Under the pieces are notes generated by a model that was given only the letters and a program-made list of their open reading frames with translations, was not told the origin of the DNA and searched no databases. 64,000 nucleotides of DNA. Source: Flammeovirga kamogawensis. Its GTDB lineage: Bacteria > Bacteroidota > Bacteroidia > Cytophagales > Flammeovirgaceae. The first letter of the stretch is position 1. Each line of letters begins with the position of its first letter. Location of the stretch: the NCBI RefSeq assembly GCF_018736065.1, contig NZ_CP076128.1, positions 3,511,501 through 3,575,500 on the forward strand. The letters run 5' to 3'. Shown piece by piece: positions 1 through 64,000 of this stretch. Made by a program: the position numbers and the translations under genes.

Positions 1-621
1 CACCCCTTCTTCACTATCAATTTCTTGATGTTGAATCATTTTAACTACTTGATTCCAAACGTCTTCATTTTTATGAAGAACTGCATTTGGTTTATTACGT
101 GATACAAGTAACCCTTCTTTTGTATATCTTCTATCTGCAAAACCTTCTTTAATAAATGGAATATTTTCTTTACTACAAAGCTGTTCTAGTTCTGAATTTG
201 GCATACCCATAATAGCTAGGTTTTTATTTATTTCTTTAACAGATGTAATGATAGAAGTTGCAGTTTTTTTATCATTCATAGCTTTATTATATAATGCTCC
301 ATGAGGTTTTATATAATGTATTGTAGCGTTATTTGCTATCCCAATAGTAAGTAACTGGTTTATTTGAGCTGTTAAAGAAGTAATGAGGTGAGTTGATGAA
401 ATTTCCATCATTTTTCTACCAAAATTTCCTTTATCAGGGTAAGATGGGTGTGCACCAATAGTAACATTATATTTTTTAGCGAGCGATATAGTACTCGCCA
501 TGCTACTTTCATCACCTGCATGCCCGCCACAAGCAATATTGCAAGAGGACACTAGCTTTAGCAGTCGTTCATCGTAAGGAAAACCTTCTCCTAAGTCTGC
601 ATTAAGGTCTATACTTTTCAA
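1..621 (-). CDS. pxpA: 5-oxoprolinase subunit A (LamB/YcsF family), 5' part, cut by window edge
   Basis: The reverse strand reads as an open frame of 207 codons that runs off the left edge, so the C-terminus (about 40 residues of a family of roughly 245) is missing. The N-terminus reads MKSIDLNADLGEG, followed by NIACGGHAGDE near residue 28 and IGAHPSYPD near residue 56, which are hallmark LamB/YcsF (PxpA) motifs. PxpA acts with PxpB and PxpC in ATP-dependent opening of 5-oxoproline to glutamate; the partners, if present, would lie beyond the window. The start is TTG at 621; an in-frame stop lies two codons upstream (TAA ACT TTG), so no upstream ATG is possible. No promoter was recognised upstream. 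Confidence 0.88.
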   Translation of the reverse strand, partial: MKSIDLNADLGEGFPYDERLLKLVSSCNIACGGHAGDESSMASTISLAKKYNVTIGAHPSYPDKGNFGRKMMEISSTHLITSLTAQINQLLTIGIANNATIHYIKPHGALYNKAMNDKKTATSIITSVKEINKNLAIMGMPNSELEQLCSKENIPFIKEGFADRRYTKEGLLVSRNKPNAVLHKNEDVWNQVVKMIQHQEIDSEEGV

Positions 622-899
622 AGTTTATTATGTTTTTATCCTAAAAATCACATCGTAAATATATGGTAATCAACAGATAAAATTTGAAATATTAAGCTTA
701 AAAATAACTTTATCATTGATTATAGTACTTGATTTTTCCTTTTAAATGAATGATTATTTTTCTAATAAATTGAATAATTAATGTTTTATATATTTGTTAG
801 CTGTAATTCTATTACATCTGTAGCTAAATAGTGCAAATCAAAAAATAGACTTAATACGTGTAAATAACCTGTACCTAATTACATATAATATTATCTACT

Positions 900-1352
900 A
901 TGAAAAACCTAATGATTAACTATTTATCTATTTTTATACTTCCTTTTTTATTAACATCTTGTTTTGAAAATACTGATGATGTGTCAATTAATACTAGTCA
1001 GTATGTTGAGGGGCAGTATATCATATCAGGTTTTGGGTTAGAAGGAGCATCAGAAGTAGCTTCTCTTTCAGCAGATGAGTTAGGGAGTAGTTATATATCA
1101 ATAACAAGTAGTAGCGATACCTTAGTAACTGTTAGATTAGTATTATCTACTGAAATAGTGGATTTCACATGGAATTTACAAGGGCAACATGTAAAAGATA
1201 CGGGTGCATCATCAGAATATCCATATACAATAACACCAGGTACATCAAGTTTAAATAATCTGCATATTTATATTACAGAGGATAAAAAGCTAAAAGCTGT
1301 TTTTGATCCTGTTTTACAGCCAAATATAAAAGTTATATATGCTTCGTTATAA
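900..1352 (+). CDS. Putative lipoprotein of unknown function
   Basis: This encodes 150 residues. The N-terminus is a lipoprotein signal: a charged start, a hydrophobic run, then LLTSC with the acylated cysteine at about residue 21. The mature part (about 130 residues) is rich in Ser, Thr and beta-branched residues and looks like an all-beta domain; I recognise no family. It stands alone, divergent from pxpA across a 278-bp AT-rich gap and convergent with the BI-1 gene, with a strong hairpin terminator directly after the stop. It is probably an envelope-anchored protein, but its function is unknown. Confidence 0.7.
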   Translation: MKNLMINYLSIFILPFLLTSCFENTDDVSINTSQYVEGQYIISGFGLEGASEVASLSADELGSSYISITSSSDTLVTVRLVLSTEIVDFTWNLQGQHVKDTGASSEYPYTITPGTSSLNNLHIYITEDKKLKAVFDPVLQPNIKVIYASL

Positions 1353-1357
1353 AAAAA

Positions 1358-1389
1358 GGGATGGATGACTATATAATGTCATCCATCCC
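1358..1389. terminator. Bidirectional intrinsic terminator
   Basis: A perfect 12-bp inverted repeat (GGGATGGATGAC / GTCATCCATCCC) surrounds an 8-nt AT loop. It is flanked by seven A on the left and by a T-rich tract on the right, so it can end transcripts from both the lipoprotein gene and the convergent BI-1 gene. Confidence 0.85.
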
Positions 1390-1412
1390 TTAAATTTTTT
1401 CATCTTTTCTAA

Positions 1413-2120
1413 TTAGTCTCTACGTCCTCCGCCAAAGAAACGAAGTAGGTATAAGAAAAGATTTATAAAGTCTAAGTATAAGCTTAAAGCACCTAGAATA
1501 GCCATTTTTCTAGTAGATTCGCCATCTAAAGATTGGTATCCAAGTTCTTTAATTTTTTGAGTATCATAAGCAATTAACCCTACAAAGATTAATACTCCTA
1601 TTGCAGATGATGCCCAGTATATCATAGAGCTTCCAATAAAAATATTAACTACAGAAGTTAAAATTAAGCCAAATAAGGCCATAATTAGTAAACTTCCCAT
1701 TGCAGAAAGGTCTTTTTTAGTAGTCATGCCATAAATACTCATTCCTATAAAAGTACCTGCAGTTACAAAGAACGTACTAACAATTGCATTAATATCATAT
1801 ACATAAAATATACTAGATAATGTTGCTCCTGTTAAAGCAGAGTATAATAAGAAAAGTAGAGTAGCTGTAGTACTCGATAATTTATTTATAGCACCGCTAA
1901 TGGCAAATACAAGCCCTAATTGAGCAATAATTAATACCCATCTTGCACTTGCTACCATTTGAACAAGTTCGTAAGTATTTGCTATAAACATAGATGTTAG
2001 CGCTGTGATTAATAAACCAGCACTCATCCATCCATATACTTTAGCCATAAAAGAACTTTGTACGTCTTCAATTTCTTTTTCAGAGTGTCTTCTGCTATAT
2101 GAATAATTTTGTTCGCGCAT
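1413..2120 (-). CDS. Bax inhibitor-1/YccA family membrane protein
   Basis: This 235-residue protein has a short charged N-terminus and about seven closely spaced hydrophobic segments from residue 28 to the end, the layout of the BI-1/YccA (TMBIM) family. The late segment with GLIAYDTQKIK near residue 184 contains the conserved aspartate of the family's pH-sensing/ion-leak site. Bacterial members are inner-membrane proteins, some being calcium-leak channels (BsYetJ) and some modulating FtsH (YccA). It lies 64 bp after yggS on the same strand and may be transcribed with yggS and the DUF4199 gene. Which activity this member has cannot be told from sequence. Confidence 0.9.
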   Translation of the reverse strand: MREQNYSYSRRHSEKEIEDVQSSFMAKVYGWMSAGLLITALTSMFIANTYELVQMVASARWVLIIAQLGLVFAISGAINKLSSTTATLLFLLYSALTGATLSSIFYVYDINAIVSTFFVTAGTFIGMSIYGMTTKKDLSAMGSLLIMALFGLILTSVVNIFIGSSMIYWASSAIGVLIFVGLIAYDTQKIKELGYQSLDGESTRKMAILGALSLYLDFINLFLYLLRFFGGGRRD

Positions 2121-2184
2121 ATTTGTATTTAGTTAAGATCTAATTTTGTTTATAGATGATTTAAACGATAATTGAATTAGATAG

Positions 2185-2871
2185 TTACACATTTCCATAG
2201 TTTCGAGCACCAAAAATAGCACTACCCACACGAACCATTGTACTCCCTTCTTCAATTGCAATTTTATAATCACCAGACATACCCATTGATATCTCTTTTA
2301 AATCGACATTTTCTAAAGTATTAAACTGATTTTTAAGGTCATCAAATAACACTTTAAGTGATGCAAATTCTTTACGGACCTGTTCTTTATTTGTAGTATT
2401 AGTTGCCATTCCCATTACACCAACTATCTTGATGTTTTTCATGGCTTTGAAAGTATCAGATTTTAAGAAATCAATTACTTCATCTTTAGAAAAGCCAAAC
2501 TTAGTTTCTTCGTTGGCAATATAAATTTGGAGTAAACAATTGATTACTCTGTCATTTTGAACAGCCCTTTTTTGTACTTCGTTTAGTAGTCTTGGACTAT
2601 CAATAGAATGAATTAATGAAATGAATGGAGCAATATATTTTACTTTATTTCTTTGTAAATGCCCAATCATATGCCATTGAATATCATTAGGAAGCACTTC
2701 ATTCTTATCAACAAGTTCTTGAACTTTGTTCTCACCTAGTATTCTTTGTCCAGCATCGTAAGCCTCTTGAAGCATCTCAATAGGTTTGGTTTTGCTAACT
2801 GCACATAAATGACACGCCGTTCCTTCTAATTCCTTATTGAAAGTGGCTAAGTTTTCTGAAATTGATGACAT
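2185..2871 (-). CDS. yggS: YggS family pyridoxal-phosphate homeostasis protein
   Basis: This 228-residue protein is a fold-III, alanine-racemase-like single-domain PLP protein. The motif AVSKTKP (residues 24-30) carries the PLP-binding lysine at about K27; GENKVQE, WHMIGHLQRNK and the C-terminal GMSGDYKIAIEEGSTMVRVG are signature segments of the family. YggS/PROSC proteins buffer PLP and influence amino- and keto-acid pools without a known catalytic reaction. The start codon is 5 bp after the stop of the upstream DUF4199 gene, indicating one operon. Confidence 0.93.
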   Translation of the reverse strand: MSSISENLATFNKELEGTACHLCAVSKTKPIEMLQEAYDAGQRILGENKVQELVDKNEVLPNDIQWHMIGHLQRNKVKYIAPFISLIHSIDSPRLLNEVQKRAVQNDRVINCLLQIYIANEETKFGFSKDEVIDFLKSDTFKAMKNIKIVGVMGMATNTTNKEQVRKEFASLKVLFDDLKNQFNTLENVDLKEISMGMSGDYKIAIEEGSTMVRVGSAIFGARNYGNV

Positions 2872-2876
2872 ATACT

Positions 2877-3431
2877 TTATTTCTTTTTGATGATGAGCAT
2901 AAATAAGAAAGTAAGGAAAATACCTAAAAATAGCATTCCTATTGCTTGATCTATTGCTAATATACTAGGCGTTAAGTTATCGAGCTCAGCAACCTGTTTA
3001 TTAAATTCTGTTTCACCAAGTTGCTCAATAAAAATCTCTTTACCTTCTAGCATTAAGATTTTTAAATCTGCAGCATGCCTAGTAATAATCGCTTTACCAA
3101 GTTCTTTTGTACTTAGTATAATATACAGTAAAAAACCGTATGTAGCAGAACCCACCGTATTTAAAGTAATTCCTATCAAAATTCCTTGTGGAGCTTGCAT
3201 TCTTCCATTGTTCAGTTTTAATCTGAAGTAGCTCATTGCTCCTGCAAAGAAAAACCCATAAAGAGGGAAGTAGACATTTTTCCACCTACCAAAAGAATTT
3301 TCTCCTATCTGATGTAGAAGTAATATATAGGCGGCACATACAAATGCTGCCATAACCCCAGCAATAGCACCAACTTTAAAAAGATCTGGGCGTAAAAATT
3401 TAAGGGGCTGATTATTAGTTTGATTTGTCAT
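2877..3431 (-). CDS. DUF4199-type membrane protein
   Basis: This 184-residue protein has four predicted membrane segments at about residues 18-36, 52-68, 83-106 and 158-181, with a charged loop between the third and fourth. The pattern and the GILIGITLNTVGSATYG segment match DUF4199, a Bacteroidota family of unknown function; a second probable member lies at 61471-61908. It is the first gene of a tight unit with yggS (5-bp gap) and possibly the BI-1 gene. The start is supported by a TAnnTTTG box 17 bp upstream. Confidence 0.7.
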   Translation of the reverse strand: MTNQTNNQPLKFLRPDLFKVGAIAGVMAAFVCAAYILLLHQIGENSFGRWKNVYFPLYGFFFAGAMSYFRLKLNNGRMQAPQGILIGITLNTVGSATYGFLLYIILSTKELGKAIITRHAADLKILMLEGKEIFIEQLGETEFNKQVAELDNLTPSILAIDQAIGMLFLGIFLTFLFMLIIKKK

Positions 3432-3448
3432 AATTCAATTTTATGGAA

Positions 3449-3456
3449 CAAAAGTA
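3449..3456 (-). promoter_or_regulatory. Candidate -7 promoter element (TACTTTTG)
   Basis: On the minus strand this reads TACTTTTG, matching the Bacteroidota -7 consensus TAnnTTTG. It lies 17 bp before the ATG of the DUF4199 gene. No convincing -33 TTG was found at the usual distance. Confidence 0.45.
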
Positions 3457-3519
3457 CATAAAAAATGAACTATTTAGCTTAAATAAAGAGTAGACTTTAA
3501 TCTTCTTTAGAAGATAAAT

Positions 3520-3927
3520 TTAGTTGCCTCTGTAGGTTGAATAACCAAAGGCAGATAAAGTGATAGGAACATGATAATGTTTGTCGTCTTTTATTTCAAA
3601 AACAACTTCAATAAAAGGATAGAATGATTCGATTCCTTGTTTTTTAAAATAAGGACTAACAAAGTAAGTGAGTTTGTAGATTCCTTTGTGATTTGTTTTA
3701 TCAGTACTTTTTAGGAAGTCCTTTATTCTTCCATTTTCATCTGTTACTTTTTGATCAATACTTACCCAAGATTTGTCACTCTTTAATTTTTCGAGCTTAA
3801 TTTTTACATTTTGAGCAGGAGCTCCTTTTGTAACATCAAGAATATGACTTGACAGCTGATAAGATTCTTGAGAATATGATATACCAGAGCATAGTAGGAT
3901 TAATAATCCCGTAATAAAATTTTTCAT
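3520..3927 (-). CDS. Exported hydroxyisourate hydrolase (transthyretin-like)
   Basis: This 135-residue protein starts with a signal peptide (about residues 1-20, ending near SYSQ) and continues as a complete transthyretin-like domain: SSHILDVTKGAPA near residue 27 with the catalytic-type histidine H28, a conserved arginine near residue 68, and HYHVPITLSAFGYSTYRG at the C-terminus. The family hydrolyses 5-hydroxyisourate, the product of urate oxidation, to OHCU. The signature C-terminal tetrapeptide YRGS is YRGN here. Transit to the periplasm is inferred from the signal peptide. No urate oxidase or OHCU decarboxylase gene is adjacent; the gene stands alone. Confidence 0.88.
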   Translation of the reverse strand: MKNFITGLLILLCSGISYSQESYQLSSHILDVTKGAPAQNVKIKLEKLKSDKSWVSIDQKVTDENGRIKDFLKSTDKTNHKGIYKLTYFVSPYFKKQGIESFYPFIEVVFEIKDDKHYHVPITLSAFGYSTYRGN

Positions 3928-4002
3928 TAGGTTAATTAAAAAAAGGTGAGTGTTAAATTAGGATTTATATATCTAATTAAAGATAATTATTCTTAGGTGT
4001 TT

Positions 4003-5973
4003 TTAAAGTCGAATTAGTAGTAAGGTGAAATCATCATCCATGGCTTTTTTCCCCATAAAATCATAGATATCCACTAAAATTTTATTGGCAATCTCTTTAA
4101 GAGGAAGTTCATGATTTTGTTCTAAAATCTCTTTCATCATATCATAACCATATTCATCAACCTTATTTTTACTTCTAGCTTCAGTAATACCATCAGTATA
4201 AAGAACTAAAAGGTCACCTTCTTTATATTGGATTTCGTGGTTATGAATAAACTTTTTATAAGAGTTATTTCTTACAATACCTAAGCCTAAGCCTCGGTTA
4301 TCTAAGAATGTAGCTTCTTCTTTTTCTACACTATAATACAAAGTAGGGCAGTGACCAGCTCTAGCATAATCAACTTTCTTTTCTTCTGTATTTACATGTA
4401 AATAGGTAGCAGTAATAAAAGTATCTCTCTGAATACACCCTGTTAAGGCTGCATTAGCTCTTGTAAAAAACTCATCTGGCTTAATACCATCTTCTCTAGC
4501 TAAAGAATGATAAATACCCTTCATTTGTGCCATATTAAAAGCAGCTTTAGGTCCTTTACCAGATACATCTGCAATAATAAAGCTTACTTCTTGATCATTA
4601 ATTCTGTGCATGTCATAATAATCTCCTCCAACAACAATTGCAGGTTCCCAAGTTACATACACTTCAATATTTTCATTAATTTCTAAACTCTTCGGCATTA
4701 ATGCTTCTTGCGTTTGTTTTGCAATTTGCATACTGTTTTTGTAGACCTCATTTTTTACAGCATTTGATAATAAATCGAGGTTGAAAAGTGCAATTCCAGC
4801 TTGGGCTACATAGGTGCCTACGGTAGATTGCATAACAGAATCAATAGAGTTTTGTAAATTTTTCACAAGAATTAAAGAACCACTCACAGATTGATCTACT
4901 ATAATAGGCGTAGCTAAAATAGATCTATAATTTCTGTTGACAGATTCTTTTCTGAAATAAGGTTGGAAATTCAATTTTAAAGGCGCTGAACCTTGATAGT
5001 TTGCATCTTTTAAATCTTGATTTACAATTAAAATATCTTGTTTGCTAACACCATAAAAAGTCTTAACATTATAATTTTCATCAATAATCCATCCTGCATC
5101 TGCTTGTATACTTTTTAAAGAACTATCAAGAAGTACTTTGTATACATCAGTGTCTTTTTTTCCATCTCTAACAGCTAAACTTAAATCTCTAAAACTACTT
5201 ATTTCTTGTTCTTTCTTCTCGAAAACAGAAGATGTAGGTAAACTAAAGAGCATGAATAAAGCAGACGAGGCTGCATATACAAATACAAAAATAAATAATG
5301 TACCAGGGAATAAGTTCTTTATTAAATCGTCTGAAATAAGAGATTGTTCATAAAAGTAAAACTGAAAACTTGCAACAAAGTAACTCAGCGCAAGCATAAT
5401 AAATGCAAGCTTAAAAATTCCTTGTACTTTTTGTTGAAAGTTTAAATGTGGTACCCATCTAACGTTAACAGAGATAATAAGAATCCATACAATTAGAAAT
5501 GCAATAGGAATTTTAAAATAGACATCAATTGTACCTATTCTAAAGAAGTGAGCAAGCATTGTGATACCAAGAAATATCTCGAATGCATTCCAAGTATAAT
5601 GTGTAAATTTTGTTTGCTCAAACAGAATTAACTTTTTCCAAATGACAAATGTGCTTATTAGCAATGTCATAAGTAAAGTAAACTCAATATGGAAAAATAT
5701 AGCATAAAGAAAGGGAAGGTTGTACTGTAGTTCATCACGTAACCAAGTAAGTAATAAGTTTACCCCCATAGACATTAATGTAGAAAGTAATGCTACTACA
5801 AAAATTTGCCATAGTAAACCTTGAAAATCCCGTTCTTTGGGTTGAAAAAACAACCAAATCAGGAAGTAAGAGCTAATTATCCAAGCATTTAAAATTAATC
5901 CTTTTACAAAAGAAGGGAAAGGTGCATGTGGGATATTGTAATCCGTTAAATATTGCTCCCTTACTCCAATCAT
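4003..5973 (-). CDS. Membrane PP2C/SpoIIE-type serine phosphatase with GAF-like domain
   Basis: This 656-residue protein begins with about seven hydrophobic segments between residues 26 and 246, followed by a GAF-like sensory region (about 265-400), a short coiled linker, and a SpoIIE/RsbU-type PP2C phosphatase domain (about 430-655). Metal-binding motifs are present: GGDYYD, ADVSGKGP, LYTDGITEA and the terminal DDFTLLLI. Such enzymes dephosphorylate anti-sigma-factor antagonists in partner-switching pathways. No anti-sigma or STAS gene is adjacent, so the partner is elsewhere. A TAACTTTG box and a 7-bp-arm inverted repeat lie about 170 bp upstream. Confidence 0.9.
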   Translation of the reverse strand: MIGVREQYLTDYNIPHAPFPSFVKGLILNAWIISSYFLIWLFFQPKERDFQGLLWQIFVVALLSTLMSMGVNLLLTWLRDELQYNLPFLYAIFFHIEFTLLMTLLISTFVIWKKLILFEQTKFTHYTWNAFEIFLGITMLAHFFRIGTIDVYFKIPIAFLIVWILIISVNVRWVPHLNFQQKVQGIFKLAFIMLALSYFVASFQFYFYEQSLISDDLIKNLFPGTLFIFVFVYAASSALFMLFSLPTSSVFEKKEQEISSFRDLSLAVRDGKKDTDVYKVLLDSSLKSIQADAGWIIDENYNVKTFYGVSKQDILIVNQDLKDANYQGSAPLKLNFQPYFRKESVNRNYRSILATPIIVDQSVSGSLILVKNLQNSIDSVMQSTVGTYVAQAGIALFNLDLLSNAVKNEVYKNSMQIAKQTQEALMPKSLEINENIEVYVTWEPAIVVGGDYYDMHRINDQEVSFIIADVSGKGPKAAFNMAQMKGIYHSLAREDGIKPDEFFTRANAALTGCIQRDTFITATYLHVNTEEKKVDYARAGHCPTLYYSVEKEEATFLDNRGLGLGIVRNNSYKKFIHNHEIQYKEGDLLVLYTDGITEARSKNKVDEYGYDMMKEILEQNHELPLKEIANKILVDIYDFMGKKAMDDDFTLLLIRL

Positions 5974-6141
5974 AAGTAGAAGAATCCAACTAACAATACA
6001 AGCAATTGTACTGATACGTTTAATACTTTTGTAATTAAATATCTCGTTTATTTTAGCTTCTCCGCTGATAATAATTGTATTTTTTTTAGTGAAATTAAAA
6101 TTACTATATTACTATTTCTTAGCAATATTGAACTTATATTG

Positions 6142-6149
6142 CAAAGTTA
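6142..6149 (-). promoter_or_regulatory. Candidate -7 promoter element (TAACTTTG) for the phosphatase gene
   Basis: The minus strand reads TAACTTTG, a full match to TAnnTTTG. A TTTG lies about 25 bp further upstream (6175-6178), slightly farther than typical. The 5' leader of the phosphatase gene would be about 160 nt. Confidence 0.45.
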
Positions 6150-6166
6150 TTAAGTAAGTTACTTAA
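6150..6166. repeat. Inverted repeat abutting the phosphatase promoter
   Basis: TTAAGTA-AGT-TACTTAA has perfect 7-bp arms around 3 nt. It directly touches the -7 box and sits where a repressor would block access, so it may be an operator. No regulator is identified. Confidence 0.45.
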
Positions 6167-6236
6167 CTCTAGAACAAATATAATCGACTATTATACTTTT
6201 TCTATATAAAAGTGCTAATAATAGTTATAGACTTAA

Positions 6237-7757
6237 TTGCTTGATTTTTTCATCCAAGCTTCAGTGAATAGAAACCATATAAAAATATATAGATCATCTA
6301 TTGTTTTATTTGTTTTGAAAGCTATTGTTTCTGTCTTTTTATTTTGTAACCCAATTGCTTCGCAAGCTCAGAACGACTTGTTACTCACAGGGTTAAATAG
6401 TTATAAAACAGATACAATTGGCTATGTTACAATAAATGAAATCCATTTAATAGGTAATAAAAAAACTAAGAAACAAATCATATACCGCGAATTAGATATT
6501 CGTGAAGGGAGCTTAGTGCCCAAAAAAAATATTGAAAATTATATTACTAGCGAGAGAAATAAGGTATTTAATACACAACTTTTTGAAAGTGTTGATGTAT
6601 TGGTCACTCAAGTAGACGATGACGTTATTAATATAGATTTTATTATGGTGGAACGCTGGTATACTTGGCCAGTGCCATTATTAGAATTAGCAGATAGAAG
6701 TTTTAATGAATGGTGGAATAACAGAAATCACGATTTATCACGTATTCAATATGGATTAGATTTTAAGCAGAGGAACATGAGGGGTAGGAACGAAACTTTA
6801 GACCTTTTGGTAAAGTTAGGTTTCTCTCGTCAATTTACTGTAGGTTATTCTTTTCCTTATATCGATAAAAAGCAGAAAACAAGTTTATCTTTTAAAGGTA
6901 CATTTTTAGAAGAAACAACAGTAGCTTACAAAACAGAAGAAAATAAATTTGTTGAGGTTGAAAATGATACCGAAGTTTTAAGAAGATCTTGGAATGGCGT
7001 TATCAATTTTGGTAAAAGATATGGCTTCTATGATCATCATAATTTCTCTTTTCAATTTACTAATGATCAAGTAGCAGATACTGTTGCAATGCTAAATCCA
7101 GATTTCTTTTTAGATGGTCGAACGGAGTTAAAGTATTTTACACTGAGTTATACATACACAAGAGATAAAAGAGATATAACAAGCTATCCTTTGGATGGAT
7201 ATTATTTAAAATTCTCCTTAGAAAAAATAGGGTTAGGTGTTTTTGATGATATTAATAGTGTAAATGTAGCATGGACTGTCAATAAGTTTCTGCCATTAGG
7301 GAATACAAAACGTTTCTTCTACTTTGGTGGTTTTGCAGGAAAAATTGGTTTTCCAGAGCTAGTTCCATATAATAATATGCGAGCTATTGGGTACGGTAGT
7401 TTGATGGTAAGAGGATATGATAACTATGTAATTGAAGGGCAGAATGTAGGTGTGCTTAAAAATGAAATGAAATGGCGAGCATTGTCTACTAAACTTAAAT
7501 TTGATTCAATTATTAAATCGAAGCATGTAAAGCAAGTACCAATAGATATTCTTTTTAAAGTATATCTGGACGCTGGTTATTCTTATTTCCCGGAGGTTGA
7601 TCCTTCAAATGCAGAATTTACAAATACACCTTTAGTTGGGTATGGCTTTGGATTAGATTTAGTAACTTTTTACAGCTCAGTATTAAAATTTGAGTACTCG
7701 TTTAACAGACACGGTAAAGGTGGAGGGTTTTACTTTTATTATTCTATGGATCTCTAA
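6237..7757 (+). CDS. BamA/TamA-like outer membrane protein (POTRA plus beta-barrel)
   Basis: This is a 506-residue frame. After the export region (QAQ near residue 45) comes one POTRA-like domain, about residues 60-135, with INEIHLIGNKKTKKQII and FNTQLFESVDVLV. The rest (about 150-506) has the alternating pattern of a surface-antigen/BamA-like barrel, with GRNETLDL and repeated aromatic strand ends, and ends in YYSMDL. Full BamA has five POTRA domains, so this is an accessory Omp85-like protein whose substrate is unknown. The start is uncertain: TTG at 6237 follows a stop directly, and a second TTG at 6315 would give a more usual signal peptide. The stop overlaps the convergent arsR-type gene by 4 nt. 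Confidence 0.82.
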   Translation: MLDFFIQASVNRNHIKIYRSSIVLFVLKAIVSVFLFCNPIASQAQNDLLLTGLNSYKTDTIGYVTINEIHLIGNKKTKKQIIYRELDIREGSLVPKKNIENYITSERNKVFNTQLFESVDVLVTQVDDDVINIDFIMVERWYTWPVPLLELADRSFNEWWNNRNHDLSRIQYGLDFKQRNMRGRNETLDLLVKLGFSRQFTVGYSFPYIDKKQKTSLSFKGTFLEETTVAYKTEENKFVEVENDTEVLRRSWNGVINFGKRYGFYDHHNFSFQFTNDQVADTVAMLNPDFFLDGRTELKYFTLSYTYTRDKRDITSYPLDGYYLKFSLEKIGLGVFDDINSVNVAWTVNKFLPLGNTKRFFYFGGFAGKIGFPELVPYNNMRAIGYGSLMVRGYDNYVIEGQNVGVLKNEMKWRALSTKLKFDSIIKSKHVKQVPIDILFKVYLDAGYSYFPEVDPSNAEFTNTPLVGYGFGLDLVTFYSSVLKFEYSFNRHGKGGGFYFYYSMDL

Positions 7758-8050
7758 CCCATATTACACTGACATTCTTCTAGACAAGACATTATATTCA
7801 TTACAGCCTTTTCTTTTAAAGAATAATAGATATTCTTTCCCTCACGTTTAGAAGTCAAAATTCCTTTAAGTTTCATATTAGATAAATGATGAGAGGTTAA
7901 AGATTGCTCACAATCTAACTGATCACATATTTCGCTTACAGATAATCTATTATTACAATCCAGTAATTCTAAAATTCTTAATCTAACCGGATGTGCAATT
8001 GTTTTTAGAATAAAAGCTGCCTTTTCAATTTTATCGTATTCTATAGACAT
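7754..8050 (-). CDS. ArsR family winged-helix transcriptional regulator
   Basis: This 98-residue protein carries the ArsR winged helix: AHPVRLRILELL (about residues 19-30), a recognition-helix region with CEQSLTSHHLSNMK (about 48-61) and the wing KREGKNIYYSL. A cluster of cysteines at the C-terminus (SCLEECQCNMG) and two in the helix-turn-helix region could bind a metal or sense thiols, but the classic ELCVCDL metal motif is not seen. It overlaps the end of the convergent outer-membrane gene by 4 nt and lies 54 bp after the DUF2851 gene. Its target is not evident. Confidence 0.9.
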   Translation of the reverse strand: MSIEYDKIEKAAFILKTIAHPVRLRILELLDCNNRLSVSEICDQLDCEQSLTSHHLSNMKLKGILTSKREGKNIYYSLKEKAVMNIMSCLEECQCNMG

Positions 8051-8091
8051 TCGTAGATAGGTTTAATCTGTTATTTTGAATTAGTTGATCA

Positions 8092-8099
8092 CAAATATA
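8092..8099 (-). promoter_or_regulatory. Candidate -7 element (TATATTTG) for the ArsR-type gene
   Basis: The minus strand reads TATATTTG, fitting TAnnTTTG, 41 bp before the ATG in the short gap after the DUF2851 gene. No -33 element was found, so this is tentative. Confidence 0.35.
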
Positions 8100-8104
8100 C
8101 AAAC

Positions 8105-9415
8105 TTATGATGAGATGTTCATTTGTTCGTTTTTCTTAGTTAACAAATGATGTCCTATTCCACATTCAAGACATCTTGATTTTGAACAGTAATTATTATA
8201 AAGCTCAATTAGTGCCTGAGAATCTAAAGAAGAATTGTTTTTTAAGCCTAAAGAAGTCCATTGCCTTGTAATCTTGTTATTTTCTTTAGGTATCAGATCT
8301 AATAAAGAGATAGCTTTTTCCTTATAACTTTCTAATTCTTTATCTATACCATAGGCAAATTGCAAAGGTATTATCACATTAATTAATAAAGATTGCAAAG
8401 ATGTTTTCCCTAGATATTTAGAAATTGGCTTAGTAGTTTCTTTGTTGAATAAATAATGAGAATGCCAATAAGAAGATGTTGGGATTTTCATAAGTCTATA
8501 AAAAATATCAGGAGAATTAATATGTAAAAATGAGGAGCATAAATGAGGAATGTTTGTAACAATTGCAGCTAATTGAGCAATTCTAATACTTGGGAAGTTA
8601 GCAGGGCGTAATCTTAGGTAGTTCCATTCTGCTTTCCCCATTTCTTTACCTTTTAAACTGTATTTATGGCTCAGAAATTTAAATTCCCTTACTAATTTTT
8701 GAGGGTATCCTTCAGAAACAGTATTCAAATCTATCAATCCAGAAGCACCAAATAAAAGAGCTTCATTCTGAAAAGGAATATGTGCATGTAATTTAAGAAG
8801 ACGTATAGGTATTAATGAGGATAAACGTCTGAATGCATCATTATTTACCTTAAAACCAAAATATTCTGCAAGTAATTGATAAGTACATTCTTCCCAGTTT
8901 CTATCAAGGTTTTTTAGTAATGATAAAATACTTGAAGCTTTCCTTTCTACTCTTTCAAACAAAGCCCTATCGAGCATTGAAATTCTTTTAATTCGTGGTA
9001 CATCAACTAATAATTGTTGGCACTTAATTGTGTTACCTTCTAATAAAAGGTTGTCAAATTTTTCTATTAATTTATGGTCTACTAAAGGAGTTAAAAGTAA
9101 GGTAGGAACTACAGTGGTATCTTCTCTAATAATATCATAATCATAAGTCCATACAACATGTAGAATTACATTTTTATAGGCAGGGTTATCATCATGTTTA
9201 TGTTTTTTCCAGTCAGAGGCATTTTTATGTATTTCTATATGCCCATACCAATTGATACCATTTATAGCTATAGAAGCATTAAGAAAATCGGGTCCTGTAT
9301 TATGATTATGTAGACCAGTAGACTTAATCGTTAAAGTTTCTTGCTTTTGAGTAGACAAAGAAGTTTGCTGAAAGTATTTAAACTTCCAGATAAAATGTAG
9401 AAAATTTTCTTGCAT
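8105..9415 (-). CDS. DUF2851 family protein
   Basis: This 436-residue soluble protein opens with MQENFLHFIWKFKYF and contains LHNHNTGPDFLNA, GHIEIHKNASDW and NVILHVVWTYD within the first 110 residues, the hallmark segments of DUF2851, a Bacteroidota family of unknown biochemical role. A cysteine-containing tail (CSKSRCLECGIGHHLL) near the end looks like a small metal-binding motif. It is monocistronic or co-transcribed with the ArsR-type gene 54 bp downstream. No catalytic function can be assigned. Confidence 0.85.
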   Translation of the reverse strand: MQENFLHFIWKFKYFQQTSLSTQKQETLTIKSTGLHNHNTGPDFLNASIAINGINWYGHIEIHKNASDWKKHKHDDNPAYKNVILHVVWTYDYDIIREDTTVVPTLLLTPLVDHKLIEKFDNLLLEGNTIKCQQLLVDVPRIKRISMLDRALFERVERKASSILSLLKNLDRNWEECTYQLLAEYFGFKVNNDAFRRLSSLIPIRLLKLHAHIPFQNEALLFGASGLIDLNTVSEGYPQKLVREFKFLSHKYSLKGKEMGKAEWNYLRLRPANFPSIRIAQLAAIVTNIPHLCSSFLHINSPDIFYRLMKIPTSSYWHSHYLFNKETTKPISKYLGKTSLQSLLINVIIPLQFAYGIDKELESYKEKAISLLDLIPKENNKITRQWTSLGLKNNSSLDSQALIELYNNYCSKSRCLECGIGHHLLTKKNEQMNISS

Positions 9416-9482
9416 GAGAATCGTTAGTTTGCAGTATTTTAAATCATTAGCTCTTCAATTTACTTAAATTTTAAATAAAGAA

Positions 9483-9512
9483 AAAGCCAAGCAGACGAAT
9501 CTACTTGGCTTT
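9483..9512 (-). terminator. Intrinsic terminator after the small exported protein gene
   Basis: AAAGCCAAG and CTTGGCTTT form a 9-bp stem, extendable past one mismatch. On the minus strand it is followed by a T-rich tract, placing it 40 bp after the stop of the gene at 9553-9957. Confidence 0.75.
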
Positions 9513-9552
9513 ATCAGAGTTATAAAATAGGATTATTATTACTTTCTACTAA

Positions 9553-9957
9553 TTATCTTCTAGCATAGACTAAAATTTTTCTTTGAAGTCTATTTATATC
9601 TTTTTGATCTAATGATGCAAAACCATTTTCTAAAGCTTTAAAATAAGTATCTCTAGCTTTTATTTCATCACCTTTAGATACGTAATAGTCGCCAAGAACT
9701 TCTAATGTTAAACCATTTTCTTCAATTGATAAAGCTGTATCTATCCATCCTTTTGCCACTTCTAAATCTCCTTGCCAGTTAATAGTTAAAAGTGCTGCAT
9801 CCTTGAAAGTTTTCCAATCATCAGGAGCTGCGTTATTTACCATTTTAACAAGCTTTGCACTATTCTCTTCTGTAGGAAGTTCTAAATCAGAAGTATTTGC
9901 AAAACTTGATACTATTGTTGCTAAGAAAAGAAATGCTGAGATGAATAAATTTTTCAT
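9553..9957 (-). CDS. Small exported protein with TPR-like helices
   Basis: From the ATG at 9957 this encodes 134 residues. A signal peptide occupies about residues 1-20 (hydrophobic core then FANTSD). The mature part reads as helical pairs spaced like tetratricopeptide repeats, for example GDLEVAKGWIDTALSIEE followed by LGDYYVSKGDEIKARDTYFKALENG. The frame is open 24 codons further upstream (to 10029), but that extension would bury the signal peptide, so the shorter start is preferred. It is probably a periplasmic scaffold; the partner is unknown. It is transcribed alone, with a clear terminator. Confidence 0.7.
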   Translation of the reverse strand: MKNLFISAFLFLATIVSSFANTSDLELPTEENSAKLVKMVNNAAPDDWKTFKDAALLTINWQGDLEVAKGWIDTALSIEENGLTLEVLGDYYVSKGDEIKARDTYFKALENGFASLDQKDINRLQRKILVYARR

Positions 9958-10245
9958 AATGTTTTTGGTATTGAGAGTTGTAAAATAAATTAATTTGACA
10001 CACTTATATACATTCCATCTTAATGCCAATAAAATATAAAATATTGGTAATCAATTATTTAGACTTTAATTTAGGTTGTTTCATATAATTAAGAAGTTCG
10101 GAAACGAACAGTTTTGTTCTGATTGAACACAAAAAATATAAATCCATTAACACTTTGAACATTGGTGATTTTTGGGGTTGTATAATTACTCTAATTTTTA
10201 ATGTAAATAATTATGTTTTAGCATTAACAATCGGAAATAGAAATG

Positions 10246-10253
10246 TATTTTTG
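10246..10253 (+). promoter_or_regulatory. Candidate -7 promoter element (TATTTTTG) for oligopeptidase B
   Basis: TATTTTTG matches TAnnTTTG and lies 21 bp before the ATG at 10275. It falls inside a longer open frame starting at 10155, which argues that the shorter start is the real one. No good -33 element is seen. Confidence 0.45.
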
Positions 10254-10274
10254 TGCTCTATTGATGAAATTAAT

Positions 10275-12353
10275 ATGAATAAAAATATACAACCCCCAAT
10301 TGCTCTTCAAGAGCCAAAGGTATTAGAAATGCATGGTGACACACGTAACGATCCTTATTATTGGATGCGTGATCGTGAAAATCAAAATGTGATTGATTAC
10401 TTAAATGCAGAAAATAAATATTTAGATGATGTTATGTCGGAGCATAAATCATTTGAAGAAGATTTATTTGAAGAGATTAAAGGAAGAATTCAAGAGAAAG
10501 ATGAAAGTGTTCCTTATAAATCTAGAGGGTATTATTATTATGTTAGGTATGAGGAAGGTGGAGAATATCCTATTTACTGCCGTAAAAAAGAATCGTTAGA
10601 AGCAGATGAGCAAGTAATTCTTGATGCTAATATTGAGGCAAAAGATAAAAAATACTATAAAGTAGGCGGTCTATCGATTGGTGAAGATACCAATATGATG
10701 GCATATGCTGAAGATATTGTAGGTAGAAGAATTTATACGGTTAGATTTAAAAATATTGAAACCGGAGAGGTTCTTACTGACATATTAAAAGATACATCTG
10801 GTGATGCTGTTTGGGCAGCTGATGGAAAAACAGTCTTTTATACTACGCAAGATGCAGAAACATTACGTCCAGATAAAGTATGGCGTCATACCTTGGGTAC
10901 TGATCAGAAAGATGATGTATTGGTTTATGAAGAAACAGATGAAACGTATTGGATTGGAGTTAGGCGTTCAAAATCACGTAAATATTTGATGATTGATGCT
11001 GGCTCTACATTAACAACAGAAACCAGAATCTTATTAGCTGATAATCCAACAGGAGAATTTGTTCCTTTTATTCCAAGAGAAAAAGAACATGAATATAGTG
11101 TATCTCATTTTGATGGCTACTTCTATGTAGTAACCAATTGGCAAGCGAAAAACTTCCGTTTAATGCGTGTTGCAGAAAGTGCAGATACTACCAATAAAGC
11201 CAATTGGGAAGAGGTAATTGCACATAGACCAAATGTGTTATTAGAAGGGTTAGATATCTTTAAAAAATACTATGTATTAGAAGAACGTAGTAATGGTTTA
11301 GTCCATATTCGTATTATTAAATGGGAAGATGGTAGCGAACATTATTTGGATTTTGGTGAAGAAACATATAGTGCATGGACTGGCACAAACCCAGACTTTG
11401 ACTCTGAGATATTAAGATATGGCTATAATTCTCTAACAACCCCTTATTCGGAATATGATTATAATATGACGGATAGATCAAAGGTTTTATTAAAACAACA
11501 AAAGGTTTTAGGGAAATTTAATTCGGAGGATTACGAAGCCAAAAGATTATATGCAACTGCTAAGGATGGAGTGAAAGTTCCTATATCAGTTGTCTATAAA
11601 AAAGGTTTCCAATTAGATGGAAATGCTCCAATGTATATGACGGGTTATGGATCTTATGGTATTTCTTATGATGTAGCTTTTAGTCCATCTCGAATTAGTT
11701 TAATGGAAAGAGGTTTTGCATTTGCAATAGCTCATATTAGAGGAGGAGAAGATTTAGGTAGAGCATGGTATGAAGATGGTAAGATGCTTAAAAAGCAAAA
11801 TACTTTCGATGATTTTATTGCTTGTTCTGAATATCTAATCGAACAAAAATATACCTCTTCAGATAAGTTTGTGATTAATGGCGGAAGTGCCGGAGGATTA
11901 TTAATGGGAGCAGTAATGAATGCTCGTCCAGATTTATATAAATACGTTATTGCGGATGTTCCTTTTGTAGATGTTGTAACTACAATGCTAGATGATACTA
12001 TCCCTTTAACAACTGGAGAGTATGATGAATGGGGAAATCCGAATGAGAAGGAATATTATGATTATATGCTTTCTTATTCACCATATGATCAAGTTAAAAA
12101 AGAAGCATACCCACATTTACTAGTAACTTCTGGTCTTCATGATTCACAAGTACAATATTGGGAACCTACAAAATGGGTAGCTAAGCTTCGTCAAGAAAAT
12201 ACAAGTAATAACTTCATTCTCTTAAAAACAAACATGGAAGCAGGGCATAGTGGTGCTTCAGGAAGATTCCAAAGGTTTAAAGAGGTAGCATTTGAATATG
12301 CATCAATTTTTGCAATTGTTACTCCAGATAAAATGCATAAAATAGATCGTTAA
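10275..12353 (+). CDS. ptrB: Oligopeptidase B (S9A family serine peptidase)
   Basis: Starting at ATG 10275 this encodes 692 residues, the usual size for oligopeptidase B. The N-terminal seven-bladed propeller region includes DTRNDPYYWMRDRENQNV; the C-terminal alpha/beta-hydrolase domain has GSYGISYD, AHIRGGEDLGRAWYEDGK, and the nucleophile elbow GGSAGG with Ser538. The aspartate (SGLHDSQV) and histidine (EAGHSGASGRF) complete the triad. It cleaves short peptides after basic residues; no signal peptide is seen, so it is probably cytoplasmic. The frame is open to 10155, but that extension of 40 residues is unlike the family and contains a promoter-like box. Confidence 0.93.
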   Translation: MNKNIQPPIALQEPKVLEMHGDTRNDPYYWMRDRENQNVIDYLNAENKYLDDVMSEHKSFEEDLFEEIKGRIQEKDESVPYKSRGYYYYVRYEEGGEYPIYCRKKESLEADEQVILDANIEAKDKKYYKVGGLSIGEDTNMMAYAEDIVGRRIYTVRFKNIETGEVLTDILKDTSGDAVWAADGKTVFYTTQDAETLRPDKVWRHTLGTDQKDDVLVYEETDETYWIGVRRSKSRKYLMIDAGSTLTTETRILLADNPTGEFVPFIPREKEHEYSVSHFDGYFYVVTNWQAKNFRLMRVAESADTTNKANWEEVIAHRPNVLLEGLDIFKKYYVLEERSNGLVHIRIIKWEDGSEHYLDFGEETYSAWTGTNPDFDSEILRYGYNSLTTPYSEYDYNMTDRSKVLLKQQKVLGKFNSEDYEAKRLYATAKDGVKVPISVVYKKGFQLDGNAPMYMTGYGSYGISYDVAFSPSRISLMERGFAFAIAHIRGGEDLGRAWYEDGKMLKKQNTFDDFIACSEYLIEQKYTSSDKFVINGGSAGGLLMGAVMNARPDLYKYVIADVPFVDVVTTMLDDTIPLTTGEYDEWGNPNEKEYYDYMLSYSPYDQVKKEAYPHLLVTSGLHDSQVQYWEPTKWVAKLRQENTSNNFILLKTNMEAGHSGASGRFQRFKEVAFEYASIFAIVTPDKMHKIDR

Positions 12354-12377
12354 TAGATTTATTTTATAAAATAAATG

Positions 12378-12408
12378 AGGAAGTTATCTTAAGGTGACTT
12401 CCTTTTTT
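12378..12408 (+). terminator. Intrinsic terminator after ptrB
   Basis: AGGAAGT and ACTTCCT form a 7-bp stem with a 12-nt interior that can add pairs, followed by a run of six T. It lies 24 bp after the ptrB stop. Confidence 0.8.
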
Positions 12409-12529
12409 ATTTACCTAAGTATAGATATAATTTATAAGATTATAGATTTTAAGTATTTTTATCTATGGATTAAAACTTCCATATTTGTAATGTAATCAAA
12501 TGTAAAAACTTAATAAAAACATTACAATC

Positions 12530-13009
12530 ATGAATACTTCAACTTTAAATATCATCGGAATTGATAAAGAAATTGCAACTAGCTTAGCTGCTGATTTAAA
12601 TACATTGTTAGCAAATTTCCAGTTATATTATCAAAACATAAGAGGTCTACATTGGAATATTAAAGGAAGAAACTTTTTTGAGCTTCATACAAAATTTGAA
12701 GAACTATATACTGCTGCCAATGAAACTGTTGATGAAATAGCTGAACGTGTTTTAACATTAGAAGCTCAGCCATTACATACATTATCAGATTATTTAGAAA
12801 CAGCAGAAATTAAACAGGGTAAGAATATCACTACTGATAAAACGTCTGTAGAATTAGTGGTAGATAATTTATCAACTTTATTAAGAATTGAAAGAGTTGT
12901 AATAGAAAAAGCTGCTGAAGCAGGAGATGAAGGAACTGTAGCTTTACTTTCAGAATTAATTAGTACACAAGAGAAAACAATTTGGATGTTTTCATCTTGG
13001 TTGAGATAA
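12530..13009 (+). CDS. dps: Dps family ferritin-like DNA-protection protein
   Basis: This 159-residue protein is a complete Dps four-helix bundle. The ferroxidase residues appear with the family spacing: H41 in LHWNIKG, H53, then D68 and E72 in DEIAERV. Dps dodecamers oxidise and store iron with hydrogen peroxide and protect DNA during starvation and oxidative stress. The gene is monocistronic, lying between the ptrB terminator and a bidirectional terminator shared with obg. I saw no certain promoter, only an imperfect -7-like CATATTTG about 40 bp upstream. Confidence 0.93.
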   Translation: MNTSTLNIIGIDKEIATSLAADLNTLLANFQLYYQNIRGLHWNIKGRNFFELHTKFEELYTAANETVDEIAERVLTLEAQPLHTLSDYLETAEIKQGKNITTDKTSVELVVDNLSTLLRIERVVIEKAAEAGDEGTVALLSELISTQEKTIWMFSSWLR

Positions 13010-13104
13010 AATATTGTTTACGATAAGTCATCATTTCATAAATAAAAATATGTATAGCACATGAGAAGTTTCTTCAATTTGGAAAAACCTCTTTACATAA
13101 AAAT

Positions 13105-13132
13105 AGCCTCAATAATTAATTTTATTGAGGCT
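13105..13132. terminator. Bidirectional intrinsic terminator between dps and obg
   Basis: A perfect 11-bp inverted repeat (AGCCTCAATAA / TTATTGAGGCT) encloses a 6-nt loop. A-rich and T-rich flanks let it work for both converging genes. Confidence 0.82.
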
Positions 13133-13157
13133 GTTTATTATTTAGAAAAGAAGAAAA

Positions 13158-14264
13158 TTACTTTTCCTCTTCCTCATTATCTAAGTCTATACGATCCTGA
13201 TAAGGATTATAGTCAGAAGGTATATTAGAAGTGTAATCTTCTTCAACAAAGTCAGGTTCTACTTCTTCTACTCCTTCGTTAATAGCCTCCCAAAGCATAT
13301 CTTTTAAAACAGGAATACCTTTTTGGATAATAGAAGAGATAAATACGAAAGGAACATCACTTGGTAATGTTTCTTGAATCATTTCTTCTAATTCATCATC
13401 TAGCATATCACTTTTAGTAATGGCTAGTACTCTGTTTTTATCTAATAATTCAGGGTTGTATTTTGTCAATTCATTAACAAGTACCTGATAATCATGAGCA
13501 ATATCTTCACTATCAGCAGGAACCATGAATAGCAATACAGAGTTTCTTTCTATATGACGTAAGAAACGAATACCTAAACCTTTTCCTTCTGCAGCACCTT
13601 CAATAATACCCGGAATATCGGCCATTACAAAAGATCGGTTATCTCTGTAAGATATAACACCTAAGTTAGGTACCATTGTAGTAAACGGATAATCTGCAAT
13701 TTCTGGTTTTGCGGCAGATAATGTTGATAGTAAAGTAGATTTACCAGCATTTGGAAATCCTACTAAACCCACATCTGCTAATACTTTAAGTTCTAAGATA
13801 ACCCAATCTTCTTGGCAATCCTCTCCTGGTTGTGCGTATCTAGGAGTTTGGTTTGTAGAAGTTTTAAAGTTCTTATTACCTAAACCACCACGGCCACCTT
13901 TCATTAAAATTACTTCTTGACCATCTTCAGTAAGCTCACAAATTTTCTCACCGGTTTCTGCATTTTTTGCAATTGTACCCAAAGGAACTGGAAGAATAAT
14001 ATCTTCTCCTTCAGAGCCACTTTTTCCAGTACCAGAACCAGATACTCCATTATTACCGTGAATATGTTTACGGTATTTTAAATGGAGTAAAGTCCAAAGT
14101 TGTTTATCTGCTTTTAAGATAATATGACCACCACGGCCACCATCACCACCATCAGGACCACCTTTTGGTACGTGCTTCTCTCTACGGAAAGATACCGCGC
14201 CTGCGCCTCCTGCTCCAGAGCGTGTAAATATTTTTACGTAATCTATAAAATTTGAAGATGCCAT
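13158..14264 (-). CDS. obg: Obg/CgtA family GTPase
   Basis: This 368-residue protein has the glycine-rich Obg fold at about residues 1-158 (repeats such as [13 protein letters not shown]) and a G domain at about 159-330 with P-loop GFPNAGKST, switch segment [19 protein letters not shown] and the TKSD specificity motif. The tail (about 335-368) is highly acidic. Obg is an essential ribosome-associated GTPase acting in 50S assembly and stress/cell-cycle control. It lies 309 bp downstream of adk but has its own promoter-like elements and so need not be co-transcribed. Confidence 0.96.
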
Positions 14265-14358
14265 ATTTTTTCTGCTTAATTGCTTAAATAGACTTCAAAG
14301 TGATTGAGAATGCACAGGACAATTTGCATTATGCACGGTTCACATTGTAGCCGAATTA

Positions 14359-14385
14359 CAAAGTTAGAGAAAGAACTCTATTCAA
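14359..14385 (-). promoter_or_regulatory. Candidate obg promoter (TTG ... TAACTTTG)
   Basis: On the minus strand TAACTTTG (14366-14359) is a full -7 match, preceded by TTG (14385-14383) at 16-bp spacing, one short of the commonly cited 17-23. The obg leader would be about 90 nt. Confidence 0.5.
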
Positions 14386-14512
14386 TAGGTGTATATTAAC
14401 AACTGATTGGAATAAGTAATCAATATCTACCCAAATCTGCTATATTATCGAATAAAACATTGATAATAAGTTGATTTATTGTTTTATAAAGTCAATCTGT
14501 AACATAAAAAAA

Positions 14513-14536
14513 AGGTATTGATCGAGACCAATACCT
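14513..14536 (-). terminator. Intrinsic terminator after adk
   Basis: AGGTATTG and CAATACCT form an 8-bp stem with an 8-nt loop. The minus strand continues into a run of T, 37 bp after the adk stop. Confidence 0.75.
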
Positions 14537-14573
14537 CTTTTGTAACGCAAAGTTACTAAAAGTTTCTTTCGAA

Positions 14574-15146
14574 TTATAAAGAATCAACAGCTGTACATAA
14601 GTTACCGAAAATTTCTTCGATAGAACCTACACCACTAATTGATTTTAATTTACCTTGAGCATCATAGAAATTAGCAACAGGAGCAGTCTTATTTTCGTAT
14701 TCTTTTACTCTTGCACGAATTAAATCTTCATTTCTATCATCTGTACGACCAGAAGTTTCGCCACGCTTTAAAATACGTTTTGTTAATTCTTCTTCATCTA
14801 CATCTAAAGCAACCATTCCTGAAACAGAAATACCATTGCTTGCCATTAATTGATCAAGAGCTTCAGCCTGAGCAACTGTACGAGGAAAACCATCGAAAAT
14901 AAAACCGTTACCAGATTTATTTGCTTTGATTTTAGAATCGATCATACCAATTACTACTTCATCTGGAACTAATTGACCTTGATCCATAAGTTCTTTTGCT
15001 TTAATTCCAAGTGGAGTACCCGCTTTAATTTCACCACGTAAAAGATCTCCAGTAGAAAGGTGAAGAAGTTCGTACTTCTCTTTAATCATGTCTGATTGTG
15101 TTCCTTTTCCTGCACCTGGAGGGCCAAATAATACGAGATTGATCAT
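14574..15146 (-). CDS. adk: Adenylate kinase
   Basis: This 190-residue enzyme interconverts ATP + AMP and 2 ADP. The P-loop FGPPGAGKGTQS is at about residues 7-18, the AMP-binding part has LSTGDLLRGEI, and FIFDGFPRTVAQAEAL and the short lid segment RGETSGRTDDR are present. It is the short-lid type: the zinc-finger-like lid insertion of long adenylate kinases is absent, and the length fits. It is followed by its own terminator and preceded by a 138-bp leader with a TAATTTTG box. Its upstream neighbour is an ECF sigma gene in the same orientation. Confidence 0.97.
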   Translation of the reverse strand: MINLVLFGPPGAGKGTQSDMIKEKYELLHLSTGDLLRGEIKAGTPLGIKAKELMDQGQLVPDEVVIGMIDSKIKANKSGNGFIFDGFPRTVAQAEALDQLMASNGISVSGMVALDVDEEELTKRILKRGETSGRTDDRNEDLIRARVKEYENKTAPVANFYDAQGKLKSISGVGSIEEIFGNLCTAVDSL

Positions 15147-15210
15147 AGTAATTTGTTTATTTGTTATAATAAAAATACTGAAAGCAGAGGTCTATTAAAT
15201 CTCTGACTGC

Positions 15211-15218
15211 CAAAATTA
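15211..15218 (-). promoter_or_regulatory. Candidate -7 element (TAATTTTG) for adk
   Basis: The minus strand reads TAATTTTG, a full match to TAnnTTTG, 64 bp before the adk ATG. TTTG sits 15 bp upstream of it, shorter than usual. An imperfect hairpin (GCAGAG ... CTCTGACTGC) lies in the predicted leader. Confidence 0.45.
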
Positions 15219-15284
15219 ATAAATTGTTGACAACAAACTAATGATATCGATCGCTATTTATCTTTGATTTAAAAAGGGGAGAGG

Positions 15285-15878
15285 TTATACAGAAACGTCA
15301 AGATTTTTTCTGAGTATACTTAAAGCCTTACTCATTCTTTTTTCTATTGCTTTAACGCTTATACCTAAACGAGAACTAATCTCGTTATAAGTTAAACCTT
15401 CAATACGGTTCATAAGGAAAACGTCTCTACTTTTATCAGGTATTGTGTTTATAGTAGTTTCTAATTTTTCTTCAAACTCAGAAAGTTCCATTTTAAATTC
15501 TGGGTTTGTTTCAGACTCACCATCTACCTTATTATTTTTTTGTTGGAACTGTAAAACTACTTTTCCGTGCTTAATATGATTTAAAGCAAGATTGTTTGCA
15601 ATAGTATATAGATAGGTTTTGGCAGTATCTACAATAACTTTACTTCTAGACTCCCAAAATTTCACATAAGTTTCTTGAGTGATATCTTCCGCTAGGTCCA
15701 TGTCACCAAGTTTATAGTAAACAAAACTTCTAATACTCTCATAATATTTATCAAAGAGTTCTTTAAAAGCAGTTTCTGTAATCACTTGAGTTTTATTTTG
15801 ATCGTTTAATGTCACGTTACCGTAGTTGTTAATACAATTATCTATATCTAAAATACGATTAGTATATGAGATATTCAC
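15285..15878 (-). CDS. ECF-family RNA polymerase sigma factor
   Basis: This 197-residue protein has a region-2 domain at about residues 36-103 (FKELFDKYYESI, DLAEDITQETYVKFWE) and a region-4 helix-turn-helix at about 138-190 (LTYNEISSRLGISVKAIEKRMSKALSILRK). It belongs to the FecI-like extracytoplasmic-function group frequent in Bacteroidota. A roughly 35-residue N-terminal extension precedes region 2. Most FecI-like genes are followed by an anti-sigma (FecR-like) gene; none is present here, so this one is an orphan and its signal is unknown. A TAGATTTG box lies 56 bp before the start. Confidence 0.93.
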   Translation of the reverse strand: MNISYTNRILDIDNCINNYGNVTLNDQNKTQVITETAFKELFDKYYESIRSFVYYKLGDMDLAEDITQETYVKFWESRSKVIVDTAKTYLYTIANNLALNHIKHGKVVLQFQQKNNKVDGESETNPEFKMELSEFEEKLETTINTIPDKSRDVFLMNRIEGLTYNEISSRLGISVKAIEKRMSKALSILRKNLDVSV

Positions 15879-15934
15879 TAATAAAATGGGTTTACTTACT
15901 GTTTGATGTTAACGGGTAATTCGTTAAGATGTAA

Positions 15935-15942
15935 CAAATCTA
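15935..15942 (-). promoter_or_regulatory. Candidate -7 element (TAGATTTG) for the ECF sigma gene
   Basis: The minus strand reads TAGATTTG, fitting TAnnTTTG, 56 bp before the ATG and just after the stop of the upstream ABC exporter gene. No -33 element was found. Confidence 0.4.
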
Positions 15943-15964
15943 AGAACTTATTCTTAAATATTTG

Positions 15965-17743
15965 CTAATTTGATGATTTAGATTGTTGGTCAAACAAAGA
16001 TTTATAATGTCCCTCTATAGTAAGTAGTTCATTATGAGATCCTTGTTCTATTATTTTGCCTTCGTGCATAACAATAATTTTATCAGCTAATTTGGCCGAA
16101 GAGACCCTGTGAGATATAATTATTGATGTTCTGCCTTTCATTACGGTTTGTAAATTATTAAGAATGGCATTTTCTGTTTTTGTATCAATAGCAGAAAGAC
16201 TATCATCTAAAACAAGAATTTTAGGAGTACCTAAAATAGCTCTAGCAATAGTAGTTCGTTGTTTCTGCCCCCCAGAAAGGGTAATGCCTCTTTCTCCAAC
16301 AATGGTGTCTAAACCATATTCCATTTGTTGGATATTTTCCCACAAACCAGCATTTTTTGTTGCGGTGATAATTTCTTCATCAGTAGCATCATCTTTAGCA
16401 AATGCGATGTTATTCTTTAAAGTATTAGAAAATAAGAAAACATCTTGAGGAGCCATATTTATTTGTGACCTAACATCATGTAAGTTTAGTTTTTTAAGGT
16501 CATGTCCATCAATTAAAATTCTTCCTTCGGTTGGATCATAGAGCCTAGCAATAAGATTGGCAATTGTACTTTTTCCGGAACCTGTTGTTCCAAGAATAGC
16601 TAAAGTTTTTCCTGCGTTAATTTCAAAAGATAAATGATCTAGTGCTTTTATACCAGAATCTGGGTAAACTAAAGTTACGTTTTCAAATTTTACATCACCT
16701 TTAATTTCAAAAGGTTCTTCTGTAGGCGATATTATTTCTGGTTCAATATTTAGAAATTCATTAATACGCTTTTGAGAAGCAGCTGCTCTTTGAACAATAC
16801 TTGTAACCCATCCTAAAGAAGTAACAGGCCATGTTAAAAGAGTTACATACATTATAAATTCAGCTATCACTCCTGGAGTAATAGCACCTTCACCTACTTC
16901 AATTCCACCAACATAAACAGTTAAAATGGTTGATAAACCAATTAAGAATAACATTAATGGGTAAAATAATGAGTTTACCTTTGCTAATTCTAGTTGTCTA
17001 TCTTGATATTCATTTGCTGTATCAGTAAACTGAGACAAAGACTCTTTCTCTCTTACAAATGCCTTTATAACTCGAATTCCAGAGAAGGCTTCCTGTACAA
17101 ATGTAGACATTGTTGAAAGTTGTTGTTGTATCAGTTCAGATTTCTTATTTATGATATTATTCACAAAATAGATACTAATTGATAAAAGGGGTAAGGGTAG
17201 CAATGCCCAAAAAGTTAGCTTAACATTAATACTTAGCATCAATGATATCGTAAGCACAAAAGAAATAACCATGTTGATACTGTACATAATTGCAGGACCA
17301 AGGTACATTCTTACTTTACTAACATCTTCAGAAATTCTTGCCATTAAATCACCTGTGTTGTTTTTACGATAAAAACTAAGTGATAATTTCTGATAGTGTT
17401 CAAAAATATCATTCTTTAAATCAAATTCTATCAAACGTGACATTACAATTATTGTCTGCCTGACAAAAAATAGGAAAATACCTCTTAAAAATGCCATCAA
17501 TACAATAAGGCCACCATATAGTAAAACTACTTGGAAGAAATCATTAATATATTGATCATAAAAAGCACTCTCTTGTAAAATAGTTTGTGTTTTTAAGGTA
17601 TCTACTACAAGGTCAAACGCATACCTTACAACTTGTGCAGGGGCAATGGCAAAAATATTGGATATAATCATGAAGATTACGCCCAATGAAAGCCTAAAAC
17701 CATATTTGAGTATATATTTATTAAGATAAGCGAGTTCTTTCAT
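15965..17743 (-). CDS. ABC exporter half-transporter (degenerate Walker B type)
   Basis: This 592-residue protein fuses a six-helix ABC exporter membrane domain (about residues 15-320) to an ATPase domain (about 345-585) with Walker A GTTGSGKST, Q-loop NMAPQDVF, signature LSGGQKQR and Walker B ILVLDDSLSAID. The residue after the Walker B aspartate is Asp, not the catalytic Glu. In known exporters (TM287/288, BmrCD, MdlA) that change marks the subunit with the degenerate site in a heterodimer. No partner gene is adjacent. The substrate (lipid, drug or peptide) cannot be told. Confidence 0.93.
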   Translation of the reverse strand: MKELAYLNKYILKYGFRLSLGVIFMIISNIFAIAPAQVVRYAFDLVVDTLKTQTILQESAFYDQYINDFFQVVLLYGGLIVLMAFLRGIFLFFVRQTIIVMSRLIEFDLKNDIFEHYQKLSLSFYRKNNTGDLMARISEDVSKVRMYLGPAIMYSINMVISFVLTISLMLSINVKLTFWALLPLPLLSISIYFVNNIINKKSELIQQQLSTMSTFVQEAFSGIRVIKAFVREKESLSQFTDTANEYQDRQLELAKVNSLFYPLMLFLIGLSTILTVYVGGIEVGEGAITPGVIAEFIMYVTLLTWPVTSLGWVTSIVQRAAASQKRINEFLNIEPEIISPTEEPFEIKGDVKFENVTLVYPDSGIKALDHLSFEINAGKTLAILGTTGSGKSTIANLIARLYDPTEGRILIDGHDLKKLNLHDVRSQINMAPQDVFLFSNTLKNNIAFAKDDATDEEIITATKNAGLWENIQQMEYGLDTIVGERGITLSGGQKQRTTIARAILGTPKILVLDDSLSAIDTKTENAILNNLQTVMKGRTSIIISHRVSSAKLADKIIVMHEGKIIEQGSHNELLTIEGHYKSLFDQQSKSSN

Positions 17744-17798
17744 TCTGCTTTTATCTATAAGATTCTTTGATTGATAATGCTAAAAGTTGTTCACACAA

Positions 17799-17806
17799 CA
17801 AAACTA
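17799..17806 (-). promoter_or_regulatory. Candidate -7 element (TAGTTTTG) for the ABC exporter
   Basis: The minus strand reads TAGTTTTG, fitting TAnnTTTG, 55 bp before the ATG. A second match (TACATTTG) lies at 17811-17818. Neither has a clear -33 partner. Confidence 0.4.
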
Positions 17807-17922
17807 CTCACAAATGTAATTAAATGTTTTGAAGCATCCTTTAAAAGACTGTATTGTGATAGTTCTTTTATGATTTATACAAGTTTTAAAAATAATTTTT
17901 ATTAAAACTTTTTCAAAAATGT

Positions 17923-17934
17923 TATGCATGCATA
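17923..17934. promoter_or_regulatory. Candidate operator palindrome TATGCATGCATA
   Basis: This perfect 12-bp palindrome lies 11 bp upstream of the -7 box of the MarR-type gene, where the -33 contact is expected. It is a plausible autoregulatory MarR operator or an activator site. Confidence 0.45.
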
Positions 17935-17945
17935 CTAAATATTTC

Positions 17946-17953
17946 TATATTTG
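17946..17953 (+). promoter_or_regulatory. Candidate -7 element (TATATTTG) for the marR-fad unit
   Basis: TATATTTG is a full match to TAnnTTTG. It gives a leader of roughly 120 nt before the MarR ATG. The -33 position is occupied by the palindrome instead of a TTG. Confidence 0.45.
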
Positions 17954-18078
17954 ATCATGAGATGAACAAATTGTTATTAATCTGTATTCTAAATTCTCTG
18001 AATTTTGACTCAGTATACAACTATTCATCCAAGCGATAAACACACACACAACACACATCACAAAATTATCATGAATGC

Positions 18079-18597
18079 ATGGGAGAATTACGCAAATCTG
18101 AAAAAAAGAAACAGTCGGTAGATTTAAGTATTAAAGCAACTTGGTTAGGCATTTCTAAAATGTATAACTTATTAGGTGCAGATTTTGATATTTCCCATTC
18201 AATTGGTTTCGTATTGTTAAATATTGACCCAGTTGATGGTACTCCTGCTACAAAAATAGCTCCCTTAATGGGAATGGAAGCAAGAAGTTTAACGCGAATG
18301 CTTAAAAGCTTTGAAGAAAAAGGATTAATTGAACGTGTAGCTGATAAAACAGATAAACGTAAAGTGATAATTCGACTTACAGAGTTTGGACAAGCAAAGC
18401 GTGAAATGTCAAAACAAACCGTAAAAGTTTTTCAGCGTAGGGTAGAAGAAAAAGTATCTGCAGATGAGCTAGGTGTATTTTTTCATGTAATTGATAAAAT
18501 CAATGAGGTGATAAAAGATCCGAAAGGTCAGATGTTTGATGAAATACGTGATCGCTTAAAAAGCTTTGGAATTACAGAAGAGAACGTTCCTAAGTAA
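18079..18597 (+). CDS. MarR family transcriptional regulator
   Basis: This 172-residue protein has the MarR winged-helix fold: IAPLMGMEARSLTRMLKSFEEKGLIER (about residues 62-88) is the helix-turn-helix and recognition helix, and the wing reads KTDKRKVIIRLTEFGQ. Its position 85 bp before the two beta-oxidation genes on the same strand suggests that it controls them, probably sensing acyl-CoA or a related ligand. That role is inferred from context. The ATG at 18079 is the only one in frame; two nearby ATGs (18071, 18075) are out of frame. Confidence 0.92.
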   Translation: MGELRKSEKKKQSVDLSIKATWLGISKMYNLLGADFDISHSIGFVLLNIDPVDGTPATKIAPLMGMEARSLTRMLKSFEEKGLIERVADKTDKRKVIIRLTEFGQAKREMSKQTVKVFQRRVEEKVSADELGVFFHVIDKINEVIKDPKGQMFDEIRDRLKSFGITEENVPK

Positions 18598-18670
18598 TTT
18601 CACGAGTGACTTTATTATAAGTCTAATGACTCGATTCAATTTAGAATACACATAACAATAACAACACAAA

Positions 18671-18684
18671 ATCGGTAAACCGAT
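18671..18684. repeat. Palindrome overlapping the fadN-type start codon
   Basis: ATCGGT-AA-ACCGAT is a perfect 14-bp inverted repeat whose right arm contains the first two bases of the ATG at 18683. It could be a protein-binding site or a small mRNA hairpin over the start. Confidence 0.45.
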
Positions 18685-21091
18685 GAAAAACAGAACTATC
18701 AAGAAAGTGGCGGTTTTGGGTTCCGGAGTAATGGGATCTAGAATTGCATGTCACTTTGCGAACATTGGTGTCGAAGTTTTACTTCTTGACATTGTACCTC
18801 GCGAATTATCAGAAAAAGAAGCGGCCCAAGGTTTAACGCTTGAAACTAAATCAGTTCGTAATAGAATTGTAAATGATGCTTTAAAATCAGCATTAAAATC
18901 AAAACCTGCACCCATTTTCAAAAAAGGAGTAGAGCGCTTGATTTCTACAGGTAATTTTACTGATGATATGCCTAAAATCTCTAAAGTAGATTGGGTTATA
19001 GAAGTGGTTGTAGAAAACATCGACATCAAAAAGATTGTATTTGAACAAGTAGAGAAATACCGTAAACCAGGTACTTTGATTACATCAAATACTTCCGGAA
19101 TTCCAATGAAATTTATGTGTGAAGGTAGAAGTGATGACTTTGTTAAACACTTCTGTGGTACACACTTTTTCAACCCTCCACGTTACCTAAGATTATTAGA
19201 AGTTATTCCTGGCCCAAGTACAGACCAAGATGTTATTGACTTCTTAATGCATTATGGTGATGTTCACCTAGGAAAAGAAACTGTTTTATGTAAAGATACT
19301 CCAGCATTTATTGCCAATAGAATTGGTGTATATGCAATTATGTCGGGTATGCACACCATTCAAGAAATGGGTTTAACAGTTGGAGAAGTTGATAAATTAA
19401 CTGGTCCTTTGATCGGTAGAGCAAAATCTGCAACTTTCCGTACGATGGATGTTGTTGGTTTAGATACTACAGTTAAGGTTTCTGCTGGATTACATGCAGG
19501 GCTTCCTCAAGACGAATCAAAAGAACGTTTTGTATTACCTAAAATTGTAAGTGAATTGAACGACCGTAAGTGGTGGGGAGATAAAACAAAACAAGGGTAT
19601 TACAAAAAGACAAAAGATGAGAAAGGTAAGAAAGTTATTCTTGAACTAAATCTCGAAACTTTTGAATATGGCCCTAAAACAAGAGCTAAATTTAAGTCTG
19701 TTGAGGCTGTTAAAGACAATGATAATTTAAGAGAACGTTTACCAATTCTTTTAAATTTTGATGATAAGGCAGGAGAATTCTATAGAAAGACATTCTTTGA
19801 TATTTTCCGTTATTGCTCTAATCGTATTCCAGAAATTGCAGACGAACTATTCAGAATTGATGAAGCAGTAGCTGCAGGTTTTGCATGGGAGTTAGGTCCT
19901 TTCGAAACTTGGGATATTCTAGGAGTAAAAGAAACAGTAGAAAAAATGGAAGCAGCAGGTGAAAAACCAGCGGCTTGGGTTTATGAAATGCTAGATGCAG
20001 GTCATACATCATTCTACAAAAATGAAGATCGTAAACGTCTTTATTATGATATTCCTTCTAAATCTTACAAAGTAGTTCCAGGAACTGAATCTCTAGTAAT
20101 GTTAGAAACATTAAGAGGAGAGAAAGTTGTTTGGAGTAATCCAGGTGCTACTTTATTCGATATCGGAGATGGTGTATTAAACCTTGAATTCCATACAAAA
20201 ATGAATGCCTTAGGAGGTGAAAACCTTGAAGGTGTTAACACTGCAATTGCTATTGCAGAGGAACAAGGGTGGAAAGGAATTGTTATTGGTAACGAATCTG
20301 CAAACTTCTCAGCAGGTGCCAATTTAGCAATGCTATTTATGTTTGCTTGTGATCAGGAATATGATGAAATCAACATGATGATTGCTCAGTTCCAAAAAAC
20401 AATGATGCGCGTAAGGTACTCATCAATTCCTGTTGTAGCTGCAACTTCTGGCCTTGCATTAGGCGGTGGATGTGAATTATCTATGCATTGTGATGCTATT
20501 CAGGCTCATGCAGAAACTTATATGGGTCTTGTAGAAGTAGGTGTTGGTTTAATTCCTGCCGGTGGAGGAACGAAAGAAATGGCATTACGTGTGTCTGATT
20601 CTTTCCGTGCTGGAGATCCAGAATATAACCGTTTACAAGATGCATTTATGAGTATTGCAACCGCAAAAGTTGCAACATCAGCAGAAGAAATGCGTGACAT
20701 GGGCTTTATGAATGCTCATTCTAAAGTAACACTAAACAGAAAACGTGTAATTGCAGATGCTAAAACACGTGTGTTAGAAATGGCAGCTTTAGGATATGCT
20801 CAAGCAAATCAAAGAAGAGATATTAAGGTTCAAGGCCGTGGTGGTATGGCATTGTTTGAGGCAGGTGTAGCAGGTATGCAATATGCACACTGGGCATCTG
20901 AACACGATGCGAAAATCGCTCGTAAATTAAATTATGTGATTAATGGCGGAGATTTATCAGCGCCAGCTTACGTATCAGAACAATATTTATTGGATCTAGA
21001 ACGTGAAGCATTCTTAAGTTTATCTGGAGAAAAGAAGACATTGGAGCGTATCCAAAGTATCATCTTTAAAGGAAAGCCACTAAGAAACTAA
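18683..21091 (+). CDS. fadN: Bifunctional 3-hydroxyacyl-CoA dehydrogenase / enoyl-CoA hydratase
   Basis: This 802-residue protein has the FadN-like order: the NAD-dependent 3-hydroxyacyl-CoA dehydrogenase first (GSGVMGSRIA nucleotide-binding loop at about residues 14-23, HFFNPPRYLRLLEVI near 161) and a crotonase domain last (about 490-700, with SANFSAGANLAML, GLALGGGCELSMHCD and VEVGVGLIPAGGG holding the oxyanion and catalytic glutamate regions). It carries out the hydration and oxidation steps of beta-oxidation, passing 3-ketoacyl-CoA to the thiolase encoded next. It follows the MarR-type gene; a 14-bp palindrome covers the start codon. The symbol follows the Bacillus domain order. Confidence 0.93.
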   Translation: MKNRTIKKVAVLGSGVMGSRIACHFANIGVEVLLLDIVPRELSEKEAAQGLTLETKSVRNRIVNDALKSALKSKPAPIFKKGVERLISTGNFTDDMPKISKVDWVIEVVVENIDIKKIVFEQVEKYRKPGTLITSNTSGIPMKFMCEGRSDDFVKHFCGTHFFNPPRYLRLLEVIPGPSTDQDVIDFLMHYGDVHLGKETVLCKDTPAFIANRIGVYAIMSGMHTIQEMGLTVGEVDKLTGPLIGRAKSATFRTMDVVGLDTTVKVSAGLHAGLPQDESKERFVLPKIVSELNDRKWWGDKTKQGYYKKTKDEKGKKVILELNLETFEYGPKTRAKFKSVEAVKDNDNLRERLPILLNFDDKAGEFYRKTFFDIFRYCSNRIPEIADELFRIDEAVAAGFAWELGPFETWDILGVKETVEKMEAAGEKPAAWVYEMLDAGHTSFYKNEDRKRLYYDIPSKSYKVVPGTESLVMLETLRGEKVVWSNPGATLFDIGDGVLNLEFHTKMNALGGENLEGVNTAIAIAEEQGWKGIVIGNESANFSAGANLAMLFMFACDQEYDEINMMIAQFQKTMMRVRYSSIPVVAATSGLALGGGCELSMHCDAIQAHAETYMGLVEVGVGLIPAGGGTKEMALRVSDSFRAGDPEYNRLQDAFMSIATAKVATSAEEMRDMGFMNAHSKVTLNRKRVIADAKTRVLEMAALGYAQANQRRDIKVQGRGGMALFEAGVAGMQYAHWASEHDAKIARKLNYVINGGDLSAPAYVSEQYLLDLEREAFLSLSGEKKTLERIQSIIFKGKPLRN

Positions 21092-21181
21092 ATCTTTTTT
21101 AAAAGATTATTAAAAGAATTAATCACATAAAAACACAAACATGCTAGGGGTAATTAAAACTCCTACCAAACTTTAAGAAAA

Positions 21182-22360
21182 ATGGAAGCTTACATTGTAG
21201 CAGGATATAGAACAGCTATCGGCAAGTCGAAGAAAGGGGGATTCCGCTTTACTCGTCCTGATGATTTAGCAGCAGATGTTATTCAACATCTAGTACAAAG
21301 TGTTCCAGCTTTAGATCCAACAAGAATTGACGACCTAATTGTAGGTTGTGCTATTCCAGAAGCTGAACAAGGTATGCAAATGGCAAGAATGATTTCATTG
21401 TTGGCTTTTGCTCCAGATAATTTAAAAGTACCAGGCGTAACAGTAAACCGTTATTGTGGTTCTGGTGTAGAAACAATTTCTATGGCTACTGCTAAAATTA
21501 GAGCAGGCATGGCAGATTGTATTATTGCAGGAGGAACAGAATCTATGTCTATGGTTCCGATGATGGGATACAAGACAGGTTTGAACTATAAAATCGCAAC
21601 AGAAACACCTCAATATTATTTAAATATGGGGTTAACAGCAGAAGAAGTAGCCAAAGATTATGGAATTGACCGTGATGAGGCTGATGAATTTGCAGTAAAC
21701 TCACATAATAAAGCTTTAGCAGCAATTAAGGAAGGTAAGTTTAAAGACGAAATCGTTCCCATTACTGTAAAGGAGACTTATATTGAAGGTGACCGTAAGA
21801 AAACAAGAGAATTTGTTGTTGATACAGACGAAGGACCTCGTAAGTCTGACGTGGCAGGGTTAGGCCGTTTAAAAGCAGCCTTTAAACAAGGTGGTCAAGT
21901 AACTGCTGGTAACTCTTCACAAACATCAGATGGTGCAGCTTTTGTTATGGTGATGTCTGAAAGAATGGTAAAAGAATTAAAACTTGAACCAATTGCTAGA
22001 ATGGTATCGTATGCATCTGCAGGTGTAGATCCTAGAATAATGGGTATCGGTCCTGTAGAAGCTATTCCAAGAGCATTAGCACAAGCGGGTTTGAAACTTT
22101 CTGATATTGATCAAGTAGAATTAAACGAAGCATTTGCAGCACAATCATTAGCAGTATTAAAAAATATTGACCTTGATCCTAGTATTGTAAATGTAAACGG
22201 TGGAGCTATTGCATTAGGTCATCCGCTAGGTTGTACAGGAGCTAAATTATCCGTACAATTATTTAACGAAATGCGTAGAAGAGACCAGAAATACGGAATG
22301 GTAACAGCTTGTGTCGGAGGAGGCCAAGGAGTTGCCGGTATTTATGAGTTCTTAAAATAA
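21182..22360 (+). CDS. fadA: Acetyl-CoA acyltransferase (3-ketoacyl-CoA thiolase)
   Basis: This 392-residue thiolase has the complete catalytic set: C92 in NRYCGSG (acyl carrier), H347 in GHPLGCTGA, and C377 in ACVGGGQG, with the NEAFA motif between. It cleaves 3-ketoacyl-CoA to acetyl-CoA and a shortened acyl-CoA, completing the cycle with the preceding fused enzyme. It lies 90 bp downstream of that gene and ends before a terminator, so MarR-fadN-fadA is one unit. An acyl-CoA dehydrogenase and an acyl-CoA ligase are not nearby and must be encoded elsewhere. Confidence 0.95.
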   Translation: MEAYIVAGYRTAIGKSKKGGFRFTRPDDLAADVIQHLVQSVPALDPTRIDDLIVGCAIPEAEQGMQMARMISLLAFAPDNLKVPGVTVNRYCGSGVETISMATAKIRAGMADCIIAGGTESMSMVPMMGYKTGLNYKIATETPQYYLNMGLTAEEVAKDYGIDRDEADEFAVNSHNKALAAIKEGKFKDEIVPITVKETYIEGDRKKTREFVVDTDEGPRKSDVAGLGRLKAAFKQGGQVTAGNSSQTSDGAAFVMVMSERMVKELKLEPIARMVSYASAGVDPRIMGIGPVEAIPRALAQAGLKLSDIDQVELNEAFAAQSLAVLKNIDLDPSIVNVNGGAIALGHPLGCTGAKLSVQLFNEMRRRDQKYGMVTACVGGGQGVAGIYEFLK

Positions 22361-22409
22361 ATTATCAATTGATGCCATTAAGGTGATCAATAGTAAATGC
22401 TATCAGGTA

Positions 22410-22440
22410 AAGCTACTTCTTTCGGGGAGTAGCTTTTTTT
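22410..22440 (+). terminator. Intrinsic terminator after fadA
   Basis: AAGCTACTTC and GGAGTAGCTT pair (one wobble) around a short TTTCGG-type loop, followed by a run of T. It closes the marR-fadN-fadA unit. Confidence 0.82.
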
Positions 22441-22581
22441 TATGATTAAGTAGAAAATAACAGCGGTTTTTATTCATTAAACTTTTTTATTAAGTAGTTG
22501 ATCAAATGTTATATTAAATGGAATAATTTAATAAAAATGAATCTAACAGAGAATAATCCTTTTAAATTGAGAATAGGTAAT

Positions 22582-22589
22582 TAAATTTG
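22582..22589 (+). promoter_or_regulatory. Candidate -7 element (TAAATTTG) for the envelope gene group
   Basis: TAAATTTG fits TAnnTTTG and ends only 4 bp before the ATG at 22594. If it is used, the transcript would begin at or beside the start codon (leaderless). Confidence 0.4.
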
Positions 22590-22593
22590 TTCT

Positions 22594-23553
22594 ATGAAAT
22601 TGTCAATCAAACGAGGTTTATTATGTTTAATACCTCTAGCTATATTTTTTATTCTTCCTTCTTGTCGTGATTGTGATCCCTATTCAAATCCATCATCGTA
22701 TGCAGTTGGAGCTTTTTATGATAAAAATAATCCTGATCAACCTTTAACTACAATTAATTTTGAATCTGTTTCAGGTATTGGTGGTGCAGATATTTCTCCA
22801 ATGAGTAATGGTAAGTATTTATTACCCTTAAAAATAACTACACGTCAGACTGGTTTTTCTTTTATAGCACAAGGTTTGGCTGATACAACATACATAGACT
22901 ATGAAAGTTCTGTAAAAGTAAATGGCCCAGATTGTGGTGCTTATGAACAATTAGTTGGTCTAGGAGTGTCAAGAGATCCTAGTAAAGAAGGAACAAGTTC
23001 TTATTCTGGTGTAAAAGGAGCTTTGTTTGATTCAGTAATTGTTGTAAATTCAGTAGTATCTGCAGATACAGCCAATGAAAATGTTCAATTTCTATTAGAT
23101 GTTTGCGATGCATCGACAAAATCACCTAGTAGAAGTCTAATTGTGTCTTTCTTTAATAAAGATACAGGAGAACCAAAAGCAATGAGATTTGAATCTATTC
23201 ATGTTTTAGGAAAAGCAAGTAACCCAATTTATACATCAGGAGATAACTTTAGTACTGTTCTATTACCTGTTGAGGGTGATAATTCGACTATTTTTGAATT
23301 TGAATATAAAGAAGACGGGGTTAATATATCGAAGCAGCAGATGAAAGTTGTATTCAATGCAAAAACAACTATTAGCGATGATGAAACAGGTTGTGTTTTC
23401 TTAAGTGGAATAGGTGATATAAAATTAGAATCTGGAGGAAATCAAGGTCTTGAGTTTACTTTTGCCAATGATTCAATTTTTAAAAAAATGCAGGTAGATC
23501 GTCAAGTTATTAATACGAATTTAGACTGGCCAAATGTCAAACTATATAATTAA
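22594..23553 (+). CDS. Lipoprotein with two tandem DUF6452-like domains (tentative)
   Basis: This 319-residue protein starts with a lipoprotein signal whose box reads LPSC at about residues 21-24. Two halves look alike: about 25-155 and about 168-319 each begin near CD, run into a strand such as AVGAFYDKNNPDQP or IVSFFNKDTGEP, then FESVSGIG or FESIHVLG, a block with LLPL or LLPV, and a conserved DC/GC cysteine. I read this as a duplicated domain, resembling DUF6452 from Bacteroidota, with low certainty. It leads a same-strand group of four envelope genes, and the next gene starts 4 bp after its stop. Confidence 0.6.
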   Translation: MKLSIKRGLLCLIPLAIFFILPSCRDCDPYSNPSSYAVGAFYDKNNPDQPLTTINFESVSGIGGADISPMSNGKYLLPLKITTRQTGFSFIAQGLADTTYIDYESSVKVNGPDCGAYEQLVGLGVSRDPSKEGTSSYSGVKGALFDSVIVVNSVVSADTANENVQFLLDVCDASTKSPSRSLIVSFFNKDTGEPKAMRFESIHVLGKASNPIYTSGDNFSTVLLPVEGDNSTIFEFEYKEDGVNISKQQMKVVFNAKTTISDDETGCVFLSGIGDIKLESGGNQGLEFTFANDSIFKKMQVDRQVINTNLDWPNVKLYN

Positions 23554-23557
23554 AAAT

Positions 23558-24355
23558 ATGAAGTTTTTGATACAATGTAGTTTCTTAATCTTAAGCATAC
23601 AGTTCTCTCTTTTTGCTCAAGAAGAAACAAATTTATCATCAGAATCTTCAGAGATTACACAAGATACTTCTGCTATTTTGGAAGAACCTTGGCCTTTAAA
23701 TAAAAAAGGAGAACCTAAAGGATCAGGACTTTTTGTGTTATCCGCTGTTCGTCTTGGAGTAGATATGCGCCCATTAATGCAGTCTGCACTCGATAAAAAC
23801 ATGAGTGCTTATACTTTGTATAGTGATTTAATGATAAGAAATGCATTCTATGTAACAATGGAATACGGACAAATGGATAGAACACGTACTAATAGCAATT
23901 CGGAATTCTTTAATTACAATAGTAATGGAAGCTTTTACCGTTTTGGTATGGAGTATAATGTAATGAAAAAAGCATCAACATCTAGTGGACTTACATTTGG
24001 CTTTAAATATGCAAATTCTACTTTTGATCAATCTGCAGATTATTATAGTACAGGAAATGGTTATTGGGAAGAAGGAGCAACCTTAAAGCATTTAACAGAA
24101 AAAAATATTAATGTTGATTGGTATGAAATAACCGTTAGTTTAAAGCTAGCTTTATACAAAGGTTTAACAGTTGATTTTGGTTTTGCTTATACCGTTAAAA
24201 AGGATTTCCCAGCAACGGTAATTACAAAAAATGATATTCCAGGATGGTACTTTAATAAAGACGATAGATCAAGATTGAATTTTCAATATAGATTATTATA
24301 TAGAATTCCATGTTGGCCAATGTATACTACACCAAGGGCTAAGAAAAAGAAATAA
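23558..24355 (+). CDS. DUF6048-like outer membrane protein
   Basis: From ATG 23558 this encodes 265 residues with a signal peptide (about 1-21, ending LFAQ). After a Ser/Thr/Glu-rich linker the chain alternates short amphipathic strands (LSAVRLGVDMRPLM, NAFYVTMEYGQMDR, SFYRFGMEYNVM, LTFGFKYANSTF), the pattern of an 8- to 10-stranded barrel and of DUF6048. The tail RAKKKK is basic. The frame is open to an ATG at 23534 inside the previous gene, but the later start gives a clean signal peptide and a 4-bp gap. Pairing with a DUF6452-like lipoprotein is a known Bacteroidota arrangement. Its function is unknown. Confidence 0.68.
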   Translation: MKFLIQCSFLILSIQFSLFAQEETNLSSESSEITQDTSAILEEPWPLNKKGEPKGSGLFVLSAVRLGVDMRPLMQSALDKNMSAYTLYSDLMIRNAFYVTMEYGQMDRTRTNSNSEFFNYNSNGSFYRFGMEYNVMKKASTSSGLTFGFKYANSTFDQSADYYSTGNGYWEEGATLKHLTEKNINVDWYEITVSLKLALYKGLTVDFGFAYTVKKDFPATVITKNDIPGWYFNKDDRSRLNFQYRLLYRIPCWPMYTTPRAKKKK

Positions 24356-24395
24356 TTTTACTCTTCTATAACACTCTCTTTTATTCAATTTACAT

Positions 24396-25124
24396 ATGTA
24401 CAAACTATTATTACCCTTGATACTGTCAATGATAGTATCATTATCTTTTGCACAAGATAGTTTAAAGACAAAGACGGATGTAGATCCAAGAGATTTGGAC
24501 TTTAACAGGAATCAAAATAAAGGACAGTGGTATACATCTCTAACACTTCAGTTATCCTCTAGTTCTGCAGAAAATGAAGATCAGTTTATTCGCCAATTAC
24601 ATTATCAAGATAATGGTCATTTTGAAGTAGGTGTTCAAGGAGGTTATTTTGTGAAGGATTTCTTTATGACAGGTCTTGAATTTTCTTATAGTAGTAGTAA
24701 TAAAAATGAAAAGTACTCTTCTAATGGCGAAGATAATCACCTTAGATCTATTTCTCATGGTTATTATATAGCCCCTTTTATAAGAAATTACATCCCTTTA
24801 TCTAAAAATAGACGATTTAGTATTTTTAATCAGACATCTCTTCAATTAGGTTTTGGATCATCATTAAAACAAAATGAAACTGCTTCAGAACTAACAAAAA
24901 CGAAGACAGATAGAATAACCTTAGGTATTGGTATTCAGCCAGGTTTGGCAGCCTTTATTATGGATGGTTTTGCTTTTGAAGCTTCAGTTGGTTTATTAGG
25001 TTTAGAAATGGATCATCAACAAAGTACTACTAATTATACAGAAGAAAGTCAAAGAACAGACTTTGACTTAAATTTTAAAGTTAACCTATTACAAATCAAA
25101 TTAGCTGTTGCTTACTACTTCTAA
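24396..25124 (+). CDS. Porin-like beta-barrel protein
   Basis: This 242-residue protein has a signal peptide (residues 1-19, ending SFAQ) and a mature part of repeated amphipathic strands (WYTSLTLQLSSSS, FEVGVQGGYFV, FMTGLEFSYSSS, YYIAPFIRNYI), ending in an aromatic residue (VAYYF) as expected for barrel insertion by BamA. It is 40 bp after the DUF6048-like gene and 15 bp before a lipoprotein gene, which implies co-transcription. It may be a small outer-membrane barrel; no substrate is suggested by the sequence. Confidence 0.7.
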   Translation: MYKLLLPLILSMIVSLSFAQDSLKTKTDVDPRDLDFNRNQNKGQWYTSLTLQLSSSSAENEDQFIRQLHYQDNGHFEVGVQGGYFVKDFFMTGLEFSYSSSNKNEKYSSNGEDNHLRSISHGYYIAPFIRNYIPLSKNRRFSIFNQTSLQLGFGSSLKQNETASELTKTKTDRITLGIGIQPGLAAFIMDGFAFEASVGLLGLEMDHQQSTTNYTEESQRTDFDLNFKVNLLQIKLAVAYYF

Positions 25125-25139
25125 ATTGTAGAAATAATT

Positions 25140-26237
25140 ATGAAAATATTTAAATTAATAACTTTAGGAGTCTTAGCAGTTTTAATGACTTCTTGTATAG
25201 ATTGGGATTATTTTGGATTGTCTCCGAAAGCTGAAATTTTGGCATTTGAAGTAGAGGGACAATCTGGAACTTCAACTATTGATTCTTTAGCAAGAATAAT
25301 TTCTGTTCCTGTCAATGAATCAGTAGGATTAGATAGTTTAAAGACAACAAATATTCAAACTTCTTCTTTATCAACAGTTCTTCCAGAAGTTGGACAAGCA
25401 GCTAATTTTGCAGATACAATTATTTATGTTGTAACAGCAGAAGATGGATCAGAAGTAAATTGGAAAGTAAAGGCTTTTAGACAAACAGCAGAAGTTCAAA
25501 TTGAGAATAGTAATTTTGACTCTTGGTATGACCAAACTTTAAGATGGTTAGGAGTAAATTATACTTACCCAACTCCTACTCCTGAGTCGGATGTTTTAAC
25601 TTCAAGAATTTGGGATACAGCAAATAGAGGAGCTGTGGCATCTTTTGTAGACGGAGGTAACACAACACCTGTAGATAGAGATGGAGGTAAATATGCACGT
25701 TTAGAAAGTATTAGTGTACCTATTTATAATATTGCTGCAGGATCATTATTTACTGGATATTTTACTGATGATATGCCACCAAATGCTTCTAATCCAAGAT
25801 CTAATACACATTTTGGAATTTCATTTGGTAGTAGACCTATTTCAATTTCTTTAGAATATAAGTATTCTCCAGGAACAGAATATATTGAGAATCAAAATCC
25901 ATCAACAGGTGAGGATGAATGTGAAATTTATGTTCTTTTGCAAAAAAGAGTTGATGGACAAAGGTATAGAGTTGGTACTGCATGGCATAGAAGTAAAGAC
26001 ACAATTTCTAGTTGGACTACTCTAAATTTAGATATGCAATACGGAGAGTTACCAGCAGGTTATCCATCGTACATGGGTTTAAATCAAAATCCAGGAGAAG
26101 AGGAAGTAGATTGGGCCGATCCAAACGATGTTCCTACCCATATTCTTGTTGTATTCTCGTCTAGTGCTTTAGGTGACACGTTTACCGGTGCAGTAGGAAG
26201 CGTTTTAGAAATAGATAATTTGCAGCTGAATTATTAA
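25140..26237 (+). CDS. PCMD-like surface lipoprotein
   Basis: This 365-residue lipoprotein has the box MTSC at about residues 16-19. The N-terminal part (about 30-125) looks like a small beta domain of the kind preceding carbohydrate-active modules (VVTAEDGSEVNWKVKAFR). The C-terminal part (about 130-365) contains PISISLEYKYSPGTEY, ECEIYVLLQKR and GTAWHRSKDTISSWTTLNLD, resembling the PCMD (putative carbohydrate metabolism) domain of Bacteroidota. It is the last gene of the group starting at 22594 and ends before a perfect 19-bp hairpin. Glycan binding is an inference from family resemblance. Confidence 0.7.
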   Translation: MKIFKLITLGVLAVLMTSCIDWDYFGLSPKAEILAFEVEGQSGTSTIDSLARIISVPVNESVGLDSLKTTNIQTSSLSTVLPEVGQAANFADTIIYVVTAEDGSEVNWKVKAFRQTAEVQIENSNFDSWYDQTLRWLGVNYTYPTPTPESDVLTSRIWDTANRGAVASFVDGGNTTPVDRDGGKYARLESISVPIYNIAAGSLFTGYFTDDMPPNASNPRSNTHFGISFGSRPISISLEYKYSPGTEYIENQNPSTGEDECEIYVLLQKRVDGQRYRVGTAWHRSKDTISSWTTLNLDMQYGELPAGYPSYMGLNQNPGEEEVDWADPNDVPTHILVVFSSSALGDTFTGAVGSVLEIDNLQLNY

Positions 26238-26251
26238 TATAAATTGTATAT

Positions 26252-26294
26252 AAAAAAGAGCCTCTGATTTTTAATAAATCAGAGGCTCTTTTTT
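26252..26294. terminator. Bidirectional terminator, 19-bp perfect stem
   Basis: Two 19-nt arms (left from 26252, right ending at 26294) pair perfectly around a 5-nt loop TTAAT, with A and T tracts at the ends. It closes the envelope group, and its right end overlaps the stop codon of the convergent 818-residue gene by 2 nt. Confidence 0.88.
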
Positions 26295-28749
26295 ATTCTT
26301 TAGGTGCAAGCCTTATGTTATATTTCATAGAAGAAACGGATCTAAATTTTGAGAGATCTGGTATTGCATAATTTTTTTGGAGGAATCCATCTTCTTCAAC
26401 AAAGAAGAAGTACTTTTTATCTTTGTTGATTTCCATACTGTAATTACCCTCATTATCAGATTTTACATAAATATTTTCGTCTTCATTAGGCGAGATAAAA
26501 ACAAGTTCAATGTTTTTTAATAATTCCCCTGTTTCTTTATTGGTTACTTGCCCATAAAGTTTTACTTTTTTAGCAAGCGGTGCGATAAGAAGTGTCTTTG
26601 ATATTTCATCAACACCAAATACACCAACAGTAGAAATTTTTGTTGGTTTCATTCTTTTGTACCCAAAAGCAGAAGGAAATATTTCATAATTTGATTCATT
26701 TGAGACATCAAATTCAAAAACACCATTTTTATCGGTACGCTTTGTAATTAAAGCATTGGTTTCTATGTTTTTTAAACTCACTAAAATTTTAGGCAAAGCA
26801 GTTCTAGTATCTTTAGAAATCACTTTTCCTTTTAATTTCATTTCCTCTACAACAAATAAGTTTTCATGCTCATCAGTTAGCATTCTTGAAACATTAATTT
26901 CATTTACGTTAAGTTGGTAAATATCATTTCCTCCTTTACCACCTACTCTATTTGAAGTAAAATAGCCAACTCTCTTTACTTTATTAAGTATTAAACCGAA
27001 ATCATCATAAGGTGAATTAATAGGGCTACCTAAATTTGTTACCGCAAATATTTTATCATCTTTACTTATAGCTTCAAAAAGATCCAATCCACCCATTCCT
27101 TTATGGCCATTAGACGCAAAATATAAAGTGCCATCATCATGTAAAAATGGAGACACTTCATCGCCAGAAGTATTAATAACTCCTCCTAGATTAATAGGAT
27201 AGGTCCATTGATCTTTATATCTATAACTGACATAGATATCAGTACCACCATATCCGCCTTTCATATCAGACACAAAATACATTGTTGTACCATCTTTACT
27301 TATAGTAGGTTCTGATATAGAATAATGTTCGTTATTAAAAGGTAGCTCAATCGCTTCAGCCCAAATATTTTCTCCTAAAATTTCAATTGAAAATAGTTTA
27401 TGTTGTGCTACTTTCTGACTTGGTAGGTCTGAAGAATACAGTGTTGTAATTATATGTGTATCATTAATTTGATAGGCAGAATGATGGTGAAACCTTTTTA
27501 GTGTTTCATTTTCAATATTTACAGGTCTAGTTTGCTCATTCTTATAAAGGTCTGAAAGTGGTGCGTAGTAAAAATTATAATATGATTTTCTTGTGGCTTT
27601 ATTAAAATGTTTTCTATCATTTCTATCTGTAGCATAAATTAACCCATCGTGATAGAAGTTTGGAGAACGTTCAGAACCTTCTGTATTTATCGCTAAATTT
27701 TGAATCGTATATCGACCTTTATATTTATCAAATTCAGAAATATCTCGAGTAGAATTGGCTAATTTATTTGAATGAATACCTATAGTATTGTATTGTTCAC
27801 TGTTTTTATGAAGCCAAGATAATTTATTTGGAGCCTCATTTTTAGATAATATATACCTTACTTTAATTAAAAAATTGGTATATCCATCTCTCTTATTATT
27901 AGATCCTCTTTTATCTCCAGGTCCAAATTTATATGAAGGCACTTGTCTAGGTGCTCCAGTTAATACAGCAATGCTTTCTTGGGAACGGTCTGCCATTGAT
28001 GCTGCCAATTGGTTATTTCCAAACGATGCATCGCCTGCATAATTTTTACTTACATCATCCAAATAATCTGTAAAAGTAAATCTCGTAATCCATTCAAGAC
28101 CAATATCCATTCTGTTGGTTACTTTTACATTTACGCCAAGCCCAAAAGGAACTGCAATACCAACTTTATTATATTTTTTTCTAGTGTTTTCTTTTCCTTG
28201 CCCTTCAGTACCCAATGAAGATAAATCTACCCAAGTACTACCATATTGAGTAGTTGTTTTACCTTTAGGATTATGTAGAAATGTAGTTAAACCTGTTAAG
28301 ATATAAGGTGTAATACGTTTCCTTTCTGAATAATGACCGTAATGGGGTATTAAATCAAATTGAGCGAGTGCAGAAAGTTGATAAATATCGTTTCTAAAAG
28401 ATAGGTTCCTATCGTATTCAAAACTACCAATAGCAGCAGTTTGTGCATCATCACCTATAATTCTAGACCAAGAGAATTCACCTCTTAAAACAAAACGATG
28501 AGAAAATCTTTTTTCATAACCAAAGCCAAAACTTCCACTAGTTAAAGAAGAGTTAGTAGAAAATGGTGATGCCTTTGTGGTTAAATCCCCAAAATAATTA
28601 CTTGTTCCTCCAAAAACAGATAAAGCCCAATGTTTATCCGTAGCAGGGTTTACATTAGGAGACTTGTGCTGAGCGAACCCGTTTGTAATACTTAAAAGTG
28701 AAATACAAAAAGATAAAAAAACACTATGTATTAGAAGTTTAGAAGTCAT
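26293..28749 (-). CDS. Outer-membrane barrel fused to PD40 repeats and two carboxypeptidase-regulatory-like domains
   Basis: This 818-residue exported protein has a signal peptide (about residues 1-26). The first part (about 35-310) has barrel-type strands (GSFGFGYEKRFSHRFVLRGEFSW, ITPYILTGLTTF). The middle (about 340-630) has PD40/beta-propeller motifs: EPTISKDGTTMYFVSDMKGGYGGTD, DDGTLYFASNGHKGMGGLDLFE and YFTSNRVGGKGGNDIYQL. The end carries two carboxypeptidase-regulatory-like beta domains (about 645-725 and 735-815). PorE-type T9SS proteins also use PD40 and such domains, but with TPR and OmpA modules, which are missing here. Its role is unknown; peptidoglycan anchoring through OmpA is excluded by sequence. 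Confidence 0.78.
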   Translation of the reverse strand: MTSKLLIHSVFLSFCISLLSITNGFAQHKSPNVNPATDKHWALSVFGGTSNYFGDLTTKASPFSTNSSLTSGSFGFGYEKRFSHRFVLRGEFSWSRIIGDDAQTAAIGSFEYDRNLSFRNDIYQLSALAQFDLIPHYGHYSERKRITPYILTGLTTFLHNPKGKTTTQYGSTWVDLSSLGTEGQGKENTRKKYNKVGIAVPFGLGVNVKVTNRMDIGLEWITRFTFTDYLDDVSKNYAGDASFGNNQLAASMADRSQESIAVLTGAPRQVPSYKFGPGDKRGSNNKRDGYTNFLIKVRYILSKNEAPNKLSWLHKNSEQYNTIGIHSNKLANSTRDISEFDKYKGRYTIQNLAINTEGSERSPNFYHDGLIYATDRNDRKHFNKATRKSYYNFYYAPLSDLYKNEQTRPVNIENETLKRFHHHSAYQINDTHIITTLYSSDLPSQKVAQHKLFSIEILGENIWAEAIELPFNNEHYSISEPTISKDGTTMYFVSDMKGGYGGTDIYVSYRYKDQWTYPINLGGVINTSGDEVSPFLHDDGTLYFASNGHKGMGGLDLFEAISKDDKIFAVTNLGSPINSPYDDFGLILNKVKRVGYFTSNRVGGKGGNDIYQLNVNEINVSRMLTDEHENLFVVEEMKLKGKVISKDTRTALPKILVSLKNIETNALITKRTDKNGVFEFDVSNESNYEIFPSAFGYKRMKPTKISTVGVFGVDEISKTLLIAPLAKKVKLYGQVTNKETGELLKNIELVFISPNEDENIYVKSDNEGNYSMEINKDKKYFFFVEEDGFLQKNYAIPDLSKFRSVSSMKYNIRLAPKE

Positions 28750-28801
28750 AGTAGTCAGTAAAGTATAGAATTAGAGAAGAGTTAGTGTTATAAATAATAC
28801 G

Positions 28802-29458
28802 TTACTTACCCAACTCTTGTATTTGATCTGAAGTGAAAAATGAAACTTTTTTAGATGGAGTACTATCAGCTTGCTTAATCATTGCTTTTGCAACAGTTAC
28901 TCCTTCAATGCCTTTATATTTTTTGGGAATAATAGGGCTAAGAAACTGATTGAAAACTTTACCTAAATCTTCTCCGAAGCGAGATTCCTCACGATTTCCA
29001 ATTAATAACGAAGGTTGGAATATATTTAGTGCAGGTAAACCTAAGTTCATTAAAGCATATTCTGTTTCTCCTTTTACTTTATTATAATATATAAAAGAGT
29101 GTTTGTCAGCTCCCATAGAAGATACCACCAAGCTATTCTTAACATTATAACGTTTTGCTAATTTAAAGAAATCAACAATAAAAGTATGGTCAACTTTATA
29201 AAAAGCTTCTTTAGAACCTGCTTGTTTCATTGTAGTGCCTAAGCAACAAAAAGCAATATCAATATCAGTTGATAATTCTAATGTATTAAGATTTTCGAAA
29301 TTTGTAATTACTTCAGAAAGTTTAGGGTGGCTGATACCTAAAGGTCTTCTAGTAATAGAAATAATCTTATCGTATTGCTCATTTTCTGTAAGCAACGTAA
29401 CAATATTTTTACCTATCAAACCAGTACTACCAATAATTAACGCAATTCGATTATTCAT
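28802..29458 (-). CDS. NAD(P)H-binding short-chain dehydrogenase-like protein (HTATIP2-type)
   Basis: This 218-residue protein has an atypical SDR fold: GSTGLIGKN (about residues 10-18) for dinucleotide binding, AFCCLGTTMKQAGS (about 69-82), SSMGAD and the YNKVKGE segment giving a YxxxK pair. The closest type I recognise is the small NAD(P)H-binding/HTATIP2-like group, whose substrate is usually unknown. It is monocistronic, diverging from the glycan-export gene across 146 bp that contain promoter-like boxes for both. Confidence 0.83.
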   Translation of the reverse strand: MNNRIALIIGSTGLIGKNIVTLLTENEQYDKIISITRRPLGISHPKLSEVITNFENLNTLELSTDIDIAFCCLGTTMKQAGSKEAFYKVDHTFIVDFFKLAKRYNVKNSLVVSSMGADKHSFIYYNKVKGETEYALMNLGLPALNIFQPSLLIGNREESRFGEDLGKVFNQFLSPIIPKKYKGIEGVTVAKAMIKQADSTPSKKVSFFTSDQIQELGK

Positions 29459-29478
29459 ATTTTTTATTATTTAGATAT

Positions 29479-29486
29479 CAAAAATA
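29479..29486 (-). promoter_or_regulatory. Candidate -7 element (TATTTTTG) for the SDR-like gene
   Basis: The minus strand reads TATTTTTG, fitting TAnnTTTG, 20 bp before the ATG at 29458. No -33 element was found. Confidence 0.42.
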
Positions 29487-29536
29487 GTAAAGACTTTGAA
29501 ATAGATGTTATTATCTAGTGATTATGTAGTAACGAA

Positions 29537-29570
29537 TATAATTTCAATGATTACATTTGTTGAAATTATA
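29537..29570. promoter_or_regulatory. 11-bp inverted repeat flanking the -7 box of the msbA-like gene
   Basis: TATAATTTCAA and TTGAAATTATA are perfect 11-bp inverted repeats separated by 12 nt. The spacer contains TACATTTG (29552-29559), a full TAnnTTTG match on the + strand, 45 bp before the ATG. The symmetry around the box suggests an operator for a dimeric regulator. Confidence 0.55.
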
Positions 29571-29604
29571 ATTTTATTGGCTGATAAAAAAGCTCTAAGG
29601 GCAT

Positions 29605-31443
29605 ATGAAAATATATAAAAGACTTTTAACCTTTACAGGAAATTTACCATCATTCTTAGTTCCGTATTTCTTTGTTACACTTTTTATGAGTGTATTTAGC
29701 TTATTGAATTTTACAATGATGATTCCATTATTAGATATCTTATTTAATAGTGATACTTCATTTCAAATTCCGGATAAGTTACTAACATTAAATGATTTTC
29801 ATTTTAATATGGATTTCATAAAAGAATATGCCTATCAAGAATTTGGTATTTTAATGTTGGAGAAAGGTAAATTAAGTGCTTTGATGCTAATTTGTTTGTT
29901 CACATTTTTAGCATCATTATTTACCAATATTTTTAGATATATAGAAAGAAGACTTGCTGAAAACTATAGAAGAACAACCATAGCATCTTTAAGAACAAGT
30001 GTTTTTCAAAGAGTTTTATCATTAGATATTGGTTATTTAACCAATTCTAGAAAAAGTGATATCATGGCAAGGTCAACCACTGATGTAACAGAATCTGAAA
30101 ATGCATTTGGAGCATTAGTTACTTTTATAAAAGACCCCATTATGTTGGTGATCTTTTTCTCAACATTAATTTATATATCGCCAAAGATGACAATGTTTGT
30201 CTTTTTGATATTGCCAGTGTCGGGTATATCAATAGGTTTGATTGCAAAAAAATTAAAACAAGTTTCACATAACTTACAAGATATATCGGGTTCTCTATTA
30301 GGTGTACTTGATGAAACGATTGTGGGTATGCGTGTAGTTAAAGGTTTTAATGCTGATAAATATGTATCATCATCTTTTGAAAAATATAATCAAGGTTATG
30401 TTAAAGCATTTAGAGATTTTGCATCTAAAAGAGAATTAGCTTCTCCATTGTCAGAAGTCTTAGGAGTTTTCTTTGTTGGTGTTTTACTGTATTTAGGTGG
30501 TACAATTGTATTGTCTGAAGATGCAACTTTAACTGCCGCAGAGTTTATGGCTTACCTTGTATTATTTACTCAAGTATTGAATCCTGTAAAAGCAATATCA
30601 GGTAACTTAAGTAGTATTCAGAGAGGTATGGCAGCAACAGAACGTATTTTTGAATTACTTGATACAGAACCAAAAATTAAGGATAAATCAGATGCTAAAT
30701 CATTGAATAAATTTGATAAAGGCATTGAATTTAAAGGTGTAAGTTTTGGCTATGAAGATAAAGATGTATTAAAAGATATCAACTTTAAATTAGAGAAGGG
30801 TAAAATGTTGGCTTTAGTAGGTCCTTCTGGAGGAGGTAAATCTACTTTGGCAGACTTAATCCCTAGATTTTATGACCCAAGATCTGGTAAAATTGAGATT
30901 GATGGACATGATGTTAAAGATTATACATTGAGTTCTTTAAGATCACATATGGGGATTGTAACTCAAGAATCTATTTTATTTAACGATACAATATATAATA
31001 ACATAGCCTTTGGTACAGAAACTACTCTAGAAGAAGTAGAGAAAGCGGCTAAAATAGCCAATGCTCATGAGTTTATTATAAAAACGGAGGAGGGATACAA
31101 TTCTGTAATTGGTGATCGTGGTTCAAAATTATCAGGAGGACAAAAACAACGTTTAAGTATAGCAAGAGCAATACTAAAAAACCCAGATATATTAATTCTT
31201 GACGAAGCAACATCAGCCTTAGATACAGAGTCTGAAAAATTAGTACAAGATGCAATTCAGCATTTAATGAAAGGCCGTACTGTACTTGTAATTGCCCACC
31301 GTTTATCTACTATTCAAGAAGCAGATAAAATTTTAGTTATTAAAGAAGGTCAAGTAGTAGAAGAAGGAACCCATGTAGATTTGATGGCTGTAGAAAATGG
31401 GATGTATAAGAGGTTACAAGAAATGCAGGAATATTCTAAATAG
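29605..31443 (+). CDS. MsbA-like ABC exporter
   Basis: This 612-residue protein joins a six-helix exporter domain (about residues 1-335) to an ATPase with Walker A GPSGGGKST, Q-loop VTQESIL, signature LSGGQKQR and Walker B ILILDEATSALD. The catalytic glutamate is present, so it can work as a homodimer. It is followed after 9 bp by a double glycosyltransferase and then another glycosyltransferase-like gene, which suggests export of lipid A, a lipooligosaccharide or another lipid-linked glycan. An inverted repeat spans its promoter box. MsbA itself is essential in many Gram-negatives; whether this is the main one is unknown. Confidence 0.9.
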   Translation: MKIYKRLLTFTGNLPSFLVPYFFVTLFMSVFSLLNFTMMIPLLDILFNSDTSFQIPDKLLTLNDFHFNMDFIKEYAYQEFGILMLEKGKLSALMLICLFTFLASLFTNIFRYIERRLAENYRRTTIASLRTSVFQRVLSLDIGYLTNSRKSDIMARSTTDVTESENAFGALVTFIKDPIMLVIFFSTLIYISPKMTMFVFLILPVSGISIGLIAKKLKQVSHNLQDISGSLLGVLDETIVGMRVVKGFNADKYVSSSFEKYNQGYVKAFRDFASKRELASPLSEVLGVFFVGVLLYLGGTIVLSEDATLTAAEFMAYLVLFTQVLNPVKAISGNLSSIQRGMAATERIFELLDTEPKIKDKSDAKSLNKFDKGIEFKGVSFGYEDKDVLKDINFKLEKGKMLALVGPSGGGKSTLADLIPRFYDPRSGKIEIDGHDVKDYTLSSLRSHMGIVTQESILFNDTIYNNIAFGTETTLEEVEKAAKIANAHEFIIKTEEGYNSVIGDRGSKLSGGQKQRLSIARAILKNPDILILDEATSALDTESEKLVQDAIQHLMKGRTVLVIAHRLSTIQEADKILVIKEGQVVEEGTHVDLMAVENGMYKRLQEMQEYSK

Positions 31444-31452
31444 GATAATTAT

Positions 31453-32988
31453 ATGACTCAAATTAGTAATATATCTGCTGTAATGATTTTAAAGGATGCT
31501 GAGAAATCATTAAGAGCAACATTAGATTCTTTACGTGGTTTTGAAGAAGTAATTATATTAGATAATGGATCTTCAGATAAATCACTGGAAATAGCATCAA
31601 GCTTTAAGAATGTCAAAATATTCCATTCTCCTTTTATAGGATTTGGACCTTTGAAGAACTTGGCAGCATCTTATGCATCTAATGATTGGGTTTTTTCTAT
31701 TGATTCTGATGAAATAATCACTTCTAGGTTGTACAATAGTATTAAAGGTGCGGATCTTGATTCTGAAAATGTCTATCATGTTCAGCGTAAAAATGCATAT
31801 GATGGAACTATTATCGATGGAGCTAATTGGGGTGACGACTGGGTTAAAAGATTATATAAAAAGTCTAATGTTAGCTTTTATAATTCTCAGGTTCATGAAG
31901 TTTTAAATACAAAGAAATATCATTTAAAAAAGTTAAAGGGAGTATTAAAACATGAATCTTATTCAAATGTTAATGAATTATTAGATAAACAGAGGCTTTA
32001 TACAACCTTATTTGCTCAGCAAAATGCTAATATAAAGAGTATTTCATCATTGATGATTGTTTTAAAAACACTTTTTACTTTTATACAAAGTTACTTTTTA
32101 AAAAGAGGCTTTTTATTTGGATGGAAAGGTCTTTTGATTTCTTATTATAATTCTTCTACAGTTTTTTATAAATATTCGAAATTAAAGGAACAGAATAAGT
32201 CGTTAAAATGCTCTATTTTAGTAACAACTTATAATAGAGTTGATGCTTTAAAAATAGTATTAGAGAGTATTAAGTTACAGTCTGTTTTACCTTACGAGGT
32301 TATAATAGCTGATGATGGTTCTAATGAAGAAACAAAGCTTTTTCTATCAGATATTGTTAATAAATTTCCAATACCTGTTATTCATAAATGGCAAGAAGAT
32401 CGAGGTTTTCGGGTTGCAAGAGCTAGAAATAATGCTCTTGCATCATGTAAGGGAGATTATATAATTATGATAGATGGTGATATGTGTCTTAATAAGAATT
32501 TTATTAAAACTTATATTCAAAATGCTAGAAAAGGATATTTTCTCCAAGGAGGACGGGTTTTATTATCTGAAAGGAAAACAAATTCTATTTTAGGGAATAA
32601 CACTAATTTTTCTATTTCATTAATATCGAAGGGTATTAAAAATAGATTTAATACTTTAAATTCTAAATTATTGTCTAGAATTTTTTCTAAACGATCATAT
32701 ACTGATAAAGGTGCAAGAACTTGTAATTTAGGTGTCTGGAGAGAAGATGTAGTAAAAGTAAATGGCTTTGATAATAGATTTGTTGGTTGGGGTAGAGAAG
32801 ATAGTGAATTTGTAGTAAGGTTAATAAATAATGGTGTTAAGAGAGTCAATTTTAAATTTGGGGGTATTGCTTATCATTTATATCATCATGAAAACTCAAG
32901 GTCATCTTTACCTGAAAATGACTTAATTCTAGAAGAATCTAGAAAAAATAATCATATAATTACTGAAAATGGCTTAAACGAAATATAA
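31453..32988 (+). CDS. Tandem two-domain family 2 glycosyltransferase
   Basis: This 511-residue protein carries two GT2 domains. The first (about 1-245) resembles WaaE/KdtX-type enzymes: VMILKDAEKSLRATL, LDNGSSDKS and the DSD motif at D84-D86. The second (from about 252) has LVTTYNRVDALK, ADDGSNEET, the DGD motif at D341-D343, and the galactosyltransferase-type C-terminal segment FVGWGREDSEF. Each half looks catalytically complete, so it may add two sugars in succession. It sits between the MsbA-like exporter (9 bp) and a DUF5672 gene (3 bp), as part of the surface-glycan locus. Donor and acceptor are unknown. Confidence 0.9.
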   Translation: MTQISNISAVMILKDAEKSLRATLDSLRGFEEVIILDNGSSDKSLEIASSFKNVKIFHSPFIGFGPLKNLAASYASNDWVFSIDSDEIITSRLYNSIKGADLDSENVYHVQRKNAYDGTIIDGANWGDDWVKRLYKKSNVSFYNSQVHEVLNTKKYHLKKLKGVLKHESYSNVNELLDKQRLYTTLFAQQNANIKSISSLMIVLKTLFTFIQSYFLKRGFLFGWKGLLISYYNSSTVFYKYSKLKEQNKSLKCSILVTTYNRVDALKIVLESIKLQSVLPYEVIIADDGSNEETKLFLSDIVNKFPIPVIHKWQEDRGFRVARARNNALASCKGDYIIMIDGDMCLNKNFIKTYIQNARKGYFLQGGRVLLSERKTNSILGNNTNFSISLISKGIKNRFNTLNSKLLSRIFSKRSYTDKGARTCNLGVWREDVVKVNGFDNRFVGWGREDSEFVVRLINNGVKRVNFKFGGIAYHLYHHENSRSSLPENDLILEESRKNNHIITENGLNEI

Positions 32989-32991
32989 AAA

Positions 32992-33792
32992 ATGAATAAT
33001 TGTATAGTTATTATTCCTATTTATAAAGAACAACCGTCAATCAATGAATTAATTTCTTTTAAAAATAATATATCAAAATGTTCAAAGAGGAATATATGTT
33101 TATTGACTTATAAAGAATTAGATATACAAATTTACCTTGATGAAATAAAAGAGATACCTATTAATATTTACTTTTACTGCCAATATTTTGATTCATCTTA
33201 TTTCTCTGGTATACCATCGTATAATCGTTTAATGACATTACCTAAGTTTTATGAAGTATTTAAGGAATATGATTATATGTTGTTATGTCAACTTGATGTA
33301 TATATATTTAAAGATAATCTAAATTACTGGATGTCAAAAGGATATGATTTTATTGGACCACCTTTAATGACAAAAGATAGTAACGGTAACCCAGATTATT
33401 GGAAAGTAGGAAATGGAGGTTTTTCTTTAAGAAAAGTATCTACTTTTAAAGATGTTTTAACTACATATAGTAGTCTTTTTCAAAGTGTAAATTACAATTA
33501 TAAATCATTTATTTTACAAGTAAAATCTTATTTTGCTTATTTAAGGATTAGGAAAAATAATTTAAAGCCATTTTCTAAAGATATTAAAAATGAGGATATA
33601 TTTTTCTCGAAAAATGTCAGCAAAAGTTGGAAACACTTTAAGGTGCCATCTATAGAGGAAGCAAGGAGTTTTGGTTTTGATGAGTATCCTAAAAAATTAT
33701 ATAATGATAATCAAGAGAAACTTCCTATGGGTGTTCATGCTTGGTGGAGATTTGAATACGACTTTTGGAAAGAAATTATTGATAATAATTAA
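32992..33792 (+). CDS. DUF5672-like putative glycosyltransferase
   Basis: This 266-residue protein matches what I know of DUF5672: YNRLMTLPKFYEVFKEYDYMLLCQLDVYIF (about residues 79-108, with a QLD motif in the place of a DxD), GYDFIGPP and a GNGGFSLRK segment at about 142-150, typical of sugar-nucleotide-dependent GT-A enzymes. It ends the + strand operon msbA-like/GT2-GT2/DUF5672, and its stop abuts the stop of the convergent GT17 gene with no gap. Its activity has not been shown for the family as far as I know. Confidence 0.72.
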   Translation: MNNCIVIIPIYKEQPSINELISFKNNISKCSKRNICLLTYKELDIQIYLDEIKEIPINIYFYCQYFDSSYFSGIPSYNRLMTLPKFYEVFKEYDYMLLCQLDVYIFKDNLNYWMSKGYDFIGPPLMTKDSNGNPDYWKVGNGGFSLRKVSTFKDVLTTYSSLFQSVNYNYKSFILQVKSYFAYLRIRKNNLKPFSKDIKNEDIFFSKNVSKSWKHFKVPSIEEARSFGFDEYPKKLYNDNQEKLPMGVHAWWRFEYDFWKEIIDNN

Positions 33793-34680
33793 TTAGACTT
33801 GAAATTTTTTACCAATAAACTTACTCGTTAATTTATATAATTTTCTTCTAAGATAGAAAATCCATTCTGAAAAATTATTAGGTTTAAAGTTGGTTTCTTT
33901 TTGGAAAAGGTGTGGATATTCATCTATTAAATCTGCAAACATAGTTTCTTCTGGAGAGATATACTCAATCCAAGTACCACTACGCATAAAAATTTCTGTT
34001 GGAAATTTTAAACAATGCTTAATATGTTTTGTGGAAGTGTAAGGCTTTTTGTTGTATTCTTGATGTGAGAAACTATTTAACTTATAGATGTATACATCAA
34101 TATCCCAACCAAATACATATGACATATGAGCACATTTGTCTTCTTTAGGGTTATATACTATATGTCGAAAGTCCTCACTCTTACGGATTTCATCTAAGGT
34201 GTTGTTTGTCTTTTTAATTTGTTGTAGAGTACCTACAAAAGTAAGGTTGAAAATTATATTTGTTTTATAATTAATAAAATAATTATGGTGAGGAATTTCT
34301 ATTTTATATACTTGATCAAAAGTTTTTTCTCTATCTAATAATTTCAAATCATAAAATTCATCTAAATCAGATATAAAGATAATATCATCTTCATTAGCAT
34401 CATTTAGCCCTCTTGTTATAGCATTTCTGTGCGTTGCTTCATTATCCCAAAAATTATCTGATACTAATTCATTTTCTAATTTGATGTAAATAATTTTATC
34501 AATGTATTTTTTAAACCTATTTTTATTTTCTTCAAAAACGAATGCTTTAGTTTTACCAACAAAACTTTGATTACATTCTACAATTACAAAATGGTCTACA
34601 TGTTCATAGTATAACTTGAGTCTTATTTCTAATAAATCAAGCTCATTAAATAACATGAAACAATCATATATTTTTCTCAT
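33793..34680 (-). CDS. Glycosyltransferase family 17-like protein
   Basis: This 295-residue protein shows the GT17 layout: YDCFMLFNELDLLEIRL (about residues 5-21), HFVIVECNQSFVGK, FWDNEATHRNAI and DDIIFISDLDEFYD (about 98-111, with the acidic metal-binding cluster). GT17 was defined by eukaryotic beta-1,4-N-acetylglucosaminyltransferase III; bacterial members are common in surface-glycan loci but little studied. It is the last gene of the seven-gene minus-strand operon and starts 3 bp after the preceding gene's stop. Confidence 0.82.
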   Translation of the reverse strand: MRKIYDCFMLFNELDLLEIRLKLYYEHVDHFVIVECNQSFVGKTKAFVFEENKNRFKKYIDKIIYIKLENELVSDNFWDNEATHRNAITRGLNDANEDDIIFISDLDEFYDLKLLDREKTFDQVYKIEIPHHNYFINYKTNIIFNLTFVGTLQQIKKTNNTLDEIRKSEDFRHIVYNPKEDKCAHMSYVFGWDIDVYIYKLNSFSHQEYNKKPYTSTKHIKHCLKFPTEIFMRSGTWIEYISPEETMFADLIDEYPHLFQKETNFKPNNFSEWIFYLRRKLYKLTSKFIGKKFQV

Positions 34681-34683
34681 CGA

Positions 34684-35706
34684 TTAAAATATCTTTTTTA
34701 AAATTTTTTGGAATAAGTTTTTAGTAGCAGGTAATTTTTTTTCTCCTTTTATTACGACTTTGTCAAAATATTGCATGACTATTTGTGGAGAAAATTGCTT
34801 ATAAACATTAAAGTTTTTAGGTTTTAATGTTTTAGTTTGCAGTAAAAGATTTTTACAAGAATCTTTATCAGAGTATATATAACATTCATCTTGCAAAATA
34901 TCTAAGTGTGCATTATCCTTTTTACTTTTTGATGTAATGATATTTTTACCTTTAATATGAAATTCTGCTATTGCGAGTCCAAAAGTTTCACCATCAGATC
35001 TAGCGTGTAAATAAGCATCAGAGGTATTAATAAAAGCAACTTTATCTTCTAATTTATAAATAGGGTCTAGGTAGATTATTCTTGGGTGTTTGTGGAAAAA
35101 TTGTGTATTAACAAATATGAAATAGATATTGTCTTGTTCTTCTAAAACCTCTTTGATTGCTTGATGAACATAGTCTATATCAAAGGTATTTAATCCGCCG
35201 TATCGAGCTACAACTGTGGCATCTTTTGGGATTTTTAATGATGTCCTTAAATTACTATCTACATCAGGTAGGTTAACAATATGTGGTACAAATGAAGATC
35301 TAAATTTACCTTTTTTTTGTGCTAAATATTCAGAAATATAAAAGTATTCATCACCATAAGGTTTATAGTAACCAAAAACTACGTGAATAACATTCCTTAT
35401 ATTTTTAAATAAATTATGATCTTTTTTACCAGATTTAATAAAATAAATAATATCAGATTGAGTTTTATCTATAAAATCTTGAGCTTCATCATGTGTTTCG
35501 TAAAGAAAAACTCTTTCTGGAAATGAAGATGTAAATTTATTTAATATTTGATTTTCTTGAGGACTATTCTTCAGTTTAGTCTTATCTGATATAATATATG
35601 AAATATTACCTAAAATTTTTTCATTATAATACGCATAATCAAATAAAGCTATTTCAGTGCCTCGATAAGAAAATTGATTAACATTAAATACTATTTTTTT
35701 TGTCAT
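34684..35706 (-). CDS. Glycosyltransferase, GT-B fold (group 1-like)
   Basis: This 340-residue protein begins with NVNQFSYRGTEIALFDYAYY, the open N-terminal Rossmann half of GT-B enzymes, and its C-terminal half has TVVARYGGLNTFDID, IIYLDPIY and DAYLHARSDGETFGLAIAEF (about residues 232-251), the sugar-nucleotide-binding E-x7-E region. It is weaker in sequence than its GT4 neighbour. It lies 23 bp downstream of that gene and 3 bp before the GT17 gene in the same operon. Its sugar specificity is not known. Confidence 0.72.
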   Translation of the reverse strand: MTKKIVFNVNQFSYRGTEIALFDYAYYNEKILGNISYIISDKTKLKNSPQENQILNKFTSSFPERVFLYETHDEAQDFIDKTQSDIIYFIKSGKKDHNLFKNIRNVIHVVFGYYKPYGDEYFYISEYLAQKKGKFRSSFVPHIVNLPDVDSNLRTSLKIPKDATVVARYGGLNTFDIDYVHQAIKEVLEEQDNIYFIFVNTQFFHKHPRIIYLDPIYKLEDKVAFINTSDAYLHARSDGETFGLAIAEFHIKGKNIITSKSKKDNAHLDILQDECYIYSDKDSCKNLLLQTKTLKPKNFNVYKQFSPQIVMQYFDKVVIKGEKKLPATKNLFQKILKKIF

Positions 35707-35729
35707 AGTTGTTAGAAATAAATGGACTT

Positions 35730-36782
35730 TTAAATTAAAAATTCTTTTAACATTTTTGTCACAGCATTATCCCAATTATAATGTGTGGCAACATCTTCAG
35801 ATGCCTTATTTCCAATTTTTATTCTTAAATTCTTATTTTCAATTAGTTCACTTATTCTTGTAATTAGTAGCTCTCTGTTATTAACGGGATAGATAAGAGA
35901 ATTAATATTGTTTTCACAAACAGATTTATGTCCTTGGATATCAGAGCATACAATAGCACACCCACAAGCTTGGGCTTCTAATATATTTAAAGGTAATCCT
36001 TCTTGTGTGGAATTTTGTAAAAAAATAGCAGATGCATTAAATATTTCACTTACATCTTTAGGTTGATGTATAAAATCAATCCATTTAGGTAGATTTTTAG
36101 GTCTTGGATGTAAACTATAAAGGCAAAAAGAAATTTTAGGATACTTTTTTTTTAATTCTAGAACAGCCTCTATACCTATATATGAGTTTTTCCTCTTTTG
36201 TAAAGAGAATAACATACAAATTGAGAATGGGTTTCGATCTTTTAAGGATATTCTAATTTGAAACTTTTTTGTATTTATCCCATATGGTACACAAATATTT
36301 TTTTTTGAAGTAAATTCACTAATTTGATTACCTAATTCTTGATAAGTAACAATGTTTTTAGTGTAAGGTAAATCATAAGATTTATGTAATAAATCAATAT
36401 GGCCAACAAAATTTTCATAGTCTTGAATTAGATTTATTTTTTTCCCTTTACTGTTTGATAACAAATGAGTATCAAATGCAGTTTGCCACCAAGTAGAAAT
36501 AACTATGTCAGCATTTCTAATATATTTATCTTCAATCGATGGTACAGTTATCCAAGTAACATTGTCAGTTTTTTCTAACCAAGTAGGTATATATCTTTTT
36601 AAAAGTCTTGTACGATAATATTTAATCCATTTACTTCCTTTATTAATATATTCTGTCCAATTAGAACTATAAACATAGACATCATGGCCTTGGTCTGCTA
36701 TTTTGATAGCATATTCACACATGATTTTTATTCCTCCAGTTAGTTTGTACGGAGGGAAAGGGAGCAAGAAATTGATTTTCAT
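35730..36782 (-). CDS. Glycosyltransferase family 4 (group 1)
   Basis: This 350-residue GT-B enzyme has the N-terminal LPFPPYKLTGGIKIMCEYAIKIADQGHDVYVY (donor/acceptor half) and the C-terminal STQEGLPLNILEAQACGCAIVCSDIQGH (about residues 259-286) with the E-x7-E motif of retaining GT4 enzymes. It contributes one sugar of the surface glycan. It is separated by 52 bp from the upstream polyprenol-phosphate mannosyltransferase-like gene and by 23 bp from the downstream gene. Confidence 0.87.
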   Translation of the reverse strand: MKINFLLPFPPYKLTGGIKIMCEYAIKIADQGHDVYVYSSNWTEYINKGSKWIKYYRTRLLKRYIPTWLEKTDNVTWITVPSIEDKYIRNADIVISTWWQTAFDTHLLSNSKGKKINLIQDYENFVGHIDLLHKSYDLPYTKNIVTYQELGNQISEFTSKKNICVPYGINTKKFQIRISLKDRNPFSICMLFSLQKRKNSYIGIEAVLELKKKYPKISFCLYSLHPRPKNLPKWIDFIHQPKDVSEIFNASAIFLQNSTQEGLPLNILEAQACGCAIVCSDIQGHKSVCENNINSLIYPVNNRELLITRISELIENKNLRIKIGNKASEDVATHYNWDNAVTKMLKEFLI

Positions 36783-36834
36783 TTTTTTATTTTAATGAAA
36801 TAAAAAATAGATACCCCGTGATTAGAAGATTTAA

Positions 36835-37569
36835 TTATCTTTCAAATTTTCTAAAATAACTTCTAATCTTTAAGGATATCACTCCAAAAAATGCTTCTTT
36901 AAAAATACTAGAAGACATTTTTGACGTTCCTCTAGTTCTATCAGTAAAAACAATTGGAACTTCCTTAATTTTATAACCATACATCCAAGTTTTAAATTTC
37001 ATTTCTATTTGAAAAGCATAGCCCACAAAATGAATTTTATCTTTATTAAGTATAGTTTGTAATACTTTATTAGTATAACATTTAAAGCCGGCAGTGGTAT
37101 CTTTTATTGGTAATCCAGTAATAAATTGGACATACTTACTTGCAAAGTAAGACATAAGAACTCTACCCATTGGCCAATTTACAACATTAACTCCAGATTT
37201 ATATCTAGAACCAATAGCCATGTCATTCCCCTCTTCTTTACATGCTTTGTAAAGTTTTTCTAAATCATTGGGGTTATGTGAAAAATCAGCATCCATTTCG
37301 TAAACAAACTGATATTCTCTATCAATAGCCCATCTAAAGCCATGTAAATATGCTGTACCTAAACCATTTTTACCTTCTCTTTCTTCAAGAAATAAACGAT
37401 TTGGAAATTTATTCATAAGCTCTTTAACTTTAGCTCCTGTTCCATCAGGAGAGCCATCGTCAACAATAAGCATATCGAATTGTGTATCGAGACTCATAAC
37501 TGCACGAATAATTAATTCGACATTCTCGATCTCGTTATATGTAGGAGTTATTACTAGATTTTCTTTCAC
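36835..37569 (-). CDS. Polyprenol monophosphomannose synthase-like GT2
   Basis: This 244-residue protein matches dolichyl/polyprenyl-phosphate mannose synthase: ITPTYNEIENVELII, VDDGSPDGTG, MDADFSHNP (metal-binding DAD), GSRYKSG, and IKDTTAGFKCY. It lacks the C-terminal transmembrane pair of longer homologues, so it would act at the membrane surface, making a lipid-linked sugar (probably Man-P-polyprenol) for later transferases. It is preceded by a 57-bp gap and followed by a 52-bp gap in the operon. Such genes are often near lipoprotein N-acyltransferase or glycan genes; here the context is glycan. Confidence 0.9.
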   Translation of the reverse strand: MKENLVITPTYNEIENVELIIRAVMSLDTQFDMLIVDDGSPDGTGAKVKELMNKFPNRLFLEEREGKNGLGTAYLHGFRWAIDREYQFVYEMDADFSHNPNDLEKLYKACKEEGNDMAIGSRYKSGVNVVNWPMGRVLMSYFASKYVQFITGLPIKDTTAGFKCYTNKVLQTILNKDKIHFVGYAFQIEMKFKTWMYGYKIKEVPIVFTDRTRGTSKMSSSIFKEAFFGVISLKIRSYFRKFER

Positions 37570-37626
37570 TGTGCAAAGTTAAAAGATTAACATTGATAAA
37601 TCTGCAGAATCTAATTTAAAATGAAG

Positions 37627-38535
37627 CTATTTAACGATTTTATAATTTTTATAATCAAAAGGTCTTAGCCCAGTTTTTTTCTCTAATTTATTTAGAAATT
37701 TATCCTTGAGTTTAGTATTTGATTTTGAAGGATCATATTCAAATTTCCAGTCCATCTTTTTTATATGAGATGACATCACTTCTGGATGAGTACCATTAAA
37801 TTTAGTTAGTTCATCAACTTCATTAAAATTGAATGGAATTTTTACAATTTCTTCCCTTTTTATTTCTGTCCCATTATCATAAAAGCTTCTGAAAATAGAT
37901 CCTTTCTTAGCCATAACCATCGGATTTCTGACAAATGAATAATGATAGATAGGGGCGTCAATAAGCTTTACTTTTAACTTGGAACCTTTTTTTTGGTTTT
38001 CATTATATTGCTCTAGTGATTTATAAATTCTAAACCCTTGAGAATCTCTGTAGGATCTAACTAAGTTATTAGTTTTAAATAATCTCACTTCAATTGGATG
38101 TGTTCTTCTAGTATGTCTGTAATAATTATAATTACCATAGAAGTGTAAGAAAGGAAGAGCAATTCCATCTATTTTTTGATTATTTAAATTTACTTCCATA
38201 GCCTCTTTGATTTTAGGAAGATCATCTTCATGAATAACTTCGTCTGCTTGTATGTGTAATGCCCAGTCAGCATCTTTACTAATATTATCTATACCAATAT
38301 TCGATTGTTGGGCAAAAACTTTTCCTCCTATTCTTAAGTCCATGTCCCAGACTGTATCAATAATTTTGATTTTAGGATCATTTAAAGCTTCTACTGCTTC
38401 TCGAGACCCATCGTTAGAATCTCCAATTACAACAATCATTTCATCAACAATAGAAAGGACTGATTTGATAGCAGCAATGCAAGGGTATTGTAAGGCTATC
38501 GCATTTCTGAAATATGTAAATCCACTAACTTTCAT
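37627..38535 (-). CDS. GT2-like glycosyltransferase, paralogue A
   Basis: This 302-residue protein has a GT-A start (MKVSGFTYFRNAIALQYP), DEMIVVIGDSNDGSRE (about residues 31-46), and an acidic HIQADEVIHEDDLP cluster (about 94-107) acting as the metal-binding site. It shares more than its beginning with the next gene upstream (38541-39395): both have MKVSGF, RNAI, YHY and NYKIIK/NYKIVK ends, so the pair arose by tandem duplication. The gap between the two is 5 bp. The sugar is unknown. Confidence 0.82.
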   Translation of the reverse strand: MKVSGFTYFRNAIALQYPCIAAIKSVLSIVDEMIVVIGDSNDGSREAVEALNDPKIKIIDTVWDMDLRIGGKVFAQQSNIGIDNISKDADWALHIQADEVIHEDDLPKIKEAMEVNLNNQKIDGIALPFLHFYGNYNYYRHTRRTHPIEVRLFKTNNLVRSYRDSQGFRIYKSLEQYNENQKKGSKLKVKLIDAPIYHYSFVRNPMVMAKKGSIFRSFYDNGTEIKREEIVKIPFNFNEVDELTKFNGTHPEVMSSHIKKMDWKFEYDPSKSNTKLKDKFLNKLEKKTGLRPFDYKNYKIVK

Positions 38536-38540
38536 AGCGT

Positions 38541-39395
38541 TTATTTTATAATTTTATAATTTTTATACTCTCCTAGAATATAACCACCAGTAATTTTTTT
38601 GATAGCTTGTTTAAAAAGTTCTTTTGCAGTATAATTTGTTTTACTTATATCTTGGTCAAATTTCCAATTTTTATTGGAAATTCTTTCCTTCATAACTGAT
38701 GGATGATTTTGATTGAAAAGAGTTAATACGTCAATTTTTGAATAGTCAATATCTACACTTGAAGCCTTTGTTCCATGATATAACTTTTCAAAACTATTGG
38801 ATTTTAATTGCATTTTTTCTGGGGGACGAACCCAGCCGTAATGATAGATATAGGCATCAATATGCTTTACATTAAGTTTTTCATTATCATTTTTTCTAAA
38901 ACCTTGTGCATCTCCATATGAATAAATAGTCGAGTTGTTTTTTATAATTCTTATTTCTCTTCTATACCATTTTGTTGAAGATGCTATGTAATCAAATGAT
39001 CCATAAAAGTGTTTATAGTTAAATAACAACCCGTCTACATTTTCTTGATCTTTATATTCTTCCATTGCTTTTTTAACAATAGGAATATAATCTTCGTGAA
39101 GTGCTTCGTCTCCTTGAATATAGAAACACCAATCGCTATCTTTATTTACTTCTTTTAGAGCTTTATTTGTCTCGTTTGAAAGAACAAGCCCATTTAGTAA
39201 TGAATCATCCCAAACAGTTTCAACAATTCTTATTTTAGGATCGATATTCTGGATTAAATTTAGGGTGTCATCATCAGAATTACCTACAGCGACTACAACT
39301 TCATCACAAAGAGGAAGAATTGATCGTATTGCTTCTACAACAGGGTAATCGTATTTTATTGCGTTTCTAATAAAACTGAATCCAGAGACTTTCAT
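38541..39395 (-). CDS. GT2-like glycosyltransferase, paralogue B
   Basis: This 284-residue protein is the second copy of the tandem pair. It has MKVSGFSFIRNAIKYDYP, DEVVVAVGNSDDDT (about residues 31-44), and YIQGDEALHEDYIP at the metal-binding site. Length and order of motifs follow paralogue A, but many other residues differ, so the duplication is not recent and the two probably use different acceptors. It starts 3 bp after the GT90-like gene, in the same operon. Confidence 0.82.
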   Translation of the reverse strand: MKVSGFSFIRNAIKYDYPVVEAIRSILPLCDEVVVAVGNSDDDTLNLIQNIDPKIRIVETVWDDSLLNGLVLSNETNKALKEVNKDSDWCFYIQGDEALHEDYIPIVKKAMEEYKDQENVDGLLFNYKHFYGSFDYIASSTKWYRREIRIIKNNSTIYSYGDAQGFRKNDNEKLNVKHIDAYIYHYGWVRPPEKMQLKSNSFEKLYHGTKASSVDIDYSKIDVLTLFNQNHPSVMKERISNKNWKFDQDISKTNYTAKELFKQAIKKITGGYILGEYKNYKIIK

Positions 39396-39398
39396 TTG

Positions 39399-40409
39399 TT
39401 ATTTTAATGTTTGAGATTGATGTGATTCTCTAAAAAATTTATCGAGTACTAAAGCTTGTATTTGTAATTCTCTTTTGAGGTTTCTAAACTGATTTACAAA
39501 TTTATGAGAATTTGAAATTATTTTATTAGCTTCTTTAATATGCGTACTGTAAAATTCAATTTTCTCAATTAAATCAGAATAATCATCTTTTACATGAATA
39601 TAATGGAAATCAGGAATTAATGTCCCCTCCATAAACCAAGTTTCGTATTTTGGTGTTGGCATTACGGCTATTGAATTTGAAGACATTACCCATTTTAAAT
39701 TAGTTGCAACATCATTTCCTTCCCAACAAAAAATGAATTTGTAGTTTAGTTGTTTCTCGATACTCATTTTATCAACTAGAAATGTATTCCCAGAAGGAGT
39801 TTCAATTGGTTTAAGGTCACTTCTTGTGTTGCCAATATTACAAAGAGGGTGTCCAAAATATTTTTCAAGAAGATTAATACGGTTTTCATGGTTAGCGAAA
39901 ACCTGTCCTCTTGTAACAAGCATATTTTTCTTGTTCTTAAAACGAATCCAATCAGAGATGAAATTAAAGTGTCGTATTTTATTCAATTTTAATAAAATAC
40001 TATTTTGATTCTGATTAGAAATAGGTCTACTTTTTACAATTGTAGGCTCGCTTGGAATATGCGTAATATCACCAAAAAGAAAATTAATTTTTTTGTCCTT
40101 TTTAAAAAAATCAGTAATTAGTGTAAGGTCAAAATAATAAGAGCTAGAATGTTCACTTAATTTTAAGTCTTTTAGAGATACTGAATTTTTTGACAGTTCA
40201 AAATATTTTTCAACCTTATTATAATAGTTAACCCTTTGTTCTATATATTCATTATCTGTAAGATTTCTAAGTAATCTAGGCAAGTTTCTTTTATATAAAT
40301 TATGAGGTATAATAAACTCTTCTAACCCATATATTAAATAGTAAATTGCTTTAATAGGATTATGCCTAAAATAAAAAACTTTTGTAAGTAATCTTTTTAT
40401 ATCCATCAA
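39399..40409 (-). CDS. Glycosyltransferase family 90-like (CAP10/LPS-modifying) protein
   Basis: This 336-residue protein is the first gene of the seven-gene minus-strand operon. Its second half reads YKFIFCWEGNDVATNLKWVMSSNSIAVMP (about residues 229-257), followed by YETWFMEGTLIPDFHYIHVKDDYSDL, which is the conserved part of the GT90/CAP10 domain. Such enzymes transfer xylose, glucose or other sugars, and bacterial ones are associated with lipopolysaccharide. A TATCTTTG box lies 31 bp before the start, in the 50-bp gap after the thiamine operon. Confidence 0.8.
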   Translation of the reverse strand: MMDIKRLLTKVFYFRHNPIKAIYYLIYGLEEFIIPHNLYKRNLPRLLRNLTDNEYIEQRVNYYNKVEKYFELSKNSVSLKDLKLSEHSSSYYFDLTLITDFFKKDKKINFLFGDITHIPSEPTIVKSRPISNQNQNSILLKLNKIRHFNFISDWIRFKNKKNMLVTRGQVFANHENRINLLEKYFGHPLCNIGNTRSDLKPIETPSGNTFLVDKMSIEKQLNYKFIFCWEGNDVATNLKWVMSSNSIAVMPTPKYETWFMEGTLIPDFHYIHVKDDYSDLIEKIEFYSTHIKEANKIISNSHKFVNQFRNLKRELQIQALVLDKFFRESHQSQTLK

Positions 40410-40440
40410 ATTGGAGTAACTAATCTATGATCTGACAATA

Positions 40441-40448
40441 CAAAGATA
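40441..40448 (-). promoter_or_regulatory. Candidate -7 element (TATCTTTG) for the glycan operon
   Basis: The minus strand reads TATCTTTG, fitting TAnnTTTG, 31 bp before the GT90-like ATG and downstream of the thiamine operon stop. It suggests that the glycan operon has its own promoter. No -33 element was found. Confidence 0.45.
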
Positions 40449-40459
40449 TCAGTTTCACA

Positions 40460-41533
40460 TTAAATTAACTCCATTCCTCCCTTTAGACTATATAATTTAA
40501 CATCACTTTTATTTAAAGATTGATATAACTCTATAGCTTTTAGGCTTCTTTTACCTGATTGGCAGTAAAAAATTATTTTTTTGGATGATGGAATTTCATC
40601 AATTCGTTCTTCTAATTCGGCTAACGGGATATTGATACCGCCTATATCATCAATTTCTCTTTCGTATTCTTCACGTACATCAATCAAAGTAACTGATTTA
40701 TCTGTGTTTAAAAGTTCTTCGACAGTATCAAAATCTATTTCGACTTCCTGATTGGGGATTTCACAAAAATCGAAGTTATACTCACCTAATGTTGATATGT
40801 TGGCAACTTTTTGATTTTTCTTGAATTTCAGTTTCTGAAAACTCATATCCATACCACTTATCAACAAAAGTTCCCCACTTAACACTTTACCAACACCTGT
40901 AATTATTTTTATAACTTCGGTAGCTTGCATGGTTCCCATAATTCCAACCATTGCACCAACAACCCCAATTTCATTGCAATTAGGAGCTTCTTCTGCTGAT
41001 GGAGGATTAGGAAAAATACATCTATAGGTTGGTCCTCCTTGGTAATTAAAAACAGATAGTTGACCATCAAAACGCTGAATTGAGGCAGAAACCAATGGTT
41101 TATCTTCAATAATACAGGCGTCATTTATTAAATATCTTGATGAAAAATTATCTGTTCCATCAACTACTACATCTGCTTTAGCTACTAGTTCTAAAGCATT
41201 TTCTTTATCAAACCTTTTAAGTACTGTAGTAATTTTACAATGAGGATTCAGAGCTAACAGTCGTTCTTTAATAACTTCTGCTTTTGAGTTACCAACATCA
41301 TTTGTTGAAAACAATACTTGACGTTGAAGATTAGAAATAGAAACAACATCATGATCTACAATAATAAGGTGCCCAATACCAGCAGCTGCAAGATATTGTA
41401 AAACAGGACAACCTAATCCTCCTGCACCAATTACAAGAACAGTAGCAGCTTTTAATTTTTCTTGTCCTTCAACACCAATTTCGTTTAATCTGATATGTCT
41501 GTCGTATCGTTTATATTCTTCTTTTGTCAACAT
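40460..41533 (-). CDS. thiF: ThiF/MoeB-like adenylyltransferase with C-terminal rhodanese domain
   Basis: This 357-residue protein has an E1-like domain (about 1-240: RYDRHIRLNEIGVEGQEKL, VIGAGGLGCPVLQYLAAAGIG, DGTDNFSSRYLIND) and a rhodanese domain (about 265-357) with the active cysteine C324 in FYCQSGKRS. It would adenylate the C-terminus of ThiS and help load sulfur for thiazole formation. The zinc CxxC pairs of classical MoeB/ThiF are not intact: the first reads TYRC and the second is absent. It is the last gene of the thiamine operon; a moonlighting role in molybdopterin synthesis is possible but unproven. Confidence 0.87.
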   Translation of the reverse strand: MLTKEEYKRYDRHIRLNEIGVEGQEKLKAATVLVIGAGGLGCPVLQYLAAAGIGHLIIVDHDVVSISNLQRQVLFSTNDVGNSKAEVIKERLLALNPHCKITTVLKRFDKENALELVAKADVVVDGTDNFSSRYLINDACIIEDKPLVSASIQRFDGQLSVFNYQGGPTYRCIFPNPPSAEEAPNCNEIGVVGAMVGIMGTMQATEVIKIITGVGKVLSGELLLISGMDMSFQKLKFKKNQKVANISTLGEYNFDFCEIPNQEVEIDFDTVEELLNTDKSVTLIDVREEYEREIDDIGGINIPLAELEERIDEIPSSKKIIFYCQSGKRSLKAIELYQSLNKSDVKLYSLKGGMELI

Positions 41534-41560
41534 AATGGTAATTCTTCTCTCTTTATTTTA

Positions 41561-42670
41561 TCACTCTTGGAGTGCTAAATCCCAATCTTTCCACACTACT
41601 TCATAACCTTGGCGTTTCACCATTTCTGTAAACTCTTCTGTTGAACGTTCATCAGAAATTTCAAACTGCTCTAGAGATTCTGGTTCTACTACATAACCTC
41701 CAGGGTTTGTTTTTGAACCTGCACTTGCCGAAGTAATGCCCAATTTAATGATGTTATCTCTAAAAATAGGATGTTCTCTAGTAGAAAGTGATAATTCTAC
41801 TTCTTCATCAAAAAGACGATAGGCACAGATAAGCTGAACTAACTCTCTATCATTCATTTCAACCTTTGGTTCTAAACCACCAGAAAAGGGGCGTAACCTA
41901 GGGAATGAGATTGAATATTTTGTTTGCCAATATGTTCTTTCTAAATAATCTAAATGAAGCGCCGTAAAGAAAGAGTCTGTTCTCCAATCCTCCAAACCAA
42001 TTAAAACACCAATACCAATTTTATGAATTCCAGCTTTTCCTAATCTATCTGGAGTGTCAACTCGGTAATCAAAGTTAGATTTTTTACCTTTTGGGTGATG
42101 TTTTTTATAATCTTCTTTGTGGTAAGTTTCTTGATAAACGAGTACCGTATTTAACCCTTCCTCAATTAAAGATTCATATTCATCTTGATCCATTGGCTGT
42201 ACTTCCATAGATATATGAGAGAAGTACGGCTTCATCAATTTAATTGCTTTCTTGATGTATTCAACACCTACAGTTTTATTTGCTTCACCAGTTACCAACA
42301 AAATATGTTCATAACCCATTGCTTTTATAGCTTCGGCTTCACGTACAATTTCATCATCAGAAAGTGTCCTTCTTCTTACTTTATTGTCTAAAGAGAAACC
42401 ACAATAAGTACAGATATTCTGACATTCATTAGATAAATACATAGGTGTATACATCTGAATGGTATTTCCGAACCTCTTTTTTGTAAGTTGATGACTAAGC
42501 TGTGCCATTTGCTCTAAATATGGAGCAGCTGCAGGAGAGATTAAAGCTTTGAAATCTTCTAAATTTCTGCGTTGTTTACCTAAAGCACGCTCTACATCTT
42601 GAGCAGTTTTAGCGTAGATACTAGCTTTAACTTCATTCCAATTATTTTGATAAAATAAATCTTGATACAT
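41561..42670 (-). CDS. thiH: 2-iminoacetate synthase ThiH (radical SAM)
   Basis: This 369-residue radical SAM enzyme has the cluster motif CQNICTYCGF (about residues 83-92), CxxxCxxC. It splits tyrosine to give dehydroglycine (2-iminoacetate) for thiazole assembly by ThiG, with p-cresol as by-product. GEANKTVGVEYI, SMEVQPMD, and LRPFSGG are further family segments. It lies 2 bp before the start of the thiG neighbour and 27 bp from the thiF-type gene. Its presence means the thiazole route is the anaerobe-type one, not the ThiO glycine-oxidase route. Confidence 0.96.
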   Translation of the reverse strand: MYQDLFYQNNWNEVKASIYAKTAQDVERALGKQRRNLEDFKALISPAAAPYLEQMAQLSHQLTKKRFGNTIQMYTPMYLSNECQNICTYCGFSLDNKVRRRTLSDDEIVREAEAIKAMGYEHILLVTGEANKTVGVEYIKKAIKLMKPYFSHISMEVQPMDQDEYESLIEEGLNTVLVYQETYHKEDYKKHHPKGKKSNFDYRVDTPDRLGKAGIHKIGIGVLIGLEDWRTDSFFTALHLDYLERTYWQTKYSISFPRLRPFSGGLEPKVEMNDRELVQLICAYRLFDEEVELSLSTREHPIFRDNIIKLGITSASAGSKTNPGGYVVEPESLEQFEISDERSTEEFTEMVKRQGYEVVWKDWDLALQE

Positions 42671-42672
42671 CT

Positions 42673-43446
42673 CTATAATTGATTTAAAAAACCAGTTAAT
42701 GGCGAACTCGCTTCTGCAGTAATTCTTGGTTGAGCAATTTGTGCTAAATAAGCTTTTCGTCCTGCTTCTACAGCTTGTCCAAATGCTTCTCCCATTGCAA
42801 CAGGATCTCCGGCAACAGCAATAGCAGTGTTTACTAATACAGCATCAGCACCTAATTCCATTGCATGTGCAGCATGAGAAGGGCTTCCAATGCCCGCATC
42901 AACAACAACAGGAACATTACTTTGTTCAATTATTATTTCTAAAAAGTCTAACGTTCTTAATCCTTTATTACTTCCAATTGGAGCACCTAAAGGCATTACG
43001 GCTGCACAACCTACTTCTTCTAAACGTTTGCATAAAACAGGGTCAGCATGTATATAAGGCAATACTACAAAGCCTTGCTTTACCATTTCTTCGGCAGCTT
43101 TTAGAGTTTCGATTGGGTCAGGCATTAAATACTTTGGATCTGGATGAATTTCTAATTTAACCCAGTTTGTACCTAAAGCTTCTCTTGCTAATTGAGCCGC
43201 AAATACTGCTTCTTTAGCAGTTCTTGCTCCAGATGTATTTGGTAATAAATTTATCTGTGGATGCTGTAAATGTTTTAATACATCATCTTCAGGGTTGTCA
43301 ATATCTACTCTTTTTAGTGCAACAGTTACCAATTCTGATCTTGATGCTACTAATGCATTTTCCATTAACTCATTCGACATAAATTTGCCAGTACCTGTAA
43401 AAAGGCGTGAGTTAAAAGTTTTATCTGCTATTGTTAATTGATCCAT
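42673..43446 (-). CDS. thiG: Thiazole synthase
   Basis: This 257-residue TIM-barrel enzyme contains [38 protein letters not shown] (holding the Schiff-base lysine region), [14 protein letters not shown] and [12 protein letters not shown], all signature ThiG segments. It condenses deoxyxylulose phosphate, iminoacetate and ThiS-thiocarboxylate into the thiazole phosphate. It lies 40 bp downstream of thiE and 2 bp before thiH, consistent with a ThiG-ThiH complex. Confidence 0.97.
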
Positions 43447-43486
43447 TTGGATTTTCGTTTTCTTATTAAAATAATCTAACCCTAAG

Positions 43487-44125
43487 TTAAATTGTAGATT
43501 GATGCTGAAGTTCTTGTTCTAATGCTAAAACTACTTTATCAGGATGTTCTGCATTGGCAATTAATCCAGATACTGCAATTCCATAAATACCTGTAGCTAG
43601 AATGCTTTCAACATCTTTTGTTTCTATACCTCCAATTGCAATAATTGGTGTATCAATGCCTCTTTTTTTACATTCATCTAACAAAGATAGATAACCTTCT
43701 AAGCCCAAAATAGGACTAAGCTTTTTCTTTGTTTGTGTAAAACGGAAAGGTCCTAAACCAATATAATCTACTCCAAATTCATACAAACGCTGAATATCTT
43801 CGATTGTATTTGCTGTGCCTCCAACAATTTTTCCTTCTCCAAGAATTGCTCTTGCTTCAGAAGGTAAAATGTCTTCTTTTCCAACATGAACACCATCTGC
43901 ATTTACAGCTTTGGCAACATCAGGTCTGTCATTTATTAGAAGAATGGCATTGTGTAAATCTGTAATTACTTTGGCTTTTTTGGCTAAAGCGATATATTCT
44001 TCCGTTTCGATATTTTTAGCTCTTAGCTGAATCCATCGGCAACCAGCTTCACATGCTTCTTGAATGTGAAGTAAATGGTTTTTATCTTTTTTCTCCGTAG
44101 AGATATAGTGTAGTTTACTAATCAT
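43487..44125 (-). CDS. thiE: Thiamine phosphate synthase
   Basis: From ATG 44125 this encodes 212 residues starting MISKLHYIS. Signature parts are [32 protein letters not shown] (pyrophosphate/Mg2+ site), GGTANT and [15 protein letters not shown]. It joins the pyrimidine and thiazole moieties into thiamine phosphate. The frame is open to an ATG at 44146 (MFLHQKAM...), overlapping thiD by 29 nt; the later start, overlapping by 8 nt, better fits the family. The overlap implies translational coupling with thiD. Confidence 0.93.
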
Positions 44126-44885
44126 GGCTTTTTGATGTAAAAACATGCTGACCTAATTTACTCGGGTCGCTTGCCAAGTAATCTTCAATATAATTTTTGC
44201 CTAACCTACAGGCTTCTTCAATAGATTTACCATGTGCTAGATAACTCCCGATAGCAGAAGATAGAACACAACCAGAACCGTGTTTATCAAATACCTGCAT
44301 TGATCTCCCAATAATTTTAGTGATTTGCCCTTTGTATATCAAAAAGTCATTTCCTTTTTCAGTAGGATGATGGCCTCCTTTAAGTAGAACATGAGTTGAT
44401 TTACTCATATTTTCTGCTTCTTCGAGTGGATCATTTGATGAAAGTTGTTGCATTTCTTTCCAATTAGGAGTAATAATGTCAACTTTTTCAATCACTCTAG
44501 CCAGTCCTTTGATAGTACTTTCATCATGAAAGTCATACCCAGCACTTGCACTTAAAACAGGATCTAAAACTACCTTACACATTGGGTTGAATCCTTTTAT
44601 TAAGTCTATCCAATCAGACATTAATTTAAAGTTTTCAATCACACCAATTTTTAGAACGCTAATAGGATATTTTTCTATTATAGGCAGTAATTGTGCTGTA
44701 ACTACATCTGCACTTATCCAATTTAGTCCTATAAATTCATCAGCGGTTTGATAGGTTAGTGCTGTACAAATACCTAAACCTTGAACGTCTAATGCTTCAA
44801 AAGTTTTAATATCCGAAAGTACACCTGCTCCCCCAGAAGGATCAAAACCAGCTAATGTTAAGGCGAAAGGACGATTGTTTTCCAT
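44118..44885 (-). CDS. thiD: Hydroxymethylpyrimidine (phosphate) kinase
   Basis: This 255-residue ribokinase-fold enzyme has GFDPSGGAGVLSDIKTFEALDVQGLG at the substrate end (about residues 13-38), KIGVIEN, LDPVLSASAGYD, NWKEMQQLS and the ATP-site VFDKHGSGCVLSSAI with an anion-hole GSGC (about 218-221). It phosphorylates HMP and HMP-P to HMP-PP. It overlaps the end of the tenI/thiE2-type gene by 28 nt and the beginning of thiE, part of a tightly coupled operon. Confidence 0.94.
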   Translation of the reverse strand: MENNRPFALTLAGFDPSGGAGVLSDIKTFEALDVQGLGICTALTYQTADEFIGLNWISADVVTAQLLPIIEKYPISVLKIGVIENFKLMSDWIDLIKGFNPMCKVVLDPVLSASAGYDFHDESTIKGLARVIEKVDIITPNWKEMQQLSSNDPLEEAENMSKSTHVLLKGGHHPTEKGNDFLIYKGQITKIIGRSMQVFDKHGSGCVLSSAIGSYLAHGKSIEEACRLGKNYIEDYLASDPSKLGQHVFTSKSHD

Positions 44886-45478
44886 GATGTTTGTAGTTTC
44901 TCTGCTTTTAATTTGATGTTAGACAACGATGTCTCCCATAAATATCCTAAAATTGCAGCCCCTTTAAAAGAAGATCTATCTAGTTGTAATAATGATTTAT
45001 CGGTTATTCCACCTAAAGCCACTATTTGATGTAACTCGAAACGTTCCTTTTTCATTCTTTCTAAAAGCATAGTGTTTGATTTATACTTCTTTTTGGAAGT
45101 ACTATCAAACACAGGGCTTAAAAATAAGTAGTCAAATGCGGTCGGAATTTGAGGGATTTCATCCATCTGATGTACAGAAGAACTTAATCGAAGTCCTTTA
45201 CTTTTCCATTGCTCTAGATTCTTCAATTTAGTAGCTTGTCGCATCGACTCTTTAAAATGAATACCACCAACATTAAATTGATAGGTTAAATCAAAATGTT
45301 GGTTTAAGGTGAGTTTTTTATGGTAGATGATAGGAATAACATTTAGTAAAGTAGAAATTTCTTCTTTTGTTGCATTCGGCTTTCTGATGTGGATAATGTC
45401 AATACCATTGTCCAACCAAAAACAGATTAACTGTGCTTCATCAGTAAAAAAATCTTCTTTTGTTATTCCTATCAACAT
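44858..45478 (-). CDS. TenI/ThiE-like paralogue
   Basis: This 206-residue protein is a second thiamine-phosphate-synthase-like barrel: ITKEDFFTDEAQ, DIIHIRKPNAT, GIHFKES, DYLFLSPVFDSTSKKKYK and VALGGI follow the ThiE order. The NDR-type pyrophosphate site is replaced by LNQHFDL, so it may not catalyse coupling. TenI proteins with this loss aromatise the thiazole in Bacillus; that role is a reasonable guess. It is placed between thiC (5-bp gap) and thiD (28-nt overlap). Confidence 0.85.
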   Translation of the reverse strand: MLIGITKEDFFTDEAQLICFWLDNGIDIIHIRKPNATKEEISTLLNVIPIIYHKKLTLNQHFDLTYQFNVGGIHFKESMRQATKLKNLEQWKSKGLRLSSSVHQMDEIPQIPTAFDYLFLSPVFDSTSKKKYKSNTMLLERMKKERFELHQIVALGGITDKSLLQLDRSSFKGAAILGYLWETSLSNIKLKAEKLQTSWKTIVLSP

Positions 45479-45483
45479 AATTT

Positions 45484-47349
<1,866 letters not shown>

Positions 47350-47510
47350 TTATATTGCCGTTAGAATATTAGTTTTTAGACACAAGTATTTACTCGTGTG
47401 CTATTGTTTTATATGTTATACACAGCACTTTTTAATATAGATGTGTAGAAATAAGAGAGTATTAAAAAATAGCCCAATAGTTCCTCTATAAAAAATGATG
47501 TGCGAATAAA

Positions 47511-47717
47511 TTATCCTCCTTGTGCAGGAGCAACAATTGTAATACTATTGTTTTCTAGAATTGCGTGAATATCCCATTTGTCTTGAGGTATAATTTCATC
47601 ATCAATAGCTACGGCAACAGTGCCTCTAGCTACAGAAATGTTCATATAGTCAAGAAGTTGTGCTAAAGAAAAAGCACTTGGTAATGTGATAGACTTATTG
47701 TTTACAGTGATGTTCAT
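47511..47717 (-). CDS. thiS: Sulfur carrier protein ThiS
   Basis: This 68-residue ubiquitin-like protein ends in APAQGG; the Gly-Gly tail is adenylated and thiocarboxylated before giving sulfur to ThiG. MNITVNNKSITLP and VAVAIDDEIIPQDKWD match the family. It is the first gene after the riboswitch aptamer, 86 bp downstream of it. A 182-bp gap separates it from thiC. Confidence 0.94.
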   Translation of the reverse strand: MNITVNNKSITLPSAFSLAQLLDYMNISVARGTVAVAIDDEIIPQDKWDIHAILENNSITIVAPAQGG

Positions 47718-47803
47718 TTCAATAATTTTGAAAATAAAAAAATCAATACAATCAATAAACCTTAGGAGGGTGTTGCACAGAATTGTACAACGGGTAGAAA
47801 TGG

Positions 47804-47881
47804 ACTTTTCCCTTCGTCGGTACTAACCGCATCAGGTTCAGAGGGTATTTCTCAGTTCGATTTAACGAACACCCCTAAAGT
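47804..47881 (-). ncRNA. TPP riboswitch (THI element) aptamer
   Basis: On the minus strand the RNA contains the invariant parts in order: an ACTTT P1 arm (47881-47877), GGGGTG, CTGAGA, ATACCC, GAACCTGAT, the TAGTACCG-CGAAGGGA part, and the closing AAAGT arm (47808-47804). The 78-nt length fits a compact TPP aptamer. It precedes thiS and controls the whole thiamine operon by sensing thiamine diphosphate. Downstream lies an 8-bp hairpin (GTTGTACA / TGTGCAAC) but no U-run terminator, so control may be through translation or an alternative pairing. Confidence 0.95.
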
Positions 47882-47893
47882 AATTTAGATGCC

Positions 47894-47924
47894 CAAAAGT
47901 AATAAAAATATGTCGAGATACAAA
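47894..47924 (-). promoter_or_regulatory. Thiamine operon promoter (TTTG-N19-TACTTTTG)
   Basis: The minus strand has -33 TTTG (47924-47921), 19 bp spacing and -7 TACTTTTG (47901-47894), matching the Bacteroidota consensus fully. The predicted start falls a few bases before the riboswitch P1 arm. It is the best promoter in the window. Confidence 0.72.
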
Positions 47925-48009
47925 TGTAATTAATATGATATGAATGAAAATCAAATAGAAAAAGCATTTTTAATTTAATGATTTACTATTCATTGAAAGT
48001 GAATTTATC

Positions 48010-48017
48010 TAATTTTG
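48010..48017 (+). promoter_or_regulatory. Candidate -7 element (TAATTTTG) for miaE
   Basis: TAATTTTG fits TAnnTTTG and lies 38 bp before the ATG at 48056. It lies inside a longer open frame that starts at 47978, arguing for the later start. A TTG 14 bp upstream is too close for a canonical -33. Confidence 0.42.
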
Positions 48018-48055
48018 CATTCGGAAAATCATCAAGTAATCATATTCTAATAACA

Positions 48056-48670
48056 ATGTCTGAAGAATACAAAGGGCAGGGGCATATGCTTCATCTTAAA
48101 TTACCTACAGACCCACGTTGGGTAAATATGGTAGAAGAAAACAATATTGAAGAAATATTAGTAGATCATGCTTATTGTGAACAAAAAGCAGCAACAGCAA
48201 GTATGTCTATTATAGTAAACTACCCAGAATTAGACGAGGTGGTTGATACACTAATGCCAATTGTTGCGGAGGAATGGGAACACTTTGAGAGAGTTGTAAA
48301 ACAATTACGTAAACGGGGCTTATCATTAGGTAGAATGAGAAAGGACGAATATGTAAATGCAATTGTAAAATTTGCTCGTAAAGGGGGCTCTAGAATTGAT
48401 CAACTAATAGATAAATTGTTGGTAAGTGCTTTGATTGAAGCAAGGTCTTGCGAACGTTTTAAATTACTTTGGAAAGGTCTTGATGATAAAGAGTTAAAAG
48501 ATTTTTATTATGAGTTGATGATTTCTGAAGCAGGACATTATGTTACCTTTATTGATTTAGCAAGGAAATTTAAATCAAGAGAAGAAGTTGATACGCGATG
48601 GCAGGAATTTCTAAAATTCGAAGCGGAATTATTAAAAACATTAGATGTTCGAGGAGATCGAATGCATTAA
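48056..48670 (+). CDS. miaE: tRNA-(ms2io6A37) hydroxylase MiaE-like
   Basis: From ATG 48056 this encodes 204 residues. It is a ferritin-like diiron protein with iron-ligand motifs on helices: HAYCEQKAA, EEWEHFERV (ExxH), ARSCERF and SEAGHYV (ExxH). MiaE hydroxylates the isopentenyl side chain of the modified adenosine at position 37 of tRNAs reading UNN codons. A frame start at 47978 would add 26 residues but has no counterpart in the family and overlaps a promoter-like box. It diverges from the thiamine operon. Confidence 0.9.
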   Translation: MSEEYKGQGHMLHLKLPTDPRWVNMVEENNIEEILVDHAYCEQKAATASMSIIVNYPELDEVVDTLMPIVAEEWEHFERVVKQLRKRGLSLGRMRKDEYVNAIVKFARKGGSRIDQLIDKLLVSALIEARSCERFKLLWKGLDDKELKDFYYELMISEAGHYVTFIDLARKFKSREEVDTRWQEFLKFEAELLKTLDVRGDRMH

Positions 48671-48705
48671 GAAAGAAACTATAAGTAATCGCATAATTAT
48701 TTGAT

Positions 48706-48713
48706 TAACTTTG
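48706..48713 (+). promoter_or_regulatory. Candidate -7 element (TAACTTTG) for pabB
   Basis: TAACTTTG fits TAnnTTTG and ends only 7 bp before ATG 48721. If used, the RNA starts at or next to that ATG, or translation starts at the later ATG 48754. No -33 element is evident. Confidence 0.45.
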
Positions 48714-48720
48714 TACTGTG

Positions 48721-50034
48721 ATGTTTACCGAGGAAATAGAAGAAGTAACAACAATGCACTTTCAATTAGAAGATTTAGCTTCTTTTCGTTTAAAAGCTTG
48801 GGCTTGGGGTAAGAAAGAAGAATACTGTACTTATTTGTACGATCATGATATAGATTATCCAAAGGGTGGTTTTCGTCACTTACTTGCTGTGGGTGCTAAA
48901 AAAGTATGCCCAATGGAAGATGGTTACTCTTTTGAAAGTGTTCAGAAGTTTCATAAACAACACAATACTTGGTTATTCGGACATTGGGGGTATGATCTCA
49001 AGAATGAGGTAGAATTACTATGTTCTGATCATCAAGATGGTATTGACCTACCCGATGCGTTTTTTTATATTCCTAAAACACTATTTATTTTTGGAGAAAA
49101 TGAGGTTGAGATTCAATCTGAAAATGATATTGAATTAATATATCAAGAAGTTTTAACTACTCCGCTACCAGTAGCTTCAACAAATGGGTGGGGAGGAAGA
49201 GTATCTCCAAAAATTTCTCATGCCACTTATATTGATACAGTACAACGTATTCAAGAGCATATTGTAGAAGGTGATGTTTACGAAGTAAATATCTGTATGG
49301 AGTTTTTAGCGAATGAGGCAGATGTAGACCCATTTGATTTATACCTCCGACTTTCTCATTTATCTCCAGCCCCTTTTTCTGCTTTTCATAGAGTAAAAGA
49401 TAAATTTGTAACGTGTTCTTCTCCAGAGCGCTTTATGAAGAAAGAAGGTAATAAAGTAACTTCTCAACCTATTAAAGGTACAATAAAAAGAGGTGCATCA
49501 GCAGAGGAAGATGAATTACTGAAAGAACAACTTCAGAATGATGAAAAAGAGGTTGCAGAGAACATGATGATTGTTGATCTTGTAAGAAATGATTTAGCGA
49601 GAACATGTAAAGCTGGTACTATTAAAGTTCCTGAAATTTTTGGTATATACGGTTTTAGGTCAGTTTTTCAGATGATTTCTACTATTGAAGGAGAAATCAA
49701 AGAAGGAATTCCATTTACTGAAGTAATAAAGAAAGCTTTTCCGATGGGAAGCATGACAGGTGCTCCAAAAGTAATGGCAATGGCATTAATAGAAATGTAC
49801 GAACGCTCTAAAAGAGGTTTATATTCTGGTGCTATTGGTTATATCACTCCTGAGGGAAATTTTGATTTTAATGTTGTGATTAGAAGTGCTCTTTACAATG
49901 CTACAGATAACTATTTATCATTTCAAATAGGAAGTGCTATTACTATAGATTCAGAAGCAGAAAAAGAATATCAAGAATGTTTGTTGAAGGCAAAAGGAAT
50001 GCTTGATGCTTTAAATGCTAAAATTGTATTCTAA
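48721..50034 (+). CDS. pabB: Aminodeoxychorismate synthase component I
   Basis: This 437-residue protein belongs to the chorismate-utilising (anthranilate synthase I / PabB) family. The conserved C-terminal domain (about 175-435) has DVYEVNICMEFLANEA, CSSPERFMKKEG, QPIKGTIKRG (with the family lysine), DLVRNDLARTCKAG, MGSMTGAPKVMAM, GLYSGAIGYITPEGNFDFNVVIRS and IGSAITIDSEAEKEYQE. It makes aminodeoxychorismate for folate synthesis; PabA is not adjacent. A GTG at 48718 directly precedes the ATG, and ATG 48754 is a further possible start. The stop overlaps the convergent TauE gene by 4 nt. Confidence 0.9.
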   Translation: MFTEEIEEVTTMHFQLEDLASFRLKAWAWGKKEEYCTYLYDHDIDYPKGGFRHLLAVGAKKVCPMEDGYSFESVQKFHKQHNTWLFGHWGYDLKNEVELLCSDHQDGIDLPDAFFYIPKTLFIFGENEVEIQSENDIELIYQEVLTTPLPVASTNGWGGRVSPKISHATYIDTVQRIQEHIVEGDVYEVNICMEFLANEADVDPFDLYLRLSHLSPAPFSAFHRVKDKFVTCSSPERFMKKEGNKVTSQPIKGTIKRGASAEEDELLKEQLQNDEKEVAENMMIVDLVRNDLARTCKAGTIKVPEIFGIYGFRSVFQMISTIEGEIKEGIPFTEVIKKAFPMGSMTGAPKVMAMALIEMYERSKRGLYSGAIGYITPEGNFDFNVVIRSALYNATDNYLSFQIGSAITIDSEAEKEYQECLLKAKGMLDALNAKIVF

Positions 50035-50792
50035 TAAAAAAGATCAAATAGAATTTTTATTAAAAAAACAGAAAGAGTAACATTAAAGAAGATTTTTACT
50101 TTTTTACTATCCACTTTCATGGCAATCCCTGCACCAATCCAACTTCCTAAAATAGCACCTAAAATACCTATACAGGCATAAATCCAATCAATTCTACCTA
50201 AATAAGTGAAATAAGCAAATGCAGTTAAGGAAGATACAACAGCTATTGTTTTAGAAAATGCTACAGACTCCATCACTTTCATGGGAGTTAGATAGGAAAA
50301 TAGAAAGAATGAAATTACGCCTGTTCCAGGGCCAAAAAAACCATTGTAAAACCCGATCATAATTATTGTCAGGTATATTAATAGAAGTGGAGTTTTAGCT
50401 TTATTCTCTTCTTTTTTGGGATATCTTTTCTTTAAAAATTCCATACAGAATAAAGAAAGTATAATAAACAAAAGGAGATACAACATCCATTGTGTATTTA
50501 AATATCTACTACATTCTGCTCCACCAATAGCAGCAAACAATGAAATAAAGCAAGATGTGATTAAAAGCTTATCAAAATTAATTATACCACTTTTTATATA
50601 TCTAATAGTGGCAGTTAAGTTTCCTGTAGTTAAAACAGCCTTATTGGTTCCTAATAATAAATATTCAGGTAAACCGAGTGATATCAAAACAGGTAAGGAT
50701 AACATGCCACCCCCACCAGATATTGCAGTGATAACGGATGAAAATATGCATACTAAAAACCAAATTATATATTTTATTATAGGTTCTTCCAA
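50031..50792 (-). CDS. TauE/SafE family membrane permease
   Basis: This 253-residue protein has about eight hydrophobic segments and the paired family motifs: SGGGGMLSLPVLISLGLPEYLLLGTNKAV near the N-terminus (about residues 25-53) and GFYNGFFGPGTGVISFFLFSYL in the second half (about 147-168). TauE/SafE proteins are thought to export sulfite, sulfonates or small organic anions. The gene is alone, and its stop overlaps that of pabB by 4 nt, so their transcripts must meet. No co-encoded substrate clue exists. Confidence 0.92.
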   Translation of the reverse strand: MEEPIIKYIIWFLVCIFSSVITAISGGGGMLSLPVLISLGLPEYLLLGTNKAVLTTGNLTATIRYIKSGIINFDKLLITSCFISLFAAIGGAECSRYLNTQWMLYLLLFIILSLFCMEFLKKRYPKKEENKAKTPLLLIYLTIIMIGFYNGFFGPGTGVISFFLFSYLTPMKVMESVAFSKTIAVVSSLTAFAYFTYLGRIDWIYACIGILGAILGSWIGAGIAMKVDSKKVKIFFNVTLSVFLIKILFDLFY

Positions 50793-50922
50793 TGGAGTTA
50801 TTTCTTATGAATAGTAAAACTACAAGTTATGCATAAGATTAGTAATGAATGACTTAATGTTTCTAAAAATTTATAACTTGGGATTGACATACTTCTGAAC
50901 TATCTTAAAATTTGACTAAAAA

Positions 50923-51921
50923 ATGAAGCTAGAAATAACAAACACCTATTTAAAAGGAAGAATTTTTTGGGGACAAAAGTATTTTAAAAATATACTTTAT
51001 AATTCTCTAAAAGTGTTTTTACCTGCTTTTGTATTTTCATCATTATTATTAGTAGCAAAAATAAACGTAAGTATACTTCTATTGATTGCATCCCCTGTAG
51101 TATTAACCTCTGTATTTATTGGGTTATGTTTTCTTCTTTATGGATCATCCACAATTTATTGCGATGAAGATACCTTTAGATTAAAAATGTTATCAGGACA
51201 TTCAATAGAATTACCTATTAGTAAAATAGCTCAGTTCTATTTAAAGAAAGATATTGCTCGTTCAACTTTACTTGGGAAGCCTTTTGTAACACTTTATTTA
51301 AGAACAAAAGAGGATAATGATATACGTTGTTTTGGTAGGCACTCCTTACCATCAGAAGAAGGACGTAGGTTAGAAGAACATATAGAACAATTTATAGGAA
51401 TTGAAGATCATTATATTCATGGAGAATACCATGAAAGGGGAATCCAAAAAGATTTTTTTACAGCAAAAAAATCTATTGAAATAAATACCTCAGAAGAAAC
51501 AATAACATTAAATACAGAGGAGTATTTGATAGAACGAAAATTTCAGTATGAATGGAATAAAGGAAGAATTGATCATGCACTTTGGGCAACAAATGGAACA
51601 GACGATGTCAAAATTTATGTCGTAAATGACCAGTATTACCTTGAAAAGAGTATCAATTTTTCAAAATTACTAGCCCCATATATTAAAAATAATTGTATTG
51701 ATTTAGATGAAATTCCTTTAACTCTAATGTATGAAGATATGTCATTTGTAAAAGCAACTTCCGACAAGGGTAAATTTTTTAAAAGAGATTTTGAAAAAGA
51801 AGAAGTTAATGTTGAGCATATTATGTTTTTAGCATCAACCGATTACCTTAGAATCTGCAAATACGGTAAAATTAATATTGAAATCACTCACGGTAAACTA
51901 GCATTTCAAAATGAATATTAG
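50923..51921 (+). CDS. Membrane protein of unknown function, pair member 1
   Basis: This 332-residue protein has two adjacent hydrophobic segments at about residues 30-48 and 50-72, then a soluble region. The soluble part opens with IYCDEDTFRLKMLSGHSIELPISKIAQFYL, like a pleckstrin-homology-type beta sandwich used in small membrane proteins, and later has LNTEEYLIERKFQYEWNKGRIDHALWAT. No recognised catalytic motif is seen. A remote similarity of this last part to DUF4178 is possible but not claimed. It overlaps the next gene, a likely paralogue, by 11 nt, which suggests co-translation. Confidence 0.72.
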   Translation: MKLEITNTYLKGRIFWGQKYFKNILYNSLKVFLPAFVFSSLLLVAKINVSILLLIASPVVLTSVFIGLCFLLYGSSTIYCDEDTFRLKMLSGHSIELPISKIAQFYLKKDIARSTLLGKPFVTLYLRTKEDNDIRCFGRHSLPSEEGRRLEEHIEQFIGIEDHYIHGEYHERGIQKDFFTAKKSIEINTSEETITLNTEEYLIERKFQYEWNKGRIDHALWATNGTDDVKIYVVNDQYYLEKSINFSKLLAPYIKNNCIDLDEIPLTLMYEDMSFVKATSDKGKFFKRDFEKEEVNVEHIMFLASTDYLRICKYGKINIEITHGKLAFQNEY

Positions 51922-52972
51922 AGAAACAAGAAGAGGGGGGACGATCTTAAATGTTCAAGCATTTTTGGCTCCTTCAATTTGTCAAGATTTTAAAAGGAAA
52001 TTATATTTTATACACTTAGGAATTTGGGCGGTATTATTATTATTTTCTTTGGTGTATTTAGTAATTCCTGCCGTTTCTATTATTCTAATAGGCATAATAG
52101 CCTTCGATTTTTTTAAAATTTATAAGTTGGGGGATAAAGAGGTTAGTATCCAATTTTATATACTTGGAGAGACTTTAATGGTACGTAATCATGATGCTAA
52201 TCCAGACATAACTTATGTCGAAGATTTTAAAGTAGATGATATTGAACAATTCTTTATCAAAAAAACTGGTGAAGATAAATATGGTTTTTTTGCCATTGTA
52301 GGCAGAAGACAAAGAGTTTCAAAACAGATTCTTGAGTTTTCTTCGGAGCGTCTTCATGAAATCCACGATCTTAAAGTAATTATTCATGAGAAGTTAGACG
52401 TTGATGTACATGAGTTAGAGGGGGAGTACGAAGGATATTCAAAAAAGGAGATCGCAGAACCTAAAAGAAATAGACAATATTTTAAATTGTTTAATCAAGA
52501 TATTAAAGATATAAGGCAACGTGGAGTGATTACATTACAAGGCGATGATTATCAAATTCATTCAATATCACAGATTGATTGGGAAAATGGATTTAGTAGT
52601 TTAAAGTTTGCTTTAGATGAAGAGAGTTCCCTTTTCTATTATTCTTCTGTGTCTAAAATGTACCTGATTAAAGAACAAAATATACATTATTTATTCGACC
52701 TTAATATGTATCATTTAGCAGATGATTTATCTAATATTGAGAATAAGTTAGAGGTAGATGGAGTCGAGTATTATTTATGTGCGATCAATCAAGGTAAATA
52801 CTTTTCTGAATCGGCTTTAGAAGATGAAGGAGTTTATCAATTGCTTTTTGAAAATGATGAGCAAGAGAAGTTTTTGAGGTTTATTATTATCAACAATACT
52901 ATTAAAGTGTATAAAGGAGAACGAATATTACTACATCAATTACAAAGTATACTACCTCAAGTATCTTTTTAA
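51911..52972 (+). CDS. Membrane protein of unknown function, pair member 2
   Basis: This 353-residue protein repeats the layout of its upstream neighbour: two hydrophobic segments (about residues 33-52 and 54-73), a beta-rich block with YVEDFKVDDIEQFFI and FAIVGRRQRVSKQILEF, then a region with LQGDDYQIHSISQIDWENGFSSLKFAL. The related segments HGEYHERG (first) and EGEYEGYS (second) lie at equivalent places. The start ATG lies inside the previous gene, 11 nt before its end. The stop overlaps the convergent SLC13-type gene by 4 nt. Function unknown; a two-subunit complex is an inference. Confidence 0.72.
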   Translation: MNIRETRRGGTILNVQAFLAPSICQDFKRKLYFIHLGIWAVLLLFSLVYLVIPAVSIILIGIIAFDFFKIYKLGDKEVSIQFYILGETLMVRNHDANPDITYVEDFKVDDIEQFFIKKTGEDKYGFFAIVGRRQRVSKQILEFSSERLHEIHDLKVIIHEKLDVDVHELEGEYEGYSKKEIAEPKRNRQYFKLFNQDIKDIRQRGVITLQGDDYQIHSISQIDWENGFSSLKFALDEESSLFYYSSVSKMYLIKEQNIHYLFDLNMYHLADDLSNIENKLEVDGVEYYLCAINQGKYFSESALEDEGVYQLLFENDEQEKFLRFIIINNTIKVYKGERILLHQLQSILPQVSF

Positions 52973-54774
52973 ATTAAACCATAATAGAAAATGATAAAGG
53001 CAATACAGATAGTACAATAAATACCCATTAGAGGTAAGCCTATCTTCATGAAATCTTTAGTTCTATATCCACCAGGGCCATAAACAATCCAATTTGTTTG
53101 ATAACTCACAGGAGTTAAAAATGCAGCAGAAGCACCAAAAGCAATTGCTACAAAGAAAGGAGTACTTGGTAATTCTAATAGTTGACTTAAAGAATAAGCT
53201 ATTGGAAAAGCGATAGCAATTGCAGCAACATTGGTAACAAAAGAGGTAAGTAAAATTGTTACCAAGAATAGTCCAATTAATACACCTATTACACCAAACG
53301 GTAAGAAAACTTTAATAAAAAATGTACTGACAATATGAGAAGCACCTGTACTAATAAATGCTTCTCCTAAGGTTAATGCCGACATTAATAAAACAACTAA
53401 ATCAAGGTCTAGTTCTTTATTTATAGCATCAAAAGTAGTTGCTTTTATTAATAATAAACCTGCTAATGCGAAAATAGCACCTGATAGAAGCTCGATAATA
53501 CTAGAAGCAACTAAGAAAATTAAAACGCCTAAGAAACCAAGGTATATCCATTTATGATTCTCCTTAATAGTCGGTTTTTTATTTTCTATGGTAGATAAAA
53601 CATAAAATTCTTTATATAAACTGATATTAGAAAAGAAAGTATCTCCTGCTGATATTAAGAGCATATCTCCAGCCTGAAGACTAATTTTATCTAGCTCACC
53701 AGTAACTTTTTGCCCATTTCTATGGATGGCAACTAATTCAACATCATAAGTTTCTTTAAAATTGATTTTACTTAGTTTTTTACCAGATAATGCTGAGTTG
53801 GCAGGGATTACAGCTTCTACAATTTTAGAATCATCTTCATGATTAGGTAAATCTAATCCTATATCAGAATTTACAATTACCATAATATTTTCTGACTGTC
53901 CCATAAACATCAATTGATCTTTAGGACGAACAATAAGTTCATCTGGAATAGGTGTAATTACTTCACCATTTCTATGTATTTCTATAAGGTATGCACCTTC
54001 AAAATCTCTAATTTTTGTATTAACTATTTTCTTACCAACAGTTCTTGATGAGCGATGTACTTCTAAGGCCATTAAATACTCTGGAGCAATGGCTTTTGCA
54101 TCGTCAAAAACCTCTTTATTTTCTGGTAAAAGATTGTATCCAAAGGTTACTAAATAAAGAATACCAAAAAAAGTGACCAAAAGTCCTAAATAAAGGAAGT
54201 CTGTATAGGCTAAACTCGGTAGTTTGTTCGTTTCTATAAAACCATTGAGTACTAAATTGGTAGATGTACCGATAAGCGTAATCATACCACCAAGAATAGT
54301 ACTAAAAGAAAGTGGTATCAATAGTTTAGAAGGATGTGCGCCCATTTTTTTACACCAGTTGTAAACATAGGGTGTTAAACCTGCAACAACAGGGGTATTG
54401 TTAGTAAATGAAGATAGAAAGGCGGCAAAAGTTGTAATTTTTAATAAAAATAATTTTGGGTCTTTCGATTTTCCAATAATACTATTTAAAGTCTCTTCTG
54501 TATTGAATGTATGATAAAGGTGAGTAGTCACAATAACTAGCACAATGATTGTAGCTATTGAAGGGTTACTCATAGATTTTAAAAGGTTTTCTGCAGTAAC
54601 AATACCACAAAGCATAAGTGAAACGACACTTATAAAAAATATTGTCGAAGGTTTACCCCATTCACGTAATAAGGAGATAACCACTACGATTACTGTAAAT
54701 AAAACAATCCATTTTTCGAGGCCGATTGGTAGAAAGTGATCAATTCGAAGAAGGGGTAACAAGAGATAAGGCAT
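52969..54774 (-). CDS. SLC13/citrate-transporter-like permease with two TrkA_C domains
   Basis: This 601-residue inner-membrane protein has two blocks of hydrophobic segments (about residues 1-215 and 400-601) around a cytoplasmic insert with two RCK_C/TrkA_C-like domains (about 228-310 and 315-395; EVHRSSRTVGKKI, IPDELIVRPKDQLMFMGQ, LVAIHRNGQKV, LQAGDMLLISAG). Transport motifs include SFTNNTPVVAGLTPYV and TSFVTNVAAIAIAFPIA, the SNT-type repeats that bind sodium and a dicarboxylate, sulfate or similar anion in this superfamily. Regulation by the TrkA_C domains is likely. The substrate cannot be named. Confidence 0.9.
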   Translation of the reverse strand: MPYLLLPLLRIDHFLPIGLEKWIVLFTVIVVVISLLREWGKPSTIFFISVVSLMLCGIVTAENLLKSMSNPSIATIIVLVIVTTHLYHTFNTEETLNSIIGKSKDPKLFLLKITTFAAFLSSFTNNTPVVAGLTPYVYNWCKKMGAHPSKLLIPLSFSTILGGMITLIGTSTNLVLNGFIETNKLPSLAYTDFLYLGLLVTFFGILYLVTFGYNLLPENKEVFDDAKAIAPEYLMALEVHRSSRTVGKKIVNTKIRDFEGAYLIEIHRNGEVITPIPDELIVRPKDQLMFMGQSENIMVIVNSDIGLDLPNHEDDSKIVEAVIPANSALSGKKLSKINFKETYDVELVAIHRNGQKVTGELDKISLQAGDMLLISAGDTFFSNISLYKEFYVLSTIENKKPTIKENHKWIYLGFLGVLIFLVASSIIELLSGAIFALAGLLLIKATTFDAINKELDLDLVVLLMSALTLGEAFISTGASHIVSTFFIKVFLPFGVIGVLIGLFLVTILLTSFVTNVAAIAIAFPIAYSLSQLLELPSTPFFVAIAFGASAAFLTPVSYQTNWIVYGPGGYRTKDFMKIGLPLMGIYCTICIAFIIFYYGLI

Positions 54775-54952
54775 ATTTTTAGGTTGATTTGTAACTCAAT
54801 TTAGCTTTATTGATTTTATAAAAAAGTGATGGTTATCAGTGTTTTAACGTTAATTGTTAAAAATATTGATGGAAATAGTAGATATTATTTACGTCACATT
54901 CAAATTTTTAAATTGATCTAGGAAAAAATCCTATTTAGAATATTAAGAACAA

Positions 54953-57900
54953 ATGAAAGTAAGTCCAGAGTTCAGAGGTACCGCAACTATAGTAGTAGTC
55001 AACTTACTCTTATTAATGAGTTTTGTTTCCTTTCTTCGCTCCTCTCAAAGTGAAAAAAGAGAAGTGTCAGAAATTCTTTTAAATCAAGAATATAAAATAG
55101 CCAACTTCCCTACACGTGCAAAAGAGTATATCCGTACTGAAGATAGAAAAACATTATTGCAATTAAAACAAGAGGCGGATAAAGTATTGTCTCAGATAAT
55201 TGCTATGGAAAAAGGAAATAAAATAACTTCTTCTGATAAGCAAGGAATTATGGTTCTATCTACAATTGGAGATTCGGACCTTACGCATGCATTAGATTTA
55301 TATAGAAAAAGATTTGAAGACTACTATGCTCAAATTGATATCATGTGGGATGCTAGTATTAAATCAAATACTACAGTAGAACTACAAATAAGATCACAAA
55401 ATCAATTAGCAAGAGGTAGAACTAAAAGAGAAATAATAGAAGAAGGAGAAGATAGTGATGTGGTTGGTAAAGCAATTGAGTTTTTAGAACGTAGAAATTC
55501 ATCATTATTATTACACAATAGAGAAACACGTTTTCAGTTAGAAGAAAATATTAAGAAGACGAAAGAAAAGAACTTAATATTTAATGGTTTACTCGTTATT
55601 TTAGGAGTAATGTTATTACTAGTACAAGGTGCTTTCTTTAGAAATAATTTATTGATTCCTGTTAAGTTATTACGTAAAAACTTAGAGGATTTCTCTGGAG
55701 AAAAAGATTCGTCTGATATTGGGGATATCAAAATTATTGAGAAAAGAGTAAATAACCTTGAAGATGATTTTAATAGAATTACAACGTTAATTGAGCATCT
55801 TGGAGAAAAAGATTTTGAAGCCAATACAGATGGTTTAAATGTAAAACTTGCAGAATCTTATGATCAAGCAAGAGATACGTTGATTCAACTTGCAAATGAA
55901 GAATTTGTGAGTAAATGGATTACAGAAGGTTTAGCAAGAACCACCGAAACATTAAATAGTGAGCATTTTGATTCTATTGAAGAAATGAGTTTTGCCTTTG
56001 TCCGTTTTGTAACTAGACATTTAGGAGCATTGCAAGGTGGGGTTTTCTTAAGATTAGATCAAGATTCTGATAAGGTGGTAAATCAGGTAGCCAGTTATGC
56101 TTATGGTAAAAAACGTTTTCCGCAAAGAAAAATTTCTACAGATGAAGGATTGGTAGGGCAGGTAATGCTAGAGAAACAATATGTTTATGTAGAAGATTTA
56201 CCTGAACATTATACTGCAATTTCTTCTGGTTTAGGCGAAGCTGCACCACGTAGTATTATTATTATACCAGTAGTGCATGGTTCAGATGAAGTATATGGAG
56301 CGGTAGAAATAGCATCATATAAATCGTTATCTCCTCATGAGCAAGAATATGCAAATGCAGCTTGTGAGCGTTTTGGATCTGCTATTGCCGTGTATATGAT
56401 GAATGAGAATACTCGTAGATTATTAAAAGAATCTATGGAGGTGAATGAGAGCCTGAAATTTAAAGAAGAATCTTTGGTTAGTAAAACCGAAGAAATGCAG
56501 GAGGTACAAGATAAATTAAGTGTAAAACTGAACGAGTTATCTAAAGAATCTAACCTGAATAAAAATATATTAGATGCTATTGGTAAAACGATGGCCATTA
56601 TTGAGTTTGATCTTGATGGTAAAATTATAACAGCCAATGCAATGTACCTCTCTGTGATGGGGTATAAATTAGAAGACATCGTAGGTAAATACGAACGTGT
56701 ATTAGTAACTACAGATGAAGTAAATTCTATGCGTTACAAACTACTTTGGGATAGTTTATCAAACGGTTCTTTTATTTCTGGAGAGTATTGCAGAATTAAT
56801 AAAAGAGGTATGGAAGTTTGGTTAAACGGTACTTATAATCCAATATTTGGTATCGATGGTAAACCTTATAAAATTATTCAATTTGCAGAATTTACAACCG
56901 AGCAGAAGGCAAAAGATCTTACTAATGCAGAACGTTTAGCAGCCTTTGGATTGCATCATCCTGTATTGGATTTAGACTTAGATGGTAAAATAAAAGCCGC
57001 AAACTCTGCTTTTACAGACCTTCTAGGTTTCAAAAGAAAGGATTACAGAAATATGCCTATTGTTGAGTTCTTTGAGAATGCAAAAGATATACGCTCCTTT
57101 AAAAGGATTCTAAGAGATATAAAGGCAGGAACAGATGCTGTACAAGATTTTATTTTTGTTGATAAAAATGGCATAACAAAAATATGTGAGCTAAATCTAT
57201 TCCCTTTAAAAACTTTAGGAGGGGACGTCCAAAAAATCATGTTATATATGATTGATAAGACGGACCAAGTGCATTTAGAAAAGAAATTATCTACAGAATC
57301 AGATGCTCACCTACTACTCCAAAATGAATTAATAACAAGAAATACAATCATGGATGATGTTTGTATGTTACTTGAAGTCGATTTAAATGGACGTGTGATT
57401 AAGGGGAATGCAATGGTAGAAAAATGGACTGGAAAGTCTTTAGAAAACGTAATTGGTACTCCTGTGGCAGATATGGTAACAACTTCATATCAAACGGCAA
57501 TTTCTACTTTACTTTCTGATCCAAATGAAAAGGGAGTGAGATCTAGAATGTTAGAATATGCAACTCCAAGAAGTAGAGCATTTTGGGGTAATTCAATTTC
57601 ATCTGTTGTTTACCAAGGAGATGTTCCATTAAAATATTTATTTATAATTTTTGATGTAACAGATAGAGTTGAAAGAGAGCAAGGGTTAACTCAAGAAATT
57701 GAGCGTCAGAAAACAAAAAACACACTGTTTAGAATGCAACAAGAAGGAAATAATTTCTCTGTTGTTGAACAAATTTTTCAAGATGACTCAATTGATTTAT
57801 CTAATGACGGTTGGTTAGAAAAGCTCCCATTTCCATCATTACTCACAGATAAAGAAGGTATTATAATTGGAGAGAATCAATCTTTTAATGACTTAGATTT

Positions 57901-58087
57901 AAAAACAATTAAATTGATTGATATTCCAGACTTTTTATCAGAACAACAAAAACAAAAATTGAGCTCATCTGTAAAGAATGCTTCTCTATTTGAAGAGAAA
58001 ATTAAAATGCAGAATATCAATAAAACAATGTTACTGCTTCCTCTTTTTGGAGATGGAGAACATAGAATGTTAGTGATGATAGCATAA
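54953..58087 (+). CDS. GAF/multi-PAS membrane sensor without recognised output domain
   Basis: This 1044-residue protein has a hydrophobic segment at about residues 10-28, a periplasmic-type helical region (about 30-205), a second membrane segment (about 206-225) and a HAMP-like linker. Then come a GAF domain (about 330-485, DEGLVGQVMLEKQYVYVEDLP), a coiled coil (about 490-545) and PAS domains at about 550-660, 665-785 and 800-920 (FDLDGKIITAN, LDLDGKIKAAN, VDLNGRVIKGN). A last PAS-like stretch fills 955-1044. No HisKA/HATPase, GGDEF, methyl-accepting or phosphatase domain is visible. It is monocistronic with a strong terminator. Confidence 0.85.
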   Translation: MKVSPEFRGTATIVVVNLLLLMSFVSFLRSSQSEKREVSEILLNQEYKIANFPTRAKEYIRTEDRKTLLQLKQEADKVLSQIIAMEKGNKITSSDKQGIMVLSTIGDSDLTHALDLYRKRFEDYYAQIDIMWDASIKSNTTVELQIRSQNQLARGRTKREIIEEGEDSDVVGKAIEFLERRNSSLLLHNRETRFQLEENIKKTKEKNLIFNGLLVILGVMLLLVQGAFFRNNLLIPVKLLRKNLEDFSGEKDSSDIGDIKIIEKRVNNLEDDFNRITTLIEHLGEKDFEANTDGLNVKLAESYDQARDTLIQLANEEFVSKWITEGLARTTETLNSEHFDSIEEMSFAFVRFVTRHLGALQGGVFLRLDQDSDKVVNQVASYAYGKKRFPQRKISTDEGLVGQVMLEKQYVYVEDLPEHYTAISSGLGEAAPRSIIIIPVVHGSDEVYGAVEIASYKSLSPHEQEYANAACERFGSAIAVYMMNENTRRLLKESMEVNESLKFKEESLVSKTEEMQEVQDKLSVKLNELSKESNLNKNILDAIGKTMAIIEFDLDGKIITANAMYLSVMGYKLEDIVGKYERVLVTTDEVNSMRYKLLWDSLSNGSFISGEYCRINKRGMEVWLNGTYNPIFGIDGKPYKIIQFAEFTTEQKAKDLTNAERLAAFGLHHPVLDLDLDGKIKAANSAFTDLLGFKRKDYRNMPIVEFFENAKDIRSFKRILRDIKAGTDAVQDFIFVDKNGITKICELNLFPLKTLGGDVQKIMLYMIDKTDQVHLEKKLSTESDAHLLLQNELITRNTIMDDVCMLLEVDLNGRVIKGNAMVEKWTGKSLENVIGTPVADMVTTSYQTAISTLLSDPNEKGVRSRMLEYATPRSRAFWGNSISSVVYQGDVPLKYLFIIFDVTDRVEREQGLTQEIERQKTKNTLFRMQQEGNNFSVVEQIFQDDSIDLSNDGWLEKLPFPSLLTDKEGIIIGENQSFNDLDLKTIKLIDIPDFLSEQQKQKLSSSVKNASLFEEKIKMQNINKTMLLLPLFGDGEHRMLVMIA

Positions 58088-58088
58088 T

Positions 58089-58125
58089 AAAAAAGGAACG
58101 ATTTTTAAATTATCGTTCCTTTTTT
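58089..58125. terminator. Bidirectional terminator, 14-bp perfect stem
   Basis: Arms 58089-58102 and 58112-58125 (AAAAAAGGAACGAT / ATCGTTCCTTTTTT) pair perfectly around 9 nt. It ends both the sensor gene and the convergent FMN reductase gene. Confidence 0.88.
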
Positions 58126-58130
58126 AATGC

Positions 58131-58682
58131 TTACTTTTTCTTAGCAACAATTGCTTCTGTAAACCATAAATATTCATCAACAAAAGCTGTCATTGTTTTT
58201 TCGAACTCGGGGTCTATTAAAAGACCACTCTGATCTATTTTATTTTGAACCATAGGTACAGTTAACATTCTGTATATGGGATAAGCCATGAGTGCTAAGA
58301 TCTGTAATTGTAACGATTGTGCAGCTCTTATACCCCCTAAAGCGCCAGCAGAAACACTTACTACTCCAATTGGTTTGCGTTGGTAGGTACCTTTAGGATA
58401 GAAATCTATAGCATTTTTTAGAGCAGAAGAATAACTTCCGTTGTATTCTGGAGAAGCAAAAATTATCCCATCGGCTTTGTCTAAAATAGCACCTAGTTTT
58501 TTTACATTACTTGGAGAGTTCTCATGTAATGTATTTGTAAGCGGAGGTAAAGCCCATACTTTTAAATCAATAACTTCAGCTTCAACATTGGCAACTTCAG
58601 AAAGCCTTTTGCATAAATGAAGAGCGACTCCATGTGTATGTCGATCATCACGAACACTACCGGATAGAATAACAATTTTCAT
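58131..58682 (-). CDS. NADPH-dependent FMN reductase family protein
   Basis: This 183-residue flavodoxin-like protein has the FMN phosphate-binding start VILSGSVRDDRHTHGVA (about residues 3-19), the ASPEYNGSYSSALKNAIDF segment (about 74-92) and GVVSVSAGALGGIRAAQSL, all signatures of the NADPH_FMN_red family (azo-, chromate- and quinone-reducing enzymes). It is likely a cytoplasmic NAD(P)H-dependent oxidoreductase. It is monocistronic and stands next to a shared terminator. The physiological substrate is unknown. Confidence 0.93.
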   Translation of the reverse strand: MKIVILSGSVRDDRHTHGVALHLCKRLSEVANVEAEVIDLKVWALPPLTNTLHENSPSNVKKLGAILDKADGIIFASPEYNGSYSSALKNAIDFYPKGTYQRKPIGVVSVSAGALGGIRAAQSLQLQILALMAYPIYRMLTVPMVQNKIDQSGLLIDPEFEKTMTAFVDEYLWFTEAIVAKKK

Positions 58683-59099
58683 AAAATAAATTTTGAATGT
58701 AGGGATTTACAATAAAGAACTGAAAGTAATTGAGTAATTATTAAAATTAGTATTCAATTGGTTAATTAAAAGATTAAAGCCTTTGGTACTCAATAAACTT
58801 ATAGTTTTGGATTTACAATCAATCTACTAAAAAATATATAGAAGTAATACTTGAACTATAGTTTTTACGATAAGGTTCTTCATTAAAAATGAGAAAACTT
58901 ATAGAGTGTTTTACTTATTTAGATAGCTAATTAAAAAGAGAGATGTTTACGATCATTAAAAATGATAAACAAATATTGAGAGTTTTGATTGGACAGTTTT
59001 ATAACTTTGTATGTTATAGTAACAGAAAACTCGCAATTCAGTGAAGTAATCTAGTAGTCCTAATTTAAGATACCAATCATTATTTAAATTATATATAAT
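58683..59099. other. Intergenic region before the threonine aldolase gene
   Basis: This 417-bp divergent gap is very AT-rich. It contains the aldolase promoter candidate at 59004-59011 and an imperfect hairpin around 58952-58966 (ATCATT-AAA-AATGAT). I see no gene or structured RNA with confidence. Confidence 0.55.
59004..59011 (+). promoter_or_regulatory. Candidate -7 element (TAACTTTG) for the aldolase gene
   Basis: TAACTTTG matches TAnnTTTG, giving a leader of about 80 nt. TTTG at 58986-58989 is only 14 bp upstream, too close to be canonical. Confidence 0.45.
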
Positions 59100-60134
59100 A
59101 TGAAAAAGACATTAGCAAGTGATAATTACTCAGGCACAACTCCAGAAATTATAGAAGCAATTGCAAAAGCAAATGGGGCTCACCAAGGTTCTTATGGAGC
59201 AGATGAGAGTACTGATGCTGCTGTTACAATGTTTAAAGAAATGTTTAGAGAAGACATTGATGTGTATTTTACAATGAATGGTACTGGTGCTAATGTTACT
59301 GCATTATCATCTGTTTGTCCATCGTACGGTGCTGTAATATGTTCTTCTGTTGCTCATATTAATGTTGACGAATGTGGAGCTCCTGAAAAATTTGGTGGCT
59401 TTAAATTACTAACAGTAGAAAAAGGAAACGGGAAACTAACTCCAGAAGATATTGCACCTTTTATGGTGAATTTAGGTGAACAACATTGGTCGCAACCAAA
59501 AGTAATTTCAATTACACAGGCTACAGAATACGGAACTGTTTATACATGTGAAGAAATTAAAGCACTAGCGGATTACGCTCACGAGAATGGACTTTTATTA
59601 CATGTTGATGGTGCAAGAATAAGTAATGCAGCGGTATCTTTAGGTGTTTCTTTTAAAGAAATGTTGTTAGATACAGGAGTTGATTTTGTATCGTTTGGAG
59701 GTACTAAAAATGGTTTGATGTTTGGCGAAGCAGTTATTTTCTTTAATACAACCATTTCAGAAAATTACAAGTACGTTCGTAAACAAGGTATGCAATTACT
59801 TTCTAAAATGCGTTTTATTAGTGCACAGTTTGTTGCTTTATTTGGAACAGACCTTTGGGAACGTAACGCCAAACATGCAAATAAAATGGCACAAAAATTA
59901 GCAAGTGGTTTAAGTAAAGTTACTGGAGTTAAAATAACACAAGAGGTTGAAGCAAATGGTGTTTTTGCCATTATGCCCAAAGAGATTATACCTGCTTTAC
60001 AAGAACAGTCTCCATTTTATGTATGGGATGAACAAACTCATGAAGTGCGTTTAATGTGTTCTTTTGATACAGCTGAAGAAGAAATAAATGCTTTCTTAGC
60101 AAAATTGGATAGTTTGCTTTTAGAATTAGCATAA
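59100..60134 (+). CDS. ltaE: Low-specificity L-threonine aldolase
   Basis: This 344-residue fold-I PLP enzyme has DNYSGTTPEI and GSYGADESTDA at the start (about residues 8-43), LHVDGARISNAAVSLG (about 166-181), and the PLP-lysine segment FVSFGGTKNGLMFGEA (about 197-212). It cleaves threonine/allo-threonine to glycine and acetaldehyde. The length and all motifs fit the beta-eliminating-lyase/threonine aldolase family; a related specificity (for example phenylserine) cannot be excluded. It is monocistronic, ended by a long hairpin. Confidence 0.92.
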   Translation: MKKTLASDNYSGTTPEIIEAIAKANGAHQGSYGADESTDAAVTMFKEMFREDIDVYFTMNGTGANVTALSSVCPSYGAVICSSVAHINVDECGAPEKFGGFKLLTVEKGNGKLTPEDIAPFMVNLGEQHWSQPKVISITQATEYGTVYTCEEIKALADYAHENGLLLHVDGARISNAAVSLGVSFKEMLLDTGVDFVSFGGTKNGLMFGEAVIFFNTTISENYKYVRKQGMQLLSKMRFISAQFVALFGTDLWERNAKHANKMAQKLASGLSKVTGVKITQEVEANGVFAIMPKEIIPALQEQSPFYVWDEQTHEVRLMCSFDTAEEEINAFLAKLDSLLLELA

Positions 60135-60154
60135 AACATAGCGTTTAGAATTAG

Positions 60155-60203
60155 AATCCTTGATAGTCAATGAATATATTTATTGATAATCAAGGATTTT
60201 TTT
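60155..60203 (+). terminator. Intrinsic terminator after ltaE
   Basis: AATCCTTGAT and ATCAAGGATT form a 10-bp stem, and the interior (TCAATGAATATATTTATTGA) is itself self-complementary with one wobble, extending the hairpin. A run of seven T follows. Confidence 0.85.
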
Positions 60204-60305
60204 GTACTCTTAAGTTTTTTTATAAAAAAGATAGTTACAAGTGAATTAGAGCACTCTTTATTTATATGAACTCAGTAATATAAACTCACGCTCTTACTTA
60301 CTATA

Positions 60306-61388
60306 ATGAAATTATACTTAATACGAACTATTGTATGCATAGCTGCTCTTGGATTATTATGTACATCAAATATTTTTGCACAGTGTAGTGGTGTTCCTCA
60401 AGGAGATTGGACAGAAACCTGTACTTATACTATCAATTCGGATGTTTCAGTATCCTCTTTGAATGTAAAAAGTGGGACATTAATTATAGATTTAGATGTA
60501 ACCTATACTTATGAAACTACTGGTAATTTGACAGTGAAAAATGGTGAAATCTTAGTTATAAGAGGTAATTTAAATGTAGGAGGTAGCTTTACAAACCATG
60601 GTTATATTTATGTCTATGGTAATGTAACAATTGCTGGAGCTGCAGCAAATCAGCCAGGATCTAGTATAAAAGTAGGTGGAAATATTAATATTACAGGATC
60701 AGCGGTAGATCACGATGTGGTTAGAGCAGGAGGAACGATAACATCAATTCATATCTTTGGAGATGATGATTACACTTATGTTTCTCCAACAGATGATGAT
60801 TTTCTTGCCTATTTTCCATCATTCAGTTTACCTGTAGAATTATCTGCATTTAATGTAACTAAAACAGAAGAAGTAGTAGCAATAAATTGGACTACGGCTT
60901 CTGAAGTAAACAGTGCTTACTTTGATGTACAACGATCTACTGATAAAAAAAACTGGGAAACCATTGAACGTGTTAAAGCACAAGGAAATTCAGATGTATC
61001 AATTACTTACCAAGTGAATGATAATATTGGCAATTTAAGGGAAGTATACTACCGTTTGTATCAAATAGATTTAGATGGAGTAGTAGAAATTTTCGGTCCT
61101 TTACAGATTAAAAACAATTCTTCAAATTTAAAAATTAGTACCTATCCTAACCCAATTACTTCATCAGAAAAACTATCTATTTTAGTTGAAGGAATGGAAT
61201 TTAAAGAAACCTGTTCAATTACTATTTTTGATACCAAAGGTAAATTAATTTTAGCTATTGAACATGAAGCTGAAATAGGAAGTTCTATAAAGACTATCGA
61301 TACTACTATGTTGAGACAAGGATTACACTTTGTAAAAGTGAACATCGGTAAAGAAAGTGAAGTATTTAAATTACTCGTTTCAAAATAA
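60306..61388 (+). CDS. T9SS type A sorted secreted protein with repeat-rich N-terminal region
   Basis: This 360-residue protein has a signal peptide (about residues 1-25, ending IFAQ). The N-terminal part (about 30-170) repeats short strands such as LTVKNGEILVIRGNLNVGGSF and GYIYVYGNVTI, suggesting a right-handed beta-solenoid. The middle (about 175-265) reads LPVELSAFNVTKTEE and TASEVNSAYFDVQRSTDKKNWE, a module common before T9SS tails. The end (about 275-360) is a type A sorting domain, with YPNPI, IFDTKGKLI and GLHFVKVNIG. It is exported to the surface or medium by T9SS; its ligand is unknown. Confidence 0.85.
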   Translation: MKLYLIRTIVCIAALGLLCTSNIFAQCSGVPQGDWTETCTYTINSDVSVSSLNVKSGTLIIDLDVTYTYETTGNLTVKNGEILVIRGNLNVGGSFTNHGYIYVYGNVTIAGAAANQPGSSIKVGGNINITGSAVDHDVVRAGGTITSIHIFGDDDYTYVSPTDDDFLAYFPSFSLPVELSAFNVTKTEEVVAINWTTASEVNSAYFDVQRSTDKKNWETIERVKAQGNSDVSITYQVNDNIGNLREVYYRLYQIDLDGVVEIFGPLQIKNNSSNLKISTYPNPITSSEKLSILVEGMEFKETCSITIFDTKGKLILAIEHEAEIGSSIKTIDTTMLRQGLHFVKVNIGKESEVFKLLVSK

Positions 61389-61470
61389 ATAACGCGATTT
61401 ATTAAACAACTTGATAGCCATTTAGTTATAATAGGGTAGTCCACAATCGTTCACCCTTAAACCTACTATC

Positions 61471-61908
61471 ATGAAAATAGCAATCAAATACGGAACATTG
61501 ATGTTCTTGGGTTATTTTTTACTTTTTGCCATCATGAAGTTCCTAAACCTATACCATATTATTGAGTTAAGAGCCCTGAATTTTATTATACATTCTACAG
61601 GTGTTTTTTATGCATTAAAAGAATATCAAAAAGCATCACCAGAAAATTTCGGTTATGTATCAGGGTTTGTAGAAGGTATGAGAACTACTCTAATTGGTGC
61701 AATCCCTTTTGCTTTATTTATGGTAGTATATCTCACTTTTATAGAGCCAGAATTTTTAAGTTACTTACAAGAATATGCACTTCATGGAGCATATATTACA
61801 ACCGGGAAATTATTTCTTGGTTTGTGCATGGAAGCCGTAGGATCTGGAGTATTGATATCTTACCTCGTTATGAGATACACTGTAATGTTAGCTTCTGAAA
61901 AAGTATAA
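61471..61908 (+). CDS. DUF4199-like membrane protein
   Basis: This 145-residue protein has four predicted membrane segments at about residues 7-25, 34-50, 74-92 and 112-135. The sequence (IKYGTLMFLGYFLLFAIM at the start, a charged YQKASPENFGY loop, then VEGMRTTLIGAIPFALFMVVYL) fits DUF4199 of Bacteroidota. It lies 82 bp after the first T9SS cargo gene and ends at its own terminator. A relation to the neighbouring cargo proteins is not shown. Confidence 0.7.
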   Translation: MKIAIKYGTLMFLGYFLLFAIMKFLNLYHIIELRALNFIIHSTGVFYALKEYQKASPENFGYVSGFVEGMRTTLIGAIPFALFMVVYLTFIEPEFLSYLQEYALHGAYITTGKLFLGLCMEAVGSGVLISYLVMRYTVMLASEKV

Positions 61909-62462
61909 TTATTAGAATAAAAATATATTAGAGCCATACAATTTAATAGTTGTGTGGTTTTTTTATGTCTTTTTTTAGATAAACCCTGAGTTACGTTAGG
62001 TACTGTATAAGCATTTTATTCTAGAAATTTATACGTTGATTATGATTCTACAGATTGCCAATAACTTGTAAAAAATATATAACTGGTTATATCAAATAAA
62101 CAAATTGAAGAAGAATGAATATGATAAATTTCATGCGTAAATAGTACAAGATTTTAAATCAATACCGTAGATATAATTAGTTAATAGTGTGTTGTTTTCC
62201 TGTAAAAAAAATAAAGATAAGTAGACTTAGTAGGACTTATCAAAGAGAGTAATAAGTTAAAGTTGTCATTTTTTTGATTATTAAAGGAATATAGTACACT
62301 TTTTACTTAGAATAGAACTATTTGGTATGGTATTTTGTTTTATATTTTTTAAATTAAAAAAGCGACTTACTTTGTTTATTCTTTCGCTTAATTAAATCTA
62401 TTCATTTTACTGCAAGTTTCAGAAATAACCAATTCTAACTGTAGTAACTAAACTACTATACG
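61909..62462. other. Long intergenic region between DUF4199-like and second T9SS gene
   Basis: This 554-bp stretch is very AT-rich. Apart from the DUF4199 terminator at its left end I recognise no gene, repeat or structured RNA. No full TAnnTTTG box was found close to the start at 62463. Confidence 0.6.
61932..61964 (+). terminator. Intrinsic terminator after the DUF4199-like gene
   Basis: CCATACAA and TTGTGTGG pair (one wobble) with two more base pairs outside, around an 8-nt loop, followed by a run of seven T. Confidence 0.78.
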
Positions 62463-63710
62463 ATGACTAAATTTTACTGTAACTTATTTATTGTTCTTAT
62501 ACTTAATTTTATTTGTCTTGGGAATGCTTTTGGTGCTGATTTACCAAATGGAGATTATATTTACGCTGATGGTGAAAGTATAGTCGGGTCACTTTTTGAA
62601 ACTGCAGCGACTGATGGAATTAATAATGATTATGATCTTGTATCTTCATTAGATGCAGGTACTGATAATATAGCATTTAGATCAACATCATTTACTCAGA
62701 GAACTTTAACAGTTAGAGATGGAGCAATAGTTGTTTTAAAAGCTAATCAAATTTTATTTTCTTATGTAGAAATAGTAATCGAAGAAGGTGGTACATTAAC
62801 GATAGATGGAGACTTAAATATCTCGGACCAATCAGATATGCAAATTGATGGAACTTTAATTATTACTGGTGATTTAAGTATCTCAGATACTGCTGGATCT
62901 GGAGGAGATGCAAATCAAAATATAGGTGGACCTGAAGTTGATAACGAATTCAATTTCGGTTGTTTATGTTTTATTGAAGTTAATGATCCAGGTTTACAGC
63001 TAAGAGGAAGTGGTACTATAGATTTAGGAGGTGATTTTAATTCAGGAACAGTAACTGCTGATCAAGTTGATGAAATATTTAATTTTGATTGTACAAAATT
63101 AAATAGTAATTCGAGTCCAGAATTAGCTTGTACTGATATTAGTCTCCCAGTATCCCTAACCTACTTCGAATCTTTCATAGAAAACAACACAGTAGCTTTA
63201 GAATGGGAAACAGCTTCAGAGCAAAATGCGTCTCACTTCGATATTCAGCGTTCAATAGATAGAAAAAACTGGAAAACGTTAGGTACAGTACAAGCAGCAG
63301 GTAATTCTAATGCAGCAATCTTATATGAGTTTATAGATGAAGCACCTATAGCAAAAGCATTCTACCGTTTACATCAAGTAGATTTTGATGGAGCGAATGA
63401 ATATTTTGGTCCTTTATATGTGAAATTAGATGGCGTTGAAGAAAACTTTAAAGTTGTGATAATGCCAAATCATGCTCAAAAAGGAGAGAAAATTCAGTTG
63501 CAAGCAATTGGTGTACAAGAAGGTGGAGACCTTTCTATTAAGGTATTCAACGCTCATGGGCATTTAGTTTATGAAGATAAACAAGAACAAATTTCTTCGT
63601 CATCGTTATTAATGCCTTTAGAAATTTCTGATAGACTAGGGACAGGCATGTATTATGTAGTTGTACAGTCTGGAAAAGAAGTAGTAAAAGAAAAATTATT
63701 GATGAAATAA
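62463..63710 (+). CDS. T9SS type A sorted secreted protein, second copy
   Basis: This 415-residue protein is related to the product of 60306-61388. It has a signal peptide (about residues 1-24, ending AFGA), a solenoid-like region with IVIEEGGTLTIDGDLNISDQ and DGTLIITGDLSI (about 100-150), then the shared module LPVSLTYFESF, TASEQNASHFDIQRSIDRKNWKTLG and FYRLHQVDFDGANEYFGPL (about 230-325), and a type A sorting tail (about 340-415) ending LGTGMYYVVVQ and KEKLLMK. It is a T9SS cargo; function unknown. It starts after a 554-bp gap and has its own terminator. Confidence 0.85.
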   Translation: MTKFYCNLFIVLILNFICLGNAFGADLPNGDYIYADGESIVGSLFETAATDGINNDYDLVSSLDAGTDNIAFRSTSFTQRTLTVRDGAIVVLKANQILFSYVEIVIEEGGTLTIDGDLNISDQSDMQIDGTLIITGDLSISDTAGSGGDANQNIGGPEVDNEFNFGCLCFIEVNDPGLQLRGSGTIDLGGDFNSGTVTADQVDEIFNFDCTKLNSNSSPELACTDISLPVSLTYFESFIENNTVALEWETASEQNASHFDIQRSIDRKNWKTLGTVQAAGNSNAAILYEFIDEAPIAKAFYRLHQVDFDGANEYFGPLYVKLDGVEENFKVVIMPNHAQKGEKIQLQAIGVQEGGDLSIKVFNAHGHLVYEDKQEQISSSSLLMPLEISDRLGTGMYYVVVQSGKEVVKEKLLMK

Positions 63711-63734
63711 CGAAACTAAAAATATATAAATATG

Positions 63735-63772
63735 AGGGCAATCTATGTAACAATAGGTTGCCCTTTCTTTTT
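63735..63772 (+). terminator. Intrinsic terminator after the second T9SS gene
   Basis: AGGGCAATCTAT and ATAGGTTGCCCT pair over 12 bp (one wobble) with a 6-nt loop, followed by a T-rich tract. The remaining 228 bp to the window end show no recognisable gene. Confidence 0.8.
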
Positions 63773-64000
63773 AAAAAAATGCAAGAAATATTTTATTTTA
63801 TATGATGTAAGATAAATACATTACCAAAGTTATAAATGATGTATTTCTTAGTTAAGTACAATGAAATTCTTCATTCGCTTCAAATAATACAAGTTTGATA
63901 AAACGTAAGAAGTGGATAATAATTACCTATTTCAATTGTTTTTGTTGTTAAAACCTACGCTCAACTTCATTATTAAAATTAACTCATTACAGTATTTACC

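Follow-up and report, generated by a model that had tools for sequence, protein, structure and literature searches.

Introduction

Some bacterial membrane proteins with PH domains appear to work in pairs. YdbS/YdbT and DdE/DdF (bPH_2) are each encoded by adjacent genes and combine membrane helices with PH domains. In the available excerpt of PMC8657885, deletion of either DdE or DdF blocks leaderless bacteriocin export, both partners thus being required, and the excerpt of PMC3498285 lists ydbS and ydbT as genes of the sigma-W regulon. Two helices within a PH-like domain are a property of EROS/CYBC1 and Ycf4, which the consulted part of PMC13296129 describes as a chaperone of NOX2 and as a photosystem I factor, respectively, with EROS contacting NOX2 via its two helices and strands. 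DUF4178 (PF13785) is a beta-rich, predicted intracellular protein that the accessible part of PMC11237479 places in an operon with PspA, CesT/Tir, a spermine/spermidine-synthase-like protein and DUF350; in the full-text literature searched, no other paper mentions DUF4178.

Here, we describe two neighboring genes, A and B, in a 64,000-nt forward-strand stretch of Flammeovirga kamogawensis NZ_CP076128.1 (positions 3,511,501-3,575,500; genome G000, 6.97 Mb), hereafter the window. As in YdbS/YdbT and DdE/DdF, their products are predicted to have membrane helices and PH-like domains. In contrast to these pairs, A and B match none of the Pfam families bPH_2, bPH_10 and DUF2244 over cut-off, and in the models their strands precede the hairpin. 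To our knowledge, YdbS/YdbT and DdE/DdF carry no DUF4178. The preliminary description recognised neither protein and called the pair an undescribed module, a view that is weakened by the finding that both domains have relatives: DUF4178 proteins for one, and proteins with a Zn-ribbon, two membrane helices and a PH-like domain (Zn-ribbon/2TM/PH) for the other. The pair is a fast-diverging combination of two known, poorly understood domains, found here in one genus.

Results

The gene pair and its predicted architecture

The two open reading frames and their 11-nt overlap on one strand were found as first described (Table 1). The flanking genes, at 50031-50792 upstream of A and at 52969-54774 downstream of B (the latter overlapping the end of B by 4 nt), both run on the opposite strand, so that A and B form a separate unit of their own. 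Conservation backs the start codon of B, with M1 and E5 invariant in 8/8 B proteins. Across the eight A-B pairs found, the gaps were -11, -11, +10, -1, +2, +3, -4 and +3 nt. What is conserved is adjacency and A-B order, and the 11-nt overlap itself varies; this spread, between an 11-nt overlap and a 10-nt space, weakens the proposal that the overlap leads to products in a fixed ratio.

Table 1. Features of the A-B gene pair in window coordinates
Feature	Coordinates	Strand	Basis
Gene A, 332 aa: 2TM/PH-like domain, linker, DUF4178-like domain	50923..51921	+	
Gene B, 353 aa, architecture as gene A	51911..52972	+	
Overlap of the A and B reading frames, 11 nt	51911..51921	+	
A, predicted N-terminal 2TM/PH-like domain, residues 1-161	50923..51405	+	Model, fold matches, hhalign to Zn-ribbon/2TM/PH proteins
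A, predicted membrane hairpin, helices 16-43 and 49-71, between early and late PH-like strands	50968..51135	+	Model, hydropathy
A, GEY linker motif, residues 167-169, invariant in 8/8 A proteins	51421..51429	+	
A, DUF4178-like domain, residues 193-329	51499..51909	+	hhalign 93.4% (A-type alignment), model; no Pfam match alone
B, predicted N-terminal 2TM/PH-like domain, residues 1-165	51911..52405	+	Model, fold matches
B, predicted membrane hairpin, helices 21-48 and 53-71	51971..52123	+	Model
B, GEY linker motif, residues 171-173, exact in only 2/8 B proteins	52421..52429	+	
B, DUF4178 match, protein 206-339, profile 5-134 of 136	52526..52927	+	Pfam E 1.2e-4, 22.7 bits, cut-off 25

Structure models from the family alignment (pLDDT 82.7 and pTM 0.48 for A; pLDDT 82.2 and pTM 0.47 for B) agree on two strands, a helical hairpin, more strands and a capping helix, followed by a low-confidence linker and an all-beta second domain; the modest pTM makes the arrangement of the domains uncertain. 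Both models and the sequence are in line with the described succession of two membrane segments, a beta-rich block, GEY and a second soluble region. In a simple hydropathy scan, A has two segments above threshold and B has one, at a place where its model shows two helices. Most of the structural matches listed for either model are PH/PTB/FERM folds (VIA, mostly Z 6-9), and, as had been guessed, the first block is modelled as a PH-like domain that surrounds the hairpin. Because most fold matches span from about residue 4-10 to about residue 160-175, the strands before the hairpin appear, in the models, to form one PH-like domain with those behind it. This PH-like fold, a seven-strand beta sandwich with a C-terminal helix cap, is seen in predicted models only.

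Just C-terminal of the PH-like domain, GEY stands at an equivalent place in A and B. The equivalence of position that had been pointed out therefore holds, and in the A type the motif is invariant as well, but only two B proteins keep it exactly. The B linker is partly basic and has its own invariant residues (P184, K185, R188, F191, F194, Q196, D200, I201 and R202).

Paralogy and distribution

A BLASTP comparison of A with B was marginal (E 0.02). Comparing the profile of eight A proteins with that of eight B proteins gave 97.2% (E 3.3e-11) over 239 columns, which begin just behind the hairpin and take in the second domain; by this measure A and B are clearly paralogues, as the preliminary description had held. 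In a tree of 27 of the 32 proteins found (the G007 chimera described below, two fragments, a 201-aa truncated ORF and a 598-aa protein were left out), A forms one clade (100/100) and B another (100/97). As judged from the tree, the A/B duplication is older than the split of the seven genomes that carry the pair. The pairings G000+G006, G010+G005 and G008a+G009 are common to both clades. B_G003 groups with B_G008b (98/97), a grouping that A_G003 lacks, and A_G008b goes with A_G008a and A_G009 (91/88); since the placement of G003 and G008b differs between the clades, co-inheritance is imperfect.

Co-occurrence in relatives had been suggested as a check. A and B each matched 9/18 genomes of the taxonomic family at E<=0.001, namely all nine of the genus, with no match at that threshold in the nine others. 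An intact A-B pair occurs at eight loci in 7/9 Flammeovirga genomes (G000, G006, G003, G010, G005, G009 and, twice, G008), always in the order A-B, G008 reading A-B-A-B. The pair occupies a shared chromosomal site, with small rearrangements beside it, in G000, G006, G003, G010 and G005. Genome G007 has an in-frame A/B chimera (L066:9559-10299) of 246 aa, made of residues 1-181 of A and 61 residues of the B C-terminus; it lacks most of DUF4178, and the borders share a 7-base match in the G009 relative. In the draft genome G004 (460 contigs), no A-B pair was found; at L067:6963-13958, it has five tandem related full-length genes (364-393 aa) followed by two fragments. Found here in one genus only, broken in G007 and not found in the G004 draft, the pair is probably dispensable.

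More distant members were also seen. A search of the window's own genome returned no second A and one distant B relative, on contig C2, where it is part of a distant gene pair. Distant relatives form a three-gene unit in G004, and a similar unit lies on C2. In the three-gene units at L072:5496-9320 and L068:9075-12884, a protein of about 600 aa precedes a distant family pair. These proteins (P0003/P0004) were considered as a hairpin-PH domain with two DUF4178-like blocks; the profile scores were low and biased, Pfam found no DUF4178, and we do not claim this.

Single family members were found in G008 (X_G008, L071) and G005 (Z_G005, L069), and outside the genus there is L082, full-length by eye. 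The family profile matches L082 over the N-domain only; its C-terminus is DUF4178-like by eye only, with no DUF4178 match in Pfam, and L082 as query recovered only N-domain relatives, in 5/395 genomes including its own. Such single members would suit a pair that is just an old tandem duplication, with A and B each acting alone or as a homo-oligomer and no obligate A-B complex. We regard this as doubtful, since the two types separated before the seven genomes diverged and are still paired, in one order, at eight loci, since G008 has two pairs side by side, and since the A type and the B type each have invariant linker residues of their own.

Neighborhood, divergence and selection

The eight window neighbors searched gave MiaE, a chorismate-binding enzyme, TauE, CitMHS, a PAS/GAF protein, FMN_red and Beta_elim_lyase, with ThiC further off; PspA, CesT/Tir, DUF350 and spermidine synthase were not among them. 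At the other loci, the search covered part of the neighbors. With no PSP-type gene next to the pair in the window, a link of the pair to envelope stress would draw only on the company that DUF4178 keeps elsewhere. In the window and in G006, the pair has the TauE/SafE transporter gene (PF01925, window 50031-50792) upstream; in G010 and G005 that gene lies downstream, and in G003 it is absent from the site. In G008, an RHS-repeat ORF is found 3.7 kb from the A-B-A-B cluster.

At the shared site, A and B have diverged more than the genes around them. Identity to G003 was 29% for A and 38-40% for B versus 52-96% for 12 neighbors, and identity to G005 was 33% for A and 31% for B versus 55-79% for seven neighbors. 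Rows of the neighbor comparison with a small aligned part, including those of A in G003 and of A and B in G010, were dropped as end-gap artefacts, and the A/B identities were then taken from separate comparisons. Between the window and G006, the closest relative found, whole-gene dN/dS was 0.172 for A and 0.092 for B, with 0.026-0.075 for six neighbors. These values indicate that both genes are under selection; by the substitution rates, the pair is less constrained than the surrounding genes, yet under purifying selection.

Rapid divergence, tandem arrays and copy-number change would also be explained if A and B formed a self-protection or defence module that gives immunity to toxins, antimicrobial peptides or phage, and the low identities to G003, the five-copy array of G004, the A-B-A-B cluster of G008 and the deletion chimera of G007 fit such a role. 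The searched neighbors are, however, ordinary metabolic, transport and sensory genes, PADLOC matched 1/28 family members (E 0.0024; not A), and dN/dS lies well below 1, all of which makes a defence module unlikely.

The C-terminal domain as a divergent DUF4178

In a single-sequence scan, A had no Pfam match up to E 10, and for B, DUF4178 was the sole family matched at E<=10, somewhat under its curated cut-off (Table 1); neither protein matched NCBIfam. Among the 28 family members, 13 matched DUF4178 at E<=1, and two members of the G004 array exceeded the cut-off (31.4 and 26.7 bits). An hhalign comparison of the family profile with an alignment of nine DUF4178 proteins gave 98.8% (E 8e-17); for the A-type profile by itself, the value was 93.4%. 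By these profile comparisons, the C-terminal domain of A and B is homologous to DUF4178 over the whole domain, which bears out, in the form of a divergent DUF4178, the guess of a DUF4178-like fold. No confident match to a characterised family emerged, DUF4178 being known yet uncharacterised. Weak structural rows for a lipocalin/FABP fold of this domain (CRBP for A; FABP and C8gamma for B) had probabilities of at most 0.38, and we do not claim that fold.

Searching the phylum with the family profile (at most five candidates scored per genome; hits in at least 16/395 genomes, the window's own included) recovered stand-alone DUF4178 proteins at about profile positions 176-352 (best E 1.2e-19), one of them from the window's own genome (E 6.9e-17). 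DUF4178 as such is present in 18/18 genomes of the taxonomic family; in the window's genome, three DUF4178 loci exceed the cut-off, and two of them have open frames of about 300 aa. Stand-alone DUF4178 proteins (~185 aa; found in PspA, CesT/Tir, DUF350 and spermidine-synthase operons) can be aligned to the C-terminal domain of A and B along their entire domain. Unlike these proteins, A and B stay below the Pfam cut-off, are predicted to be membrane-anchored, are fused to a PH-like domain, come as a pair and lie outside such operons. DUF4178 proteins of ~290-320 aa from the same taxonomic family (L058, L048, L050 and L054) resemble A and B in their C-terminal DUF4178 (39.9-53.6 bits) and, by eye, in their hydrophobic N-terminal stretches, but have no other Pfam family at E<=0.01 and, by eye, no GEY linker.

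The operon company of DUF4178 recurs in our data: CesT_Tir_1 and PspA lie upstream of DUF4178 in L073, and PspA lies beside it in L075, both in agreement with the excerpt of PMC11237479. In the window's genome, an ORF that looks lipoprotein-like by eye and a Spermine_synth protein come after a DUF4178 gene, and DUF350 lies at a distance of about 59 kb.

The N-terminal domain and its relatives

Relatives of the N-domain are Zn-ribbon/2TM/PH proteins from other genomes of the class (L074 and L076), to which the 28-member family profile aligned at 97.1% (hhalign). They have the same N-domain, ending in LGI..D..V.GE like the A/B linker, but differ from A and B in having a Zn-ribbon-like Cys motif in front and no DUF4178 behind. 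L074 scored 21.6 bits against bPH_10, under the cut-off of 27, and among the matches listed (25 of 27 families) the 28 family members had one weak bPH_5 match (E 0.077). As a query, the L076 protein had matches in 1/198 genomes of the class, which suggests that the Zn-ribbon form is uncommon or has diverged too far for a single-sequence search. Genes for Zn-ribbon-like membrane proteins adjoin CHAT-domain proteins (PF12770; 177.7 and 179.1 bits) at L074:1-1938, on the same strand, and at L104:1498-3514, in convergent orientation. N-domain relatives in open frames of ~190-200 aa also occur in neighboring pairs or triplets (L098/L102 in G484; L099/L101/L103 in G706).

By fold, 8kei_D, a chain of the NOX2/p22phox/EROS entry, ranks first in the PDB for A (Foldseek E 2.1e-3, probability 1.00). 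In VIA, it aligned to model residues 1-161 with Z 11.1 and rmsd 4.5 over 137 residues of a 164-residue chain, the next row having Z 8.1. We take chain D to be EROS from its length and fold. For B, 8kei_D is the first VIA row too (Z 9.7, rmsd 8.2), but tied with 3hsa (9.1) and 8xgc_M (8.8, from a FACT-containing entry), and 8kei is absent among the best 50 Foldseek rows listed; no Foldseek match of either model reached E 0.001. At the sequence level, neither PF15169 (EROS/CYBC1) nor PF02392 (Ycf4) matched over cut-off in any of the nine genus genomes. The two profiles gave nine weak rows in the genus, a single one of them in the A/B family (13.3 bits); the family member L071 matched PF15169 at E 0.082 (residues 106-176 to profile 97-164). 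PF02392 passed its cut-off in 1/14 control genomes, presumably that of Synechococcus elongatus, and a PDB sequence search with the family profile returned one chance row (E 8.5). EROS/CYBC1 and Ycf4 resemble the models of A and B, that of A more clearly, in carrying two helices within a PH-like domain; they differ from A and B in having no DUF4178 and in sequence matches below cut-off. In the models, the EROS likeness reads as a shared arrangement, and we claim no ancestry.

Although the ranking of 8kei_D for both proteins, the L071 match and the way in which EROS meets NOX2 would all suit a bacterial EROS/Ycf4-type chaperone, in which A and B clamp a polytopic membrane protein during its assembly, hairpin and PH-like strands touch the client, and DUF4178 recruits or times release, we consider this quite improbable in view of the sub-threshold Foldseek and Pfam matches and the tied rows of B, the more so as EROS may be the sole hairpin-in-PH protein with a solved structure.

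Discussion

Returning to the membrane PH pairs, we tentatively propose, at somewhat less than even confidence, that A and B are the two subunits of a hetero-oligomeric inner-membrane complex with cytoplasmic DUF4178 domains that acts, YdbS/YdbT-like, in envelope or membrane-protein homeostasis. The data bear on the predicted architecture, the paralogy, the DUF4178 homology, the conservation of the pair and purifying selection; what we infer beyond them, namely topology, complex formation, partner and function, can be put as follows. The anciently duplicated subunits of one complex would each insert a two-helix hairpin into the inner membrane, and the flanking strands would complete a PH-like domain at its cytoplasmic face. 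A flexible linker of the GEY type would carry the DUF4178 beta domain in the cytoplasm. A would most likely assemble with B, as in the paired membrane PH proteins YdbS/YdbT and DdE/DdF; co-inheritance and close spacing of the two genes make such joint assembly the most likely course, and the heteromeric membrane complex that the preliminary description had considered would fit the co-inheritance. The complex would most likely serve envelope or membrane-protein homeostasis, a role suggested by the operons with PspA, CesT/Tir, DUF350 and spermidine-synthase-like proteins in which DUF4178 occurs elsewhere. The PH/hairpin part may hold a membrane or protein partner, which the DUF4178 part would link to cytoplasmic stress components. 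As a long shot, EROS and Ycf4 may belong to an older bacterial class of hairpin-in-PH chaperones, of which A and B would be a paired, DUF4178-armed branch that links membrane-protein assembly to a PspA/polyamine envelope-stress network.

The value of the pair lies mainly in the handle that it offers on DUF4178 and on the question of the EROS-like domain. DUF4178 is an uncharacterised domain of envelope-stress operons, and A and B, as a naturally membrane-tethered, paired DUF4178, may help to find where the domain works and what its partners are. If the EROS-like fold were to reflect ancestry, bacteria other than cyanobacteria would contain relatives of a human immune chaperone and of a photosystem assembly factor.
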